From Halegenticoccus soli (GTDB lineage: Archaea; Halobacteriota; Halobacteria; Halobacteriales; Haloferacaceae), in NCBI RefSeq assembly GCF_002844195.1, contig NZ_PEND01000005.1:1-64000 (forward strand): a DNA stretch of 64,000 nt, given 5' to 3'. Every line of letters begins with the position of its first letter. The first letter of the stretch is position 1. This document shows positions 1 through 64,000 of this stretch, piece after piece. The notes beneath the pieces are model-generated. The model saw nothing but the letters and a program-made list of their open reading frames with translations. It searched no databases and was not told the origin of the DNA. Both the position numbers and the translations under genes were made by a program.

Positions 1-255
1 CATCGACAGCGTCCCCGCGTCGATGAGGTCCGCCGCGTTGCTCGCGACCAGGAAGTCCGCCATCACGTCCTTGAGGACGGCCTCGTCGGCGATCAGTCGG
101 ATCGTCGGTAGGTCGTCGTCGAACTCGATGGCGACGTCGACCAGTTCCTCGACCGCTTCGCCCGACGGACCGACGACGAGAAGTTCCTCGTCCGCGGTCG
201 TGAGGGCGGTTCGCAGGATGTCTTGTAGTCTCTCGTCGAGTATGTCCTCGCTCAT
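1..255 (-). CDS. Partial TbsP-like (DUF5821) transcriptional regulator, N-terminal 85 residues
   Basis: The reading frame starts at an ATG (complement of 253-255) and runs off the left edge, so only 85 residues are seen. They begin MSEDILDERLQDILRTAL and contain a run resembling the N-terminal domain of the haloarchaeal TbsP/DUF5821 regulators, which act with TrmB on sugar-metabolism genes. That match is from memory of the family, not a search. A TATA-like element lies 22-30 nt upstream, consistent with a leaderless transcript. It reads in the same direction as the TrmB-family gene to its right, across about 440 bp. The C-terminal part, including any DNA-binding domain, lies outside the window. 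Confidence 0.5.
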   Translation of the reverse strand, partial: MSEDILDERLQDILRTALTTADEELLVVGPSGEAVEELVDVAIEFDDDLPTIRLIADEAVLKDVMADFLVASNAADLIDAGTLSM

Positions 256-276
256 TATCGCACAAACGTTTCGTCT

Positions 277-285
277 GCTATTTAG
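277..285 (-). promoter_or_regulatory. TATA-like box for the partial TbsP-like gene
   Basis: On the minus strand the sequence reads CTAAATAG, centred about 26 nt before the ATG at 255. This is the expected archaeal BoxA distance if transcription starts at or next to the start codon. The rest of 256-694, between the two regulator genes, shows no convincing ORF or other element. Confidence 0.4.
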
Positions 286-694
286 TAGTATCGAAGTTCT
301 ATACGGAAAATGTCATTTACGACCTGGTAAAAAACGACGCTTGAGCTTCCTAAGACTCCTGATAATCGTATCATAGTACATATCTATAGGAAATATTCAA
401 TTTAACACTATTTGATGGCATGTCCGAGAGACTGTCGGTCCGATCGCGCGACCGGGGGGAGAAGTAGCAGACGCCGCGCGTCTCCGGTGCCGCGAGTCGA
501 AATCGGTCGTGAGGAGCGAGCCGCGTCGGACGTCGTTAAATACGTGTTCATCGGTGAACAGACGACTTAATTTCGATTCGGCCCCTATTGTGTCCCGTGA
601 AGTTCTGGCAGGACCTTCACCCAGAGGCACCTTATTGTCGCTTTTACTCTCTCGCTTTCTCGACGGATGCTCTACGTCGCTCGTCCGAATCGTC

Positions 695-1786
695 TCAGTC
701 CGTCCGTTCCGGCAGTTCGATCGAGTCGATCGTCAGCCGCCGGAGTTCGAGATCCTCGACTTTCGCGTACCAACCGCCCAGGCTGTGGACCTCCTCTCCG
801 TCGTCCACGTAGATGGACACCCGTCCGGACACCTCCGACAGCGACGGGTACCTGTTGTCGAGGGTCGAGCCGGTGTACACGAGCTCGACGACCTGCCCCG
901 AAACCGTCCGCTCCTCCCCGGTTTCCGTGTCGATCCCCGTCGCCGTGACGGTGACGTCGGCCCCCTCGTGGTGCAACGGGGCGACGTCGACGACGAACTG
1001 CCGGACGTCCACGTAGGTGATCGGCGGTTCGGTTCCGCGGGTCGTGTACACGACCTCCCACGGTTCCCAGACTGACGTCTGGTAGTACCAGTGAAAGACG
1101 TACGCGAGCGGGCGGTTGTTCGCGACGATCCCGAACTCGTACCCCGATCCGGGCTGCGGGGCGAAGCAGATCTTCGAACGGTCGACGAGCGCGACGAACG
1201 GCGTGACGAGGTCGCGGTAGCTCACCTCGGTGGCGACGTCCTCGAAGTCGAATTGCCCGCCCGGCGGTGTTCCGTCGTCGAGTTCCGGCGAGAGAGAGAG
1301 CGTGACGAACACGTCGCGACTGTACGCCTCCCGGAGGACCGGCTGAAGCTCGTAGAACTGGGACGGAGTGACCGCCAGCTGGATTTCGTTTTCCGCGCTT
1401 CGGATGAAGTATCCGGCCTGCTCGACGACGGTTTCGAACCGCTTTACGAGCGTCACGTCGTGCTCGTCAAGTTCGGGCGCGTCCCAGAGCTCTTCGAGTT
1501 CGTCAGCGGTTTCCGTGAACGAGTCCGCACGCGACCGGAGGTCGGCGATGACGGTGTCCGGATCGAGCGCCCGTGCCCGCAGGCTGTCCTGTTTGTACGT
1601 CTCCACGAGCCGTTCCTCCTCCAGGTCGCGAAGGACGTCATACACTCGCGAATTCGGCACGCCGCTCGCGTCCGCTACCTCGGTCGCGGAGGCGGAGCCC
1701 TTCTTGACCAGCGCGAGGTACACCTCCGCTTCGTACTGCGTGAATCCGGCGTTCTGAAGCGTGCTCCGCACTGCTTCCTCGTCCAT
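695..1786 (-). CDS. TrmB-family sugar-sensing transcriptional regulator
   Basis: The 363-residue protein has an N-terminal winged helix of TrmB type (residues about 5-75, with the recognition-helix region NSRVYDVLRDLEEERLV). A short coiled linker follows (about 85-105). The large C-terminal region (about 110-360) matches the TrmB effector-binding half, which in characterised members binds sugars such as maltose or glucose. It is divergently oriented from the carbohydrate ABC operon starting at 1952, with repeated 9-mers between them, so it is the obvious candidate local regulator. Whether it represses, activates or does both cannot be told from sequence. Start chosen: ATG giving MDEEAVRSTLQNAGF. 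Confidence 0.85.
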   Translation of the reverse strand: MDEEAVRSTLQNAGFTQYEAEVYLALVKKGSASATEVADASGVPNSRVYDVLRDLEEERLVETYKQDSLRARALDPDTVIADLRSRADSFTETADELEELWDAPELDEHDVTLVKRFETVVEQAGYFIRSAENEIQLAVTPSQFYELQPVLREAYSRDVFVTLSLSPELDDGTPPGGQFDFEDVATEVSYRDLVTPFVALVDRSKICFAPQPGSGYEFGIVANNRPLAYVFHWYYQTSVWEPWEVVYTTRGTEPPITYVDVRQFVVDVAPLHHEGADVTVTATGIDTETGEERTVSGQVVELVYTGSTLDNRYPSLSEVSGRVSIYVDDGEEVHSLGGWYAKVEDLELRRLTIDSIELPERTD

Positions 1787-1823
1787 CTCGGTTTCCGCTA
1801 ACGGCTCCTCGTTGGAATCAGTT

Positions 1824-1917
1824 ACTACTCCAATGGAGAACGACGAAAACCACTAGGTCAATGCTCTTTGGTCTTGTTCACTACTCCAGTACTCAATCGG
1901 CCATAAGAAATAAATAA
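1824..1917 (+). promoter_or_regulatory. Divergent promoter/operator region with repeated ACTACTCCA and a TATA-like box
   Basis: The 9-mer ACTACTCCA occurs at 1824-1832 and again at 1880-1888 (56 bp apart). The first copy overlaps a near-perfect palindrome CTCCAATGGAG (1828-1838). An AT-rich TATA-like stretch TAAATAA lies at 1911-1917, about 35 nt before the ATG of the binding-protein gene. Seen: the repeats and the TATA-like box. Inferred: the repeats are binding sites for the adjacent TrmB-family regulator. They resemble the TACT/GAGTA-type half sites described for haloarchaeal TrmB but do not match that pattern exactly. Confidence 0.45.
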
Positions 1918-1951
1918 TCAGGAGAGACAACCGGTGAACCGTCTGGTAACA

Positions 1952-3343
1952 ATGACCACAGACGGGCGAAAGAACGGGCTGACGCGGCGAACAGCACTGA
2001 AACTAGGCTCCACCGCGGGCACCGGCGCGCTCCTCGGAAGCCTTGCCGGATGTACCGAGTCGCTGGGCGGCGGATCAGGGGGCGGGTCGTCCAATGCGCT
2101 CGTGACGGAGAACCGGATCGGATCGAGCGACGCGGGGACGGAACTTGTCCACTGGCTCCTCCCGGACGCCTCCCACTCGCAGGATGACAATCCGGCGCTG
2201 GCGAAGGTGTACGAGGAGTTCTTCCGGACGTGGGCGGAGAACCACTCGGACGCGAAGATCAAACTCGAGTACCAGACGAACCTCGAGCAGATGAAGACGA
2301 AGCTGCTTCAGGTCGCCGCGAAGGGGAGCGCCCCATCGATGGCGCAGGTGGACTCCTTCTGGGTGCCGAACTTCACCCGGCACCTTCAGCCGGCGACGGC
2401 GGCCATAGAGGACGAGGACGACTGGTACCCGTTCGTCAAGGACGTGATCGTTGAAAACGGCGAGTGGCAGGCCGTCTGGAAGAACACCGACTGCCGCGCC
2501 CTGTTCTACCGGCAGGACCTCATCGACAAGTACAACGACGGGGAGCCGCCCCGAACGTGGGACGAACTCGTTCGGGTCGGGACCGAAATCAAAGAACGGG
2601 AGGGCATGGCTGGCTACATGTACAACGGCGGGAAGTGGGAGGCGACGACCTTCGACAATCTCGCCATGTTCTGGGCGCAGGGCGGCGACCTCGTGGACGA
2701 TCAGGGAACGCCGGTGCTCGGCGAGGGAAAGAACAAGGAGGCCCTGCTCAACGTCTTCAAATTCTTCGAGCGGACTATCGATTCGGGAGTGACGCCCCAG
2801 CGCGTCGCCAACATCAACGACTACGGGTTGCTCCGCCAGGCCGCGCTCAACGGCGAGACGGCGATGTTCCTCGGCGGCAACTGGCAGATCGCGACCATCA
2901 AACAGAACGTCGACAGCGAGGAGGAGTGGAAGAAGTGGCAGGTCGCGGAGATCCCCCAGATGACGGCTGACATCTCCGCGACGGGAACCGGCGGGTGGAC
3001 CGTCGGCGTGTTCGAACAGGACGAAGAAAAGCGCCAGGCGGCACTCGACTACGCCGGCCTGTTCGCAAAGCGGGAGAACATGGGGAAGTTCTGCAAGGCC
3101 GGCGGGTACCTGCCGACGCGGAAGTCCGTCTTCGAGGAGGTGTCGTACTTCTCCGAGGATCCCTACATGCAGGTGTTCAAGAAGCTCCTCGAAAACGGGC
3201 GCGCCCGACCAGGCGTGCCGATCTACCTCACGATTTCTTCGGAGTGGCAGACGGCGGCCGGGAAAGTCCTCACCGGGCAGGCTTCGCCGAAGAAGGCGGT
3301 CGAGACGATGATCCGAAACGTGAACGCGGAGTACCAGGGGTGA
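1952..3343 (+). CDS. Carbohydrate ABC transporter substrate-binding lipoprotein (family 1)
   Basis: This is the extracellular sugar-capturing component of an ABC importer, about 463 residues from the ATG at 1952. A GTG at 1934 would add six residues. The N-terminus carries a twin-arginine signal (RRTALKLG) and a lipobox ending LAGC, so it should be exported folded by Tat and lipid-anchored outside the membrane. A Gly/Ser linker follows, then a typical family 1 solute-binding fold with Trp/Tyr-rich segments such as NTDCRALFYRQDL. It is first in an operon with two permeases, an ATPase and a sugar dehydrogenase. The exact sugar is not visible from sequence. Confidence 0.88.
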   Translation: MTTDGRKNGLTRRTALKLGSTAGTGALLGSLAGCTESLGGGSGGGSSNALVTENRIGSSDAGTELVHWLLPDASHSQDDNPALAKVYEEFFRTWAENHSDAKIKLEYQTNLEQMKTKLLQVAAKGSAPSMAQVDSFWVPNFTRHLQPATAAIEDEDDWYPFVKDVIVENGEWQAVWKNTDCRALFYRQDLIDKYNDGEPPRTWDELVRVGTEIKEREGMAGYMYNGGKWEATTFDNLAMFWAQGGDLVDDQGTPVLGEGKNKEALLNVFKFFERTIDSGVTPQRVANINDYGLLRQAALNGETAMFLGGNWQIATIKQNVDSEEEWKKWQVAEIPQMTADISATGTGGWTVGVFEQDEEKRQAALDYAGLFAKRENMGKFCKAGGYLPTRKSVFEEVSYFSEDPYMQVFKKLLENGRARPGVPIYLTISSEWQTAAGKVLTGQASPKKAVETMIRNVNAEYQG

Positions 3344-3438
3344 CCCGGTCGGATGACTCGTTCGCGTTCTCGGCCGCGCCGCGCCGCTCCGGTCGGAGTA
3401 CGACCGGGGCATACGCACCCGAGCCGAGGTGATCGACG

Positions 3439-4386
3439 GTGTCCGTGAGGTCGAGCCGCCTTCCCGAGGGCGTCCACGACGCGGTCGCGTCCGCCGCCGG
3501 CTCGTTCGAGCGTCTCCAGAACACGCCCGCGACCTGGATCGCGCCGGCGGCGCTCTTTCTGCTCGTGTTCCGCCTGTACCCTCTGATCGAGGCGGTGCGG
3601 ATGAGCTTCACGAACATGAGCCTCGTCGAACCGGAGTACCAGTACGTCGGCCTGGAGTCGTACGTCAGCATCCTCTCGTCGTCGACGTTCTGGACAATGA
3701 GCAGGGTGACGCTGATCTTCGTCGCCGCGAGCGTCGTCCTCCAGATCACTTTCGGGATGATCCTCGCGCTGGCGATCGATTACGGCGTGAAGGAGAAGCT
3801 CCGCGGGAGCGTCTCGACGCGCGTCGCGGTGCTCTCCGCGTGGGTGATCCCCGGGATCGTCATCGGGATCCTCTGGAAGATCATGCTCATCGAGACCAAC
3901 TACGGCGTGGTCAACTACCTCCTCCTGCAGGCGGGGTTCGACGTCGTCGCCTTCCTCTCGGACCCGCAGATGGCGCTCCTGTCGACGATCACGGCGAACA
4001 CGTGGCGCGGGACCGCCTTCTCGATGATCATGCTGTACGCCGGCCTCCAGCAGGTGCCGACGCACCTCTACGACGCCGCGAAGGTCGACGGGGCGAGGGC
4101 GCTCCAGCGGTTCCGCTACGTCACGATACCGCAGATCAAGCCGGTCGTGTTCATCAATCTCGTGCTCATCACCATCTATACCCTGAACACCTTCGACATG
4201 ATCATGAGCCTCACCGGCGGCGGGCCGGGCCATGCCACCGAGGTGCTGGCGCTGTTCATGTACCTCGAAGGGTTCAACCGGTTCAACCTTGGGCAGGCCG
4301 CGGCAGTGGCCGTGCTGATGCTGCTCGTGAACGTCCTCATGACGGCCGTCTACATGCGCATCTTCATCGAGGAGGAGGGACTTTGA
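3439..4386 (+). CDS. Carbohydrate ABC transporter permease (MalF/UgpA type)
   Basis: The 315-residue integral membrane protein has about six hydrophobic segments and the EAA loop typical of MalF-like permeases (YDAAKVDGARALQRFRYV, about residues 214-231), which docks onto the ATPase. The start is a GTG 95 nt after the binding-protein stop. The stop lies one base before the ATG of the next permease, so the two should be co-translated. Together they form the transmembrane channel for the sugar delivered by the upstream lipoprotein. Confidence 0.88.
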   Translation: MSVRSSRLPEGVHDAVASAAGSFERLQNTPATWIAPAALFLLVFRLYPLIEAVRMSFTNMSLVEPEYQYVGLESYVSILSSSTFWTMSRVTLIFVAASVVLQITFGMILALAIDYGVKEKLRGSVSTRVAVLSAWVIPGIVIGILWKIMLIETNYGVVNYLLLQAGFDVVAFLSDPQMALLSTITANTWRGTAFSMIMLYAGLQQVPTHLYDAAKVDGARALQRFRYVTIPQIKPVVFINLVLITIYTLNTFDMIMSLTGGGPGHATEVLALFMYLEGFNRFNLGQAAAVAVLMLLVNVLMTAVYMRIFIEEEGL

Positions 4387-4387
4387 G

Positions 4388-5248
4388 ATGAGCGGACGGT
4401 ACTCCGCGGAATCCGCCGTCGATCGCCTCTCGGCGCCTGTCGCGCTGACATACCTCGTGTACGCGACCGCGGCGGTGTTCTTCCTCTTCCCCGTTCTCTG
4501 GGTCGTCTCGATGAGCCTGCGCCAGCCCGGCGAGGTGCTCTCCTACCCGGTGCAGTTCGTCCCGCGGCGGGTAACGCTTGATCCCTACGTGCGCGTGCTC
4601 CAGGACTCGGGGATGCTCACCTGGATCTTCAACTCGCTGAAGATCGCGATCCTCGAGGTGGTCGGCATCGTCCTCGTGACGACGCCGGCGGCGTACGCCT
4701 TCTCCCGGTTCGACTTCCGTGGGAAGCGGCACGTCCTCTTCGGCGTGCTCCTCTTTCAGATGATCTCGCCGGTCGTCATCGTCATCCCGCTGTACAACAT
4801 GATGGCCCAGCTGAACCTGCTCGACACCCACCTCGGGCTCATTCTGCTCTACATCGGCCTGCAGGTACCGTTTTCGATCTGGCTGCTGAAGAGCTACTTC
4901 GACACGATCCCTGAGGGGCTCGACGAGGCCGCCCGCGTCGACGGCTGCAGCCGGCTACAGACGCTCATCTACGTCCTCCTGCCGTCGGTGGCACCGGGAA
5001 TCGCCGTCGTCGCCATCTTCAACTTCGTCTTCTCCTGGGCGGAGTTCGTGATGGCGTTCACGGTGCTCAGCGAGTCGGACCTCTACACGGTCTCCATCGG
5101 CCTGTTCTCCTTCCAGGGGCAGTACAGCATGGACTGGCGGGTCGTCGCCGCGGCGAGCGTCATCGCGATGGCGCCCCTCCTCGTCATGTTCGTCGCGCTC
5201 CAGCGGTACTTCGTCAAGGGGCTCGTCGAGGGGGCGGTCAAAGGATGA
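4388..5248 (+). CDS. Carbohydrate ABC transporter permease (MalG/UgpE type)
   Basis: This 286-residue permease has six predicted transmembrane segments and the EAA motif DEAARVDGCSRLQTLIYVLL. It is the second half of the permease heterodimer. Its start is immediately downstream of the first permease stop, and its own stop overlaps by four bases (ATGA) with a short proline/serine-rich ORF containing tandem 30-bp repeats. The ATPase gene therefore begins about 200 bp later rather than directly after it. Confidence 0.88.
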   Translation: MSGRYSAESAVDRLSAPVALTYLVYATAAVFFLFPVLWVVSMSLRQPGEVLSYPVQFVPRRVTLDPYVRVLQDSGMLTWIFNSLKIAILEVVGIVLVTTPAAYAFSRFDFRGKRHVLFGVLLFQMISPVVIVIPLYNMMAQLNLLDTHLGLILLYIGLQVPFSIWLLKSYFDTIPEGLDEAARVDGCSRLQTLIYVLLPSVAPGIAVVAIFNFVFSWAEFVMAFTVLSESDLYTVSIGLFSFQGQYSMDWRVVAAASVIAMAPLLVMFVALQRYFVKGLVEGAVKG

Positions 5249-5448
5249 GTTCGACGCTCTCGTCCTCGTCCCCGTCCCCGCGATCGAGGGTTCTCCCGCC
5301 CCCGTCCTCGCGGTCGAGGATCCTCCCACCGCTATTCCCGCGATCGGGGATCCTCCCACCGACGTCCTCGACATCGAGGATCCCTCGCCGGCGGACGCCC
5401 GTAGCATCGGCTTACGGAACGACGCTCGATAGAGACGGACGCTCGTAA
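5245..5448 (+). CDS. Small Ser/Pro/Arg-rich ORF built on tandem repeats (doubtful protein)
   Basis: The ORF of 67 residues begins at an ATG overlapping the permease stop (ATGA) and ends two bases before the ATPase ATG, so it fills the inter-gene space in an ideally coupled way. Its central part consists of degenerate 10-residue repeats around S-R-I-L-P-P, encoded by four 30-bp DNA repeats. No known domain, signal or membrane segment is evident. It may be a real low-complexity peptide. It may equally be an open frame kept open because the repeat period (30) is a multiple of three, with translation serving only to carry ribosomes to the ATPase. Confidence 0.3.
   Translation: MSSTLSSSSPSPRSRVLPPPSSRSRILPPLFPRSGILPPTSSTSRIPRRRTPVASAYGTTLDRDGRS
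5271..5390 (+). repeat. Four tandem 30-bp repeats between permease and ATPase genes
   Basis: Units at 5271-5300, 5301-5330, 5331-5360 and 5361-5390 align without gaps. The shared pattern is roughly CGTCCTCG then CGATCGAGGATCC then TCCCACC. Units 2 and 3 are most alike and unit 4 is most diverged. There are no spacers, so this is not a CRISPR array. The location inside a transporter operon suggests an expanded intergenic segment that may form RNA structure or alter the permease/ATPase expression ratio. Confidence 0.85.
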
Positions 5449-5450
5449 TC

Positions 5451-6596
5451 ATGTCACGGATCGAAATCGACAACCTGACGAAGCGGTATCGCACCGGCTC
5501 CGGAGACGACATCCTCGCGGTCGAGGACCTCTCGCTCGACCTCGCGGACGGGGAGTTTCTCGTGCTGGTCGGCCCGTCGGGGTGCGGCAAGTCGACCACC
5601 CTGCGGTGCATCGCCGGACTAGAGCCCGTGAGCGGGGGCGAAATCCGGTTCGGCGACGCGGACGTGACCGACCGGACCCCGGAGGAACGGAACGTCGCGA
5701 TGGTGTTCCAGAACTACGCGCTGTACCCTCACATGACGGCGCGGGGGAACATGGCGTTCGGGCTGCGGATGACGACGGACCTCTCGAAGGAGGAACGAAA
5801 CGAGCGCGTCGAGAGCGCCGCGCGGATGCTCGGAATCGAGGACCTTCTCGACGATAAGCCGAAGGAGCTCTCCGGCGGGCAGCAACAGCGCGTCGCGCTC
5901 GGGCGCGCCATCGTCCGCAAGCCGGAGGTGTTCCTGATGGACGAGCCGCTGTCGAATCTCGACGCGAAGCTGCGGACGACGATGCGGACCGAGATCCAGC
6001 GCCTGCAGAGCGACCTCGGCGTGACGACGGTGTACGTGACGCACGACCAGACGGAGGCGATGACGATGGGGGATCGCATCGCGGTGCTGGACGGCGGTGA
6101 ACTTCAGCAGGTCGGCACCCCCCTCGAGTGTTACTACGAGCCGGCGAACCTCTTCGTGGCGAACTTCATCGGCGAGCCCTCGATGAACTTTTTCGAGACG
6201 GAGGTCGCGGGCGACGCGCTGGTCGGCGACGCGATTCGGTACGAGCTTTCCGGGGACCATCTGGACGCCGTTGCGGAGTCGGAGCGGGTCACGCTCGGTG
6301 TCCGACCGGAGGACGTCGAAATCGCCGAGACGCGGCGGGACGCGTTCGCCGGAACCGTGCGGGTCGTCGAACCGATGGGCGACCAGAACTTCCTCCACCT
6401 AGACGTCGGCGGGGTCGACGTGACGGCGGCCGTCGCCGGGGAGTACGAAGTCAGGGAGGGCGCGAACGTCATGGTCCGGTTCCCCGAGGCCAAGATCCAC
6501 CTCTTCGACGCCGACTCGGGCGAGGTGCTCGCCAACTGCCGTCGCCACAGCGCGCAGCTTCCGACGGCGACCGGGACCGGAGGTGAGGCCGCGTGA
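5451..6596 (+). CDS. Carbohydrate ABC transporter ATPase (MalK/UgpC type)
   Basis: The 381-residue cytoplasmic ATPase powers the importer. Seen in order: Walker A GPSGCGKST (residues 41-49), Q-loop near FQNYALYPH (about 86-94), signature LSGGQQQR (140-147), Walker B followed by MDEP (163-166), the H-loop in VTHDQTEA, and a C-terminal MOP/OB regulatory domain beginning near GVRPEDVE. This is the usual MalK architecture and length. Its stop overlaps the GTG start of the downstream dehydrogenase by four bases. Confidence 0.93.
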   Translation: MSRIEIDNLTKRYRTGSGDDILAVEDLSLDLADGEFLVLVGPSGCGKSTTLRCIAGLEPVSGGEIRFGDADVTDRTPEERNVAMVFQNYALYPHMTARGNMAFGLRMTTDLSKEERNERVESAARMLGIEDLLDDKPKELSGGQQQRVALGRAIVRKPEVFLMDEPLSNLDAKLRTTMRTEIQRLQSDLGVTTVYVTHDQTEAMTMGDRIAVLDGGELQQVGTPLECYYEPANLFVANFIGEPSMNFFETEVAGDALVGDAIRYELSGDHLDAVAESERVTLGVRPEDVEIAETRRDAFAGTVRVVEPMGDQNFLHLDVGGVDVTAAVAGEYEVREGANVMVRFPEAKIHLFDADSGEVLANCRRHSAQLPTATGTGGEAA

Positions 6597-7612
6597 CAAT
6601 CAAGCTCGCCGCGATCGGACTCGGCCAGCTCTGCATGCACGAACTCGACAGCTACGACCGGATGGAGGGCGTCGAGATCGTCGCCGGCGCCGACGTCGCC
6701 GCAACCGGTCGGGAGCGGTTCGAGGCCGAGTTCGACGCTCCGGCCTACGAGGACTACCGGGAGATGCTCGACGAGCACGCCGCAGAGCTCGATGCGGTCA
6801 ACATCGTGACGCCGCACACCCTTCACTACGAGCAGGCGATGGCGTGTCTGGAACGGGATCTGCACGTCTTTCTTGAAAAGCCCCTGGTTACTGCTGTCGA
6901 CGATGCGCAGGATCTCGTCGCGACGGCGAACCGGCGGGAGCTCGTCCTCGTCGTCGGGTACCAGCGGCACTACCATCCGGTTTACCGGCGAATCAAGGAG
7001 ATCGTCGACGGCGGCCGACTCGGCGAGATTCACGCGGTGAACTGCTACATGGGTCAACACTGGATCCGCCAGTTCACCGACGCCTGGCGGGCCGATCCCG
7101 CGCTCTCCGGCGGCGGCCAGCTGTACGACTCCGGGTCGCACCTGCTCGACACGCTGCTCTGGACGACGGGGACGAAACCGGTCTCCGTGGCGGCGATCAT
7201 GGACTATCAGGGCCACGAGGTCGACGTGAACAGCGCGCTCGCGCTCCGCCTCGAACGCGACGGCCGCCCGGTCACCGCGAGCCTCGTCGTGACGGCCGAC
7301 GGCGTTCAGGATCCCGCGACCTACGAGGGGCTGGTCGTCTGGGGGACCGAGGGACGGCTCGCGTTCGACCGCGGCCGCCTCACGCTCACGGAGCGCGGCG
7401 GAGAACCGACCGAAATCCCGCTGGAGGGGGCAACCGACTTCAAGACCCTCGTCGATCGCAAGCTCTCCGACTTCGTCGGGGCGGTCCGGGGCGAACACTC
7501 GCCGACGGTCCCCGGCTCGTACGGGCTCGCGGTCGTCGCGCTCACCGAAGCGGCTTACGAGGCGTACGAAACGGGGTCGGTCGTCGACGTAACCGGAGAT
7601 CTACGGCCGTAG
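6593..7612 (+). CDS. Gfo/Idh/MocA-family NAD(P)-dependent sugar oxidoreductase
   Basis: The 339-residue protein has an N-terminal Rossmann fold (IGLGQLCMHELDSY, atypical of the usual GxGxxG pattern) and the family EKP motif (VFLEKPLVTAV, about residues 92-102). A C-terminal alpha/beta substrate domain includes a conserved DSGSHLLDTLLW stretch. Family members oxidise or interconvert sugars or inositols such as glucose, xylose or myo-inositol. The GTG start overlaps the ATPase stop, so it is translationally coupled to the importer and probably acts on the imported sugar. The substrate is not determinable here. Confidence 0.88.
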   Translation: MTIKLAAIGLGQLCMHELDSYDRMEGVEIVAGADVAATGRERFEAEFDAPAYEDYREMLDEHAAELDAVNIVTPHTLHYEQAMACLERDLHVFLEKPLVTAVDDAQDLVATANRRELVLVVGYQRHYHPVYRRIKEIVDGGRLGEIHAVNCYMGQHWIRQFTDAWRADPALSGGGQLYDSGSHLLDTLLWTTGTKPVSVAAIMDYQGHEVDVNSALALRLERDGRPVTASLVVTADGVQDPATYEGLVVWGTEGRLAFDRGRLTLTERGGEPTEIPLEGATDFKTLVDRKLSDFVGAVRGEHSPTVPGSYGLAVVALTEAAYEAYETGSVVDVTGDLRP

Positions 7613-7721
7613 CGGGCGCGGCGCAGATCGGCACCGCGTTCGCCCTCCCGTGCGCGGGGGTCGACCCGACGTAGAGGCGCCGACCGAAACGACGTAGATT
7701 TTGCTCGACCGGGCGCTCCTG

Positions 7722-8762
7722 TCAGTTCCGGTTACAGCCCCGAACACCCCTGGGACCGGCCGCTGCCGACCCCTCTTCTGCCGATCCCGAGCCACGAAGT
7801 CCGGCGCGGATCCGTTCGAACCCTTCCGCGATCGCGTCGCCGCCGATGATCGAGAACCCCGCGAAGATCGTGAGGAACCCGACGACCGTCAGCGCGGAGA
7901 TCCGCTCGCCGAGGAGCGCCCACCCGCCGAGCGTCGCCACGACCGGCACGACGTAGAAGATCAGGTTGGCGCGGATCGCGCCGACGTCGTCCAGGAGCCC
8001 GAAGTAGGCGATGTAGGCGGCCGCGCCCGCGAACACGCCGACGTAGCCGAGCGCCAGGAGCGCCTCCGGCGTCCAGCTCACCGCGGCGAGTCGCTCGCCG
8101 GCGGCGAGGCTCATCGAGTGGCACATGAGCGCGCTGACCGGGAGCGCCCACGCGGTCCGCACCGTGCTCGAAAGCGACGTGTCCGCCCGGCGGACGAGGA
8201 CGCTGCCGAGTGCGCCGCTCACCGCGCCGAAGAACAGGAGCGCCTTCCCGATCACGGCCCCGGTGAGCAGGTTCGTGGGATCGAGCTGGACGACGAGCGC
8301 GACGCCGACGAGCCCGACGAGCATCCCTGCCGCCCCGCGGAGCGACAGGCGCTCGTCTGACAGGAGCGCGGCCGCGAACACCGGCGTCAGGATGGGGTTC
8401 AGGCTGAAGACGATCGCCCCCACCGCGCTGGTCGCGTACTGCTGCCCGACAAAGAGCAGCGCGTTGGCCAGCCCGATCACGAACGCGCCGGTCGCGAGAA
8501 CGCCCGCGACGTCGCGGCGCGTGCGGGGGAGCAACTCCTCCCGCGGCGACGTGAGAGCGGCGTATGCCAGGAGGACGACGGCTGCCACGTCGAAGCGCAG
8601 CGCGACGAACAGGAGCGGCGGGAAGTAGGCCAGCCCGGCCTTCGCGGCGACGAACGTCCCGCCGAAGAGGACGCTCGCGAAGACGAAGAACGCGGCCGTC
8701 GCGCGCCCCGCCACGGTTACCGCCACCTCCCCTCGATCGGCGTCGTCCGCTCCTGGCCGCAC
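7722..8762 (-). CDS. EamA/DMT-family membrane transporter
   Basis: The 346-residue hydrophobic protein has about ten predicted transmembrane helices and two EamA repeats (residues about 20-150 and 165-300), the organisation of drug/metabolite transporter exporters. The N-terminus FFVFASVLFGGTFVAAKAGL and the inner repeat GALGSVLVRR fit the family. It converges on the sugar dehydrogenase and diverges from the HTH gene at 8942. Its cargo cannot be predicted; the family exports amino acids, nucleosides and other small metabolites. Confidence 0.85.
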   Translation of the reverse strand: MRPGADDADRGEVAVTVAGRATAAFFVFASVLFGGTFVAAKAGLAYFPPLLFVALRFDVAAVVLLAYAALTSPREELLPRTRRDVAGVLATGAFVIGLANALLFVGQQYATSAVGAIVFSLNPILTPVFAAALLSDERLSLRGAAGMLVGLVGVALVVQLDPTNLLTGAVIGKALLFFGAVSGALGSVLVRRADTSLSSTVRTAWALPVSALMCHSMSLAAGERLAAVSWTPEALLALGYVGVFAGAAAYIAYFGLLDDVGAIRANLIFYVVPVVATLGGWALLGERISALTVVGFLTIFAGFSIIGGDAIAEGFERIRAGLRGSGSAEEGSAAAGPRGVRGCNRN

Positions 8763-8941
8763 TGGATGAAATAGGTAGCTGCATCGGTCATCTCTTGGTA
8801 CCGAATCGGGGCCGATCGGTCTTATATTTGTTCAGAAAGTAATTCAAGGTAAGAAAACCTGTCGTCGCGCTCACGGCGTTCACCCCGTGAAAGGATTTCA
8901 CGGCTCGAAAGCCACTTGTGCCGGCAGGCCGAACGCGGCGT

Positions 8942-9739
8942 ATGGAACCGGCGCTCGAAGACATCGAGTTCCTCGCCCTGTCGGCGAACCGCGTCGAGGT
9001 GCTGGACGCCCTCTCGGACGGTCCGCACACCCGCCGCGACCTGGCCGATCGAATCGACGCCTCCCAGCCCACGCTCGGACGCGTGCTTCGCGACCTGGAG
9101 GCCCGAAACTGGATCGCCCGCGACGAGCGCGAGTACGAGGCGACCGCGACGGGGCGGCTGGTCGCGTCGGGATTCACCGACTTACTGGAGATCGTCGAGA
9201 CGGAGCGGCGGCTCCGCGGCGTCGTCGAGTGGCTGCCCGCGGACGCGATGGAGTTCGACCTCCGCCGCCTGGGCGACGCAACTATCACCACGCCGAGTCA
9301 GACGAAGCCGAACGCGCCCGTCGAGCGGGTGCTCGAACTGCTCCGCCGCGCGAACGACGTTCGGATCCTCTCACACGCGTTCAACGCGCAGAGCCTCGAG
9401 GTCGTCCGTCGCCGGACGGTCGAGGGCGAACAGACGTTCGAAGGCGTGTTCTCCGCGAACGCGGTCGAGGCCGTCGCCGAGGACGCCGCGCTGTGCCGCC
9501 AGCTCCGGGAGCTCGTCGCCTCCGACGCGGCGGAGGTGCGGATCGTCGACGGGGAGATCCCGCTGGCGGTGACGATCACGGACGATCTGGTAAACTTCCT
9601 CCTGCGGGACGAGGACGGGCTCCTCCAGGCGGCGCTCGACACCGACGACCAGACGGTGCTCTCGTGGGCGCGGGCGACTCACGAGCGGCACTGGGACCGC
9701 GCGACGCCGCTCGATGTCGAGGAACTTCCGTCCGGGTGA
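8942..9739 (+). CDS. HTH regulator with FilR1-like (DUF1724) C-terminal domain
   Basis: The 265-residue protein starts at the ATG giving MEPALEDIEFLALS; an in-frame GTG eight codons upstream is less likely. A winged helix occupies residues about 8-75 (NRVEVLDALSDG, then RRDLADRIDASQPTLGRVLR as the recognition region). Residues about 100-250 match the methanogenesis-regulator FilR1-type ligand domain common in haloarchaeal regulators. It is divergent from the DMT transporter, which is a plausible target. No effector can be named. Confidence 0.75.
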   Translation: MEPALEDIEFLALSANRVEVLDALSDGPHTRRDLADRIDASQPTLGRVLRDLEARNWIARDEREYEATATGRLVASGFTDLLEIVETERRLRGVVEWLPADAMEFDLRRLGDATITTPSQTKPNAPVERVLELLRRANDVRILSHAFNAQSLEVVRRRTVEGEQTFEGVFSANAVEAVAEDAALCRQLRELVASDAAEVRIVDGEIPLAVTITDDLVNFLLRDEDGLLQAALDTDDQTVLSWARATHERHWDRATPLDVEELPSG

Positions 9740-10466
9740 GGTACGCCCTCGCAAGGTACGTCAGAAGTAGCTGTACCCGTCCGCCCCGGCTTCCGGTCCG
9801 ACGGCACCGAGACGCTGCGCGTTCGCTTCCGCGCCCGTCGACGGACACTCCCGTCGGGCGCGATCGCCTCCGTCGGAGTCCCTCTCGTCAGTGAGGCGGG
9901 ACCGGGCGGAGACTGTAGGAGGGGTCGACTGGAGAGCCGGAAGTCGGGTCGCGAGACACGCATCGAGCATCGCGAAGGCGCTCGCCGAGAAGGGCCGGAA
10001 AAGTCGAAGCCGTCGGAGCGACCGCTCGTTCGGACCGAAATTTCGGGCGCGGACGCCGCGAACGGCTCTTCACGCGAACCGTCCGGCGGCCGAGCGCTCC
10101 CGACGGAAGTCGGCGCGTCCGGCGAGTACCGCGTTCACCGGGGCGGAGGTGTACGACGGGCTTTGTCCGAAATGCCGTGGAACGCTCGCCCCCGGACCGT
10201 GATCATCCGCGATACACGGATCCGCGGATTCTCGACGGACGGATTCAGCTGATTCTGGATCCGCCGGCGGACGAGCTTGACGCGGCGGGCGGGTTAGCCG
10301 GAAATCGGGACTTCGTCGCCGACCGCGTACAGCGCGAGATTCGAGCGGGGACGCCTCGCGAGATAAACGTGGTGGCACCAGACACTTGACGGAGGATCGT
10401 CAACCATCTAGTGGGGGAAGTTACCAATGGTCGAACATCGTCCCTCGGCGGACATCGCTCGGCGAG
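9740..10466 (+). other. Long intergenic region, no confident gene
   Basis: All ORFs here are arginine-rich overlaps of the usual high-GC shadow type. One plus-strand frame ends with a CPKC motif (near 10171-10182), which recalls the zinc-ribbon ends of haloarchaeal HTH proteins. An adjacent frame continues open to 10389. This could be a decayed gene fragment, but the evidence is thin. Confidence 0.3.
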
Positions 10467-11141
10467 ATGACAGGCGTCTCGACAGCGATGATCGCGGTTG
10501 ACTGCTCTGTCACCTCGTTTCTCCTGAACGGTGCGTTAGCCGCCGCCCCAGAGATGACGCTGACCGTCGCTCCCGGACAGCTCTTTTCTACGCGGCCGCC
10601 GGTGCTCCTTTTCTGGGCCGGGGGCGACGACTTTTCGCGCTTCGAAGCGGCGCTCGAAAACAGCTCCGAGATAGCGGGGGTGTGCGTTCTCGACGACGAA
10701 TCCGACGAACGGCTGTACCGGGTCGTGTTCTCCGACGAGAGCCGCCTCCGCTCCTTCTATGCGCTCCTGCGGGAGTCAGACGCGTTGATCCGAACGGCAA
10801 CCGCGGCGCATCCTCGGTGGCATTTCGAACTGCGCTTCCCGGACGAAAATGGCGTGCAGACCGTCTATCACTGGCTTCGCGGGAACGGGTTCTCGGTCGA
10901 GGTCCACGCCGTTTCCAGAGGACGCCGTCGGGGGTCGGATCTGCGGACGCTGACGAGCGAGCAGGCTGAGACGCTGTTGGCCGCGTACCTCCGCGGCTAC
11001 TTCGCCGTCCCACGCGAGACGACGCTGGACGCACTCGCGGACGAGTTCGACGTCTCGACGCAGGCCTGCTCGGAGCGCTTGCGCCGCGCGCTCACGGCAC
11101 TGCTGGAGGGTGTCGTCCGAAATGAAAAGTGGGGTACGTGA
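10467..11141 (+). CDS. HTH-10 (bacterio-opsin activator-type) transcriptional regulator
   Basis: The C-terminus (about residues 165-220 of this start) has the HTH-10 pattern LTSEQAETLLAAYLRGYFAVP, then TTLDALADEFDVS and CSERLRRAL, diagnostic of the haloarchaeal Bat-type regulators. The N-terminal part is the usual alpha/beta sensor-like region of this family. I chose the ATG at 10467. A TTG-initiated version from 10386 would add 27 residues, and the ATG at 10488 would give a start closer to typical family members. It lies upstream of the polysaccharide locus, so it might control it, but nothing in the sequence proves that. Confidence 0.75.
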   Translation: MTGVSTAMIAVDCSVTSFLLNGALAAAPEMTLTVAPGQLFSTRPPVLLFWAGGDDFSRFEAALENSSEIAGVCVLDDESDERLYRVVFSDESRLRSFYALLRESDALIRTATAAHPRWHFELRFPDENGVQTVYHWLRGNGFSVEVHAVSRGRRRGSDLRTLTSEQAETLLAAYLRGYFAVPRETTLDALADEFDVSTQACSERLRRALTALLEGVVRNEKWGT

Positions 11142-11200
11142 CCTGGATCCACTTGACACTTCGGGGAATCTTTTTGAAAACTCGCGAAAATTGGACAGCC

Positions 11201-12451
11201 ATGCAGATGAGACAGATCGTCAAGGGAGGGTCTTTCCCGACTACCGCCGTCGATCGAGCCCTCGTTTGGCTCCTCCTCGCGACCGTCTTTTCGCAGTACA
11301 CGGGTCTCCTTCCGGAACCGATAGACACCCTCTCGATCGTCTGCGCCTTCGCCCTCGTCCCGGCATACTACCTAATCCGTTCGAACTTCACGCTCCGCGT
11401 TCCCCTCGAAACGACGGCGCTTGTGGGGGCGATCACGCTCCTCTTCGGATTTCACCTCCTCACGGGTCACTATTCGAATCTCGAGTACGGGCTGTTACCG
11501 GTCTACACGTCCGTCGTCGTCATCGCCGGGCTCGTCTTCCTCCCACAGCTCGTCGACAGCGAGACGCTCCTCACGCACGTCGCCATCTTCGGCGCTCTCG
11601 TGGGTCTCTTCGGCGCACTCGTCTGGGCGACGGGGACCGGGGACGCGTTTCATATGTTCTCTCACGCCAACAAGCGGTCCATTTTCAACGACCCAAACAC
11701 GCTCGGACTCCTCGCGTTCGTCGGCTTCGTCGGATCGCTCGGGGCGTTTTCGCGGACACGATCGCGGCGCGCCGCCGGCCTCGTCGTCGCGAACCTCGTC
11801 TTCGTCGGCATCACGGTCAGCCGGGGCGTCTGGCTCGCGGTCGCCGCGGCGCTCTGCGTTCTCGCACTCGACGCGCTGTTTTCCCGCAGGATCGCCGCTG
11901 CCGCCGTCTCGGCGGGGGTGCTGACGACGGCCGCCGTCACGGCTCTCGTGGTCACCTTGCCGGTCGAGACGACGCTGTTTCTCCCGCTCACGAATCGACA
12001 GTACCTCTGGCAGGCGACCGTAGAGGCGACCTACGAGGCCGGACTCTTTACTGGCGCGGGGTTCTACATGCCCGGCCCACACATCCGCCCCTTCGTCGAG
12101 TTCGAACTCGAAGCGGGGAAATCGCTCGGACCGCACAACTCCTACCTTCTCGTGTTCTTCTACGGGGGCGTCGTCGGCCTCGTGCTGTACCTACATCTGC
12201 TCTGGGGGACGATCGCTCGGGCGTTTCGCGATCCGAGGGTCGATGTCCTGTTAGTCGCGCTCGCGGTGGGCTTCGGCGCGAATCTCTTTTTTGAGGGCTA
12301 CTCGTTCTGGTCGGTCGGTATGCACGGGGTCCTGTTGACGCTCGCGTTCGGAGCGCTCGCTTGGGAGTCGACGAACCGAGTCGTCGTCGTCGACGTTCGA
12401 AACCTGACCAGCTTCCGCATCTCCCGGCGTAACCGTTCGCCGGGGCTGTAA
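11201..12451 (+). CDS. O-antigen ligase/Wzy-like polysaccharide polymerase, membrane protein
   Basis: About 416 residues with ten or more hydrophobic segments and a large periplasm-facing loop (around ETTLFLPLTNRQYLWQA to GPHNSYL). The GPHNSYL tract is the conserved Wzy_C/O-antigen-ligase feature. Such proteins polymerise lipid-linked oligosaccharide repeats or transfer them outside the membrane. The start chosen is ATG 11201 (MQMRQIV), about 60 nt after the HTH gene; the upstream in-frame region overlaps that gene's end. First gene of the surface-glycan locus, followed by alkaline-phosphatase-fold enzymes. Confidence 0.8.
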   Translation: MQMRQIVKGGSFPTTAVDRALVWLLLATVFSQYTGLLPEPIDTLSIVCAFALVPAYYLIRSNFTLRVPLETTALVGAITLLFGFHLLTGHYSNLEYGLLPVYTSVVVIAGLVFLPQLVDSETLLTHVAIFGALVGLFGALVWATGTGDAFHMFSHANKRSIFNDPNTLGLLAFVGFVGSLGAFSRTRSRRAAGLVVANLVFVGITVSRGVWLAVAAALCVLALDALFSRRIAAAAVSAGVLTTAAVTALVVTLPVETTLFLPLTNRQYLWQATVEATYEAGLFTGAGFYMPGPHIRPFVEFELEAGKSLGPHNSYLLVFFYGGVVGLVLYLHLLWGTIARAFRDPRVDVLLVALAVGFGANLFFEGYSFWSVGMHGVLLTLAFGALAWESTNRVVVVDVRNLTSFRISRRNRSPGL

Positions 12452-12494
12452 CGCCGCTGCTCGCTTGGACGAACAGCTCGACGGAGTCGGCTTC

Positions 12495-13403
12495 TCACGT
12501 CGCGTATCCGAGATCCCGGAGGTGCGCTTTCACCTCGTCTACGTCGACTTCGGTCGCCGTCTCGGGTCGCTCACTGACGATATCTTTTCGGTCGCCGTTG
12601 ATCGACACATGCCAGGGGACGGTGACGAGTTCGTCCATGTAGATTCCGTCTGGGTGGCCGTAATCGCGAACCGGCACCGGTCGCAGTCGATCCCCGAGTA
12701 GTTCGCCGTGGTCGGCGGTGACAACGGTTTTTCCTGGCAGTTCCGCCACTAGCGTTTCGACCTCTTCGAGCACCAGTGAGAGGTTCTCCCGGTACGCGCG
12801 CGCTATCTCCCCGACCGAGACATCGTACCGGCGGGGGATGTCCTTCAGCGGAACGCGTGGATCGAACCGCTCTCCGGTCGGTCCGAGGTACGGCGTGTGG
12901 GGCTGGACGAAGTGACCGACGATCCGCTTCGTCGGGTACTCCTCCGCGCACCGCAGCGTCGCCTCGGCGACTGTCTCGGGCGGCGTGATGCTCTTCCCGG
13001 CCCCGGTCCGGTGCTCGTCGCGCCAGAGCGGCACCTCCGCGTGGATGTCGGCGCCGATCTTGTCTCTGACGTAGTCGAAGTTTCCATTCCCGGTGACGTA
13101 CACCGTGTCGTAGAGCTTCCGGTCGGAGAAGTTCCCGCGGACCCACTCTCTGGTCATGCTGCCCCGCGACGTCCGTGATTCGAGCGTCCCAGGGAGGTCG
13201 GCCTCTTCCGCGAACGCGTCGTAGCGGCACGCGTCCAAGATCAGGAGGTTGTCCCAGTCCTCGTCGAACACGTTCGTTCCGTCGGTGTTGTACGGGCGGT
13301 CGCCGCGGTAGTAGGCGCGGGCGATCTGACGCGCAACTGCGCGACTGTCGGGGAGGTTCCCGTTTCGCAACCGTCGCTTCACCCGATTGAGCGTCGTAGA
13401 CAT
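12495..13403 (-). CDS. Alkaline phosphatase-superfamily (sulfatase-like) enzyme of the glycan locus, paralog A
   Basis: 302 residues from ATG 13403. Seen: a first metal site motif WDNLLILDACRYDAF, a following SMTRE segment that probably supplies the Thr/Ser nucleophile, a GHFVQPHTPYLGP histidine region, a TADHGE metal motif, and a conserved C-terminal end LRDLGYA. This is the AlkP-superfamily core found in haloarchaeal sulfatase-like proteins. It could hydrolyse or transfer sulfate, phosphate or a phospho-alcohol on the glycan. It diverges from a paralog at 13636 that shares the same motif set. No signal peptide or membrane helix is evident, so a cytoplasmic site is likely. Confidence 0.7.
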   Translation of the reverse strand: MSTTLNRVKRRLRNGNLPDSRAVARQIARAYYRGDRPYNTDGTNVFDEDWDNLLILDACRYDAFAEEADLPGTLESRTSRGSMTREWVRGNFSDRKLYDTVYVTGNGNFDYVRDKIGADIHAEVPLWRDEHRTGAGKSITPPETVAEATLRCAEEYPTKRIVGHFVQPHTPYLGPTGERFDPRVPLKDIPRRYDVSVGEIARAYRENLSLVLEEVETLVAELPGKTVVTADHGELLGDRLRPVPVRDYGHPDGIYMDELVTVPWHVSINGDRKDIVSERPETATEVDVDEVKAHLRDLGYAT

Positions 13404-13635
13404 CTGTTCTGGAGTTCCTTCTTCGTGAGCATTCGTCCGTGGAGCGCTTTCTCCGTCTCTCACCGCGCTCCTGTCTCTCACACCGCACGTCTCTTTCAGT
13501 TCGTTCTCTCTCGGAGTCCGCCTTCATTATGGTGATCGTAAGCCCGCCCCTCAAGTCAACCGATAGATAGGATCGGGCAAAATTCTTATTAGATCTCACG
13601 TCCCTGGATCGAACACTGTCACTCCGGGCTCGACT

Positions 13636-14592
13636 ATGTATGAGACGCTTCGAAAGGGGGTTCGAAACCCCGAAAAAATCCTATCCAGGGGACGGCGGTA
13701 CGTCGGCCGGGCCCAGAATAGGATCGCGGGTTGCGACGTGATGGACGAAGACTGGGACAACCTCCTGATCTTGGACGCGTGCCGGTTCGATATGTTTGAG
13801 CGGTTGAACTCCGTTCCAGGCGAACTCCAGTGGCGACGGTCGAAGGGATCGGCGACGCGTGAGTTCGTACAGAACAACTTCGCCGGGAAGCGGTTTCATG
13901 ACTGCGTCTACGTCACCGGAAATCCCTTCGTCTCGATGGACGCGAGCGACGCCTTCCACGCGGTCGTGGACGTCTGGGACGCCCACTGGGACGACGATCT
14001 CGAAACGGTCACGCCGGATACGATGCGGGAGGCGCTCTTTCGCGCCGAAGCGGAGTACCCAAACAAGCGCCTCGTCGGTCACTTCGTCCAGCCGCACCAT
14101 CCGTTCATCGGACCTACCGGCCGGGACCTGCTCGGCGACACCAGCGGGAACAGGCGCGCGCGCGAACGCGCGCTGAACATGAACAGCGAGACCGCCGACG
14201 CCCCTCCCAACGTGGAACGGCGCGTGTGGCAGCTCGCCGAGACGGGGGATCTCGACCTCGAAATGCTTAGAAGGGCGTACGACGAGAACCTCGAAGTGGC
14301 GCTCCCGATCGTCGAGGAGCTGGTCGAAACGCTGCGCGGCAAGACCGTAGTGACCTCGGATCACGGAAATCTGATCGACGAACCGGCGTACCGAGTGCTC
14401 TCGGCCGGCTCTCGTCGGTTCGGCCATCCGATGTACGCCACCGCCGAGGCGCTCGTGAAGGTCCCGTGGCTGGTCTGCCGTGCCGAGACGCGAAAGCGGG
14501 TCGTCTCGGAACCGCCGACCGCCCAGAAGCGATCGGCGAGCGCGGGCGGTGCCGTCGTCGACGACCGACTCGAAGCGCTCGGATACAAATAG
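13636..14592 (+). CDS. Alkaline phosphatase-superfamily (sulfatase-like) enzyme, paralog B
   Basis: 318 residues, clearly paralogous to the divergent neighbour. It has the same motif order: WDNLLILDACRFDMF, then SATRE, then GHFVQPHHPFIGP, then TSDHGNL, and a terminal LEALGYK. The metal-site residue after DHG is Asn here, against Glu in paralog A, and there is a longer insertion before the DHG region (residues about 165-200). This suggests different substrates. It is followed after 64 bp by a third AlkP-fold enzyme in the same direction. A TATA-like TTCTTATTAG lies about 45 nt upstream. Confidence 0.7.
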   Translation: MYETLRKGVRNPEKILSRGRRYVGRAQNRIAGCDVMDEDWDNLLILDACRFDMFERLNSVPGELQWRRSKGSATREFVQNNFAGKRFHDCVYVTGNPFVSMDASDAFHAVVDVWDAHWDDDLETVTPDTMREALFRAEAEYPNKRLVGHFVQPHHPFIGPTGRDLLGDTSGNRRARERALNMNSETADAPPNVERRVWQLAETGDLDLEMLRRAYDENLEVALPIVEELVETLRGKTVVTSDHGNLIDEPAYRVLSAGSRRFGHPMYATAEALVKVPWLVCRAETRKRVVSEPPTAQKRSASAGGAVVDDRLEALGYK

Positions 14593-14656
14593 CGGACCCC
14601 TGCCCTGTCACCAAACCCGTCGCACAAAACGCAACCCCGAACTCACCGACTCAACT

Positions 14657-15970
14657 ATGACGAACATCGCACTCATTGTCCTCGACACGCTGCGGAAGGA
14701 CGCTTTCGACCGCCACTTCGACTGGCTGCCGGGCCGTCGTTTTGAGCACGCGTACGCCACGGCGAACTGGACCGTTCCGTCGCACGCCTCCCTATTCACC
14801 GGACGGTACGCGAGCGAGGTCGGCGTTCACGCGAAGAACATGTACTTTGACTACGACGGTCCGGTGCTCGCAGAGCGACTCCGCGACGCGGGCTACACGA
14901 CCCGGGCGTTCAGCGCCAACACGAACATCACGGCGCACTTCGACTTCGACCGCGGGTTCACCGACTTCCGGACGCCGGAACGGTTCGACCACATGGCCGA
15001 CGATTCGCTCTTCGACTGGCGCGAGTTCAGCCGGACGACGCCCGCAACCGGGCCGACGAAGTACCTCCGGGCGGTGTACGAGTGCATCGCCAGCGACGCC
15101 GCCACCGTTCCGTCTCTCATCACTGGCCTCAAGCTCCTGTTGAGCCACGGGGACGGCGTCGAGTACGGCGGGACGATCGAGGCCATGGCGGAGTTCGGCG
15201 ACGAGGAATTCGGCGACCGCGAGTTCCTCTTTCTCAACCTCATGGAGGCGCATGAGCCCTACAGGGCGCCGCCGGAGTACATGTCGGTGGCCGAACCGCC
15301 GCTGTCGGAGTCGGTCGGAGACGTCACAATCGGCGACGTGAACGCGGAGCGGACGCGGCGGGCCTACGACGACTGTGCCAGGTACCTCTCCGACGTTTAC
15401 CGCGACCTCTTCGAGCGGTTAGCGGAGGACTTCGACTACGTCATCACGCTCTCCGACCACGGGGAGATGCTCGGGGAGTTCGGCGCCTGGGGCCACGAAC
15501 ACGGCGTCTACCCCGAACTGACCCACGTCCCGCTCAGCGTTTATGGCGAGGGATTGGATGGGGTGACGACTGACACGGTCGGACTGATCGACGTCCACCG
15601 GACGGTCCTCGACCTCGCGGGCATCGAAGGCGGCGGGGGCAGAGGGCGGAACCTCATCGACGACGCGGAACCGCGCGAGCGCCTGACCGAGTACCTCGGC
15701 CTCACCGCCTGGAGCGAACGGAAGCTCGAAACCAACGGGTACGAGCGCGAAGCGGAGCGCTACGACGGCGAGCTTCGGGGGTACGCGGCGGACGACGGGT
15801 ACTACGCGTTCGAGACGGTCGACGGGTTCGAGCGGACTGACGAGACGGTCGACGACGGGCGCGAGCGCCTGGCCCGGCTCGTCGACGAACTCCGGATCCG
15901 CCGCGTCGAGCGGAACAACGACGTGCCCGATGAAATCAAGGACCGACTGGAGGATCTCGGCTACGCGTGA
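14657..15970 (+). CDS. Sulfatase-like alkaline phosphatase-superfamily hydrolase/transferase
   Basis: 437 residues from ATG 14657 (MTNIALIVLDTLRKD). The first metal-binding Asp region is at residues 10-15. The nucleophile region is WTVPSHASLFTG (38-49), with Thr39 where true sulfatases have the Cys that becomes formylglycine. A SDHGEMLGE metal motif and HVPL motif follow, and the C-terminus ends EDLGYA. Without the Cys-x-Pro-Ser-Arg signature it is more likely a phosphatase or phospho-alcohol transferase than a classical sulfatase. It is larger than the two paralogs upstream and only distantly similar. It is probably co-transcribed with 13636. Confidence 0.8.
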   Translation: MTNIALIVLDTLRKDAFDRHFDWLPGRRFEHAYATANWTVPSHASLFTGRYASEVGVHAKNMYFDYDGPVLAERLRDAGYTTRAFSANTNITAHFDFDRGFTDFRTPERFDHMADDSLFDWREFSRTTPATGPTKYLRAVYECIASDAATVPSLITGLKLLLSHGDGVEYGGTIEAMAEFGDEEFGDREFLFLNLMEAHEPYRAPPEYMSVAEPPLSESVGDVTIGDVNAERTRRAYDDCARYLSDVYRDLFERLAEDFDYVITLSDHGEMLGEFGAWGHEHGVYPELTHVPLSVYGEGLDGVTTDTVGLIDVHRTVLDLAGIEGGGGRGRNLIDDAEPRERLTEYLGLTAWSERKLETNGYEREAERYDGELRGYAADDGYYAFETVDGFERTDETVDDGRERLARLVDELRIRRVERNNDVPDEIKDRLEDLGYA

Positions 15971-16039
15971 CGCCCATCTCTCTCCGCCGCCGCCGGTTCG
16001 ACGGTCTGCATTCGATCTCTACGCGACCTACGCGACGCC

Positions 16040-17575
16040 ATGCCTGATCGATCGGAAGACACGCTTCGAACCCTCTTCGCGTCGAGTGGCGTCCTGCTCG
16101 TCGGGATAGCCTTTCAGCTCGGGCTGGGATTTTTCGCCCGGATGCTCATTGCTCGGTTCCTCGGCAAAGTGAACTACGGCGCGGTCTCGCTCGGCTTGAC
16201 GCTACTCACGACCGCGTCGATCCTCGTGCTGGTCGGGATGGACTCCGGCATCGGTCGGTACCTCCCCCGGTACGAGGAGACGGCGTACCGCCGTGGCGTG
16301 CTCGTCTCGGCGTACCAGCTCGTCGTCCCGCTCGCCTCGCTGCTCGGCATCGGCGTGGCCCTTCTGGCGGGACCGATCGCCGAACACGCCTTCGGCAGCC
16401 CGGAGATCGCGCCTGTCCTCCGCGTGTTCGCCCTCGCCATCCCCTTTGCGGCGTTCGTCCGGCTCACCGTCGGGAGCATCCAGGGCATGCAGCAGTCGGT
16501 GCCGCGCGTGCTCATCGAAAACTTCACGCTTCCGACTGTGCGGTTCGTCCTTATCGCCGCCGCCGTGATCTTCGGCTTTCAGGCGACTGGGGTTGCCTGG
16601 GCGTACGCGGGCGCGTACGGCCTCGCGGCCGCCGTCTCGTTGTACTATCTCGTCACGTCCACGCCGCTACTCTCGGGCGTCCGGGCCGTCCCGATGCACC
16701 GTGATCTACTCGCCTTCTCCGTGCCGCTCATGGTGATGGCCGCAATGAATATGATATTTCAGAATCTTGACACTTTCATGCTCGGCGTGCTCGCGTCCAC
16801 CGGGGACGTCGGCGTGTACAACGTCGTCTACCCGGTCGCCCAACTGCTCACGGTCACGCTGACGGCGTTCGGCTTCCTCTTCATGCCCGTGATCTCCGAG
16901 TTTCACTCCGACGGTGACCTCTCGGAGATGCGCCGGGTGTACCAGATAGTCTCGAAGTGGATCTTCCTGGCGAGCCTCCCCCTCTTTCTCGTCATCGCTT
17001 CGTTTCCGACGCTCGTCATCCGGACGACCTTCGGCTCAGAGTACGCCTCGGGCGGCCTCGCGCTCGCCGTCCTCGCAGTCGGCTTTTTCACCCACACCGT
17101 CTTCGGGCCGAACGGCAACGCCCTGACCGCCATCGGCAAGTCGCGGACGATCATGTACGACAACGTTCTTGTCGCCGTCGTCAACGCCGCGCTCAACCTC
17201 GTCCTGATCCCGAAGTACTCCTTCCTCGGCGCGGCCGTCGCGACGACGGTTGGGTACTTCCTGATGAACGGGCTGTTCGTCGCGCAGCTGTACCGCGAGA
17301 TCGACCTGCACCCGTTCAGGCGCGCACTCGTCCGCCCGGGAATTGTAGCCGTCGTTTGCTGGGGCGCAAGCTACTGGGGGCTTTCTGCGCTGCTCACGAG
17401 CGACCTCGTGATATTCAGTTCTCAAGTGCTCGCGTTCGCCGTCCTATACCCGATTGTTGTCCTCGCCTTCGGCGGAATCGAACCGGAGGACCTCGGACTC
17501 ATCGCCTCGTTCGAAGATCGTGTCGGCGTTGACCTCGCGGTGATTCGTCGCTTCGCTAAAAAATTCGCCAATTGA
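16040..17575 (+). CDS. Polysaccharide flippase (Wzx/MATE-like)
   Basis: 511 residues with about 14 predicted transmembrane segments, starting MPDRSEDTLRTLFASSG. It contains the typical flippase features FFARMLIARFLG and NVVYPVAQLL. Such proteins move lipid-linked oligosaccharide from the cytoplasmic to the outer face of the membrane, ahead of Wzy-type polymerisation or transfer. It sits between the AlkP-fold enzymes and the sugar transferase. The length matches haloarchaeal flippases of AglR type. Confidence 0.85.
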   Translation: MPDRSEDTLRTLFASSGVLLVGIAFQLGLGFFARMLIARFLGKVNYGAVSLGLTLLTTASILVLVGMDSGIGRYLPRYEETAYRRGVLVSAYQLVVPLASLLGIGVALLAGPIAEHAFGSPEIAPVLRVFALAIPFAAFVRLTVGSIQGMQQSVPRVLIENFTLPTVRFVLIAAAVIFGFQATGVAWAYAGAYGLAAAVSLYYLVTSTPLLSGVRAVPMHRDLLAFSVPLMVMAAMNMIFQNLDTFMLGVLASTGDVGVYNVVYPVAQLLTVTLTAFGFLFMPVISEFHSDGDLSEMRRVYQIVSKWIFLASLPLFLVIASFPTLVIRTTFGSEYASGGLALAVLAVGFFTHTVFGPNGNALTAIGKSRTIMYDNVLVAVVNAALNLVLIPKYSFLGAAVATTVGYFLMNGLFVAQLYREIDLHPFRRALVRPGIVAVVCWGASYWGLSALLTSDLVIFSSQVLAFAVLYPIVVLAFGGIEPEDLGLIASFEDRVGVDLAVIRRFAKKFAN

Positions 17576-17802
17576 ACGCTTAAAAATTGATTGAACGGTG
17601 CCGTTCCTCGGCTGAGAGCCCGAAAAACTCCTTTTGGACCAATCGGTCGGACACATGTGTCTCTCGGTTATCTCTTGTTGAACGGTCTGAACGCTTTCGC
17701 CTTCCAGGTTTCGGCAGCACTGTTAAATCGATGTTATTCTAATGACAATCAAGTAATTAATCGTGGCGTGCTGAAATACTCCTTAGCATGATCGTAATAA
17801 TG

Positions 17803-17827
17803 CTACGTGACGCTGGATAACACGTAG
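17803..17827. repeat. Inverted repeat CTACGTG-N11-CACGTAG before the sugar transferase
   Basis: Perfect 7-nt arms at 17803-17809 and 17821-17827 end one base before the ATG at 17829. This could be an operator or a leader hairpin that hides the translation start. The upstream region 17580-17800 is AT-rich and holds no gene. Confidence 0.6.
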
Positions 17828-17828
17828 A

Positions 17829-19238
17829 ATGGCTTCCAGTAGGTGGTATCGATTCGCGAGCGCAGGAGGAACCGTCGTCGCCGTCCTCTTCGCTCTTCAC
17901 GTCTCGAATCAACGGGTCGTTCAGGAACTAGTGACGTTGATCCCAGTAGTCGGCCAACTGCCGGTAGTCGAGATGGCCCCGAAGTCGTTATTGTTGCCAG
18001 CGACAGCGGTACTCACCGTCGTGACGGTCGTTCTCATGCCGCTTTTCAAACCACAACCGAGGCGCACTATGGACGTGATCCTATTGACTCAGAGGCGGTT
18101 GCTTATCGGAGTGTTCGCGCTCACGACGATCGGCTTCTTCGATTACACGTTTCGATTGCCGCGATTGATACTCGTCCTAACAGCCGTATTGCTTCTTGCC
18201 GTGTTGCCGGCGTGGTTCGTCGTCCTTCGAAGGTGGGTTCGAACTACAAAAGACCGCACGATCATCATTAGCGACACCAACGAGAATGTCCGGATGATCC
18301 TCCGCCTTGTCGACGTTCCTGTCATCGGATACGTTTCTCCGAGCGAACCGCCAGTCAGCTCCAACGATGAGGGTGCAGCCACGGCGGCATACCCAGACGG
18401 CGGCCAAGCAATTGTTGCGGATCCGCTCACCGACCTTGAACACCTCGGTGGTCTTTCGCGACTTGAGAACGTCTTCATTGAGCACGATGTCGACACCGCG
18501 ATCCTCGCGTTCACTCAATCAAGAAGCCAGGAATTCTTTGGCGTCCTCGACACCTGTTACAGACATGGCGTGACGGCAAAGGTTCATCGCGACCATGCAA
18601 GTGACGTGCTGACCGGCGGTACACTCTCGGCGGGGGAACTACTCAAGGTCGATCTGTCGCCGCTCGACTGGCAGGATCAGGCCGTAAAGCGCGTGTTCGA
18701 CGTTTCCTTCGCGGCCACCGGACTGCTCGTTCTGTCACCGTTCATCCTCCTCATCGCGCTTTGCGTCAAGCTCGACAGTCCCGGTCCAGTGTTCTACGGG
18801 CAGCGGCGGACAGCGGAGTTTGGCGACACGTTCCGGGTTTACAAGTTTCGAACCATGCTTCCCAACAGTGAGTCGACGACGCCGGTCGACGATGAGGAGA
18901 ACGATCGCATCACTCGGGTCGGCCGCATCCTGCGCAAGACACACCTCGACGAAATCCCACAGCTCTGGTCAATTCTGACCGGTAAAATGAGCGTCGTCGG
19001 ACCACGCGCCGTATGGACGGACGAAGAAGAGGAGATTGAGCAGGAGACCGAAGAGTGGAGAAAGAGATGGTTCGTGAAGCCCGGCCTCACGGGCCTCGCA
19101 CAGATTCACGACGTTTCGAGCACACAACCCACCGCGAAGCTCCGGTACGACCTTGAGTACATAAAGCGCCAGTCTTTCTGGTTCGACCTAAAGATCGTGT
19201 TCCGGCAGATCTGGAAAATCGTCCGTGAGTTCATGTGA
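17829..19238 (+). CDS. Undecaprenyl-phosphate-type sugar phosphotransferase (WbaP/WcaJ family)
   Basis: 469 residues. The N-terminal half has four or five hydrophobic segments and a degenerate nucleotide-binding-like domain (about 145-265). The C-terminal half (about 275-469) is the bacterial sugar transferase catalytic domain: [14 protein letters not shown] membrane re-entrant helix, [31 protein letters not shown] and [10 protein letters not shown]. These enzymes start glycan assembly by moving a sugar phosphate onto a polyprenyl-phosphate carrier on the cytoplasmic face. It is likely the priming enzyme of this locus. Its stop codon lies a few bases from the remnant of a tnpB element. Confidence 0.9.
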
Positions 19239-19797
19239 ATTCCCCCCCCCTCGTGCTTGAGGGGAGGACTTCCTGCTTCCACGACATGCTTTGTAGACAC
19301 AACAGTGTCCACAGGGAGCGCAGTCTCCACAGGCATTGCTTCGGAGTGTCCCACTTCTACCATCTTGAGACTGCGAGAAATGATATCCACGCCGCATTCG
19401 CGTCTCTGTCCGCCTCGAATCCGCAGGCAGGACAGGAGTGTTCACGGACCCACTGCGGCTTATCCGTCGAAACGCTACAGGATGCACAGACCTTGGTCGT
19501 TCCACGCGGATTCACGGCGATAAAATGTGTTCATTCGCGTTCACACTTGTACTCGAGCATTCGCAGAAACGTTCCCCACGCCGCACCTGCGTGGTTCCGG
19601 CAGTTCGACGGGGGTTCCATCAACCCCTTCGCGTTCAAGTCCTCGACCGCTACGAGGTCGTACCCCCGAGCGTAGTACGCTAAGAGCGTGTGCAGGAAGA
19701 CACGACGCTTTCGCTTCAAGTCGGCGTAGCACTTTGCTACTCGTCGATCTTCTCCCGGATGAACGACGAGAGATTTAGGTGTTGTTTCTGAATTCAC
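19239..19797 (-). pseudogene. Decayed tnpB (IS200/IS605, IS1341-type) C-terminal fragment
   Basis: The minus strand encodes the C-terminal half of a TnpB nuclease. Seen: VAVEDLN with the RuvC-II Glu, WGTFLRMLEYK, NPRGTTKVCASC, SCPACGFEADRDANAA (zinc ribbon and RuvC-III Asp), and a tail with PVETALPVDT and VVEAGSPPLK. It is broken three ways. The N-terminal half is missing, there is an in-frame TGA at 19531-19533 just before the THFIAVNPRG stretch, and there is a frameshift near 19390-19395. It cannot make an active protein. It lies directly against the sugar-transferase stop codon. Confidence 0.9.
19242..19264. mobile_element. Terminal C-tract and hairpin of the tnpB remnant
   Basis: A run of nine C (19242-19250) leads into a perfect stem CCCCTC (19247-19252)/GAGGGG (19259-19264) with a 6-nt loop. 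Position and structure fit the subterminal hairpin at the right end of IS200/IS605-type elements, which lack terminal inverted repeats. Confidence 0.5.
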
Positions 19798-20177
19798 TCG
19801 TCTTGGTCTTCACGGATGGTCATTGTTTTTCGCTTCACTGTCTGCATACACTGCATCAAATACGTCGTAAGTACATCGATAGTACATTGTGGGCCTATGC
19901 CTACCGTGGCACAGTGTATGAAAACCGTACGGTGCTGTGTCCCTATCTCAACGAGCGGTGAAGCCGCAAGTAAGAAGAAGACTTAGCGCCTCAATTCAAT
20001 TAAATAGCATCGCTATAATTTTGAGTCTGATCGATTCGTAAACACCACATTCTCCGACGCTAAATGTGCTTGGAGGCACTTGTTTTAACTCTAATTTCAA
20101 ACAAACTCACTAATTAGTTTACTGGTGCCATTACAAAAATAGATATGTAAGAATCTTTTATCAGTCGAAATGGTCGA
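19798..20177. other. AT-rich intergenic tract beside the tnpB remnant
   Basis: No convincing gene. The stretch 19980-20170 is markedly AT-rich compared with the rest of the window. It may contain the lost left half of the IS element and the 3' flank of the glycosyltransferase gene. No hairpin strong enough to call a terminator was seen. Confidence 0.4.
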
Positions 20178-21296
20178 TTAGATGTCGTTACTCACCACGT
20201 CGCGATAGACGGCTTCAGTTCCTTCGAGCATCCGCTCTGTGGTGAAGCGCCGCTCGACACGTTCTCTTGCGTTCGCTCCATAAATGTCCCGCCGGTCGGG
20301 TTCCGCGAGCAATTCATTGATCGCGTTAGCGAGGGAGGCGGCGTCCTTCGGCGGGACGGTCAGTCCCGTCTCGCCGTCCTTGCTCACCCACGGAACGCCC
20401 GTTGGAAGGGAGGTATTGATGACCGGCGTGCCGGTCGCCATCGCTTCGAGTTGGACGACCCCAAACGCTTCGCTCGGTGCGATCGAGGGAAGAACAAATA
20501 TGTCCGCTGCTTCGTAACAGTACCGCAGCAGTTCCTGTGACACCTTTCCAAGGAACGTAATATCGTCGTCCACACCGCGATCACGCATCCGACGTTCGAG
20601 CGCCTCGCGCCGGTCTCCGTCGCCGACCACGAGAAGATCAGCGTCGACCTGCACCATCGCGTCGATCAGGTACTTAACCCCCTTATAGTAGCTCAGCCGG
20701 CCGACGAACAGGAGGGTGGGACGAGACGGATCAACTGGCAGGTCGTATGTCGGGCCAGCGTAGTCTCCAAACGCGTCTAGATCGATGGAAAGGGGGACAA
20801 CCTCGCACTTATCGCTGAACGGTTTGAGGTGTTCAGAGTGCTGGAGGAGGTTCGGCGAAGTGACGATAATACGGTCGGCACGTTCGAGCAAGCGGTACAA
20901 AAGTGGTCTGTATGCTTTCAGCGCTGTCGCTTGCTTTACAATGTCGCTGTGGTAGGTGACGACGATAGGAGGTCGGTGTGATCCTGTCAGTAATTGCGAA
21001 ACAACAGCGGTCGGATTCGGGAGGTGAATATGGAGGAGATCTGCATTGCGACTGGCGTCCCGGAGATGGTAGGGGAACGTTGGGCAAATCGGCACCGATT
21101 GGACGGTGGCGACGGTCGCTACTTTGACGACTGGAACACCGTGGATTCGCTCGCGTGTTCCTCTCCCTTTGCGAACGGACGCTAGTACCTGAACGGTATG
21201 CCCAGAGCCGTGAAAGCCTTCTGCGAGCGTCTGTACTACCTGTTCGAGACCGCCGACCTCTGGATAGTAAAACTTGCTTATCTGCTGAATATTCAT
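20178..21296 (-). CDS. GT4-family glycosyltransferase
   Basis: 372 residues with the GT-B fold. The N-terminal acceptor domain begins IQQISKFYYPEVGGLEQVV. The C-terminal nucleotide-sugar domain includes LFVGRLSYYKGV and the family E-x7-E motif in SEAFGVVQLEAM. GT4 enzymes retain anomeric configuration and use UDP- or GDP-sugars. It acts in the cytoplasm on the lipid-linked glycan. It is downstream of, and in the same direction as, the Wzy-like gene at 21382. Codon and base use are less GC-rich than in genes outside 19.8-23.0 kb, suggesting separate acquisition. Confidence 0.88.
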   Translation of the reverse strand: MNIQQISKFYYPEVGGLEQVVQTLAEGFHGSGHTVQVLASVRKGRGTRERIHGVPVVKVATVATVQSVPICPTFPYHLRDASRNADLLHIHLPNPTAVVSQLLTGSHRPPIVVTYHSDIVKQATALKAYRPLLYRLLERADRIIVTSPNLLQHSEHLKPFSDKCEVVPLSIDLDAFGDYAGPTYDLPVDPSRPTLLFVGRLSYYKGVKYLIDAMVQVDADLLVVGDGDRREALERRMRDRGVDDDITFLGKVSQELLRYCYEAADIFVLPSIAPSEAFGVVQLEAMATGTPVINTSLPTGVPWVSKDGETGLTVPPKDAASLANAINELLAEPDRRDIYGANARERVERRFTTERMLEGTEAVYRDVVSNDI

Positions 21297-21381
21297 GAGT
21301 AGTTGTGACAGTTCGGTTTCCTCATGAGTAACTTAGGTAATTTATGCTGCTTGTTGGTGTCTGGTGGGTTTCCTACATCTT

Positions 21382-22842
21382 TCATTGTCGATTACTCCAC
21401 GTTTCGAGCTTTCGATTGGCTTGAAGCCGACTTGTTAGCGACGATACACTGGTCACCTCGTCGAGAGGTGGTGACCCGTCGAGGATGAGATAGCCGAAGA
21501 CGATTGCTCCACATACGGCGATGAAAGTGTATTGGAACAACGTGTATGCCTCGAACATCTGATGGATCGCGCATCCCGATGCGAACGCGAGTATCCCTGC
21601 ATCGACGCCCGGCTTGCGGAACACACCGTCAAGGACGCTCCCAAAGGTGAGAACCAGATACGCAAATCCGCCGAGCAGGCCCGCTCGGAGGAAAATTGAT
21701 ATATATGAATTGTGGGGGCTAAAACCACGGAACTGGGTGAGGTATGGCTCAAGTGGTTCGCTTGGGTCGATGAGTCCAGCACCGAAGAGAGACGGGTCAT
21801 TGAGAATCGCTTGAAGACCCGCTCCCCAGAGCGTGAACCGTCCGTTGGAGCTGATACCAATAAGTGACAAAAATATGGCCAATAAGAACAGCCCGGTCAT
21901 GCCGATAATCGCTGTAAATCCGATAGGGAGGGCGTTGCGCCCAAACAGAACATAAACCCCGTACAGTGAGAGCGCAATCCCGGCGGCGAGCCATCCCGCC
22001 CGGCTATACGATAGATAGAGGCCGAAGCCATTGAGCAGGAACATCATTCCGGGCAGGATCCAGACGGCGGGAACCGAACTGTCGGCGTAGGACCGGTATG
22101 CTGCAAGTGCGGCTGCAACCGTACCCGCGAACGTGAGTCCGCCAGTCGTGTTTGGATTCGGAAAGATTGACTGTAGATACCGAAACTCGAATCCAATAAG
22201 GGGCATTGTCGTTTGGGTTCCCCACAGTTGAAAGGACAAGCCGAACAGCGTGTACTCCCCGAAAAGATACATTGGTAGGCTAAGCGTGACGACGGTGGCA
22301 GAGAGCACGCTAATTGTCCAGAAGAACGCGTCCCGGGACACGTATCGCGGGAAAACAAATAACGCTAATCCCATTAGAGTGCCGGATTTGATTGCAAACC
22401 TAACGAGACCGCTGCCGACGGCTATGTTCGGAAGATGCGAAAAGAAGGCGCCAAGCATGATTGCAAAGGCCAATAGGTAGACAATATTCCGTCTGAAGAA
22501 TTCAAGCGGCTCTGCGTTCGCGGCGAGCACAAAGAGTAACAGCAAATACACAATCCCAAATTTCGCTACTCGTCCAGGATTTGCTACCCCAGATTCATTC
22601 ACCGCTAATAACGCCCCGATAAGCAATAGACATACTAAAATATACGGGATAAGCCAGGTTAGAGCAAACGTGAAATTCAAATTATTTGTTCGGTATGCAT
22701 GCCAGGCAAACCCGATTGCAGCAAACACGAAGAAGGCATAAAGGAGGTTGCTTAGCGTAAGCCACTTTGCTTCAAATGAAGTGTCCATAAGGATAACACT
22801 TGCAAGGAGGACTATGCTAAAGAAATTCAGGAGCTGCTTCAT
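21382..22842 (-). CDS. O-antigen ligase/Wzy-like membrane protein (second copy)
   Basis: 486 residues, very hydrophobic, with twelve or so predicted transmembrane segments. The extracytoplasmic loop contains the FSPHNSYIS tract typical of Wzy_C proteins. It has the same general role as the gene at 11201 but is not close in sequence, so the locus carries two different polymerase/ligase candidates. The gene is clearly less GC-rich than its surroundings. It probably forms a transcription unit with the glycosyltransferase at 20178, which follows after 85 bp. Confidence 0.8.
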   Translation of the reverse strand: MKQLLNFFSIVLLASVILMDTSFEAKWLTLSNLLYAFFVFAAIGFAWHAYRTNNLNFTFALTWLIPYILVCLLLIGALLAVNESGVANPGRVAKFGIVYLLLLFVLAANAEPLEFFRRNIVYLLAFAIMLGAFFSHLPNIAVGSGLVRFAIKSGTLMGLALFVFPRYVSRDAFFWTISVLSATVVTLSLPMYLFGEYTLFGLSFQLWGTQTTMPLIGFEFRYLQSIFPNPNTTGGLTFAGTVAAALAAYRSYADSSVPAVWILPGMMFLLNGFGLYLSYSRAGWLAAGIALSLYGVYVLFGRNALPIGFTAIIGMTGLFLLAIFLSLIGISSNGRFTLWGAGLQAILNDPSLFGAGLIDPSEPLEPYLTQFRGFSPHNSYISIFLRAGLLGGFAYLVLTFGSVLDGVFRKPGVDAGILAFASGCAIHQMFEAYTLFQYTFIAVCGAIVFGYLILDGSPPLDEVTSVSSLTSRLQANRKLETWSNRQ

Positions 22843-23064
22843 TACCTTTCACATGAGATTTCGAAACAAGGGACATAAACATGTTGGCCAAACCAATACT
22901 TATCCCAACATATAATATTCATATCAAATGATGCGTTCTGGCAAACCGGTCAAACAGGCCATAGTATACTACCAATGTTGGAGGTAAGGAAGTAGTTGTA
23001 TTTATACTTCCATGAGGCACTATCAGCCGAATCGACTTTATACGAGCGATTACCCATAGTCGTT

Positions 23065-23886
23065 ATGGATCGTGACCTCATCGTCGCCTTCGTTGCGGGA
23101 CTTCTACAGGGAATCTTCGAGTGGCTTCCTATCTCCAGCGAAGGGAACCTTGCAATCGCTTTAACGGCCATAGGGTCGAGCCCAGAGGCTGCCGTTGCAT
23201 ACGCCCTCTTTTTACACCTTGGAACAGCATTGTCGGCCACCGTTTATTACCGAACTGAACTCCTTTCGGTTCTCCGAGTAATCCCTTCTTGGCGGCTAGA
23301 AGAAGCGTTCGACGCTGAATCGTCGACGCTTTCGTTCCTCGTCATTGCGACAATCGCGACTGGGATGATCGGCGTCCCGGCCTACCTCATTCTCGGCCAT
23401 CTCATCTCTGAACTAACAGGGGGCGCGTTCGTTGCAGTCATTGGCCTTCTTCTCGTTGGAACCGGGCTCCTCCAGCGGTTCGCTGGATCACTCCAACTGG
23501 GCAACCGCTCCCGCCCAGACTTCATTGATGCTGTCATCGTCGGCGCACTCCAGGGACTTGCGATCCTTCCTGGTGTATCGCGCTCTGGAACGACCGCGAG
23601 CGCGCTGCTCTTGCGGGGTCATGACGGCCCCGCATCGTTCCGCCTCTCGTTTCTCCTCTCAATTCCAGCTGCAATCGGCGGCGGTGTTGTCGCCGTCCTC
23701 GACTCGGGCGGCCTTCCGGAGCTCTCGCTTCAGGCCGCCCTCGTGGCCCTTGCCACCGCAACTGTCGTCGGATATGTCACGATTGATGCCTTGATGCGAC
23801 TTGTCCGCCGCGTTCCCTTCTGGGGCGTTTGTGTGGGCCTCGGCAGCCTCGCTATTATCGGCGGAATCGGGTTGCTCGTCGTCTGA
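23065..23886 (+). CDS. uppP: UppP/BacA-like polyprenyl-diphosphate phosphatase
   Basis: 273 residues from ATG 23065 (MDRDLIVAFVAG). Both conserved family boxes are seen: LLQGIFEWLPISSEGN near the N-terminus (catalytic Glu and Ser region) and ALQGLAILPGVSRSGTT around residues 161-177. About eight transmembrane helices. The family dephosphorylates the polyprenyl-diphosphate carrier left after glycan transfer so that it can be reused. In archaea the carrier would be dolichyl-type, which is an inference. Its position inside the glycan locus supports carrier recycling. Confidence 0.88.
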   Translation: MDRDLIVAFVAGLLQGIFEWLPISSEGNLAIALTAIGSSPEAAVAYALFLHLGTALSATVYYRTELLSVLRVIPSWRLEEAFDAESSTLSFLVIATIATGMIGVPAYLILGHLISELTGGAFVAVIGLLLVGTGLLQRFAGSLQLGNRSRPDFIDAVIVGALQGLAILPGVSRSGTTASALLLRGHDGPASFRLSFLLSIPAAIGGGVVAVLDSGGLPELSLQAALVALATATVVGYVTIDALMRLVRRVPFWGVCVGLGSLAIIGGIGLLVV

Positions 23887-23921
23887 CCCCTCTTTATTTA
23901 GTTCGTCTCTTTGCCGCTGTG

Positions 23922-25040
23922 TCAGCGCTTCACTTCCCGCGCAGCGCTCTTGTATACCGCGGCTGTCTGTCTTGCGGTACGGTCCCACGTGAACATCTTT
24001 GCTCGTTCACGTCCTCGCTGTACGAGTCGGTCTCGGTAGGTGGTGTTGCTGAGCGTGCGTTCTAGCCCCTCCGCGATCGAGTCGATGTCCGTGGGATCGA
24101 CGAGACATGCAGCGTCGCCGGCAACTTCCGCCATGGCCCCCCGGTCGGAGGTGACAACCGGTGCGCCGGCACTCATCGCCTCGAGGATCGGCAGCCCAAA
24201 CCCTTCATAGAGCGATGGGAAGGCAAACGTTGCCGCGTTACGATACAGCCACCCCAACTCCTCGTCGGAGACGAAACCGAGCGTCTGAACCCCTTCGCCC
24301 GGTTCGAATGCCGCGTCGGCGAACACGCGCTTGGTCGGCCCGACAAGCGTAAGCGATGCCGGGTCGGCGACTCGTTTCCGGTATCGACCGTAGGCGTCGA
24401 CCAGCCGTCGGAGGTTTTTCCTGGGGTTCATCGAACCAACAGACAGGATATACTCACTGGGCTGTATGCCCTCGACAGGCAGAGCATCCTCGATGGGGAC
24501 GTCCTCTGGAGGCGGCGTCAGACCGTTGTGAACGGCGACCGTTTTCCCCGCGGCCTGCGGGTAACGGTCGATGATTTCGTCGCGGGCGAACCTTGAGACG
24601 GTGATGATCCGATCAGAAACGCGGACAGCTAATGGCGTCAAAACGCGGTACAGCGCCGCGTAACTCCGCGAAAACCACTCCGGGTGAACCACAGGCGAGA
24701 TGTCGTGGATTGTCGTCACGAGCGGAATGCGAGCTAGTACTGGTGGCTGTCCTGCCGGAGTATGGAACACATCGACATCGGCACGGCCAAGTTTGCGTGG
24801 AAGCACCACCTGCTCCCACAGGTGGGCTCTCGGGCCGCTGTGGGCCGGTGCAGGCACTCCGGCGCTGGTCACGTTGTCGTGAGCATCAAGCTTGTCAGGG
24901 ACCGAGTTGACCCCGAAGAGGACGAACTCTGTGTCCGATCCTTCCTTTTCTGCAAGCGCCGCGATGAGCTTTCGGGTGTACCGGCTTACCCCCGCCGGAT
25001 TTGGTTTCGTCAGTGCTCGGGCGTTGATGCCGATTCTCAT
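23922..25040 (-). CDS. GT4-family glycosyltransferase (mannosyltransferase-like)
   Basis: 372 residues in GT-B fold, beginning MRIGINARALTKPNPAGVSRYTR. It has LSVGSMNPRKNLRRLVDAY at the start of the donor-binding domain and the E-x7-E motif in YEGFGLPILEAM. This is the subtype often annotated as mannosyltransferase, but donor specificity cannot be read from motifs. Its start overlaps by four bases with the stop of the glycosyltransferase gene at 25037, so the two are co-translated. Confidence 0.88.
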   Translation of the reverse strand: MRIGINARALTKPNPAGVSRYTRKLIAALAEKEGSDTEFVLFGVNSVPDKLDAHDNVTSAGVPAPAHSGPRAHLWEQVVLPRKLGRADVDVFHTPAGQPPVLARIPLVTTIHDISPVVHPEWFSRSYAALYRVLTPLAVRVSDRIITVSRFARDEIIDRYPQAAGKTVAVHNGLTPPPEDVPIEDALPVEGIQPSEYILSVGSMNPRKNLRRLVDAYGRYRKRVADPASLTLVGPTKRVFADAAFEPGEGVQTLGFVSDEELGWLYRNAATFAFPSLYEGFGLPILEAMSAGAPVVTSDRGAMAEVAGDAACLVDPTDIDSIAEGLERTLSNTTYRDRLVQRGRERAKMFTWDRTARQTAAVYKSAAREVKR

Positions 25041-26161
25041 GTTGTCACCCGTTCGACGACGTTCCGAATGTTCTCTTTGAACGCTTCTCGGGTGAATGGA
25101 AGTTTTGTGGCTTGAAAACGGCCTCTAATCTCTCGCTGGAGCTTCGGATCGGAGAGGACCCGATCGATCTTCGTCACTGCCTCCTCTGGCGAGTTGTAGA
25201 GGAGCCGGGGATCCTCAGCGAGGATCTCTCGTTGGCCGCCGCTGTCAGGTGCGAATGGAATTGTCCCGCCGGCGAGCAACTCTGCGACCGCGATTCCGAA
25301 GTGCTCGTACGGTCGCCCGTGGAGGCCGTAGCGGTGGTTCGCGATCAGTTCGAGCAGGTGTTCGTGCTCTACGGCCCCCTCGACGCGGACGAATCCGAGC
25401 TCGTCCGCCCGCTCTCTGACCTGGTCGCAGTACTCGCCATCGGTCGTCGGACCGACGACGTGGAGGTGCACGTCGTGTCCGCGCTCGCGGAGCGTGGCGA
25501 TGATTTCGACGTTCCGCAGGACGCGCTTGCTCGGTCCGATCCGGCCGATCGTCAGGAATCCCGGCTCGCGGTCCTCCCACGGACGCGAGGGGAACTGCGA
25601 CGTGTTGACCGGCGGGTACACGACCTCCGCGGTCGCGCCGTACACGTCTTCGACGACGTCCGCCGTCCACTCCGAGTTCGCGAGCAACACAGCCGATCTG
25701 ACGCTCGACACGTCGATCCCGGCGAGGGTTCGGCAGGCGGCGTCGTACGCCCTGTGCGCCGGGTCGACCTTGTCGATGCCGGGGTCGGCCGCGGCGAACT
25801 GCGGACTGTGAACGTACTGGACGGACGGCGTTTCGAAAGCGAACTCGTTTTTCGTGCTGAGTACCAGATCGAACTCGTCCTCGCGGCGGCGAACGTACCG
25901 GCCGAGGAGCGCGGCCTGTAGCTTGAGCAGCCGATGGCCGGCCGCCTCGCGTACTCTCGGCCCCAGCGCGCCGGCCAGCTCGATCCGAACGTCGGTCACG
26001 TCGGTCCGGAAGTACTCGTTCAGCGCGTCGAGGTCGGGTCGGTCGAGCGCGAACAGCGTGAGCTCGTGCTCCGACTGGAGCGCTTCGAGCGCGTGCATGC
26101 ACACCGATTCGGCGCCCCCGCGTATCGCGAGATTCGGATGGACTACCGCGATCTCGGCCAT
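25037..26161 (-). CDS. GT4-family glycosyltransferase (ALG11-like)
   Basis: 374 residues. It starts MAEIAVVHPNLAIRGGAESV, the glycine-rich acceptor loop of GT4 proteins, and later shows LTIGRIGPSKRVLRNVEII. The donor-site acidic pair lies in YEHFGIAVAELLAGG. The combination with VQYVHSPQF resembles the ALG11 branch that extends mannose chains on lipid carriers. It is the first gene of a two-gene unit with the glycosyltransferase at 23922 and ends the polysaccharide locus on this side. Confidence 0.85.
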   Translation of the reverse strand: MAEIAVVHPNLAIRGGAESVCMHALEALQSEHELTLFALDRPDLDALNEYFRTDVTDVRIELAGALGPRVREAAGHRLLKLQAALLGRYVRRREDEFDLVLSTKNEFAFETPSVQYVHSPQFAAADPGIDKVDPAHRAYDAACRTLAGIDVSSVRSAVLLANSEWTADVVEDVYGATAEVVYPPVNTSQFPSRPWEDREPGFLTIGRIGPSKRVLRNVEIIATLRERGHDVHLHVVGPTTDGEYCDQVRERADELGFVRVEGAVEHEHLLELIANHRYGLHGRPYEHFGIAVAELLAGGTIPFAPDSGGQREILAEDPRLLYNSPEEAVTKIDRVLSDPKLQREIRGRFQATKLPFTREAFKENIRNVVERVTT

Positions 26162-26461
26162 GTGGGGTTCCGTTGTTCAGCAGCGCATAATATCGTTGCG
26201 GGCGAACCGTACGCACCCGCTCCCCGGTCGTCGTGGCTGAAACGTTCCGAGGGAGGACGTCTCCGGACTGAACGCCCGACTATCCACGACGGCCGTTATC
26301 AGACAGGCATCGATGCCCAACTCAGCTGGAAACCTGAGTCGGTCTCGGGCGTCGATCGACCGCGAGCGAGCGAATTTTTGCTCATACGCCAGCAACTGAT
26401 ATAGATCGGATCTCGCTACGCTTCCCACAGGATTATTCGGCAAGAACGCGTACCTGCTCGT
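26162..26461. other. Divergent intergenic region
   Basis: About 300 bp between the leftward glycosyltransferase operon and the rightward VOC gene. I see no gene; both promoters must lie here. AACTGATATAG around 26394-26404 is the only TATA-like candidate near the VOC side, about 60 nt before its start. Confidence 0.35.
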
Positions 26462-27397
26462 GTGCCAACACCCACCCCCGGCATCCACCACGTGACCGCC
26501 ATCGGAAGCGACCCCGGGCGAAATCTCGAGTTCTATACGCGGACGCTCGGACTCCGCCTGGTGAAACGGAGCGTGAACCAGGACGACGTGTCGGTCTATC
26601 ACCTGTTCTACGGCGATCACGGCGGCACTCCCGGGACGAGCATGACGTTCTTCCCGTATCCCGACGCCCGCTCCGGACGAGTCGGTACCGGCCAGGTCAG
26701 CACGGTCGCGTTCCTCGTTCCGGAGGACTCGGTCGACTACTGGACCGATCGGCTCGCCGACGCCGGGGTCGACGCCGATGAACCCCGCGAGCGGTTCGGC
26801 GACACCGTCCTCCCGTTTCGGGACCCCGACGGTCTCCCGCTCGAACTGGTAGCGCGTGCGGACGCACCCCGAGGCCGTCCGCCGGATGGCCCCGTCCCCG
26901 ACGAACACGCGGTCCGCGGGTTCTTCGGCGTGACGCTCTCGCTGACGACCGCTACTCCGACCGCAGATCTCCTGCAGACGATGGGGTACGACGAGGCCGA
27001 CGCCAAGCGCGACCGCCAGCGCTACGTCGCCGACGGCGACCTGGGATACGTCGTCGATATCCTCGAAGACCCGCAGGCCCCTCGAGGCCAGCCTGGCGCC
27101 GGTACCGTCCACCACGTGGCGTTCCAGGTGACCGAGACCGAGCAACCCGAGTGGCGCGACGTTCTGATCGAACGGGGCCTCAGACCGACGAGCGTCATCG
27201 ATCGCAAGTGGTTCAAGTCGGTCTACGCTCGCACGCGCGGCGGTGTCCTCTTCGAGTTCGCCACCAAGTCGCCCGGATACACAGTCGACGAAGACCTCGC
27301 CGACCTGGGTGAGCGGCTGGTGCTGCCCGAGTGGTTGGAGAGTCGGCGAAACGAAATCGAATCGGGTCTCCCGGAACTACCGGTCGAGTCCGGATGA
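26462..27397 (+). CDS. VOC-family ring-cleaving dioxygenase-like protein
   Basis: 311 residues from a GTG start. It consists of two glyoxalase/dioxygenase (VOC) modules. The first begins GIHHVTAIGSD and contains FYTRTLGLRLVK; the second has TVHHVAFQV (around residues 215-223). Metal ligands are expected from the two HH motifs and a Glu such as that in GVLFEFATK. This architecture and length match MhqO/LinE-like ring-cleaving dioxygenases that act on hydroquinones, though many members have unknown substrates. It stands alone, upstream of an amidase, 8 kb from the catabolic island. Confidence 0.82.
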   Translation: MPTPTPGIHHVTAIGSDPGRNLEFYTRTLGLRLVKRSVNQDDVSVYHLFYGDHGGTPGTSMTFFPYPDARSGRVGTGQVSTVAFLVPEDSVDYWTDRLADAGVDADEPRERFGDTVLPFRDPDGLPLELVARADAPRGRPPDGPVPDEHAVRGFFGVTLSLTTATPTADLLQTMGYDEADAKRDRQRYVADGDLGYVVDILEDPQAPRGQPGAGTVHHVAFQVTETEQPEWRDVLIERGLRPTSVIDRKWFKSVYARTRGGVLFEFATKSPGYTVDEDLADLGERLVLPEWLESRRNEIESGLPELPVESG

Positions 27398-27620
27398 TCT
27401 ATCAGATTGTTGTCTATTTCTCGGACGGGCCACTACAATCTCGGCCAGTCGCGGTTCGTCGAACGGCGGCCCGCAATATCGCCATGGACGAACCAGGTGC
27501 ACCCGCTTCACAGTTGACGCTTCAGAGGAACTCTGCGTGGGGAATTCGCGGTCTCTGTGAAGCCGCTACCTGCACCCTTATGTCATTCGGTAACGTACCA
27601 CGATGTGGTGCAGAGGGAAG

Positions 27621-29123
27621 ATGTCATCCGTCGCGTTTGAACTGGAGGAGGCGACGATCGACGAAATACACCGGGCGTTCGAGTCGGGCGATCTGACGAG
27701 CCGGGAACTCGTCGAACGGTATCTCGAACGCATCGACGCCTACGACAGGGCCGGGCCGGAGCTCAACTCGGTCATCCTCGTCAACGACCGGGCGGCCGAC
27801 AGAGCCGCCGAGTTGGACGCCGAGTTTGAGGAGAGCGGCGAGTTCACCGGACCGCTCCACGGGATCCCCGTACTCGTCAAAGACGCTCTGGAGACGGCCG
27901 ACATGCCGACGTCGTTCGGCGCGAAAGCGTTCGAGGACTACGTCGCTGAACGCGACGCGGCCGTCGTAGCGCGCCTCCGCGAAGCCGGGGCGATCATTCT
28001 CGCGAAGACGACCCTGCCCGACTGGGCGACCTCCTGGTTCGGCTTTTCGTCCATCGCGGGCCGAACGAAGAACCCCTACGCCCCCGACCGGGATCCCGGA
28101 GGATCGAGCAGCGGCACCGGGGCGGCCGTCGCCGCGAACCTGGGCGCCGTGGGCATCGGAACCGACTGCGGCGGCTCGATCCGCGTCCCCGCGTCCTTCG
28201 ACAACCTCGTCGGGTTCCGCGTGACGCCGGGGCTGATCAGCCGAGCGGGCGTGAATCCGCTGGTCTCGCACCAGGACACGGCCGGTCCGATGACCCGGAC
28301 CGTTCGAGAGACCGCCCTGCTGTTGGACGTTCTCGTCGGCTACGACGAGGCCGACCCGCTCACCGCGGTGACCGAGCTCCGGCGCGTCGACGGTTCGTAC
28401 GTCGACCAGCTCCGGACCGACGCGCTCCGCGGCGCGCGCATCGGCGTCGTCCGCGACGCCTTCGGCGACGACGCCAACGCGGCCCCGGTGAACCGTGTGA
28501 TCGAAGGCGCGCTCGCGGCGATGCGTCACTCGGGCGCGGTGCTCGTCGATCCCGTCGAACTGCCGAACCTCGGCGACCACCTCTCCCGGACGATGCTGTA
28601 CGTCCTGCAGTCGAAGCGGGACATCAACGACTTCCTCGCCGAGCGGGACGTCCCCGTCGATACCGTCGAGGAACTCTACGAGACGGGCCAGTACCACGAG
28701 CTGCTCGATCTCTTCGTCGCGTTCGTCGAAGACGGCCCCGAGGACCTGGAGGACAACCTCGAGTACTGGCGAAGCCGCATGGCGCAGTACGCGTTCCAGC
28801 GGGAGATCCTGAGCGCCTTCGCCGAACACGACCTCGACGCCATGGTCTACCCGGACGTCCAGGTGATCCCGCCGACCGAGACCGAGATCCGGGAGGGGAC
28901 GTACGAGACGATGACGTTCCCGACGAACACGCTCATCGCGTCGCAATCGCTGTGCACCGCGATGTCGGTGCCGGCCGGGTTCACCGACGACGGCCTCCCC
29001 GTCGGGATCGAGTTCCTCGGCCGACCGTTCGACGAACCGACGCTGATCCGCCTCGGCTACTCGTTCGAACAGGCGACCCACCACCGGCGGCCGCCTGAAA
29101 CGACGCCGCCGCTCTCGGAGTAG
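27621..29123 (+). CDS. Amidase (amidase signature family)
   Basis: About 500 residues from ATG 27621 (MSSVAFELEEATIDEIH); an ATG six codons earlier is in frame. The Ser-Ser-Lys catalytic triad is visible: Lys87 in GIPVLVKDAL, the Ser cluster 162-164 in GGSSSGTG, and the nucleophile Ser186 in DCGGSIRVP. The enzyme hydrolyses carboxamides to acid and ammonia. It is larger than GatA and has no GatB/C neighbours, so it is probably catabolic rather than tRNA-dependent. The C-terminal stretch SVPAGFTDDGLPVGIEFLG is typical of the family. Confidence 0.9.
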   Translation: MSSVAFELEEATIDEIHRAFESGDLTSRELVERYLERIDAYDRAGPELNSVILVNDRAADRAAELDAEFEESGEFTGPLHGIPVLVKDALETADMPTSFGAKAFEDYVAERDAAVVARLREAGAIILAKTTLPDWATSWFGFSSIAGRTKNPYAPDRDPGGSSSGTGAAVAANLGAVGIGTDCGGSIRVPASFDNLVGFRVTPGLISRAGVNPLVSHQDTAGPMTRTVRETALLLDVLVGYDEADPLTAVTELRRVDGSYVDQLRTDALRGARIGVVRDAFGDDANAAPVNRVIEGALAAMRHSGAVLVDPVELPNLGDHLSRTMLYVLQSKRDINDFLAERDVPVDTVEELYETGQYHELLDLFVAFVEDGPEDLEDNLEYWRSRMAQYAFQREILSAFAEHDLDAMVYPDVQVIPPTETEIREGTYETMTFPTNTLIASQSLCTAMSVPAGFTDDGLPVGIEFLGRPFDEPTLIRLGYSFEQATHHRRPPETTPPLSE

Positions 29124-29867
29124 TAACTCCTCTTTGACGGTAATTTATAGGTGCGTCCGGTCTCGGTACCCCCGTCCGGACTGATTCGCCCGAAGATGAC
29201 GGTGCCAGCCAACGCGGAGACCGGGGGTTTCACCTCTACCGATGGGGCTCGCGTCAATCCACCGGACTACCGCCGATCTGTAGCCGTAAAAGCGTCCGCA
29301 GATGCCACAAATTGGAACACGGGGCACATTTGGAGCCAGACGCGTACTCGGTGTAGTAGCCGACTCTGGAAACGCTTTTAGACGGAGGTTCTACCACTCA
29401 CAAGTAGGTGCCGGACGATACCGAACTCCGTGAACGGAATTATAATACCTTGGATGATCTGTTTATACTAGTTGTTGGGGTCGAATCTGAATCCGTTGGC
29501 CGAACTCAATAGGGCTGAAAGCGCGTTAAACAGTTCATTCGACGTTCCACACGCCGGCCGCGAGTGCGTACAAAGCACGGTGTAGCGACGTGCGACGATC
29601 AGCTAAAAATCGGTCGTAGAAACCGCATATAACGCCCGATATATCGACGCTTGACTCGGTTCACAATTTGCATCAGTAGACCGATCCGAGAGCCGAATTC
29701 GTCCAATTACCACTGTTGAACTACTGTGTCTCATCCAGAGTACGTGGTTCGATTTACAATCGAAAAGGAACGTTCGTCCGCGCGTGAGATCCAGTAGAGT
29801 CACTCACGCATCACTACACGTCCGATCTTTCTGTCGACGCGGTCGAGAGGATGCACTCACTACCGGC
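29124..29867. other. Gene-poor accessory tract
   Basis: About 740 bp with only short shadow ORFs. It is less GC-rich than the coding flanks, with patches such as 29430-29480 and 29600-29760. No terminal repeats, hairpins or transposase motifs were recognised. It is probably decayed or transferred DNA. Confidence 0.35.
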
Positions 29868-30173
29868 TCACGGCGCTCGATAGTAGCTTCGTTCACCCGC
29901 GCCGACGTCGACAATGCGGCGCTTCAGCCCGCCGTTGTCCACGAGTTTATCCAAGATCGAACTGACGGTCGCCAGGTCGAGAAAACAACCGATGTACTCG
30001 CCCAGGTCGGCAGACTCGACGTTCACCTCCGACCACCCCCGGTCCATGACCTCGACGGTAATCTCGCGGACGTTGTACGCCCTGTCGTGGTTCTCGTGGA
30101 GGGACTAAACGATTTCGTTCTCGATGGAATACCGCTCGTCACCGCGCTCGAACGTATCAGCGTCGATCGGCAT
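29868..30173 (-). pseudogene. Small winged-helix-like protein gene interrupted by an amber codon
   Basis: From ATG 30173 the frame reads MPIDADTFERGDERYSIENE, then meets TAG (plus-strand 30105-30107) at codon 23. It then continues open for 78 residues to TGA at 29868. The downstream part (AYNVREITVEVMDRGWSE, then LDLATVSSILDKLVDNGGLKRR) has the look of a compact winged-helix protein with a structured C-terminus, SYYRAP. The coherent frame on both sides argues for a recent single-base nonsense mutation or a sequencing error. The nearest Met after the stop lies inside the domain. Confidence 0.65.
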
Positions 30174-30406
30174 ACTCGCCCTATCGGCGGCCGAAGTATA
30201 AACCACCGGACCGTACTCGATCCACGTTTACCGGTAGGGAGTCGGGAATCGGATACGCAACCCAACGTTCGACGGGGTCGACGAGAGGAACTGTAGTTTC
30301 AGTTGACGCAGGCAAAGCCGACACGGACGTTCCCAGCAGAGGCGGCTGTCGGAATCGACCGCGGTGTGGGGAGTCGACTAATGGGGCTGCAGTCCATAGT
30401 ACCCTC

Positions 30407-31567
30407 ATGGCAAGCATACGCGTCGGTTCCGTGCTCGGAATCCCGATCAGACTCGGCGTCTCGTTCCTCCTGGTCCTCCCGCTTTTGGCCTACCTCATCG
30501 GCTCGCAGGTCGGCGTGACGGTCGAGCTGATAAATGGAATCTTCCGGAGCGCCATCGACTCGGGGCCGCTCACCGAGGGCGTGCTCCCGTGGCTGCTGGG
30601 CGTGAGTGCCGCCCTCGGGCTGTTCGGCAGCGTCCTCCTGCACGAACTGGGGCACTCACTCGCGGCGCGCAGGTACGGACTCAGCACCGAGTCGATAACG
30701 CTGTGGTTCCTCGGCGGACTCGCGCAGTTCGCGGAACTGCCCGACGACTGGCGGCACGAGTTCGTTATCGCTATCGCCGGGCCGATCGTGAGCGTCGCGC
30801 TGGGGCTCGTCTGTTACGCCTCGTTCGCCCTCCTTCCGGCTGATCTACCCGCAGCGCAGTTCGTGATCGGATACCTGGCCGTTCTCAACGTGGTGCTCGC
30901 GGCGTTCAACATGCTGCCGGGCTTTCCGATGGACGGTGGTCGGGTCCTCCGCGCGTTCCTCTCGCGCAACCGCCCGCGGCTCCGCGCGACGCGGATCGCC
31001 GCCGCCGTCGGAAAAGGGTTCGCATTCCTGCTCGGGATCGCCGGCATCCTCTCGTTCAACCTCTTTTGGATCGCCATCGCCTTCTTCATCGTTATCGCTG
31101 CGACCGGGGAGACCCGGCAGGTCGTCATGGAGGCGGCGTTCGAGGGGTTGACCGTCGAGGAGATCATGACGCCGACGCCCGAACTCGACACGGTGTCCCC
31201 GGAGACGTCGCTTGACGCCCTTCTCGACCGGATGATCCGCGAGCGCCACACCGGCTACCCGGTCGTCGATGGCGGCGATCTCGTCGGCATCGTCACGCTC
31301 GAAGACGTTCAGGAGCGTGCGTCCGAGCGCCGCGACGGCCAGACCGTTCGGGACGTCATGTCGACGGATCTGGTGACGGTTTCGCCCGACAGCGAGGCGA
31401 TGAGGGCGCTCACGGCGCTCCAGCGCGAGGATGTCGGTCGGATCCTCGTAACCGATGCCGACGGCTCCCTGGCCGGTCTGGTCTCGCGGACCGACCTGAT
31501 GACAGTTTTCGAGATCGCCCGGACGAGCCAGTCGAAGTCCATCGCCCCACGGACGATCGAGCAGTGA
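30407..31567 (+). CDS. Site-2 protease family metalloprotease with two CBS domains
   Basis: 386 residues. The N-terminal membrane domain has six or so transmembrane segments, the zinc motif HELGH (79-83) and the third ligand in NMLPGFPMDGGRVLRAF (Asp176). Two CBS modules follow (about residues 248-305 and 312-370), which usually bind adenosine nucleotides and gate activity. Site-2 proteases cut transmembrane substrates such as anti-sigma-like or regulatory proteins. This CBS-fused arrangement is common in haloarchaea. It appears to be a single-gene transcription unit. Confidence 0.93.
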   Translation: MASIRVGSVLGIPIRLGVSFLLVLPLLAYLIGSQVGVTVELINGIFRSAIDSGPLTEGVLPWLLGVSAALGLFGSVLLHELGHSLAARRYGLSTESITLWFLGGLAQFAELPDDWRHEFVIAIAGPIVSVALGLVCYASFALLPADLPAAQFVIGYLAVLNVVLAAFNMLPGFPMDGGRVLRAFLSRNRPRLRATRIAAAVGKGFAFLLGIAGILSFNLFWIAIAFFIVIAATGETRQVVMEAAFEGLTVEEIMTPTPELDTVSPETSLDALLDRMIRERHTGYPVVDGGDLVGIVTLEDVQERASERRDGQTVRDVMSTDLVTVSPDSEAMRALTALQREDVGRILVTDADGSLAGLVSRTDLMTVFEIARTSQSKSIAPRTIEQ

Positions 31568-31732
31568 CCATCCCCCGTTCACAAGGTGGGTTCGCCCATA
31601 GTCCGGACGTCGGTCGCCCAGACCCGTCGTTGGTCGGCCCCACCCGGCCGGTTCGGAAACTGACGAAGTGCCGCAGGCAGTATCGAATCGGGCGGGGCAT
31701 CTATCCATCTTCGTCGCGAAGTGAAAACCGGC

Positions 31733-32239
31733 ATGGACTACGACGCCTTCATCGGCGAAGTGCAGAACCGCGCACAGCTCTCGTCGCGCGAAGACGCTGT
31801 CCGCGCGACGCGGATCACGCTCGAGACGCTCAGCCGGCGCATCAAACCGGGCGCAGCCGAGAACCTCGCGGCACAACTCCCCGAAAAGATCGGACGTCAC
31901 CTCTCGAAAGTCGGCACTGTCGAGACGTTCGAGTGGAACGAATTCGTCGGCCGGGTCGTCGAGAAGAGGGACTACAACCCCGAGGACGAGCGTGGGGACG
32001 CCGTCCACCACTCGCGGGCCGTGATGGACGTCGTCGCGGAAGCGGTAACCGTCGGCGTGATCGAAGAGCTCCGCGACCAGATCTCCTCCGCCGACGACTG
32101 GAACGAGCTATTTGTGCTGGTCGATCAGGACGAAAAGCCGTCGACGAGGAGCAACGCTCGGGGTAGACCGAACGGCTGCCCCGTTGCGTCGACCGGACCT
32201 CCGCTTTCGGGATTGGTCCCCCGTCAAGCGGCGAGGTAA
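31733..32239 (+). CDS. DUF2267 domain protein
   Basis: 168 residues from ATG 31733 (MDYDAFIGEVQNRAQLSS); a GTG four codons earlier is possible. Residues about 1-125 match DUF2267, an all-helical domain of unknown function. Seen: ATRITLETLSRRIKPGAAENL, AAQLPEK and HHSRAVMDVVAEAV. Bacterial members occur near stress genes and may interact with membranes, but no activity is established. The last 35 or so residues look unconserved and may be read-through of a diverged stop region. Confidence 0.8.
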   Translation: MDYDAFIGEVQNRAQLSSREDAVRATRITLETLSRRIKPGAAENLAAQLPEKIGRHLSKVGTVETFEWNEFVGRVVEKRDYNPEDERGDAVHHSRAVMDVVAEAVTVGVIEELRDQISSADDWNELFVLVDQDEKPSTRSNARGRPNGCPVASTGPPLSGLVPRQAAR

Positions 32240-32289
32240 ATCTCGGTTGGTTTGAACGCGCCGCCGGTGGTGCGTACTGCCGCCGCCGC

Positions 32290-32604
32290 TCACGTGTAGT
32301 TCATGTTATCGAGTCTGTAGCGATTCGTCGCGTGGGTTCTGCTCACCACGAGATACTGGCCGTCTTCCCGCCGCTGTAACTCGACGCCGAAATCGCCGAG
32401 GTTTCCCGGATTGATCGACGCTGGTGGGTTCTGGAGCGTGAACCTGAGTGTCGCTTTGTCGCCACGCACGCGCTCGGCCTTCCTCGCTTCGACGTGTATC
32501 ACCTCCCCGTTTCGCTTCACGTCGATAGTCCCCGTGAACTCCCACGCGTCTCCGTTGTACCGCACTCTCTCACCTTCGAGTTCCTGTACGTGCGTTTCGG
32601 TCAT
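32290..32604 (-). CDS. Small haloarchaeal hypothetical protein
   Basis: 104 residues from ATG 32604 (MTETHVQELEGERVRYNG). The composition is mainly beta-strand-like with alternating polar and hydrophobic residues: WEFTGTIDVKRNGEVIHVEARK, then DKATLRFTLQNPPASINPG. It has no signal peptide, membrane helix or Cys. I do not recognise a family and name no function. It lies between the convergent DUF2267 gene and the broken universal-stress gene, all in an accessory stretch. Confidence 0.6.
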   Translation of the reverse strand: MTETHVQELEGERVRYNGDAWEFTGTIDVKRNGEVIHVEARKAERVRGDKATLRFTLQNPPASINPGNLGDFGVELQRREDGQYLVVSRTHATNRYRLDNMNYT

Positions 32605-32713
32605 CGTGTAGCGACACCAAGTGAAGATCGGCACTGGAGGACAAAAAACCCCGGTTACGGACGACTTGAATACCGAGCTCCAAACCGCTTCCGCCGACCT
32701 CGACCCGTCGCTG

Positions 32714-33158
32714 CTAATTCCGTTCTGACGGCCGTTCGCGGATGACGGTGACTGGCACCGGCGACCGACGGACGACGGTTTCGGCGACGCTTCCGAGGAC
32801 GAGTCGTGAGATTGCCCCCCGGTTGTGGCTCCCCAGCACGAGCTGATCGATCAGGTTCTCGTGAAGGTAGTTGACGATGACGTCTCTCGGTCGACCGCAT
32901 TTCCACTCGGTTTCTACGTCGATCCCGCGGTCAGCAGCCGTCGCCCGCGCTCGCTCGAAAATTTTCTCGGCCTGGCTCTCGGCGGCGCTCGTCCTAATCA
33001 CCCGCACGATCTTCGATACCCGCGGCGGTGTGGTCGGCGAACAGCTCGACGACGTGCAGCACCGTGAAGGTCGCGTCCGTGATCCCGCGCAGAGCGAAGG
33101 ACAGCGCGGCGTCCGCCAGCTCACCGCCGTCGTGAGGGACGAGGACGTGACGGCTCAT
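32714..33158 (-). pseudogene. Universal stress protein (UspA family), frameshifted
   Basis: The frame from ATG 33158 gives a proper UspA N-terminus (MSRHVLVPHDGGELADAAL, then FTVLHVVELFADHT) but stops at 32994. The remaining three quarters of the domain continue in another frame from about 33015: RARATAADRGIDVETEW, then LGSHNRGAISRLVLGSVAETVV with the ATP-binding GxxG(x9)GS loop, and SPVPVTVI. A single-base indel around 33000-33020 explains both halves. UspA proteins bind nucleotides and respond to stress. Either the gene is inactive in this strain or the base call is wrong. Confidence 0.8.
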
Positions 33159-33477
33159 ATCATTCGTAGAAGGGGCGTCGATTTATACTTTCGCGCGGAG
33201 ACGTGGAGCGTGTGACGCTCGAATAGAAGGCGGAAACGTGGCCGCTGGCGGTGACCCTATCTCCGATCGAGAGACACTCAGTCACCGAATTCGGACGCCA
33301 GAGCTCACCGGTACGGTTTCCGCACCCCCTCTCGCCGTGCTGTCGAACAGTGCACGCGCGTTTAGGGCAGAGGAGTTCGGATTCTCTATATGGGTCTGAT
33401 CGATGCCACTTCGAGCGGTCGTGAGGTATCCAACGGTCGTGACGGGAGTTGTTGCCCTGTGGCAATTACGCAGCGAG

Positions 33478-33556
33478 CTTTTAGCTAAAATTGAGGCACT
33501 AAGCCCCCGTCCTCAAGGAGCGAGCGAAAGCGAGCGAGTAGGTAGGGGTAGTTCAC
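33478..33556. mobile_element. Solo IS200/IS605-type right end (MITE-like)
   Basis: The sequence has TTTTAGCTAAAA near its start, a pyrimidine-rich CCCCCGTCCTC tract, and a GAGCGAGCG-rich hairpin. It ends GTAGGGGTAGTTCAC, which I recognise as the terminal sequence of haloarchaeal IS200/IS605-type elements. No transposase remains. The end coincides with the stop codon of the RdfA gene on the minus strand (TCA at 33553-33555). The call rests on memory of the terminal motif, not on alignment. Confidence 0.55.
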
Positions 33557-34176
33557 AGCGGATAGTGGGATTCGCACACGTACCCCATTTCGAGTGCGTC
33601 CCTGATCGTCGTCGCGTTCGCACACGTGGGACAAGAAACGAGCACGAGCACTTCTTCGACGCGCGCAACCTCGTCGCTCGAAATACCGGCCGCTGAACCG
33701 GATTCCGAAAGGACGCTTTGAACGTCGGACGACAGTCGGGCACGGAGGCTCTCGATCCGCCGTTCTGTCGGTTGCCCCCGCGGTATCGGGGAATCAGTCG
33801 CCTCCAGACACGCTTTCAGGTGGCGCTCCATGATTTCGACCGGGATCATCTCGCCGCGCAATCCGTCCGGATCGATTCCGTGCGCCTTCAGCTCGGCGGA
33901 GAGATCGTCGGTCGCATCCTCACGCTCGTCTACCAACAGTCTGTATTCGGTCAGTACCTGCGCCGGGGTAGCGTCGCGATTCGCCCGGTCGTACACGGAC
34001 GAGAGGACCTTTCTGTTGAACCAGTCTGCGAGTTCAGCGCTGGTGTCGCACCTCCAGTTGTTCGTTCCGCACCGGCGGGCAACCAGGTACTCGTCCACCG
34101 AGTCGTACAGCCGGGTTCGCACCGCCACGCCGTGTTCTACCGTCAGTTCTTCGACCCGACAGCAGTGATTAGACAT
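33553..34176 (-). CDS. RdfA-family rod-determining factor protein
   Basis: 207 residues. The pattern is that of haloarchaeal RdfA: the N-terminus MSNHCCRVEELTVEHG, a DSVDEYLVARRCG helix, ADWFNRKVLSSVYDR, and a C-terminal zinc-finger-like end with SCPTC and a final VCESH. RdfA in Haloferax is needed for the rod shape; that is established for the Haloferax protein only. It is a paralog-type member here, with no shape or division genes beside it. Its stop codon lies at the junction with an IS200/IS605-type end, so the last few residues may have been altered by insertion. Confidence 0.75.
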   Translation of the reverse strand: MSNHCCRVEELTVEHGVAVRTRLYDSVDEYLVARRCGTNNWRCDTSAELADWFNRKVLSSVYDRANRDATPAQVLTEYRLLVDEREDATDDLSAELKAHGIDPDGLRGEMIPVEIMERHLKACLEATDSPIPRGQPTERRIESLRARLSSDVQSVLSESGSAAGISSDEVARVEEVLVLVSCPTCANATTIRDALEMGYVCESHYPL

Positions 34177-34261
34177 GGTCTATGATCAACTTTATCCTAC
34201 ATGGATATTCGGATGAGCGATATCCGACACGTCGGGGAGTGAGCACCGTCAACCGAGGGTT

Positions 34262-34717
34262 CTACGCGTTCGAATTCTTCCGCAGGAAGATGTTCGTGGC
34301 GGTCCACGAGAGGACCTCCTCGCGGTCCTGATTGCGAGCCGTCAGTTCGTTCTTGACGTACCCGCGGTCGTCCCGACTCGTGGATTCGCGTGCGTCCACG
34401 ATCTCGTTACGAACACTAATGACGTCGTCGGGCCGAACCGGCGCCCTCCAGCGCAACTCGTCGAGCCCGAACGAGCCCATACTCGCCGCGTCGATCAAAA
34501 AGCCGTCGACCAGCAATCGCATGCAGACGCCGGCGGTGTACCATCCGCTGGCGATGATTCCCCCGTAGATCGACGCTTCGGCGGCCGATTCGTCGACGTG
34601 GATCGGCTGCGGGTCGTACCGCTGTGCGAACGCGACCATCTCGTCCTTCGACACGCGGTAGCTACCGAGTTCTCGGATCTCCCCCTCTCGAACGTCCTCG
34701 AAGTGCAGTTTCGTCAT
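34262..34717 (-). CDS. MaoC-family (R)-specific enoyl-CoA hydratase
   Basis: 151 residues with a single hot-dog fold. The hydratase motif is present: Asp35 and His40 within AQRYDPQPIHVD, then ASGWYTAGV. It adds water to a double bond in an acyl-CoA. It begins the catabolic island and points away from it. PaaZ contains a MaoC-like domain that opens oxepin-CoA, so this could supply that activity in the Paa-type pathway, but other beta-oxidation roles are equally possible. No aldehyde dehydrogenase partner is in the window. Confidence 0.85.
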   Translation of the reverse strand: MTKLHFEDVREGEIRELGSYRVSKDEMVAFAQRYDPQPIHVDESAAEASIYGGIIASGWYTAGVCMRLLVDGFLIDAASMGSFGLDELRWRAPVRPDDVISVRNEIVDARESTSRDDRGYVKNELTARNQDREEVLSWTATNIFLRKNSNA

Positions 34718-34972
34718 CTACTTCGATGTACTTCCGGCGGACGCATATAAATCCTCGTACAGACGCGCGCCGTCGGAGATCCGGAGAGAGGAACCACTGC
34801 CGACAGCTCACCTCGAAGCAGGTCGATCGGTGGGGAGAGAAGTGGCTCTCTGGGTTTTCGTTCGGAGAGTGAACTGACCCGGCGTAAAAATCAGGAAGAA
34901 CTTATGTGCCACCGTGTGGTTTGTCCCGAACATGTACACCGTTCTCTTTCCGCCCGCTCGGAGGTGGATGGG

Positions 34973-35473
34973 GTGACCGGGGAATACATCACCTCGGAGG
35001 AGCACTTACCCGACGATCTCGACGGCGAAATCACGCTTCAGGTGACGGACACGCAAACGAAGGAGATATTCGTCACGCGCGCCCGCATCGCGCGCGACGA
35101 GGAGGACCTGACGGACCCCGATTCGCTCATCGTCGTTCGGGGCCCTCACGAAAGCATCGAAGAGCAGTGGTACATCGAAATCGAGGAGGCGGACGTCGAC
35201 CTCCGCGAGGTCGATCGCGATCTGCTGAGAGACTGCATCCAGCGGACCCGAGCCGATTCCAACGTCATCAACGCGCGCTCCGACGAATTCAGGGCGCTTC
35301 TCGCGTATCTCGTCGAGACTGGCCGGTACCCGTCCGTTTCGGAAGCCGTTCGATCGATTCTCGGCGACTACCTTTCCGAGCAGTATCCCGACCTCGTCGA
35401 CGCGTACGTGGACGTGCGGACGGAAGTCGAACAGGACGAGCTCGCCGCGCGATTAGGAGGGGACAACCCGTAA
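34973..35473 (+). CDS. Uncharacterised protein coupled to the UbiD pair
   Basis: About 166 residues from GTG 34973; an ATG at 34904 would add 23 residues of less plausible sequence. The N-terminal half is beta-rich and acidic (EITLQVTDTQTKEIFVTRARIAR). The C-terminal half looks like a ribbon-helix-helix or Arc-like segment (SVSEAVRSILGDYLSEQYPDL). The stop TAA overlaps the UbiD ATG (TAATG), so it is translationally coupled. I do not recognise the family. Possible roles are a regulator of the unit or a small subunit of the decarboxylase complex; neither is demonstrated. Confidence 0.6.
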   Translation: MTGEYITSEEHLPDDLDGEITLQVTDTQTKEIFVTRARIARDEEDLTDPDSLIVVRGPHESIEEQWYIEIEEADVDLREVDRDLLRDCIQRTRADSNVINARSDEFRALLAYLVETGRYPSVSEAVRSILGDYLSEQYPDLVDAYVDVRTEVEQDELAARLGGDNP

Positions 35474-36978
35474 TGACCGTCGACAGCCTCCGGGAGTACC
35501 TCTCTCTCCTGGAGTCACGGGGAGAACTCAACCGCATTTCGCGGGACGTTTCCTGGAACCTGCAGGCGAGCGCGGTGACGATGCGGGCTGATCAGACCGA
35601 CGACGCGGTGCCCGCCTTCGAATCGGTACCGAATTCGGGGGCGTGCGAAGCGCGGTTGATCGGCGATCCGTTTCGCGGCTCCCGCCGCCGTCCGTGGGAC
35701 CGCATCGCCGGGGCGCTCGGGCTACCGCGGGGTCTGACGGGCGGCGAGTATTACGAGGTTGTCATCGACCGCCTCAAGTCGCCGGTTCCGCCGACGGTCG
35801 TCGACCGAGAGGCGGCGCCGTGCAAGGAAGTCGTCGCGAAAGGGGAGCAGGTCAACTTGTTCGATCTCCCGTGGCCCTACATCCACGCCGGCGACGGCGG
35901 TCGGTACTCGAATCTCCACACTATCGTCACGTCGGATCCGGACTCCGAGTGGATCGACTGGTCGTATCACCGAGCGATGATCCACTCCGGGACGAAGGCG
36001 AGCGTGCTGTTCCTCGCTGGGGAACAGACGCCCAATCTCTACTACTACAAGTACGAACGGCGGGACGAACCGATGCCTATCGCGATCGCCGTGGGGACCG
36101 AACCCGCGGTTTCCCTCTCTTCGGTTATGTGGATTCCGACCGGCCGCGACGAAGCCGACTTCGCGGGCGGGTTGAAGCGGGCGCCGGTCGAACTGGTCCC
36201 GTGCGAAACGAACGATTTACTGGTGCCCGCCACCGCCGAGATCGTCATCGAGGGGTCGGTGCTCCCCGGGCGGCGGCTGGACGAGGGTCCGTTCGGCGAT
36301 TACTTCGGCTACATGCACGGACCCCGCCGATCGATGCCGGTCCTGCAGGTCGACGCGATAACCCACCGCGAACGGCCGTACGTCCCCTTCTGCGTGGAGG
36401 GGGTCGGCGTCGGCCACACGCTCAACTCCAGCACGACGATGGAGGTCGCTTGCGTCGGTCCCGATGCGACGCTCGGCCTGCGGACGGCCGGCTTCGACGT
36501 CGAACGGTGCGCTCCGTGGCGGTTCACGCCGCGAACGGTGTACACCGTCTCGACCGAGGTGTCCCGGCCGGGGTACCTACACAACCTGGCCAACTTCATC
36601 TTCACGACGTGGGGCATGCTCCACATCGACTTTTTCGTCTTCGTCGACACGGACGTCGATCCGCTCGATCAGCGCGCCGTCTTAGAGGCGATCGCGGTCA
36701 ACGCCGACCCGAACGAGGACTTCCACCAGTTCGGCGTGGAGACGATGCCGAAGGTCCCGCTCAACATCTATCAGACGCCGGAAGAGAAGGGCGACGCCGA
36801 GACGGGGACGTCGAAAACGAAGACCGCCAAGGCCTACATCGACGCGACTCGCGGCGACGACGCTCCCGCCAGGCCCGACTACCTGACCGACTCCGAACTC
36901 GTCCGGAAGGCGCGAGAGACGCTCGCGCGCGCCGGACTGCCCCTCGACGTCCAATCGCGATCGGAGGCGGCGTCGTGA
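35473..36978 (+). CDS. UbiD-family prenylated-FMN decarboxylase
   Basis: 501 residues, the standard UbiD length. Seen: SNLHTIVTSD (metal-ligand Asn region), YHRAMIHS (the His of the IHR-type motif), a GRDEADFAGGLKRAPVELV segment, and DEGPFGDYFGY, whose Glu matches the EGPFGE metal/acid motif. UbiD enzymes use prenylated FMN made by UbiX to decarboxylate or carboxylate aromatic and alpha,beta-unsaturated acids. No ubiX gene is present in the window. It is followed with a four-base overlap by a second UbiD-like protein, recalling paired UbiD systems such as phenylphosphate carboxylase or phthaloyl-CoA decarboxylase. Confidence 0.88.
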   Translation: MTVDSLREYLSLLESRGELNRISRDVSWNLQASAVTMRADQTDDAVPAFESVPNSGACEARLIGDPFRGSRRRPWDRIAGALGLPRGLTGGEYYEVVIDRLKSPVPPTVVDREAAPCKEVVAKGEQVNLFDLPWPYIHAGDGGRYSNLHTIVTSDPDSEWIDWSYHRAMIHSGTKASVLFLAGEQTPNLYYYKYERRDEPMPIAIAVGTEPAVSLSSVMWIPTGRDEADFAGGLKRAPVELVPCETNDLLVPATAEIVIEGSVLPGRRLDEGPFGDYFGYMHGPRRSMPVLQVDAITHRERPYVPFCVEGVGVGHTLNSSTTMEVACVGPDATLGLRTAGFDVERCAPWRFTPRTVYTVSTEVSRPGYLHNLANFIFTTWGMLHIDFFVFVDTDVDPLDQRAVLEAIAVNADPNEDFHQFGVETMPKVPLNIYQTPEEKGDAETGTSKTKTAKAYIDATRGDDAPARPDYLTDSELVRKARETLARAGLPLDVQSRSEAAS

Positions 36979-38369
36979 CGACGCTACGAGAACACGTCGC
37001 GGCGCTCGACGGCGCGGACGACCTCCTCCGCATCGAACAGCGCGTCCACTGGGCGACTGACGCGCCGGCGATCGCCGCGGAGGCGGCGCGCGAGAACGGG
37101 CCGGCGATCCTCTTCGAAAACGTCCCTGGGACGGCGAGGCTCGTGAGCGGGGCCTACGGCGGGCCCGACCAGATGCAGCCCCGAACGCGGATGCCGTGGT
37201 CGCGCGTCGCGGTGGCGCTCGGCCGCGACGGCGACCTACCGTACACGCGGCTCCTCCAACGCCTCTCGGCGACGGCGTCCGCGAACGCGACACCGACCCG
37301 GACGGAGCTCGCGGCGACGTACGGCGAGTCGGACCCCTATTCGCTCGGACTCCCCGCCGTCGGGTCCGCTGCGGGTCCGGCGGTCACGCTCGGGCTGATC
37401 GCCGTCTCCGCGGACGACGGGACGACGTGGGCGCCGATTCGAGGGGCGGTGAAGGGGAGCGCCGAACTCGTCGCGTCCGTTCCCGCGGCGCTCGGCGACT
37501 CCCTTTCGCCCGGAACCGACGCGACGATCGCGCTCGGCGCTCCGCTCGCCTGTCTCGTCGCGGCCGCGCTCAGGTGGACCGGCGACGCCGGGTACGGCGA
37601 TCCGCTGGGGATCGCCGGAACGCTCGACGAGGTGTCCGTCGCCGAAGCGCGGGGCGGACTCGTCCCGGCGAGCGCCGAGGCCATCCTCGACGGAACCGTG
37701 TCCGACGTCGGCGGACGCCCGTCGCGGCGGGCCGAGAGCTGGGAGTACGCCACCTCGACGACGGAGATCGGACTCCGGCTCACTGACATCGCGCTTCGGG
37801 ACGACCCGCTGATTCCGTTCACTCCGGTCGGCGCGCCGTTGGCCGACGACATCCACCTCGCCGGACTCGTCGAAGCCGCGCGGCTGTACCATCGGCTCAA
37901 CAGCTACTGGGGGGTCACTCCGGTAGAGTGGATCGCCCTCCCGGTCGAAACGAAACTGGGGATGTGTCTCGTCGCGAGCGAGATCCTCTACGCGGGATTC
38001 GAGTGGCAGCTGGCCAACACGCTGTTTTCGTTCTCGCGGCTGTTCGACAAGGTCCTCGTTCTCGACGCCGACGCGCCGGCGGCCACTCTCGCGCGGGCGT
38101 TCGACGACATGTGGGTGAAAGCCCACCCGTCTCACGACTGGCAGTTCAGCGAGCCGGCGGCGCCGGCCGCGACGGCGACGGCGTACCGTCGCGACGGGAC
38201 GCCGGGCTCGCGGCTGTACATCAACGCGACGTGGGACCCGCGGTGGGACGACGAGTACATCGCGCCGCGGGTGGGTTTCGAGACCTCGTTCCCGGACGAC
38301 GTCCGCGAGTTCGTCCTCGACAACTGGAGAGACATGGGGTTCTCGTCGACGCCGGAGGAGGAGGAGTGA
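36975..38369 (+). CDS. Degenerate UbiD-like partner protein
   Basis: 464 residues from a GTG overlapping the UbiD stop (GTGA). It keeps the UbiD scaffold: a REHVAALDGADDLLRIEQRV start, FENVPGTARLV, TPVGAPLADDIHLAGLVEAARLY, and the C-terminal part with NATWDPRWDDE. The cofactor/metal motifs are changed, however: no SNLHT-type Asn segment, no IHR-type His, and RRAESWEYAT where the first copy has DEGPFGDYFG. It is best read as a non-catalytic or structurally different partner of the upstream enzyme. UbiD pairs with dissimilar subunits are known. Confidence 0.75.
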   Translation: MTTLREHVAALDGADDLLRIEQRVHWATDAPAIAAEAARENGPAILFENVPGTARLVSGAYGGPDQMQPRTRMPWSRVAVALGRDGDLPYTRLLQRLSATASANATPTRTELAATYGESDPYSLGLPAVGSAAGPAVTLGLIAVSADDGTTWAPIRGAVKGSAELVASVPAALGDSLSPGTDATIALGAPLACLVAAALRWTGDAGYGDPLGIAGTLDEVSVAEARGGLVPASAEAILDGTVSDVGGRPSRRAESWEYATSTTEIGLRLTDIALRDDPLIPFTPVGAPLADDIHLAGLVEAARLYHRLNSYWGVTPVEWIALPVETKLGMCLVASEILYAGFEWQLANTLFSFSRLFDKVLVLDADAPAATLARAFDDMWVKAHPSHDWQFSEPAAPAATATAYRRDGTPGSRLYINATWDPRWDDEYIAPRVGFETSFPDDVREFVLDNWRDMGFSSTPEEEE

Positions 38370-39319
38370 GACCCGTGCGACGAATCACGGTGAGCGACGG
38401 CAGCCCCGAAGGGACGAACAGCGCGTACGCCCTTCCGGAGCGCGGCGTCGTGATCGACCCCGGTCCGCCGGGCGACGCTTCGTGGGAGCGGCTCGTCGAC
38501 GGACTCGCCGACGCCGGCCTCCCGATTTCGGCGGTTTCGGCGGTCTTCGTGACTCACTGGCACGTCGACCACGCCGGACTCGCCACGCGGCTATCCGACC
38601 GCGCCGACGCGGCCCTCTACTTGCACCGAGGCGACGCCCCCCTGGTCGCCGACTACGCCCGGGAGCGCGCGCGGCGAGTCGAGCGCGACGCGAGGCGGTT
38701 GACCGAGTGGGGGGTTCCCGAGGAAGCCGTCCGGACGGTGCGAGCGGGGGACGAGCCCTCGCCGCTGCCGGCGCAGTTTCCGGTTCGACCGCTGACGGAC
38801 GGCGACCGGGTTGCCGGAGTCGAGTGCCTCCACGCCCCCGGTCACACGCTCGGCCATGCCGCGTTCGCCGCCGACGGCGCGCTCTACGTCGGCGACGCCG
38901 TGCTCCCGGCCTACACGCCGAACGTCGGAGGAAGCGACACGCGCGTCGAAAACCCGCTCGACACCTACCTCCGAACGCTCGACAGGCTCCGCTCTCGCCC
39001 CGAGACGGCGCGTCCGGGTCATGGTTCGGAGGTGGCGCTCGCGGCGCGCATCGACGAAATCCGCTCGCACCACGCGGAGCGCCGCCGGCGAATCTACGCG
39101 ATCGTCGAAGAGCGGGGGCCGAGTACGCCGTGGGACGTTGCGACGCGGTGTTTCGGAGAGCTGCGCGGTATTCACGTCAAAATGGGCGCCGGCGAGGCGG
39201 CCGCCCACCTGTCGCACCTCGAAGCGACCGGCCACGTCGACCGCGCATCCGACGACCCGGTCGCCTTCGCCCCGACGGATCGCGGCGACCCGGACGACCT
39301 CACGTTCCGGTCGGCGTGA
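38366..39319 (+). CDS. Metallo-beta-lactamase-fold hydrolase with C-terminal winged helix
   Basis: 317 residues from the GTG overlapping the previous stop; a second GTG at 38375 is possible. The zinc motif HWHVDHAG (His64, His66, Asp68, His69) and later HAPGHTLGHA and PGHGSE complete the metal site. Residues about 240-290 look like the winged helix seen in LACTB2/thioesterase-like MBL proteins. It is third in a coupled unit with the UbiD pair, so it may act as a CoA-thioester hydrolase or lactonase in that pathway. The 3' end overlaps the convergent HMG-CoA-synthase-like gene by about 20 bp. Confidence 0.85.
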   Translation: MRPVRRITVSDGSPEGTNSAYALPERGVVIDPGPPGDASWERLVDGLADAGLPISAVSAVFVTHWHVDHAGLATRLSDRADAALYLHRGDAPLVADYARERARRVERDARRLTEWGVPEEAVRTVRAGDEPSPLPAQFPVRPLTDGDRVAGVECLHAPGHTLGHAAFAADGALYVGDAVLPAYTPNVGGSDTRVENPLDTYLRTLDRLRSRPETARPGHGSEVALAARIDEIRSHHAERRRRIYAIVEERGPSTPWDVATRCFGELRGIHVKMGAGEAAAHLSHLEATGHVDRASDDPVAFAPTDRGDPDDLTFRSA

Positions 39320-40715
39320 ACTTGACGCCGTACCGCGGAATCCCCTCCTGTTCGTAGATCCTCCGTATCACCGCTCGCACCTCGTCGCCGACCGCCACCG
39401 TTTCCGGATCTACGTCGGTGAGCTGCGCCGGGAGCGTCGCCGATCCGTCGTCGGTCGAGAGTTCGACGATAGCGACGCCGTACGCGCCGTCGCGCCGCTG
39501 CTGGTCGGTGAACTCGGGCGGCGCGCCGCCCTGACCGATCACGGTCACCGCTCGAACTCGTCCGACGCGCGGGAGTTCCACCCGGTCGAAATCGACGTTT
39601 CGATGGCACTCCGGGCAGACGCCTTCCGGGGGAAACGCGAGCGACCCGCACCGGGGGCACGTTCCGGCGACGAGCCGGTAGCGCTGGTCGAGCGAGCGCC
39701 GCCACGACGGGAGGCTGACGTGCGCTCCGCCGCCGGCCACCTCGGCTCCGCCGACGTAGCCGCGCTGCCGGAGGTACGCCGGATACGCTATCCGCTCGCC
39801 GCGGTCGAGCTGATCGTCGAGTCCGGCGTCCGCGCTCCCCTCGAAGAGCATCGCGGTCGCGCCCCCGCCGCTCCCGAAGAAAACCGCGAGCGTTCGATCG
39901 TCTCCCCGCGCCGACGCGAGCCCCGAGAGCAGTCCGAGCGGGACGCCCGCCGCGCCGGCGTCGCCCACTCGATCGACCACGGTCCCGCGACGCAACGGTT
40001 CGGTGTCCAGCGGTAGCCCGCGAGTCGCACGCGTCGGCGTCCGAGTATCGGGCTGGTGAATCGCGGCGGCGTGGACGTTCGAGACGTCCGCATCGAGGCG
40101 ATTGACGGCCTCGATCACGCTGGTCCGAACCGCGTCGCGCTCGTACGCTGTCGCGCCGAGCCCCGCGACTTCGTCGTCCCCCCGCTCCCGATAGCGGACC
40201 CCGGGGAACTCGTCGACGTACGTGGCCGAATCCAGGTGGGTGACGGCGGCCGAGTCTGTGACGAGAAACGCCGCCGCGCCGGCGCCGAAGGGGTGATCCG
40301 CGCCGGCCGGGTCACCCCGCGGCAGGTCCGACGCGACAGCCAGCGCGGGTGAGGTCGCGGAGAGGCAGGCGGAGAGCGCCTGCGCCCCCGAGAGGGTGCT
40401 CTGCGCGTGCGTGCGGACCGAAACGGACTCCGAGAGCCCGAGCGCGCGGACGAGCCGAGGGGCGAGCGCCTCCTCTTCCAACGGGGGCGTCGTCGTGGCG
40501 AAGCTCACGAGCGAGACGTCGCGCGGATCGACGCCGCCTTCGGCCATCGCGGCCTCGGCCGCCGCGATTCCCAGCGTCAGCGCGTCCTCGTCCGCGGTCG
40601 GGACCGCCTTCTCCTCGATTCCGGTCCCCGAGAACCGCCCCCACGCGTCCGCCACCGCGTCGGCGGAGATCCGAAGGCGCGGAATGCAGACGCCGGCGGC
40701 TTCGATACCCCTCAC
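39300..40715 (-). CDS. HMG-CoA-synthase-like/DUF35 fusion protein lacking the usual nucleophile
   Basis: 471 residues from GTG 40715. Residues about 1-310 have the HMG-CoA synthase-like thiolase fold (GVCIPRLRI, DEDALTLGIAAAE, SFATTTPPLEEE, AIHQPD with His220). Where the catalytic Cys sits in NACYGG-type motifs, this protein has QSTLSG, with Thr107. Residues about 335-470 are a DUF35 module: rubredoxin-like zinc ribbon (Cys353, 356, 367, 370) then an OB fold. In archaea, thiolase, HMG-CoA synthase and DUF35 form a channelling complex. Here the last two are fused and the gene is coupled to a thiolase by a four-base overlap. Confidence 0.82.
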   Translation of the reverse strand: MRGIEAAGVCIPRLRISADAVADAWGRFSGTGIEEKAVPTADEDALTLGIAAAEAAMAEGGVDPRDVSLVSFATTTPPLEEEALAPRLVRALGLSESVSVRTHAQSTLSGAQALSACLSATSPALAVASDLPRGDPAGADHPFGAGAAAFLVTDSAAVTHLDSATYVDEFPGVRYRERGDDEVAGLGATAYERDAVRTSVIEAVNRLDADVSNVHAAAIHQPDTRTPTRATRGLPLDTEPLRRGTVVDRVGDAGAAGVPLGLLSGLASARGDDRTLAVFFGSGGGATAMLFEGSADAGLDDQLDRGERIAYPAYLRQRGYVGGAEVAGGGAHVSLPSWRRSLDQRYRLVAGTCPRCGSLAFPPEGVCPECHRNVDFDRVELPRVGRVRAVTVIGQGGAPPEFTDQQRRDGAYGVAIVELSTDDGSATLPAQLTDVDPETVAVGDEVRAVIRRIYEQEGIPRYGVKFTPTGT

Positions 40716-41887
40716 GCGGATCCCTCCGCCGAGCGCTCGAAGACGTGGACCGTCGCGCTCCCCCCGCTTCCGCCGACGTTGTGGGCGAGCCCGTACCGCG
40801 GATTCTCGACCTGCGTGTGCGCTCCGCCGCGGAGTTGCTCGAACGCCTCGACTATCTGCCCGGTCCCGGTCGCCCCGATGGGGTGGCCCTTCGATTTGAG
40901 GCCGCCGCTGGTGTTGACCGGGAGGGCCCCGTCGGGATCGGTCACGCCGTCCCGGAGAAGCTGTCCCCCCTCGCCCCGTTCGCAGAACCCGAGGTCCTCG
41001 TAGGCCACGATCTCGGCGATCGCGAAGCAGTCGTGGACCTCGGCGAAGTCCACGTCCCCGGGTTCGATGCCCGCCTCGTCGTACGCGCGCTCGGCGGCGC
41101 GGCGGCTGGCGGGAATACCCGTGAGCGTGCCGCGCTGGAACAGTCCCACCCGGTCGCTCGACGCGCCCATCCCGGCGACCCGAACCGGTCTGTCGGTCAC
41201 CTCGCGGGCGACCTCTTCGCTCGCCACGAGGACGGCGCTCGCGCCGTCGGTCGTCGGACAGCAGTGATAGAGGGTGAGCGGGTCGGCGACGGTCGGCGCC
41301 GACGTCGCGTCCTCGAGCGTGCACTCGAAGCCGAGCTGGGCGTTCGGGTTCCGGGCACCGTTGCGGTGATTCTTCACGGCGACGCGGGAGAGGTCCTCCG
41401 CCGTCGTTCCGTACTCGTCCATGTGTGCGCTCGCCATCTGGGCGTAGACGCCGGCGAAGGTCGTCCCCGAGAGGCGCTCCCACTCGGTCTCGCCGCTCAC
41501 CCCGAGCCACCACTTCGTGTGATCCGAACCGGTGTCGGTCATGATTTCGTACCCGCCGGCGAGAACGACGTCCGCGAGACCGGCGCGGACGGCGGTCACC
41601 GCGTTTCTGAAGGCGAAACCGCTCGCCGAGCACGCGTTCTCGACGCGCGTCGTCGGTATCCCGTGCAACCCGACGTGTTCGGTCACCGCCGGTCCGCTCA
41701 GCCCGAGCTGTCGCCCCCCGACGCCGAGGGTACCGACGAACGCCTCTTCGATCCGCTCTCGCTCGAACCCTCCGTCGACGCTGTCGAGCGCGCGTTCGAA
41801 CGCCGTTTCGAACAGCGACCGGTAGCTCTCGTCGGGAAACGAGCCGAACGGCGACTGGCCCGCTCCGACGACATACGCCTCTGTCAT
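40712..41887 (-). CDS. Thiolase-family acyl-CoA acetyltransferase (SCP-x-like)
   Basis: 391 residues. Active-site Cys86 is in RVENACSASGFA. The later motifs HDCFAIAEI and SKGHPIGATG carry the catalytic His residues, and the C-terminal NVGGSGGSATVHV matches the archaeal/SCP-x branch. It should cleave 3-oxoacyl-CoA with CoA or condense two acyl-CoAs; in this context thiolysis is likelier. The stop overlaps the start of the HMG-CoA-synthase-like/DUF35 gene, which suggests that the two form a complex. Confidence 0.9.
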   Translation of the reverse strand: MTEAYVVGAGQSPFGSFPDESYRSLFETAFERALDSVDGGFERERIEEAFVGTLGVGGRQLGLSGPAVTEHVGLHGIPTTRVENACSASGFAFRNAVTAVRAGLADVVLAGGYEIMTDTGSDHTKWWLGVSGETEWERLSGTTFAGVYAQMASAHMDEYGTTAEDLSRVAVKNHRNGARNPNAQLGFECTLEDATSAPTVADPLTLYHCCPTTDGASAVLVASEEVAREVTDRPVRVAGMGASSDRVGLFQRGTLTGIPASRRAAERAYDEAGIEPGDVDFAEVHDCFAIAEIVAYEDLGFCERGEGGQLLRDGVTDPDGALPVNTSGGLKSKGHPIGATGTGQIVEAFEQLRGGAHTQVENPRYGLAHNVGGSGGSATVHVFERSAEGSA

Positions 41888-42067
41888 ACTCTCACAACGG
41901 GGACAGGGGCTAAAAAATCATAGGGCAGAACGCGGGTGAGCGCGCTGCCGCGACCCTCCGGCCGCACCGCCTCCTCGTCTCCGGTTGCGTCTATCGTCCC
42001 TTCAGTGGCCTCTCGGACCCCGAGCGGAGCACGAGCATTTATCAGGGTCGCTGTGATTGTCCATCAC

Positions 42068-43222
42068 ATGGGCCTGATAGAGAACGCGCTGTCTCCCGAG
42101 AACCGGGAGATACGCGATCGAGCCGCATCGTTCGCAGCCGAGGTCGTCGCGCCGCGAGCCGCCGAGATCGAAGCGACCGACGAGTTCCCGCGCGACGTGA
42201 TGGAGGCCGCCGCCGAGTACGATCTCCTGGGAATCCTCCTGCCGACGGAGTACGGGGGCGTCGATTCGGACTTTCTCTCGTACTGCCTCGCCATCGAGGA
42301 GGTGGCGCGCGAGAGTGGGGCCGTCGCCGAGAGCATTCAGGGACATACCTTCGCCGCGCTCCCGATCGCCCGGTACGGAACGGACGAACAGCGCGAGGCG
42401 CACTTGCGCGGGATGGCCGCGGGCGAGAGGATCGGGGCGATGCTGCTGACGGAACCGGGCGCGGGGAGTTCGCCGTCTCAACTCGAAACCGTCGCCGAAG
42501 CGCGGGGCCAAGAGTACGTCATCTCGGGCGAGAAGTCGTTCGGCACCAACGCGGGAGTCGCCGACGTCCACCTCGTCGTCGCGCGCGTCCGCCCCGCCCC
42601 GGATGATTCCCACGGCGTGAGCGCGTTTCTCGTTCCCGGCGTCGAAGGCGCGGAGGGGCTCAGCTTCGAGCGCGCGGCGTTCATGGGGATGCGGGGACAT
42701 GTCACGGGCGACACCACGTTCGACGAGGTGTCCGTTCCGCGCGAGGCCCTGCTCGGCGACGTCGGGCAGGGGTTCCGCATCGCGATGGGCACCATCGACA
42801 TGGCTCGCACCGGGCTGGGTGCGATCGGAACCGGCATCGCGCGGGCGGCGTTCGACCGCTCGGTCGAGTACGCCGGCGAACGGGAACAGGGCGGACGGGC
42901 CGTCGGGAACTACCAGGCCGTCCAGGTTCTCGTCGCGGAGATGGACACCCGCCTCGACGCCGCCCGGCATCTCGTGTTCGACTCCGCGGCAGCGATCGCC
43001 GACGGGGAGGGGGACACGCGAGCGTCGAGCAAGGCGAAGTTCGCCGCGAGTGACGCCGCGGAGTTCGTAACGCGCAACGCCGTACAGGTACACGGCGGCA
43101 AGGGCTACCGGAAAGACCTGCCGCTCGAACGCTACTACCGCGATGCGAAGATTCTGAGCATCATCGGCGGGACGACGGAGATACAAAAGACGACCGTCGC
43201 TCGGTCCGTACTCGACCTCTGA
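42068..43222 (+). CDS. Acyl-CoA dehydrogenase family protein
   Basis: 384 residues from ATG 42068 (MGLIENALSPENREI). It has the three-domain fold. FAD/substrate motifs include LTEPGAGSS near residue 126, the C-terminal flavin motif VQVHGGKGYRKDLPLERYYRDAK and the IIGGTTEIQ end. In medium- and short-chain enzymes the position before GT is the catalytic Glu (YEGT); here it is Gly. The base may sit on another helix, as in isovaleryl-CoA dehydrogenase, or the reaction may differ. It is divergent from the thiolase operon. Confidence 0.9.
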   Translation: MGLIENALSPENREIRDRAASFAAEVVAPRAAEIEATDEFPRDVMEAAAEYDLLGILLPTEYGGVDSDFLSYCLAIEEVARESGAVAESIQGHTFAALPIARYGTDEQREAHLRGMAAGERIGAMLLTEPGAGSSPSQLETVAEARGQEYVISGEKSFGTNAGVADVHLVVARVRPAPDDSHGVSAFLVPGVEGAEGLSFERAAFMGMRGHVTGDTTFDEVSVPREALLGDVGQGFRIAMGTIDMARTGLGAIGTGIARAAFDRSVEYAGEREQGGRAVGNYQAVQVLVAEMDTRLDAARHLVFDSAAAIADGEGDTRASSKAKFAASDAAEFVTRNAVQVHGGKGYRKDLPLERYYRDAKILSIIGGTTEIQKTTVARSVLDL

Positions 43223-43311
43223 GTCCGGACCCGGCTTGATCCGTTCACCGCCGACTTTCGCCGCTCACAGACCACATTCGAGATACCGGCTGCCGGGCGG
43301 TTCGTTAGTCG

Positions 43312-44157
43312 TCAGTCGTCAGTAGCGGGCCCCTCGACCGTCTTCTCGCCGAGCTCGGCGGCGACGAAGTCGGGCTCGCGCTTCTCGAGGAACGCGGAGA
43401 TCCCTTCCTCGGCGCCGGGCGTCTCGAAGAGCTGGTTTTGCAGTTCGCGTTCGTGGGCCAGGGCGTCCCACAGCGGCAGTTCCATCCCCTCGTTGACGGC
43501 GAGTTTGTCGAACCCGACGGCGCGGTTCGGCAGCTCTGCGATCTGGTGGGCGAACTCCAGCGCCTTCCCCTCGACCTCCTCGGGGGGGTGGAGTTCGTCG
43601 AAGAGCCCAATCTCGTGCGCCTCCTCGGGGTCCAGCGTCTCGCCGGTGACCATCATCTTCAGCGCCTTCGACCGGCCGATGTACCGGGGGAGGAGTTGGG
43701 TCCCCGCTTCGCCGGGGATGAGACCGAGTTTCACTTCGGGAACCCCGACGTTGTAGTCCGGATCGTCGCCGATGAACCGGAAGTCACAGGCGAGCGCGAA
43801 TTCCAGTCCGCCGCCCATGCAGTGGCCGTCGACGGCGGCGATGAAGAGCGTGTCCGTCGTCCGCATCTTCATGATCGTCTCCTTGCTCGTCTGGCTCGCC
43901 TTGCCGATGTGCCGGCCCGTCTCTTCCTGGAGGGCCTGAATATCGTATCCGGACGAGAAGAACGTCTCGTTCTCACTGGCGAGGACCGCGACGCGCACGT
44001 CCTCGTCGAACCGGACGCTTTCGACCGCCGACTGGAGCTCGATTATCATATCGAGGTCGTGTGCGTTCGCCGGCGGCCGGTCGATTCGAAGGATCCCAAC
44101 GTGGCCGTCCATGCTGGTCGTAAAGTTCTCTAGCTCGAGGTCGCTAAACGACTCCAT
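43312..44157 (-). CDS. Enoyl-CoA hydratase/isomerase (crotonase fold)
   Basis: 281 residues. Both catalytic Glu positions of classical hydratases are present: GGGLEFALACD and VGVPEVKLGLIP. The oxyanion-hole segment is ASENETFFSSGYDI. It probably hydrates a 2,3-enoyl-CoA in the ring-cleavage or beta-oxidation branch. It is a single gene facing the PPOX-like gene at 44237 across a short divergent promoter, with TATATAAG at 44183-44190. Confidence 0.88.
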   Translation of the reverse strand: MESFSDLELENFTTSMDGHVGILRIDRPPANAHDLDMIIELQSAVESVRFDEDVRVAVLASENETFFSSGYDIQALQEETGRHIGKASQTSKETIMKMRTTDTLFIAAVDGHCMGGGLEFALACDFRFIGDDPDYNVGVPEVKLGLIPGEAGTQLLPRYIGRSKALKMMVTGETLDPEEAHEIGLFDELHPPEEVEGKALEFAHQIAELPNRAVGFDKLAVNEGMELPLWDALAHERELQNQLFETPGAEEGISAFLEKREPDFVAAELGEKTVEGPATDD

Positions 44158-44236
44158 GCATGCAGTGCGTCACCGTGTGTCCATATATAAGTTTTCATGG
44201 GGCAACATTCAATTCGGCGCGTTCTGATCCCTAGCC

Positions 44237-44671
44237 ATGCCGCGCAACTACGGCAAGATCGCACTCTCGGATCGCGAACGCCGACGGCTCCTCGACGACG
44301 CCCCGGTGATGCGGTTCGCAAGCGTCGACGGCGACGGCGTGCCGCACGTCGTTCCGGTCGCCTTCGCCGAGGTCGACGGCGACCTCTGTTTCGAAACCGA
44401 CGAGGATTCGATCAAGACGCGGAACGTGCGGGAGACGGGAAAAGCCTCCGCGGTTGTCGACGCCGGCGCCGACGACTACTCGAAGCACCGCGGCGTCATG
44501 TGGCGGGGCGACGCGCGCGTCGTGGCCGACCGCGAGACGGAAATGGAGATCGAGCGCGCCCTCTTCGGGACGGTCAAATCCGTTCCCGACGCGGGCGGAC
44601 ACGAGCGGGTGAAAATCGCCCTCCGCCCGGAGACCGAGGTGTCGTGGGACTTCCGGAAACTCGCCCCCTAG
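44237..44671 (+). CDS. Pyridoxamine 5'-phosphate oxidase-like (PPOX) flavin/F420-binding protein
   Basis: 144 residues, a split-barrel fold: MRFASVDGDGVPHVVPVAFA, then LCFETDEDSIKTRNVRETG, VMWRGDARVV and ALRPETEVSWDF. Such proteins bind FMN, F420 or haem and may reduce unsaturated substrates. Which cofactor cannot be read. It points at the Paa operon, and its stop is convergent with the zinc-ribbon gene (four-base overlap), so it is probably not co-transcribed with it. Confidence 0.8.
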   Translation: MPRNYGKIALSDRERRRLLDDAPVMRFASVDGDGVPHVVPVAFAEVDGDLCFETDEDSIKTRNVRETGKASAVVDAGADDYSKHRGVMWRGDARVVADRETEMEIERALFGTVKSVPDAGGHERVKIALRPETEVSWDFRKLAP

Positions 44672-44964
44672 TCCTCGCGGCCGGTGTCCGGGCGCTTCCC
44701 GTCGTACTTGAGGCGCTCGAACACCGTGTGGCAGCTCTCGCAGTAGTACTGGCTCTTCGAGATCTCCGAACCGAACGCCGACACCCGCTCGACGTCCCGC
44801 GAGTCGCAGAAGGGGCACGCCGGCCTGTCGGTCTCGGCGGCCTCCGTCGGCGGGCGTTCGTCGATCGGTGGCCCGTCAGCCGTGGATCCATCCGGCGGAT
44901 GTCCGTCGGTCGGCGTTCCATCCCCCGGCGTTTCGTCCGGCGACTGTTCGTCAATCGCCTTCAT
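44668..44964 (-). CDS. PaaD-type zinc-ribbon protein (separated C-terminal domain of PaaD)
   Basis: 98 residues. The first 45 or so are a low-complexity Asp/Pro/Gly/Thr-rich tail. The rest is a zinc ribbon, CPFC (Cys50, 53) and CESC (Cys75, 78), with AFGSEISKSQYYC and VFERLKYDGK. In bacterial PaaD this ribbon is fused to the C-terminus of a MIP18-like domain. Here the MIP18-like part is a separate gene three places upstream. It is last in the paaA-paaD-paaB-paaC-ribbon operon and its start overlaps the paaC stop. Confidence 0.85.
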   Translation of the reverse strand: MKAIDEQSPDETPGDGTPTDGHPPDGSTADGPPIDERPPTEAAETDRPACPFCDSRDVERVSAFGSEISKSQYYCESCHTVFERLKYDGKRPDTGRED

Positions 44965-45725
44965 TCGGCGGCGAACTCCTCGTTCCTGACGCCGGTGAGG
45001 GCGTCGACGACGGACTGGTCGATCGCGCCGTCGCCGACCCGGCGGCGCGCCTCGTCCCACTCGTCCTGCGTCGGGCCGTCGCGGTCGACGCCGTCGAGGG
45101 ACACGGACGTCCCGTCGAAGAGCCGAGCGTAATGGGCGACCAGCGCGTCCCGGAGGTCGGCGGCCGAGCGATCGGCGAAGCCGGACCGAACGACCGGGTC
45201 CGAATCGGCGTCGTAGCTCTCGGGGCCGACGAACGCCAACGCCTTCGGCAGCGCGTCCTCGAACGCCCCCTGTAACTCCTCGGGGCGATCGTCGGCGAGC
45301 GTCGCCAGACGGGCGTCGTGGTACTCCAGGTGGAAGTACTCGTCCTCGCCGATCTTCCGCGCGAGGCCGCGGAAGTCGTCGGACGCGATCGAGTCGAGCA
45401 TGTACCACGCGGCTCGATCGGCCGTCGCGACGGCGACGAGGTGCTCGACCCAGCTGTCGCGCGTCGCGTCGAGCGTCGCGGCGTTGCGGAACTCCTCGGG
45501 GGCGCGATCGCCTTCGAGCCACTCCCCGTCCCGGCCCTGCTGTTCCAAGAGGCGGAACAGCTGGCGGACGTGACCCGCTTCGTCCTGCGCGGTGCTCGCG
45601 CCGCCGATGTCGTCCTCCAGCGACGGGCCGGTGAGCATCCACTCCGCGTACCGGTGCGACAGCAGGAGTTTCGTGTCGGCGATAGCCTGCACGTAGTCCA
45701 CTGCCTCGGCGGGCCACTCGCTCAC
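44961..45725 (-). CDS. paaC: Phenylacetyl-CoA epoxidase-type subunit PaaC
   Basis: 254 residues of ferritin-like helices, the structural partner of the diiron subunit PaaA. Seen: ADTKLLLSHRYAEWML, ASTAQDEAGHVRQLFRLLEQ, and IGEDEYFHLEYHDA. The latter two resemble iron-ligand helices, but PaaC is usually inactive as a metal enzyme. In the 1,2-epoxidase, PaaA and PaaC form the heterodimeric core. Four-base overlaps with both neighbours show tight translational coupling. Confidence 0.9.
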   Translation of the reverse strand: MSEWPAEAVDYVQAIADTKLLLSHRYAEWMLTGPSLEDDIGGASTAQDEAGHVRQLFRLLEQQGRDGEWLEGDRAPEEFRNAATLDATRDSWVEHLVAVATADRAAWYMLDSIASDDFRGLARKIGEDEYFHLEYHDARLATLADDRPEELQGAFEDALPKALAFVGPESYDADSDPVVRSGFADRSAADLRDALVAHYARLFDGTSVSLDGVDRDGPTQDEWDEARRRVGDGAIDQSVVDALTGVRNEEFAAE

Positions 45726-45931
45726 GGGCTCACCTCCGGCGACGGAGCCGTCCGTTCGCCCGTCACCTCGAGCAGGTGCTCCCGCGCGACGACCGCCATG
45801 TAATCCCAGCTCTCCTCGTCGAACGTCGTCCGCGCGTAGGACTTCGCCAGCGCGTCGCTGTCCGCCTTCACCCGACCGATGTGCAGAATCTCGTCGCCCG
45901 GATTGAGTCGGGCGAACACCTCGTACTTCAT
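45722..45931 (-). CDS. paaB: Phenylacetyl-CoA epoxidase-type subunit PaaB
   Basis: 69 residues (MKYEVFARLNPGDEILHIG), shorter than typical bacterial PaaB (about 95) but keeping the core: GRVKADSDALAKSYARTTF, then EESWDYMAVVAREHLLEV. PaaB bridges the PaaAC core and is needed for assembly and activity. Its place between paaC and the MIP18-type gene, with four-base overlaps at both ends, supports the call. Confidence 0.85.
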   Translation of the reverse strand: MKYEVFARLNPGDEILHIGRVKADSDALAKSYARTTFDEESWDYMAVVAREHLLEVTGERTAPSPEVSP

Positions 45932-46302
45932 AGGCTGATCCCCGCTTCGCGCATCTTCTCGCGGACCTCGGGAGTGAGCCTGTCCTTCGACCAGACCGGA
46001 TCCCAGACGATATCGATGGTTACTGATTCGACGCCGGGGACGGGACGGAGCATGCTTCTGACGTCGTCCTGGATGAAATCGTACGCGGGACACCCCATGC
46101 AGGGGAACGTCATTTCGACGGTGACGTCGCCGTCCTCGTCGCGGACGTCGTATATCATCCCCATCTCGACGAGGCTGACCGGGATGTGGGGGTCGGGGAT
46201 CTCGTCGAGGAGCGCCCACAGCTCCTCTTCGAACGCCGCGTTTCCCTCGGATCGGTCGAACCCGGGTTCCCCGGCGTCGACGGGCGTCATGTTCGCGCTC
46301 AT
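45928..46302 (-). CDS. paaD: MIP18-type PaaD (N-terminal half of the usual PaaD)
   Basis: 124 residues with the MIP18/DUF59 hallmarks: DPHIPVSLVEMGMIYDV (residues 37-53) and the CMGCP motif (68-72), followed by VWDPVWSKDRLTPEVREKM. MIP18 proteins help insert Fe-S or diiron centres. In the Paa system PaaD is an assembly factor. It lacks the C-terminal zinc ribbon, which is encoded separately at 44668. Its start overlaps the paaA stop by four bases. Confidence 0.88.
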   Translation of the reverse strand: MSANMTPVDAGEPGFDRSEGNAAFEEELWALLDEIPDPHIPVSLVEMGMIYDVRDEDGDVTVEMTFPCMGCPAYDFIQDDVRSMLRPVPGVESVTIDIVWDPVWSKDRLTPEVREKMREAGISL

Positions 46303-47252
46303 GCCGCCGGTTCCACCTTCCCGGACTGGATCATGTTCACGTACTTCTCGTTCGCCGGCCCGCGACTCCGCCAGCGGTCGATGACGTCCGACCACGAGAT
46401 CGGCTCGTCGAAGAGCCACTCCTTGTTCTCCTCGTCGTACGCCACCGGGAGGTCGTATTCGAGGACGTACTCCTCGCTCTCCTCGTCGTAGTGAGCCGGA
46501 ATGTCGATGCCGAGCTCGTCACAGAGCGGAACGGTGCTGTCCATCCAGGCCTGGCGCAGTTCGTCGTTCGACATGCCCTTGATGCGGTACTCCAGCTGGT
46601 CGTCGTGGCGCTTCTTGTCGTCGGGGAGGCCGAACCACTCGATGGCGATCGGGAACATCCAGTCGACCGCCTCCTGCAGCTTCCGCCTCGTCTTGTCGTT
46701 CTTCCGTGCGAGGCGGCGCATCCAGGTTTCGCCGTGTCGCAGGTGGAACTGCTCTTCCTTGCTCACCTTCGTCAGGGCGCGCTTCCACGGCGCGTAGGAG
46801 GTGTTCTCGTGGATGTCGCCGAGGAGGACGATCCCCGCGCGGTCGAACAACCCGTGGGCCGTGACGAGTTCGGCGAAGTTCTCGATCGGCTGGTCGAAGC
46901 CGTACGTGTTCCGCCACTCGTGGGGTTCTCGGCCGTAGATGAGCTCCTCGCGGTCCACTCCGAGATCTTCGAGGAGCCGGTAGGCGATGTGCCCGTGCCC
47001 GAGTTCGTCCTGGATGACGCTCACGCAGGAGGTGCGGGCGTTCAGGCTCGGCGCGTTCAGCGACTGGTCGTAGTACGCGGGGGCGCTCATGAGTTCGGTG
47101 TCGCCCGACACCGTGAGAATCGTCTTCAGCGCGTCGAGGTAGCCGTCCGTCATCTCGTCGACCGATTCGATCATCCGTCCGTTTTGCAGTTCCGCCTTGA
47201 ACTGCTGTTCGCTAACCATAGGTGCTTCCTCGCCCGTGAGGTTACGACTCAT
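46299..47252 (-). CDS. paaA: Phenylacetyl-CoA epoxidase-type catalytic diiron subunit PaaA
   Basis: 317 residues from ATG 47252; an ATG 11 codons later (47219) is a good alternative. The diiron ligands lie in two ExxH motifs: ELGH (Glu83, His86) and EQFH (Glu167, His170), with further helix Glu residues. In bacteria this subunit uses O2 and electrons from PaaE to epoxidise the ring of phenylacetyl-CoA. First gene of the five-gene operon. Substrate identity here is inferred from family only; benzoyl-CoA or another aryl-CoA is possible. Confidence 0.9.
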   Translation of the reverse strand: MSRNLTGEEAPMVSEQQFKAELQNGRMIESVDEMTDGYLDALKTILTVSGDTELMSAPAYYDQSLNAPSLNARTSCVSVIQDELGHGHIAYRLLEDLGVDREELIYGREPHEWRNTYGFDQPIENFAELVTAHGLFDRAGIVLLGDIHENTSYAPWKRALTKVSKEEQFHLRHGETWMRRLARKNDKTRRKLQEAVDWMFPIAIEWFGLPDDKKRHDDQLEYRIKGMSNDELRQAWMDSTVPLCDELGIDIPAHYDEESEEYVLEYDLPVAYDEENKEWLFDEPISWSDVIDRWRSRGPANEKYVNMIQSGKVEPAA

Positions 47253-47387
47253 ACCTAATAGCGTTTTCTCCCGTTCGACTGTGATAGTTCGGGTCTTCCT
47301 CGACGGGGATCTATTATCGTCGTCCGGGTACGGTGCGCCGTGGCGCTGAAGTCGCGGTCACCGACGCACGGTCACCGACCGGGACAA

Positions 47388-47395
47388 CATATTTA
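47388..47395 (+). promoter_or_regulatory. TATA-like box for the GNAT/ferredoxin unit
   Basis: ATATTTAT lies 24-31 nt before the ATG at 47419, the position expected for a leaderless archaeal transcript. The paaA promoter must lie in the same 166-bp divergent region. Confidence 0.5.
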
Positions 47396-47418
47396 TCGCA
47401 GGTGTTCGACCACCATAC

Positions 47419-47901
47419 ATGGAATTCACAGTGAGACAGGCACGTCCGGAGGACGGGGACGCGCTGCTCGACCTCTGGCACGGGTTCACCACGCATCTCT
47501 CCGAATACGACAACCGGTACCGACACAAGGAAACCGCCGACGAGCGCTGGCTGAAGTACTTCGAAAACCAGCTCCTCGAATCGAAGTACGGGGTCGTCTT
47601 CGTCGCCGAGCGCGAGGGAACGCTCGTCGGCGTGATCGAAGCCCGCGTCATGGGCAACCACCCGATCTTCCGCCTCGAGAATCACGGCCACGTCCACGGT
47701 CACTTCGTCGACGAAGCGTACCGGGACCAGGGCGTCGGCAGCGCCCTCCTCGAAGCCGCCGAAGAGTGGTTCGCGAGTCCGCCCCGCGAGGTCGACTTCT
47801 ACCGCATCACCACCATCGAAGGCGACGAGACGGCCGCCGAGATCTACACCGCCCTCGGGTGCAGGCCCGTCGAGCACGTCTACGAGAAGCGCCTCCGCTG
47901 A
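47419..47901 (+). CDS. GNAT-family N-acetyltransferase
   Basis: 160 residues with the GNAT core. It has acetyl-CoA-binding motif A, FVDEAYRDQGVGSALLEAAE (RDQGVG as the Q/RxxGxG loop), and a C-terminal EIYTALGCRPVE strand. The N-terminus MEFTVRQARPEDGDALLDL is typical. It is co-oriented with the ferredoxin gene two bases later, so they share a transcript. Its acceptor is unknown and the link to the Paa system is by position only. Confidence 0.88.
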   Translation: MEFTVRQARPEDGDALLDLWHGFTTHLSEYDNRYRHKETADERWLKYFENQLLESKYGVVFVAEREGTLVGVIEARVMGNHPIFRLENHGHVHGHFVDEAYRDQGVGSALLEAAEEWFASPPREVDFYRITTIEGDETAAEIYTALGCRPVEHVYEKRLR

Positions 47902-47903
47902 CC

Positions 47904-48185
47904 ATGGTCGAAACGTACGAGGTGGAATTCGTCGACGAGGGGCTCACCATAGAGGTGCCGGAGGACACCCCCATTCTGGAGGCGGCCGAGGAGTCGGGCC
48001 TCGACCTCTCCTACCAGTGTCGGATGGGCGTCTGCGGCGTCTGCTCCGGGCTGATAATCGAGGGCGAGGTCGACCAGACCGAGGGAATGTTTCTCTCGGA
48101 CGGCGAGCGCGCGGAAGGCTACGTGCTTACCTGTATCGCGAAGCCGCTGTCGGACCTGAAGATCGAGACCAACACCGGCCCGTAA
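47904..48185 (+). CDS. Plant-type 2Fe-2S ferredoxin
   Basis: 93 residues, one [2Fe-2S] cluster held by Cys39, Cys44, Cys47 and Cys77 (the C-x4-C-x2-C pattern in QCRMGVCGVC). Acidic, as expected for a halophile. It lies beside the Paa operon, which lacks the flavin-containing reductase PaaE whose C-terminus is a ferredoxin of this type. It is therefore a candidate electron carrier to the epoxidase. A separate reductase would be required and is not seen here. Confidence 0.93.
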   Translation: MVETYEVEFVDEGLTIEVPEDTPILEAAEESGLDLSYQCRMGVCGVCSGLIIEGEVDQTEGMFLSDGERAEGYVLTCIAKPLSDLKIETNTGP

Positions 48186-48820
48186 GGCGCATCTTTTCCG
48201 TCGACCGTTTTCTCTCCGTCTCCCAACGCCGCTTGCTGTGTCACGGGCATCTTTCGATCTGCGACGGTAGCTCTTCGGTACCGGTCGGGACGCGCTGTTT
48301 ACGAACTCCGTATACTGTTCTCGTATACTCACATGCCTATGTCTGTAACGGGATCGCTCCGACCACCTCCGTCACGTCGAAAACAGTCTGGGAGTGCTAA
48401 CTCGCCTCACGATAGAGCGAACCAAACCGCGAGTCCCCGTCACGACGGGTAACGCTCGGATCCAACCGGTGTACCGCGAGCGAAAACAGTCCTGTTATCG
48501 AGAGCTGTTTACGGCGGATTGGGGACGCGATGCGGCGCTCCCGGTCGCTACGATACGGGAGAGACCCGAGCGACGGAACTACTCGTGGGAACGACAGCGA
48601 GCCGTTCGCGGCAGAAGTCGGCGAAGGGCGATCCGGCGCGATCGTCGGCTGACGCGGTCCGTCGTCGGTGCACTCGGGACGTAAACCCCCGCGGGCGCGT
48701 GCAAGCCCGGGGCGACCGCGGCGGCGCAGCGCCCGACCGATCCGCGAACCTCACCGTTCGTTGCGTACGATGTCGGCTCTCGGTCGGAGAAACAGAACGA
48801 TCGAATCCGCTCTCGACCCG
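48186..48820. other. Convergent intergenic region, no gene recognised
   Basis: About 635 bp between the ferredoxin and the CoA-ligase gene, both ending toward it. ORFs are Arg/Ser-rich shadows. No tRNA-like T-loop, terminator hairpin or repeat was recognised. Confidence 0.4.
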
Positions 48821-50488
48821 TTATACGGCCCGGTCGACCCGCTTCCGCTCTCGTTCTCGAAGTTTCACTCGCTGGATCTTCCCGGTCTCCGTCCGCGGAA
48901 GTTCGTCGACGAACTCGATCTCGCGGGGGTACTTGTACGGCGCGAGCGTGTTCTTTACCTCGTTTTGGAGCGCTTCGACGAGCGCGGAGTCGGGCGAGAA
49001 CTCGGGCGTCGGTACGACAAACGCCTTGACGATCTGCCCGCGCTCCTCGTCCGGACTCCCGACGACCGCCACTTCGGCGACGGCGTCGTGGCCTTCGAGC
49101 ACCGCTTCGACCTCTGGACCCGGAATGTTGTACCCGCTCGAAATGATGAGGTCGTCGCGGCGGGACTTGTACTCGAACCGGCCGTCCTCCCGCTGGACGA
49201 AGATGTCTCCGGGGAGGCACCATCCGTCGACGACGACTTCCCCCTGTTTGTCCGGTCGGTTCCAGTAGGTCATCCCGGTCGGTCCGCGCACGGCCAGCAG
49301 CCCAGGCGTCCCCCGGGAGACTTCCTCGCGGGTGTCCGGATCGACGATCTTGCACTCGTAGCCGGGAACGGGGTAACCGGTCGCGCTCGGATCGACCTCG
49401 TCCGTCCGCCGGTGACTGATGAAGATGTGGAGCATCTCCGTCGTCCCGATGCCGTCGAGGAGCTTGATGCCGTACTGCTCTCGGAAGCGCTCGTACGTCG
49501 TCGGCGTCAGCGGTTCGCCCGCGCTCATCCCGAGCCGGAGCGAACTCACGTCGTACTCCTCGGGGCCGTCGGGGTGGTTCGCCAGAATCTGGTTGTACGC
49601 CGTCGGAATTGAACAGAAGATCGTGATGCCGTGGTCCTCGATCGCTTCGAGCAGCGTCTGCGGGGTCGCGTCCTCGACGAGACTCGTCGCGGCCCCGAAC
49701 CGGAGCGGGAACGTCACGAGGCCGCCGTACCCGTAGGCGAACGGCAGCGGCGGGTTCCCACCGAAGACGTCGTCCTCCGTCGGATCGAGGCAGTACCGCG
49801 CGTAGCTGTCGGCGGTCGCCAGAAGCTGACGGTGCGTGTGAAACGTCCCTTTCGGCCGGCCGGTCGTCCCGCTCGTGTAGAGCATGAGCGCGAGGTCGTC
49901 CCGTTCCGTCTCGTACGGGTCGAGGTCGGCCGAGGCCGCCTCGACCAGTTCGTCGAAGTCGCGGTGATCGTGGGAGACGGCCGTCCGGTCGACGACGACG
50001 ACGTTTTCGAGCGTGTCGAGGTCGGGGAGCGCGGCGTCGAGCTCCTCGAGGAGTTTGTCGTAGACGATGGCGACCGTCGCCTCGGCGTCGTTTACGATGT
50101 AGGTCAGCTCCTTCGCGCGGAGCAGTTTCATCGACGGGAGCGCGACGGCACCGATCTTCTGGACCGCGAGACAGGAGACGACGGCCTCCGGTCGGTTGGA
50201 GAACCGAACGAGGACGCGATCGCCCGGTTCGACGCCCAGGTCGAGCAGGGCGTTTCCGAGTCGGTTCACCCGCTCGCGTAACTCGGCGTAGGTGATTTCA
50301 CGGTCCTCGAAGCGGACGGCGACGTTGTCCCCGCGCCCCTCCGAAACGTGTCTGTCCACCAGCTCCTCCGTGACGTTTAGTTCCCGCGAGTAGTGGAGCT
50401 CGGGCAGCGGGTAACTAAAATCCGGACTCTCGTCTGCCTCCGGGAGGTATCCCTGTGGGATAGACTCTTGCATGTCTGCTTGTACCAT
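48821..50488 (-). CDS. Acyl/aryl-CoA ligase (benzoate-CoA ligase-like, ANL superfamily)
   Basis: 555 residues. Motifs: phosphate loop LYTSGTTGRPKGT, GIGTTEM, YKSRRDDLIISSGYNI and the C-terminal catalytic Lys in ETGKIQRVKL. Length and spacing resemble benzoate/2-aminobenzoate-CoA ligases more than PaaK (about 440 residues). It would activate an aromatic or related acid with ATP to the CoA ester used by the epoxidase. The gene follows the CoA-transferase pair on the same strand, with about 55 bp between. Confidence 0.88.
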   Translation of the reverse strand: MVQADMQESIPQGYLPEADESPDFSYPLPELHYSRELNVTEELVDRHVSEGRGDNVAVRFEDREITYAELRERVNRLGNALLDLGVEPGDRVLVRFSNRPEAVVSCLAVQKIGAVALPSMKLLRAKELTYIVNDAEATVAIVYDKLLEELDAALPDLDTLENVVVVDRTAVSHDHRDFDELVEAASADLDPYETERDDLALMLYTSGTTGRPKGTFHTHRQLLATADSYARYCLDPTEDDVFGGNPPLPFAYGYGGLVTFPLRFGAATSLVEDATPQTLLEAIEDHGITIFCSIPTAYNQILANHPDGPEEYDVSSLRLGMSAGEPLTPTTYERFREQYGIKLLDGIGTTEMLHIFISHRRTDEVDPSATGYPVPGYECKIVDPDTREEVSRGTPGLLAVRGPTGMTYWNRPDKQGEVVVDGWCLPGDIFVQREDGRFEYKSRRDDLIISSGYNIPGPEVEAVLEGHDAVAEVAVVGSPDEERGQIVKAFVVPTPEFSPDSALVEALQNEVKNTLAPYKYPREIEFVDELPRTETGKIQRVKLRERERKRVDRAV

Positions 50489-50543
50489 CCTGGTTTACCA
50501 TGATATATTTTGCGGTGAGGCCTCGTTTTCCGAGGGTCGGGCG

Positions 50544-51323
50544 CTACTGCGTCCAGAACCCGTCCGGATCGAACCTGCGTGTGAGCGACAGGACTTCCTC
50601 GGTCGGTTCCGGCGTCGTCGTCACCTCGCCGATACCGACGTCCTCCGCGGTCTTGAGCTCCCACGGAAAGTCGGGACGGATCTCGTCGACCGTGACGCCG
50701 GGATGGACGGATCGGAGGTAGAGTTCCCCGTCGGCGTCGAAGCCGAAGCTCGCCTTCGAGGTGACTAACGCGACCGGTCCGCCGCCGGGAACCGCGTTCG
50801 CCTCCCGCCAATCGCCGCCGGTTCCGTGGCCGGGGCTCGTGTTGTAGTGCACCCTCTCTACGAACCGGCGCGATTCGTGCGCCATCAGAATGACGGTTCG
50901 ATTCGCCATGCAGGCGATGTCGCACGCGCCGCCGCTGCCCGGTAACCGAATCTCCCGGTCGCCCGCGCGAACACGCGTCGTGTTCAGATTGCCGTGGCGG
51001 TCGATCTCGGCGCCGCCGAGGAACCCGACGTCGATGTCGCCCCGCTGGAGGCGGCTCATGATGTCGAGCATGCCCGTCGTCGAGACCGCCCGATCGAGGT
51101 TCGGGAGGTCGCACATCGTGTGCAGGAACCCGTCCGCGGGGTCGTCGCGGACGACGCCGCTCTCGTAGACCGCCATCGCGTTCGGCGCGTGTGTGCTCAC
51201 CGCGACCTGAAACGCGATAAGCGGCAGCCGCATGCCGACGAACGCCGTGTCGCCGTCTTCGATCTCGCGCGCCGCGGCGCTCACCATCAGCTCTCGATCC
51301 GTGTAGCCGCGCTCACCGGCCAT
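50544..51323 (-). CDS. CoA-transferase-like subunit beta
   Basis: 259 residues with a class I CoA-transferase fold: DTAFVGMRLPLIAFQVA, YESGVVRDDPADGFLHTM, and GSGGACDIACMA. It overlaps the alpha-subunit stop by 11 bp. It belongs to the glutaconate/IpdB-like branch, in which some members are true transferases and others (IpdAB) are ring hydrolases. I cannot place it in either from sequence alone. Confidence 0.82.
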   Translation of the reverse strand: MAGERGYTDRELMVSAAAREIEDGDTAFVGMRLPLIAFQVAVSTHAPNAMAVYESGVVRDDPADGFLHTMCDLPNLDRAVSTTGMLDIMSRLQRGDIDVGFLGGAEIDRHGNLNTTRVRAGDREIRLPGSGGACDIACMANRTVILMAHESRRFVERVHYNTSPGHGTGGDWREANAVPGGGPVALVTSKASFGFDADGELYLRSVHPGVTVDEIRPDFPWELKTAEDVGIGEVTTTPEPTEEVLSLTRRFDPDGFWTQ

Positions 51324-52215
51324 AGGTCACCTCCGCGGCGACGGTCGGTTCGGACACGTCGAGGTTCCCCGGATCGCCGAGCACGTCGAGGTACCCCGCG
51401 CGTCCGTCGACGCCGCGAACCCACTTGTCGGCCCACTCGTCGAAGGCCGCCCGCGTGTCAGTCGAGCGGTGGTATCGGAGGTAGTACTCGTTGTCGCGGT
51501 TGTAGCGGCCGGTCAGCGGCGACGGGTGCGCTCCGTAGGGACATTCGACGACGGCGGCGACCTGCTCGCGGGTGATCGCCACCCGACTCGGATCGCTCTT
51601 TATCACCTCCGGGTCGACGAGTTCCTCGGCGACGACGATGACGTTCTCCGCCGCCCCGACGGCGGGGTTCATCGCGCCCGCGTTCCCCCAGAAGTGGGCG
51701 TCGCCGTACGCGTTCGCCCGCTGGACGTGAACGACGGTCCAATCCGGGCGGATCGCGGGAACGAGGGCGAGCCGGTCCCCGGAGAAGGGGTCCTCGGCCT
51801 CGACGAACAGGTCGCTTTCGTCGAACACGTCACTTCCGAGCAGCGAGCGGGTCGGGAGGTACGGGACGCCCATCGCGCCGGCCTGCAGCGCGAGAGCGAT
51901 GCTCAGGTTGGAGTGGTTCTCGACCGCGAGGCTCCCCGATTCGACCGCCTCTCGGAACCGGTAGCCCGTTCCGGCGCTGACGTTGCCGACCCACGCGGCG
52001 CGGACGCGATCGACGAGGCCTGCGCCGATGAGCTGGTCGAACAGGATGTCGCTGATCGGCCCGATGAGGGTCAACTCGTCCGTGTTCTGTCGGATGAGCT
52101 CGTGCCCGGCGGCGAAGGGGATCGCGTGTTCGAGCGCGAGGCCGAGCGCGACCGAATCCCCGGGTTGAATCCGCTCGATGGCTTCACTCATCGAAGCGCG
52201 CTTCTCTCGTGGCAT
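51313..52215 (-). CDS. CoA-transferase-like subunit alpha
   Basis: About 300 residues from ATG 52215. The alternative GTG at 52230 is less likely because a TATA-like TTTATA (52241-52247) then sits too close. Seen: MSEAIERIQPGDSVALGLAL, AAWVGNVSAGTGYRF and HFWGNAGAMNPAVGAAE. Together with the beta subunit it forms a heteromeric class I CoA-transferase-like enzyme. It may transfer CoA to the substrate acid or open a ring as IpdAB does in steroid catabolism. First gene of a unit with the ligase. Confidence 0.82.
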   Translation of the reverse strand: MPREKRASMSEAIERIQPGDSVALGLALEHAIPFAAGHELIRQNTDELTLIGPISDILFDQLIGAGLVDRVRAAWVGNVSAGTGYRFREAVESGSLAVENHSNLSIALALQAGAMGVPYLPTRSLLGSDVFDESDLFVEAEDPFSGDRLALVPAIRPDWTVVHVQRANAYGDAHFWGNAGAMNPAVGAAENVIVVAEELVDPEVIKSDPSRVAITREQVAAVVECPYGAHPSPLTGRYNRDNEYYLRYHRSTDTRAAFDEWADKWVRGVDGRAGYLDVLGDPGNLDVSEPTVAAEVTYGR

Positions 52216-52314
52216 ACGTTGGCTATCCACAGGTAGGACATATAAATCCGCGCCTACGGTGCACCGGTTGTCAGCGAAAGACGGGGGCCGCGGTCTACAG
52301 GTGATCGAAGCGGT

Positions 52315-53403
52315 TCACTTCCGGACGTTCTCCACGTAGCCGCGGAGAGCCGCCGGAACGTTCGAGACGGCTTCGCGGGGGTTCCGCTTGAGCGACGTGA
52401 CGGCGCCCGCGATACCCGTCGGCGCAAAGATGACGACTAGCACGTAGATCAAACCGAGGACGACCTCCCAGTTCCCGACGCTCGAAAGCGCGTCTTCGAG
52501 GAAGACGACGAACACGGCGCCGACCATCGGCCCCCACAGCGTCCCCATCCCGCCGAGCAACGTCATGACGATGAGTTCGCCGCTCACCGTCCAGTGGAGC
52601 ATCTCCGGGTGCGCGGTGCTCTGGAACGGGACGAAGAGACCGCCCGCGAGGCCGGCGAACCCGCCGCTTATCGCGAACGCGACGATCTTGTAGTGGCGGA
52701 CGTTGTACCCGACGAACGCGATTCGATCTTCGTTCTCGCGGATGCCTTCGAGCACCCGGCCGAACGGAGAGTTCGCGAGCCGGAGAACCAGGGCGACCGA
52801 CAGCGCTACGATGGTAAGCGCGAGGAAGTAGTAGGTCACGAGGGAGTCGAAGGCGAATCCGGCGACCTCGTACGACGGAATCCCGACGAGACCGTTGTCG
52901 CCCGCCGTCACCTGGTCGACGCCGAGCGCCGTCGCGGGGATGTCGTTGAACGCGAGCGTGTAGATCATCTGCGCGAACGCGAGCGTGAGCATCGCGAAGT
53001 AGATCCCCTTGGCTCGCACGCTCAGCCAGCCGATGAGTGCCGCGACGACGACGCCGGCGATGATCGCCATCGGGAGAACGACGAGCGCGTTCCGCGTCAC
53101 GTTTTCGAGGAGGAGCGCGACGGCGTAGCCGCCGGCGCCGAACATCGCGGCGTGCCCGAACGACAGGAGTCCGGCGTACCCGAACACGAAGTCGAGGCTG
53201 AGCGCGAACAGCGCGAAGATGAGCGCCAGCGTGAGGAGATTCATCCAGAACGGCTGAATCGCCTGGGCGACGGGAGCGAACGCGACGAGCGCGAGGCCGA
53301 CGCCGACGAGCGCGAGGCGACCGGTCCGCCCGATGATAGCCGCGTCCTCCGCCTCCGTTTCCGTTCGGGCGGAGTAACGGTCCAGAACGTCCTCGATAGC
53401 CAT
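52315..53403 (-). CDS. livM: Branched-chain amino acid-type ABC permease LivM
   Basis: 362 residues from ATG 53403, about ten hydrophobic helices. Characteristic LivM stretches are ALSLDFVFGYAGLLSFGHAA, SPFGRVLEGIRENEDRIA and GGMGTLWGPMVGAV. Its start overlaps the LivH stop by one base. With LivH it forms the channel for the substrate bound by the lipoprotein. In aromatic catabolic clusters Liv-type importers often carry aromatic or dicarboxylic acids rather than amino acids, which is the favoured reading here. Confidence 0.9.
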   Translation of the reverse strand: MAIEDVLDRYSARTETEAEDAAIIGRTGRLALVGVGLALVAFAPVAQAIQPFWMNLLTLALIFALFALSLDFVFGYAGLLSFGHAAMFGAGGYAVALLLENVTRNALVVLPMAIIAGVVVAALIGWLSVRAKGIYFAMLTLAFAQMIYTLAFNDIPATALGVDQVTAGDNGLVGIPSYEVAGFAFDSLVTYYFLALTIVALSVALVLRLANSPFGRVLEGIRENEDRIAFVGYNVRHYKIVAFAISGGFAGLAGGLFVPFQSTAHPEMLHWTVSGELIVMTLLGGMGTLWGPMVGAVFVVFLEDALSSVGNWEVVLGLIYVLVVIFAPTGIAGAVTSLKRNPREAVSNVPAALRGYVENVRK

Positions 53404-54278
53404 CAGACGCCCTCCGGCTGTCCGAACAGCCCGCTGGGTTTGAGTAACAGGACGACGGCCATGAGTACGAAGATCAGCGTGTCGGTCAGCGAGGGGGCGA
53501 CCATCGGGCCGTAGGCGTTGAGCAGACCCACGACGAGCGCGCCGACGACCGCCCCTCGAAAGCTTCCGAGCCCGCCGATGACGACGATTGCGAACGCCTG
53601 GATGATGACCGCCGCGCCCATCGAGGGGTCGACGGCGCGAGCGGTGCCGAGCAGTACGCCCGCCAGTCCCGCGAGCGCGGAGCCGAGGACGAACACGGCC
53701 GTGAAAACTTTCGCCACGTCGACGCCCAGCGCGTCGACCATCTCGGAGTCGTGGGCGCTGGCCCGCATCAGGACGCCGAAGTTCGACCGCGTGATGGCGA
53801 GCCACAGCGCGACGACGATGAGGGTGCTCACGACGAGCAGAAACACCCGGTACGTCGGATAGCTGATCAATCCGAGATCGATCGCCCCCGAGAGCGCGTC
53901 GGGCGTGGAGATGTTTCGAACCTGTCCGCCCCAGATGTCCGTGACCAACCCCTGTATGATAATCGCGAGGCCGAACGTCAGAAGGATGTGGTACAGCGGG
54001 TTCCGGCCGTACAGCGGTCGGAGCGCGAAGATCTCGATGAGGGCACCGACGACGGCCACCGCGAGCGGAACGACGAGAAGTGCGAGCCAGAAATTCCCCG
54101 ACTGGGCCGTCAGTGCGAACCCGAAGTACGCCCCGAGCATGTAGAGCGACCCGTGGGCGAAGTTGATAACGTCCATCATCCCGAAGATGAGCGTCAGTCC
54201 GACCGTGATGAGGATGAGCGTCATTCCCATCTCGACGCCGAGCAGCGTCGCCTTCGCGAGTGCGGTAGTCGTGACCAT
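53403..54278 (-). CDS. livH: Branched-chain amino acid-type ABC permease LivH
   Basis: 291 residues. Seen: VGLTLIFGMMDVINFAHGSLYMLGAYFG, FGVLMRASAHDSEMVDALGV and GGLGSFRGAVVGALVVGL, all classic LivH segments, with eight or so transmembrane helices. The binding-protein stop lies one base before its ATG, so the three leftward genes form one operon: binding protein, LivH, LivM. The ATPases LivG and LivF are read in the other direction from the shared promoter region. Confidence 0.9.
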   Translation of the reverse strand: MVTTTALAKATLLGVEMGMTLILITVGLTLIFGMMDVINFAHGSLYMLGAYFGFALTAQSGNFWLALLVVPLAVAVVGALIEIFALRPLYGRNPLYHILLTFGLAIIIQGLVTDIWGGQVRNISTPDALSGAIDLGLISYPTYRVFLLVVSTLIVVALWLAITRSNFGVLMRASAHDSEMVDALGVDVAKVFTAVFVLGSALAGLAGVLLGTARAVDPSMGAAVIIQAFAIVVIGGLGSFRGAVVGALVVGLLNAYGPMVAPSLTDTLIFVLMAVVLLLKPSGLFGQPEGV

Positions 54279-54279
54279 G

Positions 54280-55533
54280 TTAGAGGCTGCAGTTCCAGGT
54301 GGGTCCTTCGACGGACTCGAGCGTTTCGACGATCTCGTTGGTCACGCCGCCGTCGGCGGAGACGACCTTCCGGACGTCGAGATCGTGAATCGGATCGTTC
54401 GTCTTCGGATTGAACCGGAAGTTCCCGCGCGGACTGTCGATCTTCGCCCCGGAGAGCGCGTCCACGAGCTGCTCGACGTCGGTGCCGCCCGCCTCGGTGA
54501 CGGCTTTCTCGGCGGCCAAAGCGGCGTCGTAACCCTGGCAGGCGTAGACGTTCGGCGCGGTATCGTGCGCACCGCGGTACGCCTCGACGAACGCCTGGTT
54601 CCGTTCGCTCTGCTTTGTCGGCGTGTAGTGCAGAAGCGAGTACATCCCCAGCGCCGCTTCGCCCTGAGCCGGAAGCGTGTCGGCGGAGAGGAGAAATCCG
54701 CTCCCCGTCTGGGTCATCTTGTCGTTCAGGCCGAACTCCGAGAACTGCTTTACGTAGTTCACCGCGTCGCCGCCGGCGAAGAACGAGTAGACGGCGTCCG
54801 CTCCGCTGTTTTCGATCTCCTGCAGGAACGACGAGTAGTCCGACGTCCCGAGCGGGGCGGCGACCTCGTCGACGACGGTCCCGCCGGCCTTCTCGAACTC
54901 CTCGCTGAAGAACGTCTTCGACTGCTGTCCGAACGCGTAATCGGCGTAGGAGACGCAGACGTTGTCCGCGACGTTGTCCATCACGAACCGAGCGAGCGGG
55001 GCGCTCGTCTGCCACGAGTTGAAGGCCGTTCGGAAGTGGTACTTGCTACAGCCTTCGGCGACGAGCTTGAAGTTGCCCGAGTTGGCGTTGAGCCACAGCG
55101 CGCTCGCCTGTTTTTCCACCTCCGGAAGCATCGCCGCGGCGACGGCGCTCGAAACGGGACCGACGAGGAAGTCTACCTGCTCTTTCTGGATGAACTCCTT
55201 CGTGATGGAGACCCCGGTACTCGTGTCCGCTCCGGTGTCTTTCTTGACGTACTCCACTTCGGTGCCGTCGATCTCGCCCCCGAGGTCGTCGACGTGGAGT
55301 TTAAAGCCGTTCTCGATACTCTCGCCGAGCAGCGAGTACGTTCCCGAAAAGGGGAGGACGAATCCGACCTTGACCGCGCTGGACCCGCCGGCGCCAAGCG
55401 AATCCGTACAGCCGGCCAGCGCGAGCGAGCCCGCTGCCCCCACCCCGGCGAGGAATCGCCGCCGATAATGGTAGTTTCGTTGACTATTCTGGCCGCCGCT
55501 AGCCCCCTCGGATGGTATGGCTTCTCGAACCAT
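54280..55533 (-). CDS. livK: Branched-chain amino acid-type ABC substrate-binding lipoprotein LivK
   Basis: 417 residues from ATG 55533 (MVREAIPSEGASGG). Upstream in-frame starts are ruled out by the TATA box at 55557-55567, 24-34 nt before this ATG. Tat signal RRRFLAGVGAAGSLALAGC with lipobox, then a family 6 periplasmic-binding fold (VKVGFVLPFSGTYSLLGES and later YACQGYDAALAAEKAV). It captures the substrate outside the cell for the LivHMGF importer. Confidence 0.9.
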   Translation of the reverse strand: MVREAIPSEGASGGQNSQRNYHYRRRFLAGVGAAGSLALAGCTDSLGAGGSSAVKVGFVLPFSGTYSLLGESIENGFKLHVDDLGGEIDGTEVEYVKKDTGADTSTGVSITKEFIQKEQVDFLVGPVSSAVAAAMLPEVEKQASALWLNANSGNFKLVAEGCSKYHFRTAFNSWQTSAPLARFVMDNVADNVCVSYADYAFGQQSKTFFSEEFEKAGGTVVDEVAAPLGTSDYSSFLQEIENSGADAVYSFFAGGDAVNYVKQFSEFGLNDKMTQTGSGFLLSADTLPAQGEAALGMYSLLHYTPTKQSERNQAFVEAYRGAHDTAPNVYACQGYDAALAAEKAVTEAGGTDVEQLVDALSGAKIDSPRGNFRFNPKTNDPIHDLDVRKVVSADGGVTNEIVETLESVEGPTWNCSL

Positions 55534-55658
55534 ACAATGGCCATCCGAGCAATCCATTATATAAATTGTGATGGTCCGGCAAACGAGTGTCATGAATTAA
55601 CATACTAACTCAGTTAACACAAGTGAGATTTTTTATACGAGACCGGCGAACGGATCCC
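55534..55658. promoter_or_regulatory. Divergent Liv promoter region with two TATA boxes
   Basis: For the leftward binding-protein operon, TTTATATAA (complement of 55557-55567) centres about 29 nt before the ATG. For the rightward livG/livF unit, TTTTTTATA (55629-55637) is about 26 nt before ATG 55659. Both distances predict leaderless transcripts. Between them is an AT-rich tract, TTAACATACTAACTCAGTTAACAC (55598-55620 region), with partly inverted TTAAC/GTTAA elements that may bind a regulator. Confidence 0.6.
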
Positions 55659-56420
55659 ATGGCCGAGCAACTCCTCGTGCTCGATGATGTGACCAAGGAT
55701 TTCGGGTCCATCCGAGCGGTCGACGGATTCTCGCTGGAGATTCCTGCGGGGGAGGTGACGGCGGTCATCGGACCCAACGGGGCCGGAAAGACCACGCTGT
55801 TCAACCTCCTCACCGGGAAACACGCGCCCACGGCGGGTCGCATCTTCCTGCGAGACGAACGGATAGACGGCAAACCGCCGCACGAGATCGTTCGGATGGG
55901 AGTCGCCCGCTCCTATCAGATCACGAATTTCTTCCCGAAGCTCACGGCGCTCGAAAACGTACGCCTCGCCGCGCAGGCGCGGCACACCGGGTTCTCTCCG
56001 CGGGACTTCCTCACCCACTACGCGGACCTGGGTGAACCCGCCGAAGCGGCGTACGGAGTGCTCCGGCGTCTGGGTCTCGAACACCTCGCAGACGAAGTGG
56101 CGAGCACGCTCTCGCACGGCCAGCAGCGGCACCTCGAAATCGGCATCGCACTCGCGGCCGACCCGGACGTGCTGTTCATGGACGAACCGACCGCCGGAAT
56201 GAGCCCCGAAGAGACGGCCGAAACGAAGGAGCTGATCCAGGACCTCGCCGCGGATCTCACGCTCGTCATCGTCGAACACGACATGGAGGTCGTGATGGAG
56301 TCCGCCGACAACGTTGCGGTGATGAACCGCGGCTCGCTGCTCGCGACCGGCACGCCCGATTCGATACAGGAGAACGAGGCCGTGCAGCGCGCCTACCTGG
56401 GCGGCGGAGGTGCCGTATGA
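55659..56420 (+). CDS. livG: Branched-chain amino acid-type ABC ATPase LivG
   Basis: 253 residues from ATG 55659 (MAEQLLVLDDVTKDFG). Walker A GPNGAGKTT (38-46), signature LSHGQQRHLE (the LSHGQ form is normal for LivG), Walker B then MDEPTAGM, and IVEHDMEVV. It is one of two ATPases of the Liv importer and overlaps the livF start by four bases. Upstream in-frame codons (to 55623) lie under the TATA box and are excluded. Confidence 0.93.
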   Translation: MAEQLLVLDDVTKDFGSIRAVDGFSLEIPAGEVTAVIGPNGAGKTTLFNLLTGKHAPTAGRIFLRDERIDGKPPHEIVRMGVARSYQITNFFPKLTALENVRLAAQARHTGFSPRDFLTHYADLGEPAEAAYGVLRRLGLEHLADEVASTLSHGQQRHLEIGIALAADPDVLFMDEPTAGMSPEETAETKELIQDLAADLTLVIVEHDMEVVMESADNVAVMNRGSLLATGTPDSIQENEAVQRAYLGGGGAV

Positions 56421-57124
56421 GTTCCGCGATCGTCGAAGTCGATTGCATCAACACGTACTACGGCACCAGTCACGTTCTCCACGACGTCTCGCTTACCATC
56501 GCCGAGGGCGAGATCGTGGCCCTCGTCGGCCGCAACGGGGCGGGGAAGACGACCACGATCCGGAGCGTCATGAACCTGACTCCGCCGAAGACGGGGACGG
56601 TCCGCCTTCGCGGATCGGAGATCCAGGGGCTCGCGCCTCACGAAGTCCGGCGCGAAGGTATTTCTTGGGTGCCGGAGGACCGCCGCGTCTTCCCGAATCT
56701 CACCGTCGAAGAGAACATCGATCTCGCAGCGAACGTCGAGAGAACAGACTCGATCGCGGAGGTCTACGAGCGGTTCCCCCGACTGGACGAACGTCGACAC
56801 CAACGCGCCGGAACAATGAGCGGCGGCGAACAGCAGATGCTCGCCATCGCGCGCGCCGTCGTCGGTCCGCCCCCCGACCTCCTGATGCTCGACGAACCGT
56901 CCGAGGGGCTCGCCCCGCAGATCGTCGAGGACGTAGTGGACGCGATAACGGAACTCAACGAGGACGGAACGACGATTCTGCTCGTCGAGCAGAACGCCGA
57001 GATGGCGCTGGAACTCGCAGATCGCGCCTACGTCCTCGAAACGGGGCGAATCGTCCACGAAGCCCCGGCGTCCGACCTCCTCGGCGACCGCGAGGTCATG
57101 GAATCGTATCTGGGGGTCCGATGA
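56417..57124 (+). CDS. livF: Branched-chain amino acid-type ABC ATPase LivF
   Basis: 235 residues. Walker A GRNGAGKTT (38-46), signature MSGGEQQML, Walker B followed by LDEPSEGL, and VEQNAEMALELADRAYVLETG, the standard LivF C-terminus. It completes the importer with livG. Confidence 0.93.
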   Translation: MSSAIVEVDCINTYYGTSHVLHDVSLTIAEGEIVALVGRNGAGKTTTIRSVMNLTPPKTGTVRLRGSEIQGLAPHEVRREGISWVPEDRRVFPNLTVEENIDLAANVERTDSIAEVYERFPRLDERRHQRAGTMSGGEQQMLAIARAVVGPPPDLLMLDEPSEGLAPQIVEDVVDAITELNEDGTTILLVEQNAEMALELADRAYVLETGRIVHEAPASDLLGDREVMESYLGVR

Positions 57125-57274
57125 CGGCCGGAACAGCTAACAAGACGCCTGGACATGCGAAATCATGATTCGACACCGCGAGCGGGATGACCCTAACGCG
57201 CCGTTGTCGTCGACAATCACGGAAACGCCCTCCCTCGTCTCGCAGGCGGGAGAGATGAGCGGGGAGCGGTCCGA

Positions 57275-58090
57275 ATGACCGCTCGGCGGGAACGGTACCA
57301 CGAGCACGTGCGCCTGTGTTACGAAGCGGAGAACGAGTCGCGCGTGGCGTGGTTGACGATGGAACGGGGGGACAAACCGATCAACGCGTTCTCCCCGTCG
57401 ATGGTCGACGCGATGACCGAGGCGGTAGACGCCGTCTCCGGCACCGTCCGAGGTCTCGTCCTCACCGGAGAAGAGGAGTTCTCGGTCGGCGCGAACCTTC
57501 GGTCGTTCTGGGAGACTCCGCGGGAGATGCGACCGGCGGCCATCGATAGCATGGCCGCGGCGTCGAACCGATTCATCCGCGCGCTTCACGCGTTCGAGGG
57601 TCCGGTACTCGCAGCCGTCGGCGGAACGGCCGCCGGCGGCGGACTCGGCTTCGCACTCGCCTGCGACCTCGTCGCCATGCACGAGGACGCCGTTCTTGAC
57701 ACGGCGTACGCCCGCATCGGTCTCGCTCCCGACAACGCGACGCCGTACTTCCTCGCGCAGGCGCTCGGACCGTACCGCGCCCGCGAACTGCTGTTCGCTC
57801 CGCGCCCGATCGGAGCCGAAGAAGCGCGGAACCTCGGCCTCGTCAACGTCGTGTACGACGGAACGCCGGAGGAGTTCAGAGCGAAGGTCTCGGAGTACGC
57901 TACGACAGTCACGGCCGGGCCGACCAAGGTTCACGCGCAGACGAAACAGCTGGTGGACACCGCACTCCTCGGCGACCTCGACCAGCATCTCGAACGCGAA
58001 CGCGACACCATCAAACGCACCAGCGCCTCCGAAACGTTCGACGAGGGGTTGAACGCATTCTTCGAGGATCGGACTCCCGAGTGGGACTAG
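57275..58090 (+). CDS. Crotonase-fold protein with altered catalytic residues (isomerase-like)
   Basis: 271 residues. The fold is clear (EEFSVGANLRSF, then AAGGGLGFALACDL and LDTAYARIGLAPDN). Both Glu positions of classical hydratases are replaced: Gly in GGGLGF and Ala/Tyr in the TAYARIG stretch. It resembles the isomerase branch that includes PaaG-like enzymes, which shift double bonds or open ring epoxides. In the Paa pathway PaaG converts the epoxide to an oxepin, so this is a candidate for that step. Confidence 0.82.
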   Translation: MTARRERYHEHVRLCYEAENESRVAWLTMERGDKPINAFSPSMVDAMTEAVDAVSGTVRGLVLTGEEEFSVGANLRSFWETPREMRPAAIDSMAAASNRFIRALHAFEGPVLAAVGGTAAGGGLGFALACDLVAMHEDAVLDTAYARIGLAPDNATPYFLAQALGPYRARELLFAPRPIGAEEARNLGLVNVVYDGTPEEFRAKVSEYATTVTAGPTKVHAQTKQLVDTALLGDLDQHLERERDTIKRTSASETFDEGLNAFFEDRTPEWD

Positions 58091-58234
58091 GTGCGGCCGG
58101 CCTCCGACTCGGGTACCCGGGGCCGATAGTCCTGTTTCCGACAGTCTCTGTCCCACCACCGCCCCACCACCGGTTCGCGAAGCGCTCTCGCCTGACCCAT
58201 ATAGTAATGGTACTTGCCGCGGTTGGTCCGGGCG

Positions 58235-59011
58235 ATGAGCTTCGATACCCTCGACGTCACTGTCGACGACGGAATCGCGACGGTGCGGCTCGCGAACGAC
58301 CCGGTTAACGCGATCAGCCAGACGGTTCGATACGAACTTTCGGACGCACTCGACATACTTCGCGAAGAGCGCGTCCGCGTCGGCGTCTTCGCCGGCGCGG
58401 AGGACGTGTTCTCGGTCGGCGCGGACGTCGGGTTGTTCGAGGAGGCCCAGGAGTGGACGACCGCGGAGTTCCGCGCGAATTCCCGGATTCTCGGCCGGGT
58501 CTTCTCCGGCATCGAAGAGCTGGAGAAACCGGTACTCGCGGCGATCGACGGCACGTGCGTCGGCGGCGGGCTCGAACTGGCCTTGGCCTGCGACGTTCGG
58601 ATCGTCGCGCCCGATGCCACGCTCGGCTTTCCGGAGCACAACATCGGGCTGATCCCTGGCCTCGGCGGCTGCTCGCGGTTCGTCCAGTTAGTCGGACCGG
58701 GCAAGGCCAAAGACCTCATTTTCACCGGCGAACTGTTCGACGGCGAGACGGCATCCGAGCTCGGCGTCGCGGAACGAGTCGCCGAGAACCCCGACGCGGC
58801 GGCGCGGGAATACGCCGAATCGTTGCTCACCCGACCGCCTCAGGCACTCGGGCTGGCAAAACGCGTGGTCAACGCCGCCCGGGACACGGACACGCGAACC
58901 GCGGGGTTGTTGGAGTCGCTCGCTCAGAGTACCCTTATCGAGACACGCGACCACGCGGAGGGGATCGAAGCTTTCCGCGATAAACGCGACCCGGAGTTTA
59001 CGGGACGGTGA
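58235..59011 (+). CDS. Enoyl-CoA hydratase (crotonase fold)
   Basis: 258 residues from ATG 58235; the upstream in-frame extension overlaps an AT-rich CATATAGTA promoter-like element at 58198-58206. Both catalytic Glu positions are present, GGGLELALACD and GFPEHNIGLIP. Together with the gene at 43312 it would be a true hydratase, whereas the neighbour at 57275 lacks both Glu. Likely acts on an unsaturated CoA intermediate of the island's pathway. Confidence 0.88.
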   Translation: MSFDTLDVTVDDGIATVRLANDPVNAISQTVRYELSDALDILREERVRVGVFAGAEDVFSVGADVGLFEEAQEWTTAEFRANSRILGRVFSGIEELEKPVLAAIDGTCVGGGLELALACDVRIVAPDATLGFPEHNIGLIPGLGGCSRFVQLVGPGKAKDLIFTGELFDGETASELGVAERVAENPDAAAREYAESLLTRPPQALGLAKRVVNAARDTDTRTAGLLESLAQSTLIETRDHAEGIEAFRDKRDPEFTGR

Positions 59012-59071
59012 CTCGCGAGCGTCTCTTCTCTCCCCGGTCGGATTGTGTCCCCTCTTCGAGAGGCTCCGGTC

Positions 59072-59416
59072 ATGCGAGAAGCGATTTCCGGTGCGGAACC
59101 GACGGTCGCCGAGTCGGCGTTCATCTCGAAGATGACCTCCCTCACCGGCGATGTCGCGGTGGGAGATCGAACGAGTATCTGGCCCTTCGTCTGTCTGCGC
59201 AGGGACGAACCGGGAGTTCCGACGGTCGTCGGCGAGGAGTGTAACGTCCAGGAGTTCACGATGCTCCACGGCGGCGAGATCGGCGACGATGTCTCCATCG
59301 GTCACAGCACCGTCGTCGATCACACAGAATCGAGGAGAAAGCCCACGACTACAGTCGTGGGACGAATCCGACAAACACGACGCGATCCACCGACGATAGG
59401 GGCCCTCTCCCGCTGA
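59072..59416 (+). pseudogene. Truncated PaaY/gamma-carbonic anhydrase-like gene
   Basis: The first 85 or so residues from ATG 59072 are a good left-handed beta-helix start: ISKMTSLTGDVAVGDRTSIWPF, EECNVQEFTMLHGG, and GHSTVVDH with the three zinc-binding His (LH, GH, DH). Normal members have 170-190 residues. Here the frame runs into a hairpin-bearing IS200/IS605-type end at about 59325 and stops at 59416 after foreign sequence. In paa clusters the family member PaaY is a thioesterase, which fits the context. The protein is probably non-functional. Confidence 0.78.
59336..59365. mobile_element. IS200/IS605-type terminal hairpin truncating the PaaY-like gene
   Basis: Perfect 9-nt arms CCCACGACT (59342-59350) and AGTCGTGGG (59353-59361), preceded by GAGGAGAAAG. 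This is the widely seen AAAGCCCACGACT hairpin at the ends of IS200/IS605-type elements. It replaces the second half of the gamma-carbonic-anhydrase-like coding sequence. No transposase is recognisable after it. Confidence 0.6.
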
Positions 59417-59889
59417 TTGGCGTCTGAAGCTGGCCGGTGGCGTACGTTCGACGATCTACTCGGGTACTTTGTATGCTCTGGTTAGCTGATCGCTGGTTGA
59501 CCGTAGGGCGCTCAAATTGAACATAAGTAATCGTACAAATTTTGAATGCGCCCAATCATTCCCAGTAGAACGATATGCTACTGCTTATTTTGGCTCCAGT
59601 TAGAGCTAAAGATCGGAAATAACTGGCGAAAATCTTCCCAACCAGATTTTATCCCATTCGAAACAACGAGAATATTCTGATAGGTGGCAGACTCGCCGTT
59701 TCTCCTCGTAACCGGAACTTTCAGGCCCATTCGGGCGAATTCGTCGCTCGTATCTCGACGTAGCACCGGCGCCGCCTTTCACGGGCATCTCCAACAATTA
59801 ATGTGCCTATGAATGTGGCTCTGAGAAGCTTCGAGTTCGAATCGACGGAAGAAACGATCTCTACCGGTCTCTCGAAAAGAGCTAAAATC
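59417..59889. other. AT-richer remnant tract between the catabolic island and the sugar importer
   Basis: About 470 bp, less GC-rich than its flanks. Short minus-strand ORFs here (about 59578-59797) have no recognisable motifs. It probably holds the remains of the inserted element and of what it displaced. No terminator or origin features seen. Confidence 0.4.
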
Positions 59890-60123
59890 TCAGTGCGGCC
59901 AGGGCCGCATCGGCCAGAAGTACGCGAGGACGGCGAGCGCGAGCAGCAGGAAGCCGCCGACTTTGAGCGCCGGACCGGCGTCCATCTCCTCGCGGACGAA
60001 CGACAGGTACAGGACGCCGGCTGCGGCGGCGAGGAAGACTAACGCGCCGCCGACGATCGGCTGATTCTCGCCGGCGTACCCGAGCTTCAACGCGACCGAC
60101 AGCAGGAGCGGAAGGTGAGCCAT
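59890..60123 (-). CDS. Small membrane protein at the end of the sugar ABC operon
   Basis: 77 residues with two or three hydrophobic helices (GALVFLAAAAGVLYLSFV and VGGFLLLALAVLAYFW). The ATG is immediately adjacent to the permease stop. I do not recognise a family. Position and perfect coupling suggest an accessory of the importer, for example a stabiliser or modulator of the permease dimer. Confidence 0.6.
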   Translation of the reverse strand: MAHLPLLLSVALKLGYAGENQPIVGGALVFLAAAAGVLYLSFVREEMDAGPALKVGGFLLLALAVLAYFWPMRPWPH

Positions 60124-61014
60124 CTACCCTTTCCCCCCCGAGAGGGCGATGCCCTCCATGAACGTCCGCTGGGCTAGCAGGTACGCGGCCAGCACCGGGA
60201 GCGCGGCGAGGATCGCCGCCGCGAGGAGCTGCCCCCACTGCGAGGAGTACCTCCCCGTGAGGAGGCCGATCCCGACCTGAAGGGGGTACATGGCCCCGTC
60301 GTCGAGAATGATGAGCGGCCAGAGGAACGCCCCCCACGTGAAGATGAACGTGAACACGCCCAGCGACGAGAGCGCCGGCTTGGCGAGCGGGAGCATGATG
60401 CGCGTGTACGTCTGGAGCGTGCTGCAACCGTCCATCCGCGCGGCTTCGATGAGCGAGTCGGGGATGGTGAGGAAGAACTGGCGCATCATGAACGTCCCGA
60501 ATGGGTTCGCTATGTAGAGAACCATCACCGCCCAGTAGGTGTTCGACCAGTTCAGCATGTTCATCTCGATGTACAGCGGGACGAGCACCACCTGCGGCGG
60601 GATGACGAGCGTTCCGATGACGAGCGTGTACACGAGGGACTTGCCCCTGAACTTCCCCTTCGCGAGCGCGTACCCCGCGAGCGTGTCGAGCAGGAGCGTG
60701 AAGTACACGACCCCGACGGTGATGACGAGGCTGTTGAGGATCCACCGGTCCAGCGGATTTTGGAGCCAGACGTTCACGTAGTTGGCGAACGTCGGGTCCT
60801 CCGGGATGATCCGGAAGATCGTCGTGAAGATCTTGTTCTCCGGTTTGAGCGACGCGAGGAGGGCCCAGGCGAACGGGATGATCGCCAGGGCGCTCGCGGT
60901 CAATAAAATCCCGTGAGCGAGCCCTTTCCGGAGGTAATCCCCCCGCGAGCGTTCGAGTTTCACCGACGGTCGACCGCTCTCGAGGTCGAGGCCGTCAGTA
61001 CTCAACCGTATCAC
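60124..61014 (-). CDS. Carbohydrate ABC transporter permease (MalG type)
   Basis: 296 residues from a GTG. Six predicted transmembrane helices and the EAA motif IEAARMDGCSTLQTYTRI. The start overlaps the stop of the other permease by about 20 bp. It forms the channel with the gene at 60995. The C-terminus ends MEGIALSGGKG, the common end of this permease subfamily. Confidence 0.88.
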   Translation of the reverse strand: MIRLSTDGLDLESGRPSVKLERSRGDYLRKGLAHGILLTASALAIIPFAWALLASLKPENKIFTTIFRIIPEDPTFANYVNVWLQNPLDRWILNSLVITVGVVYFTLLLDTLAGYALAKGKFRGKSLVYTLVIGTLVIPPQVVLVPLYIEMNMLNWSNTYWAVMVLYIANPFGTFMMRQFFLTIPDSLIEAARMDGCSTLQTYTRIMLPLAKPALSSLGVFTFIFTWGAFLWPLIILDDGAMYPLQVGIGLLTGRYSSQWGQLLAAAILAALPVLAAYLLAQRTFMEGIALSGGKG

Positions 61015-61933
61015 CCCACGTCCGCTGCTGGACGATGCTCAGCCCGAACACGATGAGGAACAGGACGACCGCGATCGCGCTCGCGTACCCCATGTTGAAC
61101 TGCTGGAAGCCCTGCTCCCAGAAGTAAAAGACGATCGAGTACGTCGAGTGGACGGGGCCGCCCTGCGTCATCACGTACACCTGCGTGTACAGCCTGAACG
61201 AGAAGATGAGCGTCACGACCACGACGAAGAAGGACGTCGGCTTCAGGAGCGGAAGCGTGATGTAGCGAAAGCGCTGCCACCGGTTGGCGCCGTCGATGAT
61301 CGCCGCCTCGTAGAAATCGTCCGGGATACCCTTGAGGCCCGCCAGAAAGATGACCATGTTGAACCCGACGTGCTTCCAGATGCTCATCAGCGCGATGGAC
61401 GCCAGCGCCGTCTTGGAACTCTGGAGCCAGTCCGGCTGCGGAAGGCCGACGGTACCGAGAGCCGCGTTGATCAGGCCGTACTGCGGGTTGTAGAGCCACG
61501 ACCAGATGAGCGAGACGACCACCCACGACGTCACGACCGGCAGGAAGATCGCCGCGGAGTAGAACTTCGTCCCCCGGAGGTTCATGTTGAGCAGGAGCGC
61601 GAGACCCAGCGCGATGGGGACGTCGATGGCGATGAGCGCGAGGCTGTATCCCGCGGTGTTGACGAGTGCGTCCCAGAAGATCGGATCCCGAAACAGCGCG
61701 ACGTAGTTGTCGAGCCCGACGAACGGGTGCTGCGTCGCGAGCGGCTCCCACTGGTGGAGGCTGATCCAGAACGCTCCGACGAACGGGACCAACAGGACGA
61801 CGCTGAACAGCAGGACCTTCGGGAAGACGATGAGGTACCACGAGAGGTCGTCTTCCGAGCTCGCGGTCGCGAAATCGGGTACGTACCCCGTGAGCTGTCG
61901 TCGGATGCGTCGGAGGCTTTGCGATTGAGCCAT
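60995..61933 (-). CDS. Carbohydrate ABC transporter permease (MalF type)
   Basis: 312 residues, starting MAQSQSLRRIRRQLTGYV, six transmembrane segments, and the EAA loop YEAAIIDGANRWQRFRYITL. Its ATG follows the binding-protein stop by three bases. It pairs with the MalG-type permease downstream. Confidence 0.88.
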   Translation of the reverse strand: MAQSQSLRRIRRQLTGYVPDFATASSEDDLSWYLIVFPKVLLFSVVLLVPFVGAFWISLHQWEPLATQHPFVGLDNYVALFRDPIFWDALVNTAGYSLALIAIDVPIALGLALLLNMNLRGTKFYSAAIFLPVVTSWVVVSLIWSWLYNPQYGLINAALGTVGLPQPDWLQSSKTALASIALMSIWKHVGFNMVIFLAGLKGIPDDFYEAAIIDGANRWQRFRYITLPLLKPTSFFVVVVTLIFSFRLYTQVYVMTQGGPVHSTYSIVFYFWEQGFQQFNMGYASAIAVVLFLIVFGLSIVQQRTWGDTVEY

Positions 61934-61936
61934 GGT

Positions 61937-63202
61937 TCAGAGCAGGCCGTTGATCTCCTCCGCCGCTTTGTCGAGGGCGCTCTTCGGATCCGTCCCCTGG
62001 AAGATCGCCTCGGCCTGCGTGTGAACCGCCGTCCACATCTTTCCGACGTCCGGATGGCTGGGAAACGCCACGGCGTTCTCCATCTCCTGGGCGACGACCT
62101 TCAGCTTCGGGTGGTCGTCGAGGTACTGCTTGAACGCGTCCGTCTCGTAGGCGTCCTTGCGGCCGGGGAACCCGCCCATCGCCCTGGTGACGTTCTTCTG
62201 GACCTCCATCGAATCGATGTATTCGAGCCACTTGCGGCCGATTTCCTGGTCGGCCCCGCCCCGGCTGGGGACCGAGTAGTAGACCCCGGCGCTCCACGTG
62301 TGGCTCTTTTCGATCCGGGGACCGCCGGGGTGGGGGTTGTACTGCCAGTCGATGCCGCTGTCGCGCAGGCGCGGGTAGTGCCACGACCCGGCATACAACA
62401 TCGGCGCCTGACCGCTGAGGAAGTCCTCGACGTGCGTCGTCCCGGACGTGCGGGCGAGGACGTGCTCGTCTTCGACGACCATCGGCTGGAGGAATTCGGC
62501 CGCCTCCACCGCCGCCGCGTTGTTGATCGCCGCCTTCGACCCGTCTTCGGTCAGGTACCCGCTGCCGTTCGAGAGGACGAACGCGTCGAGCCCTTCGCCG
62601 GCCGCCATCGAGTAGCCGGTGCCGTGTTCCTTCCCCAGTTCTTCCACCCAGTTGGCGAACTCGTCCCAGCTCGGCCGGTGTGACGGGTCGGGAACCTCGA
62701 GGCCGGCCTGTTCGAACATCTGCTTGTTGATGCAGAGCAGCCGGCAGTCGGCGTACCAGGGAACGCTCCACAGCGTGCCGTCGTACGAGCTGTTGTTGCG
62801 CGCCGCGGTGACGTAATCGTCGGGCGAAAAACCGTGCTCCTCCAGGTTCACGGCGACGCCCTTGTCGCCGAAGCGGGGAACCCAAAGAACGGACAAGGCG
62901 AGGCTGTCCGGCGCGTTCCCCGCCGGAATCGCCGACGTCGCTTTCGCGAGGTAGTTGTCGAAGGGGTAGTACTGCCAGTTGACGCCGTCTAGACCGTGCT
63001 TCTTCTCGAACTCCTTCGCCTGTTCCTCGCGAATCGGCGACAGCCCCGGATCGTTCCAGGCCCACAGCGTGGCCGAGTTGCTCCCATCGGATTGGCCCGA
63101 GTCGCCGCTCCGGCCGCCGCTGGCACAACCGGCCAACCCGGCCGCCCCGGCTCCTCCAGCGATCGCTAACGCCTTCCGTCGAGTCACGCGGTTCTCTCTC
63201 AT
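61937..63202 (-). CDS. Carbohydrate ABC transporter substrate-binding lipoprotein (family 1)
   Basis: 421 residues. Tat signal (TRRKALAIAGG) and a lipobox ending LAGC, a Gly/Ser linker, then a family 1 binding fold (SVPWYADCRLLCINKQMF, FPGRKDAYETDAFKQYL). It parallels the system at 1952 but the two binding proteins differ substantially, so the importers probably have different sugars. A TATA-like TTTATCA about 38 nt upstream indicates its own promoter despite the ATPase gene reading into it. Confidence 0.9.
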   Translation of the reverse strand: MRENRVTRRKALAIAGGAGAAGLAGCASGGRSGDSGQSDGSNSATLWAWNDPGLSPIREEQAKEFEKKHGLDGVNWQYYPFDNYLAKATSAIPAGNAPDSLALSVLWVPRFGDKGVAVNLEEHGFSPDDYVTAARNNSSYDGTLWSVPWYADCRLLCINKQMFEQAGLEVPDPSHRPSWDEFANWVEELGKEHGTGYSMAAGEGLDAFVLSNGSGYLTEDGSKAAINNAAAVEAAEFLQPMVVEDEHVLARTSGTTHVEDFLSGQAPMLYAGSWHYPRLRDSGIDWQYNPHPGGPRIEKSHTWSAGVYYSVPSRGGADQEIGRKWLEYIDSMEVQKNVTRAMGGFPGRKDAYETDAFKQYLDDHPKLKVVAQEMENAVAFPSHPDVGKMWTAVHTQAEAIFQGTDPKSALDKAAEEINGLL

Positions 63203-63353
63203 GGGCTACCTTACGGGAAGAGGAGAGTCTTGCATGATAAATGTTTGGGATACTCTGTCAGTCCATCCACCATGAGGAATTCGTCCGGGAGTGCCGACCG
63301 AAGGACCGACCCCGCGAGAGGGACGTAGCGGACGATCGGACGCGGGCACCGAC
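63203..63353. other. Intergenic region with likely binding-protein promoter
   Basis: Between the ATPase stop and the binding-protein start. Only a TATA-like element (complement TTTATCA at 63237-63243) was noted; no coding signal. Confidence 0.4.
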
Positions 63354-64000
63354 TCAGGCGCGGACACCGTGATCCTCCGTCCGCGTCGCGCTCCGCGTCT
63401 TCAGCGCGTCGCCGGTCTCGGCGTCGAAGAGGTGAATCCTGTTCTCCGGCATCGCGATATCGACGGTGGCTCCTGGCTGGATTATCCGTTCGCCGCTGAG
63501 GCAGAGCGTACACGTTTCGCCGCCGAGTTCGACGTAGGCGTACGTCACGTCGCCCATCGGTTCGGTCACCGTCACCTGAACGGTGACGCTGTTCGCATCG
63601 TCGGGGCTCGCCAGTTCGACGTCTTCCGGACGGATCCCCATCGTCAACGGACCGTCGGCGACCGACAACTCGTCGCGGATTTCGGCGCTGAGATCGTACC
63701 GGAACGCCTCGTGCACGAGCGCCCCGTCGGCGTGCTCGACGTCGAAGAAGTTCATCGACGGCGAGCCGATGAATCCCGCGACGAACCTGTTCGCGGGCTC
63801 GTAGTAGCATTCGAGCGGCGTCCCCAGCTGCTGGAGCTCGCCGTCGTTGAGGATGGCGATGCGGTCGCCCATCGTCATCGCCTCGGTCTGGTCGTGCGTC
63901 ACGTAGATCGTCGTGATGTCGAGCTCCTGCTGGAGGTTCTGTAACTCGGTCCGCATCGTCGTCCGGAGCTTCGCGTCGAGGTTCGACAGCGGCTCGTCCA
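63354..64000 (-). CDS. Partial carbohydrate ABC transporter ATPase (MalK/UgpC type), C-terminal part
   Basis: The frame enters from the right edge in DEPLSNLDAKLRTTMRTEL and ends ...RTEDHGVRA, covering the Walker B end, D-loop, H-loop (TIYVTHDQTEAMTMG) and the C-terminal MOP/OB domain (MGIRPEDVELA). Walker A and signature are outside the window. It is upstream of the binding-protein gene, so this importer has the order ATPase, binding protein, two permeases, small membrane protein. It closely resembles the ATPase at 5451 in the H-loop to ACNY-type region (EPANRFVAGFIGSPSMNFF versus EPANLFVANFIGEPSMNFF). Confidence 0.92.
   Translation of the reverse strand, partial: DEPLSNLDAKLRTTMRTELQNLQQELDITTIYVTHDQTEAMTMGDRIAILNDGELQQLGTPLECYYEPANRFVAGFIGSPSMNFFDVEHADGALVHEAFRYDLSAEIRDELSVADGPLTMGIRPEDVELASPDDANSVTVQVTVTEPMGDVTYAYVELGGETCTLCLSGERIIQPGATVDIAMPENRIHLFDAETGDALKTRSATRTEDHGVRA

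What the first reader, a model, noticed from the sequence alone, without database searches (positions are those of the whole stretch)
44668..46302. PaaD split into two genes that flank paaB and paaC
In bacterial PaaD a MIP18-like domain and a zinc ribbon are one protein. Here the MIP18 part (45928-46302) and the ribbon (44668-44964) are encoded at opposite ends of paaB-paaC, all joined by four-base overlaps. The ribbon protein also has a new acidic Pro/Asp-rich N-terminal tail. A split assembly factor in a coupled operon implies that the two halves still act together, or that each serves a different subunit.
Basis: partly seen in the sequence, partly recalled or inferred. Interest (0 to 1): 0.55.

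Follow-up and report, generated by a model that had tools for sequence, protein, structure and literature searches.

The report
Two-piece PaaD in Paa-like oxygenase operon
A helper protein that is one piece in most aromatic-degrading bacteria is made here as two separate proteins, and this turns out to be the normal layout of a widespread, little-described family of aromatic-acid oxygenases in archaea and bacteria, with the one-piece form probably the later invention.

Summary
In detail: paaA, MIP18/PaaD, paaB, paaC and a PaaD-type zinc ribbon lie in that order on the minus strand with four-base overlaps. 'PaaD split into two' is probably the wrong direction. NCBIfam already models separate haloarchaeal PaaD and ribbon proteins, and the same genome has a canonical operon with the two side by side. 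The window operon is a divergent paralogue, below every NCBIfam PaaA-D cut-off. It belongs to an A-D-B-C-ribbon family: 44 of 44 haloarchaeal loci and 67 of 68 readable loci from a genome scan (Acidobacteriota, Chloroflexota, Actinomycetota, Bacillota and others), none fused. Trees rooted by the PaaA/PaaC duplication or by other MIP18 proteins put fused PaaD in a single nested clade. The ribbon lacks the fifth cysteine found in all 16 canonical ribbons sampled. The acidic tail is not conserved. Most likely MIP18 and ribbon together mature the di-iron oxygenase: they stay with A-B-C in bacterial operons, where 0 of 80 loci have a linked ferredoxin or PaaE reductase. A benzoate-CoA-ligase neighbour suggests another substrate than phenylacetyl-CoA.

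The parts
46299..47219 (-). PaaA-type di-iron catalytic subunit (306 aa)
   Evidence: PF05138 208.9 bits; six metal-ligand positions kept; below TIGR02156 cut-off, 140.7 against 280
45928..46302 (-). MIP18-domain protein, the N-terminal half of PaaD as a separate gene (124 aa)
   Evidence: PF01883 74.9 bits; NF041868 98.1 bits against cut-off 180, TIGR02159 positions 1-89; predicted fold matches DUF59/SufT structures, Foldseek E 6.8e-11
45722..45931 (-). PaaB-type bridging subunit (69 aa)
   Evidence: PF06243 17.7 bits, TIGR02157 19.8 bits, both below cut-off; position and conservation
44961..45725 (-). PaaC-type structural subunit (254 aa), GTG start
   Evidence: PF05138 84.3 bits; TIGR02158 44.6 bits against 133
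44668..44964 (-). PaaD-type zinc ribbon as a separate gene (98 aa), with a 49-residue acidic Pro/Asp-rich N-terminal tail
   Evidence: PF23451 58.3 bits; TIGR02159 positions 90-144; three-strand ribbon predicted with high confidence, tail with low
47904..48185 (+). [2Fe-2S] plant-type ferredoxin, likely electron donor (divergent neighbour)
   Evidence: PF00111, TIGR02008 97.5 bits over cut-off; a ferredoxin-type match lies in 44 of 44 haloarchaeal loci
47419..47901 (+). GNAT acetyltransferase, role unknown (divergent neighbour)
   Evidence: PF00583; 44 of 44 haloarchaeal loci
48821..50473 (-). Benzoate-CoA ligase family enzyme, likely makes the CoA substrate
   Evidence: TIGR02262 407.4 bits over cut-off 375; best solved relative benzoate-CoA ligase 2v7b; its cluster in 37 of 44 haloarchaeal loci

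Best explanation
The five genes are the haloarchaeal form of a distinct A-D-B-C-E family of Paa-type di-iron CoA-thioester oxygenases. MIP18 (D) and zinc ribbon (E) are a two-piece PaaD. Shown: identity of the parts, conserved order, absence of fused forms in this family, one fused clade nested among unfused relatives. Inferred: the unfused state is ancestral and bacterial PaaD arose by one fusion in the canonical phenylacetyl-CoA operon. Inferred: D and E work together as a maturation factor whose client is the oxygenase core (iron loading or assembly of PaaA within A-B-C), not the Fe-S reductase; the ribbon holds Zn with four Cys and may dock D on A/C. In haloarchaea electrons probably come from the linked [2Fe-2S] ferredoxin. 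The substrate is probably an aryl-carboxylic-acid CoA ester made by the linked benzoate-type ligase.
For: Profile tiling 1-89 / 90-144 of TIGR02159. Order A-D-B-C-ribbon in 44 of 44 haloarchaeal loci; in 67 of the 68 genome-scan loci that reach past paaC, of 80 (66, plus L128; 12 end too early); also in 2 of 2 Thermus plasmids and 1 Agrobacterium plasmid. PaaA tree rooted by PaaC: family one clade 97/89, fused one clade 100/95, one fused/split change. MIP18 tree rooted by 16 other PF01883 proteins: all Paa MIP18 one clade 98/91, fused one clade 99/93. Fifth ribbon Cys in 16 of 16 canonical (8 fused, 8 split) and 0 of 117 family ribbons, so ribbon type follows enzyme type. Four ribbon Cys invariant in 68 rows, MIP18 Cys invariant in 78. 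PaaA metal ligands kept. A linked ferredoxin or PaaE is found in 0 of 80 bacterial loci, yet D and E remain. 27 of 43 haloarchaeal genomes with this operon have no other ribbon match, so it stands alone. PaaD is needed in vivo but not in vitro (PMC4498308 and PMC9493321, passages).
Against: No binding, metal or growth data. Co-occurrence in an operon does not show that D and E touch. In three distant haloarchaeal loci (L094-L096) the MIP18 gene lies apart, beside GNAT and ferredoxin, which would fit a ferredoxin client. In L189 the ribbon is about 4 kb upstream of paaA. The window MIP18 has H39 where E is nearly invariant. Support for the family in the MIP18 tree is only 75/82, on 119 columns. 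Only 8 fused PaaD rows were used. The 0 of 80 test is a phmmer search with a cut-off, and 26 of the 80 loci are 12 kb or shorter. The ribbon model had no significant Foldseek match (best E 0.12).
Confidence: 0.6

Rival explanations
1. PaaD was ancestrally fused and was split separately in the A-D-B-C-E family and in canonical haloarchaeal operons.
For: In 10 of 391 Halobacteria genomes the canonical D and E lie in one frame with a single in-frame stop, as a recent fission would leave them. Fused and canonical haloarchaeal MIP18 are sisters, so within that pair the direction is open.
Against: Needs at least two fissions against one fusion on the rooted PaaA tree; in A-D-B-C-E the halves are separated by B and C, not just by a stop.
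Confidence: 0.2
2. The two proteins have parted company: MIP18 serves an Fe-S client such as the ferredoxin, the ribbon serves PaaA/PaaC as a separate assembly or structural factor.
For: MIP18 lies with GNAT and ferredoxin, away from A-B-C-ribbon, in L094-L096; MIP18 folds like SufT/CIA2 proteins.
Against: In 44 of 44 haloarchaeal and 67 of 68 readable scan loci MIP18 stays behind paaA, and a linked ferredoxin was found in 0 of 80 bacterial loci.
Confidence: 0.2
3. The operon is just a diverged phenylacetyl-CoA epoxidase, a spare copy of the canonical one.
For: PaaA keeps the di-iron ligands; crotonase-type neighbours are common to both.
Against: Scores far below NCBIfam PaaA, PaaB, PaaC and PaaD cut-offs; benzoate-CoA-ligase neighbour; no other ribbon in 27 of 43 genomes; separate deep clade.
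Confidence: 0.25

Closest known systems
Bacterial PaaD (TIGR02159; PF01883 + PF23451 in one chain)
   Same: Both domains, in the same order along the profile; linked to paaA-paaB-paaC
   Different: Here two genes kept apart by paaB and paaC; ribbon lacks the fifth Cys of all 16 canonical ribbons sampled
Haloarchaeal PaaD and 'PaaE' (NF041868, NF041869), as in Haloferax mediterranei pHME505 and in this genome's own contig C6
   Same: MIP18 and ribbon are separate genes
   Different: Canonical order A-B-C-D-E with D and E adjacent; window proteins score below both cut-offs
SufT / DUF59 / CIA2 (MIP18 family)
   Same: Fold and conserved Cys of the MIP18 half
   Different: Paa MIP18 proteins form their own clade, 98/91, against 16 other PF01883 proteins
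1,2-phenylacetyl-CoA epoxidase PaaABCE
   Same: PaaA/PaaC di-iron fold family and PaaB; metal ligands in PaaA
   Different: Gene order A-D-B-C-E, no PaaE reductase in the operon, benzoate-type ligase nearby, scores below all equivalog cut-offs

Membership tests
Bacterial PaaD (TIGR02159) | MIP18 domain and PaaD ribbon both present | tested here: met
   PF01883 and PF23451 over cut-off, on two proteins
Bacterial PaaD (TIGR02159) | Both domains in one chain, score over 108.15 bits | tested here: not met
   72.4 and 36.2 bits on separate proteins
Bacterial PaaD (TIGR02159) | Fifth Cys at loop position 16 of the ribbon (marker found here, from 16 canonical ribbons) | tested here: not met
   16 of 16 canonical, 0 of 117 in this family, the window included
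Haloarchaeal PaaD/'PaaE' (NF041868/NF041869) | Scores over 180 and 100 bits | tested here: not met
   98.1 and 35.2 bits
Haloarchaeal PaaD/'PaaE' (NF041868/NF041869) | Separate MIP18 and ribbon genes in a paa operon | tested here: met
   canonical example
Phenylacetyl-CoA epoxidase | NCBIfam equivalog cut-offs for PaaA, PaaB, PaaC | tested here: not met
   140.7/280, 19.8/85.45, 44.6/133.35 bits
Phenylacetyl-CoA epoxidase | Di-iron ligands in PaaA | tested here: met
   All six positions in the window PaaA; in the 30 rows of this family five positions are invariant and one is kept in 29; that these are the ligands is recalled, not from a call
Phenylacetyl-CoA epoxidase | Acts on phenylacetyl-CoA | not testable with these tools
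   needs enzyme assay
SufT | Branches with SufT-type MIP18 proteins | tested here: not met
A-D-B-C-E family (named here) | Order A-MIP18-B-C-ribbon, separate genes, PaaA in the 30-row clade | tested here: met

The most novel reading that the evidence does not exclude
A large, so far undescribed family of Paa-type oxygenases, spread over many bacterial phyla and haloarchaea, attacks benzoyl-CoA-like substrates rather than phenylacetyl-CoA, and is matured by an ancestral two-protein di-iron metallochaperone (MIP18 + zinc ribbon) from which the fused bacterial PaaD was made once.
Probability: 0.25. Interest if true: 0.75.

Novelty: new variant of a known kind. Interest (0 to 1): 0.5.

Why it matters
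PaaD has been called a protein of unknown function, needed in vivo but not in vitro (PMC4498308, PMC9493321, passages). A family in which its two domains are separate genes lets each be deleted, swapped or fused on its own. Bacterial operons with no linked Fe-S reductase found point to the oxygenase core as the client, a question PMC4498308 leaves open (PaaE or PaaA). It also corrects naming: NCBIfam calls the haloarchaeal ribbon 'PaaE', although it matches the PaaD ribbon and not the PaaE reductase. An earlier survey (PMC13186573, passages) anchored on phenylacetate-CoA ligase would probably not see these operons, since their ligase is of the benzoate type; that is my inference.

Tried and rejected
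Ribbon against solved structures by sequence: no significant match (best E 0.7). Ribbon model against PDB: best Foldseek E 0.12, VIA Z 5.1 to the NrdR zinc ribbon, which may be only the common ribbon arrangement. The small subunit of a UbiD-type decarboxylase (ShVdcCD) appears among weak hits; UbiD genes lie nearby, but the PF23451 and TIGR02159 matches tie this ribbon to PaaD, so I did not follow it. The acidic tail as a conserved module: rejected. Four-base overlaps as a conserved feature: rejected, 2 of 44 loci. Substrate from NCBIfam names of the crotonase and aldehyde dehydrogenase: no equivalog passed its cut-off in the rows shown. Bulk Pfam/NCBIfam tally of 87 bacterial neighbours: crotonases 8, ABC 5, aldehyde dehydrogenases 4; only the first 25 of 125 Pfam families are shown, so a single Fer2 cannot be excluded there. 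Literature: no paper on this family was seen in searches; the library holds open-licence papers only.

A complex prediction of MIP18 with ribbon was not possible with the tools. One search used 64 bacterial loci (those over 9 kb, plus one Thermus plasmid).

Full report
What is there. On the minus strand, 47219 down to 44668, lie paaA, a MIP18-domain gene, paaB, paaC and a zinc-ribbon gene, each overlapping the next by four bases. The MIP18 protein and the ribbon protein match positions 1-89 and 90-144 of the 146-position bacterial PaaD model.

Already known part. NCBIfam has equivalog models for a haloarchaeal PaaD of 127 residues and for a haloarchaeal ribbon of 56 residues, which it names PaaE. 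Haloferax mediterranei is annotated that way. The window's own genome has such a canonical operon on contig C6: A-B-C-D-ribbon, D and ribbon side by side. No unbroken fused PaaD was found in 391 Halobacteria genomes: 10 pass the TIGR02159 cut-off and each has one in-frame stop. A split PaaD as such is therefore not new.

What is different here. The five window proteins score below all NCBIfam PaaA-D cut-offs. PaaA of this type occurs in 43 of 391 Halobacteria genomes, the window's own included (71-83% identity to the window, three at 59-61%); four more matches lie at 41-44%, and the rest of those listed, mostly canonical, at 29-37%. Plasmid records show it in Haladaptatus, Haloterrigena, Halalkalicoccus, Thermus thermophilus (53%) and Agrobacterium (38%). 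The 80 are those most like the Thermus protein, so distant members are under-sampled.

Gene order. A-MIP18-B-C-ribbon with separate genes is found in 44 of 44 haloarchaeal loci (window, one plasmid, 42 genome loci) and in 67 of the 68 scan loci that extend past paaC; 12 of the 80 end earlier. The exception, L189, has its ribbon about 4 kb upstream. L169 has a gap of about 4 kb inside the operon. At least 23 scan loci have two paaB-like genes in tandem. No member of this family in these sets has a fused protein. L183 (Calidifontibacillus) carries this operon and, 2 kb on, a canonical operon with fused PaaD. Among 199 genomes of the order of G396 (L183's genome), 83 have a PaaD ribbon: 81 in frames of 160-230 residues, as expected for fused PaaD, and 7 in frames of 61-73 residues, as expected for separate ribbons; five genomes have both (frame length is the only basis). 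Of 12 bacterial genomes with this operon, three also have a ribbon in a long frame of canonical type.

Direction of change. In a PaaA tree rooted by PaaC paralogues, this family is one clade (97/89), fused PaaD operons are one clade (100/95) nested among canonical split ones, and one fused/split change suffices (a quick 92-row tree agrees). In a MIP18 tree rooted by 16 other PF01883 proteins, Paa MIP18 proteins are one clade (98/91), canonical ones one clade (96/87), fused ones one clade (99/93), this family 75/82. Parsimony thus favours fusion as the later event. With 8 fused rows and canonical haloarchaeal rows as close sisters, fission cannot be excluded.

The ribbon. CxxC, 21 residues, CxxC is kept in 44 of 44 haloarchaeal, 72 of 74 other family ribbons (one has 22, L181 is broken) and 16 of 16 canonical ones. 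Canonical ribbons, fused or not, have a fifth Cys at loop position 16 (16 of 16); family ribbons have none there (0 of 117). The ribbon type follows the enzyme type, not the fusion state. The ribbon is predicted with confidence and the tail is not. The tail varies from 7 to 59 residues among the 44 haloarchaeal loci.

How it probably works. PaaD is described as needed in vivo but not for catalysis in vitro, with a possible role in iron incorporation or maturation (PMC4498308 and PMC9493321, passages only). In this family both halves remain with A-B-C. A linked ferredoxin is found in 44 of 44 haloarchaeal loci but a ferredoxin or PaaE-like match in 0 of 80 bacterial loci, 54 of which are longer than 12 kb. 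This points to the oxygenase core as client of D and E. The window PaaA keeps all six ligand positions; PaaC has Lys instead of the first Glu in 28 of 30 rows. I infer a two-piece maturation factor for PaaA; that the two pieces bind each other is not shown. Against it, in L094-L096 the MIP18 gene sits with GNAT and ferredoxin, away from A-B-C-ribbon.

Substrate. The linked ligase passes the benzoate-CoA-ligase family cut-off (407.4 against 375.25) and its best solved relative is benzoate-CoA ligase. Its cluster is in 37 of 44 haloarchaeal but only 12 of 64 bacterial loci; crotonases are in 35 and aldehyde dehydrogenases in 26 of 64. In 27 of 43 haloarchaeal genomes the operon's ribbon is the only one, so the enzyme does not seem to depend on a canonical paa operon. 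An aryl-carboxyl-CoA substrate is my guess, not a result.

Verdict. Observation confirmed; interpretation partly supported. It is a new variant of a known kind: a two-piece PaaD in a separate, widespread Paa-like oxygenase family on which my paper searches found nothing.

Noticed in passing
window 47419-47901 (+): A GNAT acetyltransferase lies next to the ferredoxin and operon in 44 of 44 haloarchaeal loci and in distant loci L094-L096, but in 0 of 80 bacterial ones; its role is unknown.
   Followed up: partly
NF041869; L196:7527-7694; window 44668-44964: NCBIfam and RefSeq name the haloarchaeal PaaD-type ribbon 'PaaE', the name of the bacterial Fe-S reductase.
   Followed up: partly
L111-L168, L107, L110: Many bacterial operons of this family carry two paaB-like genes in tandem (23 of 80 loci with full order, plus both Thermus plasmids).
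   Followed up: no
window 44961-45725 (-): PaaC of this family has Lys at the first metal-ligand position in 28 of 30 rows, while canonical haloarchaeal PaaC keeps Glu/Asp in 8 of 8 and bacterial PaaC varies.
   Followed up: no
H45-H49: The ribbon has no listed gene in 5 of 12 haloarchaeal plasmids with the operon (the PLSDB table is incomplete).
   Followed up: no
L267-L270 and six further places: Canonical haloarchaeal D and ribbon are in one frame with a single stop between them in 10 of 391 genomes.
   Followed up: no
L094, L095, L096: MIP18 lies away from A-B-C-ribbon, beside GNAT and ferredoxin, on the opposite strand.
   Followed up: partly
window 50544-52191 (-): CoA-transferase pair; the 51313-52191 subunit is most like glutaconate CoA-transferase among solved chains. 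Its clusters occur in 20 and 21 of 44 haloarchaeal loci.
   Followed up: no
window 35473-38369 (+): Two neighbouring UbiD-type genes (the first matches PF01977; the Haladaptatus relative L108 has both annotated as UbiD family) recur beside the operon in relatives.
   Followed up: no
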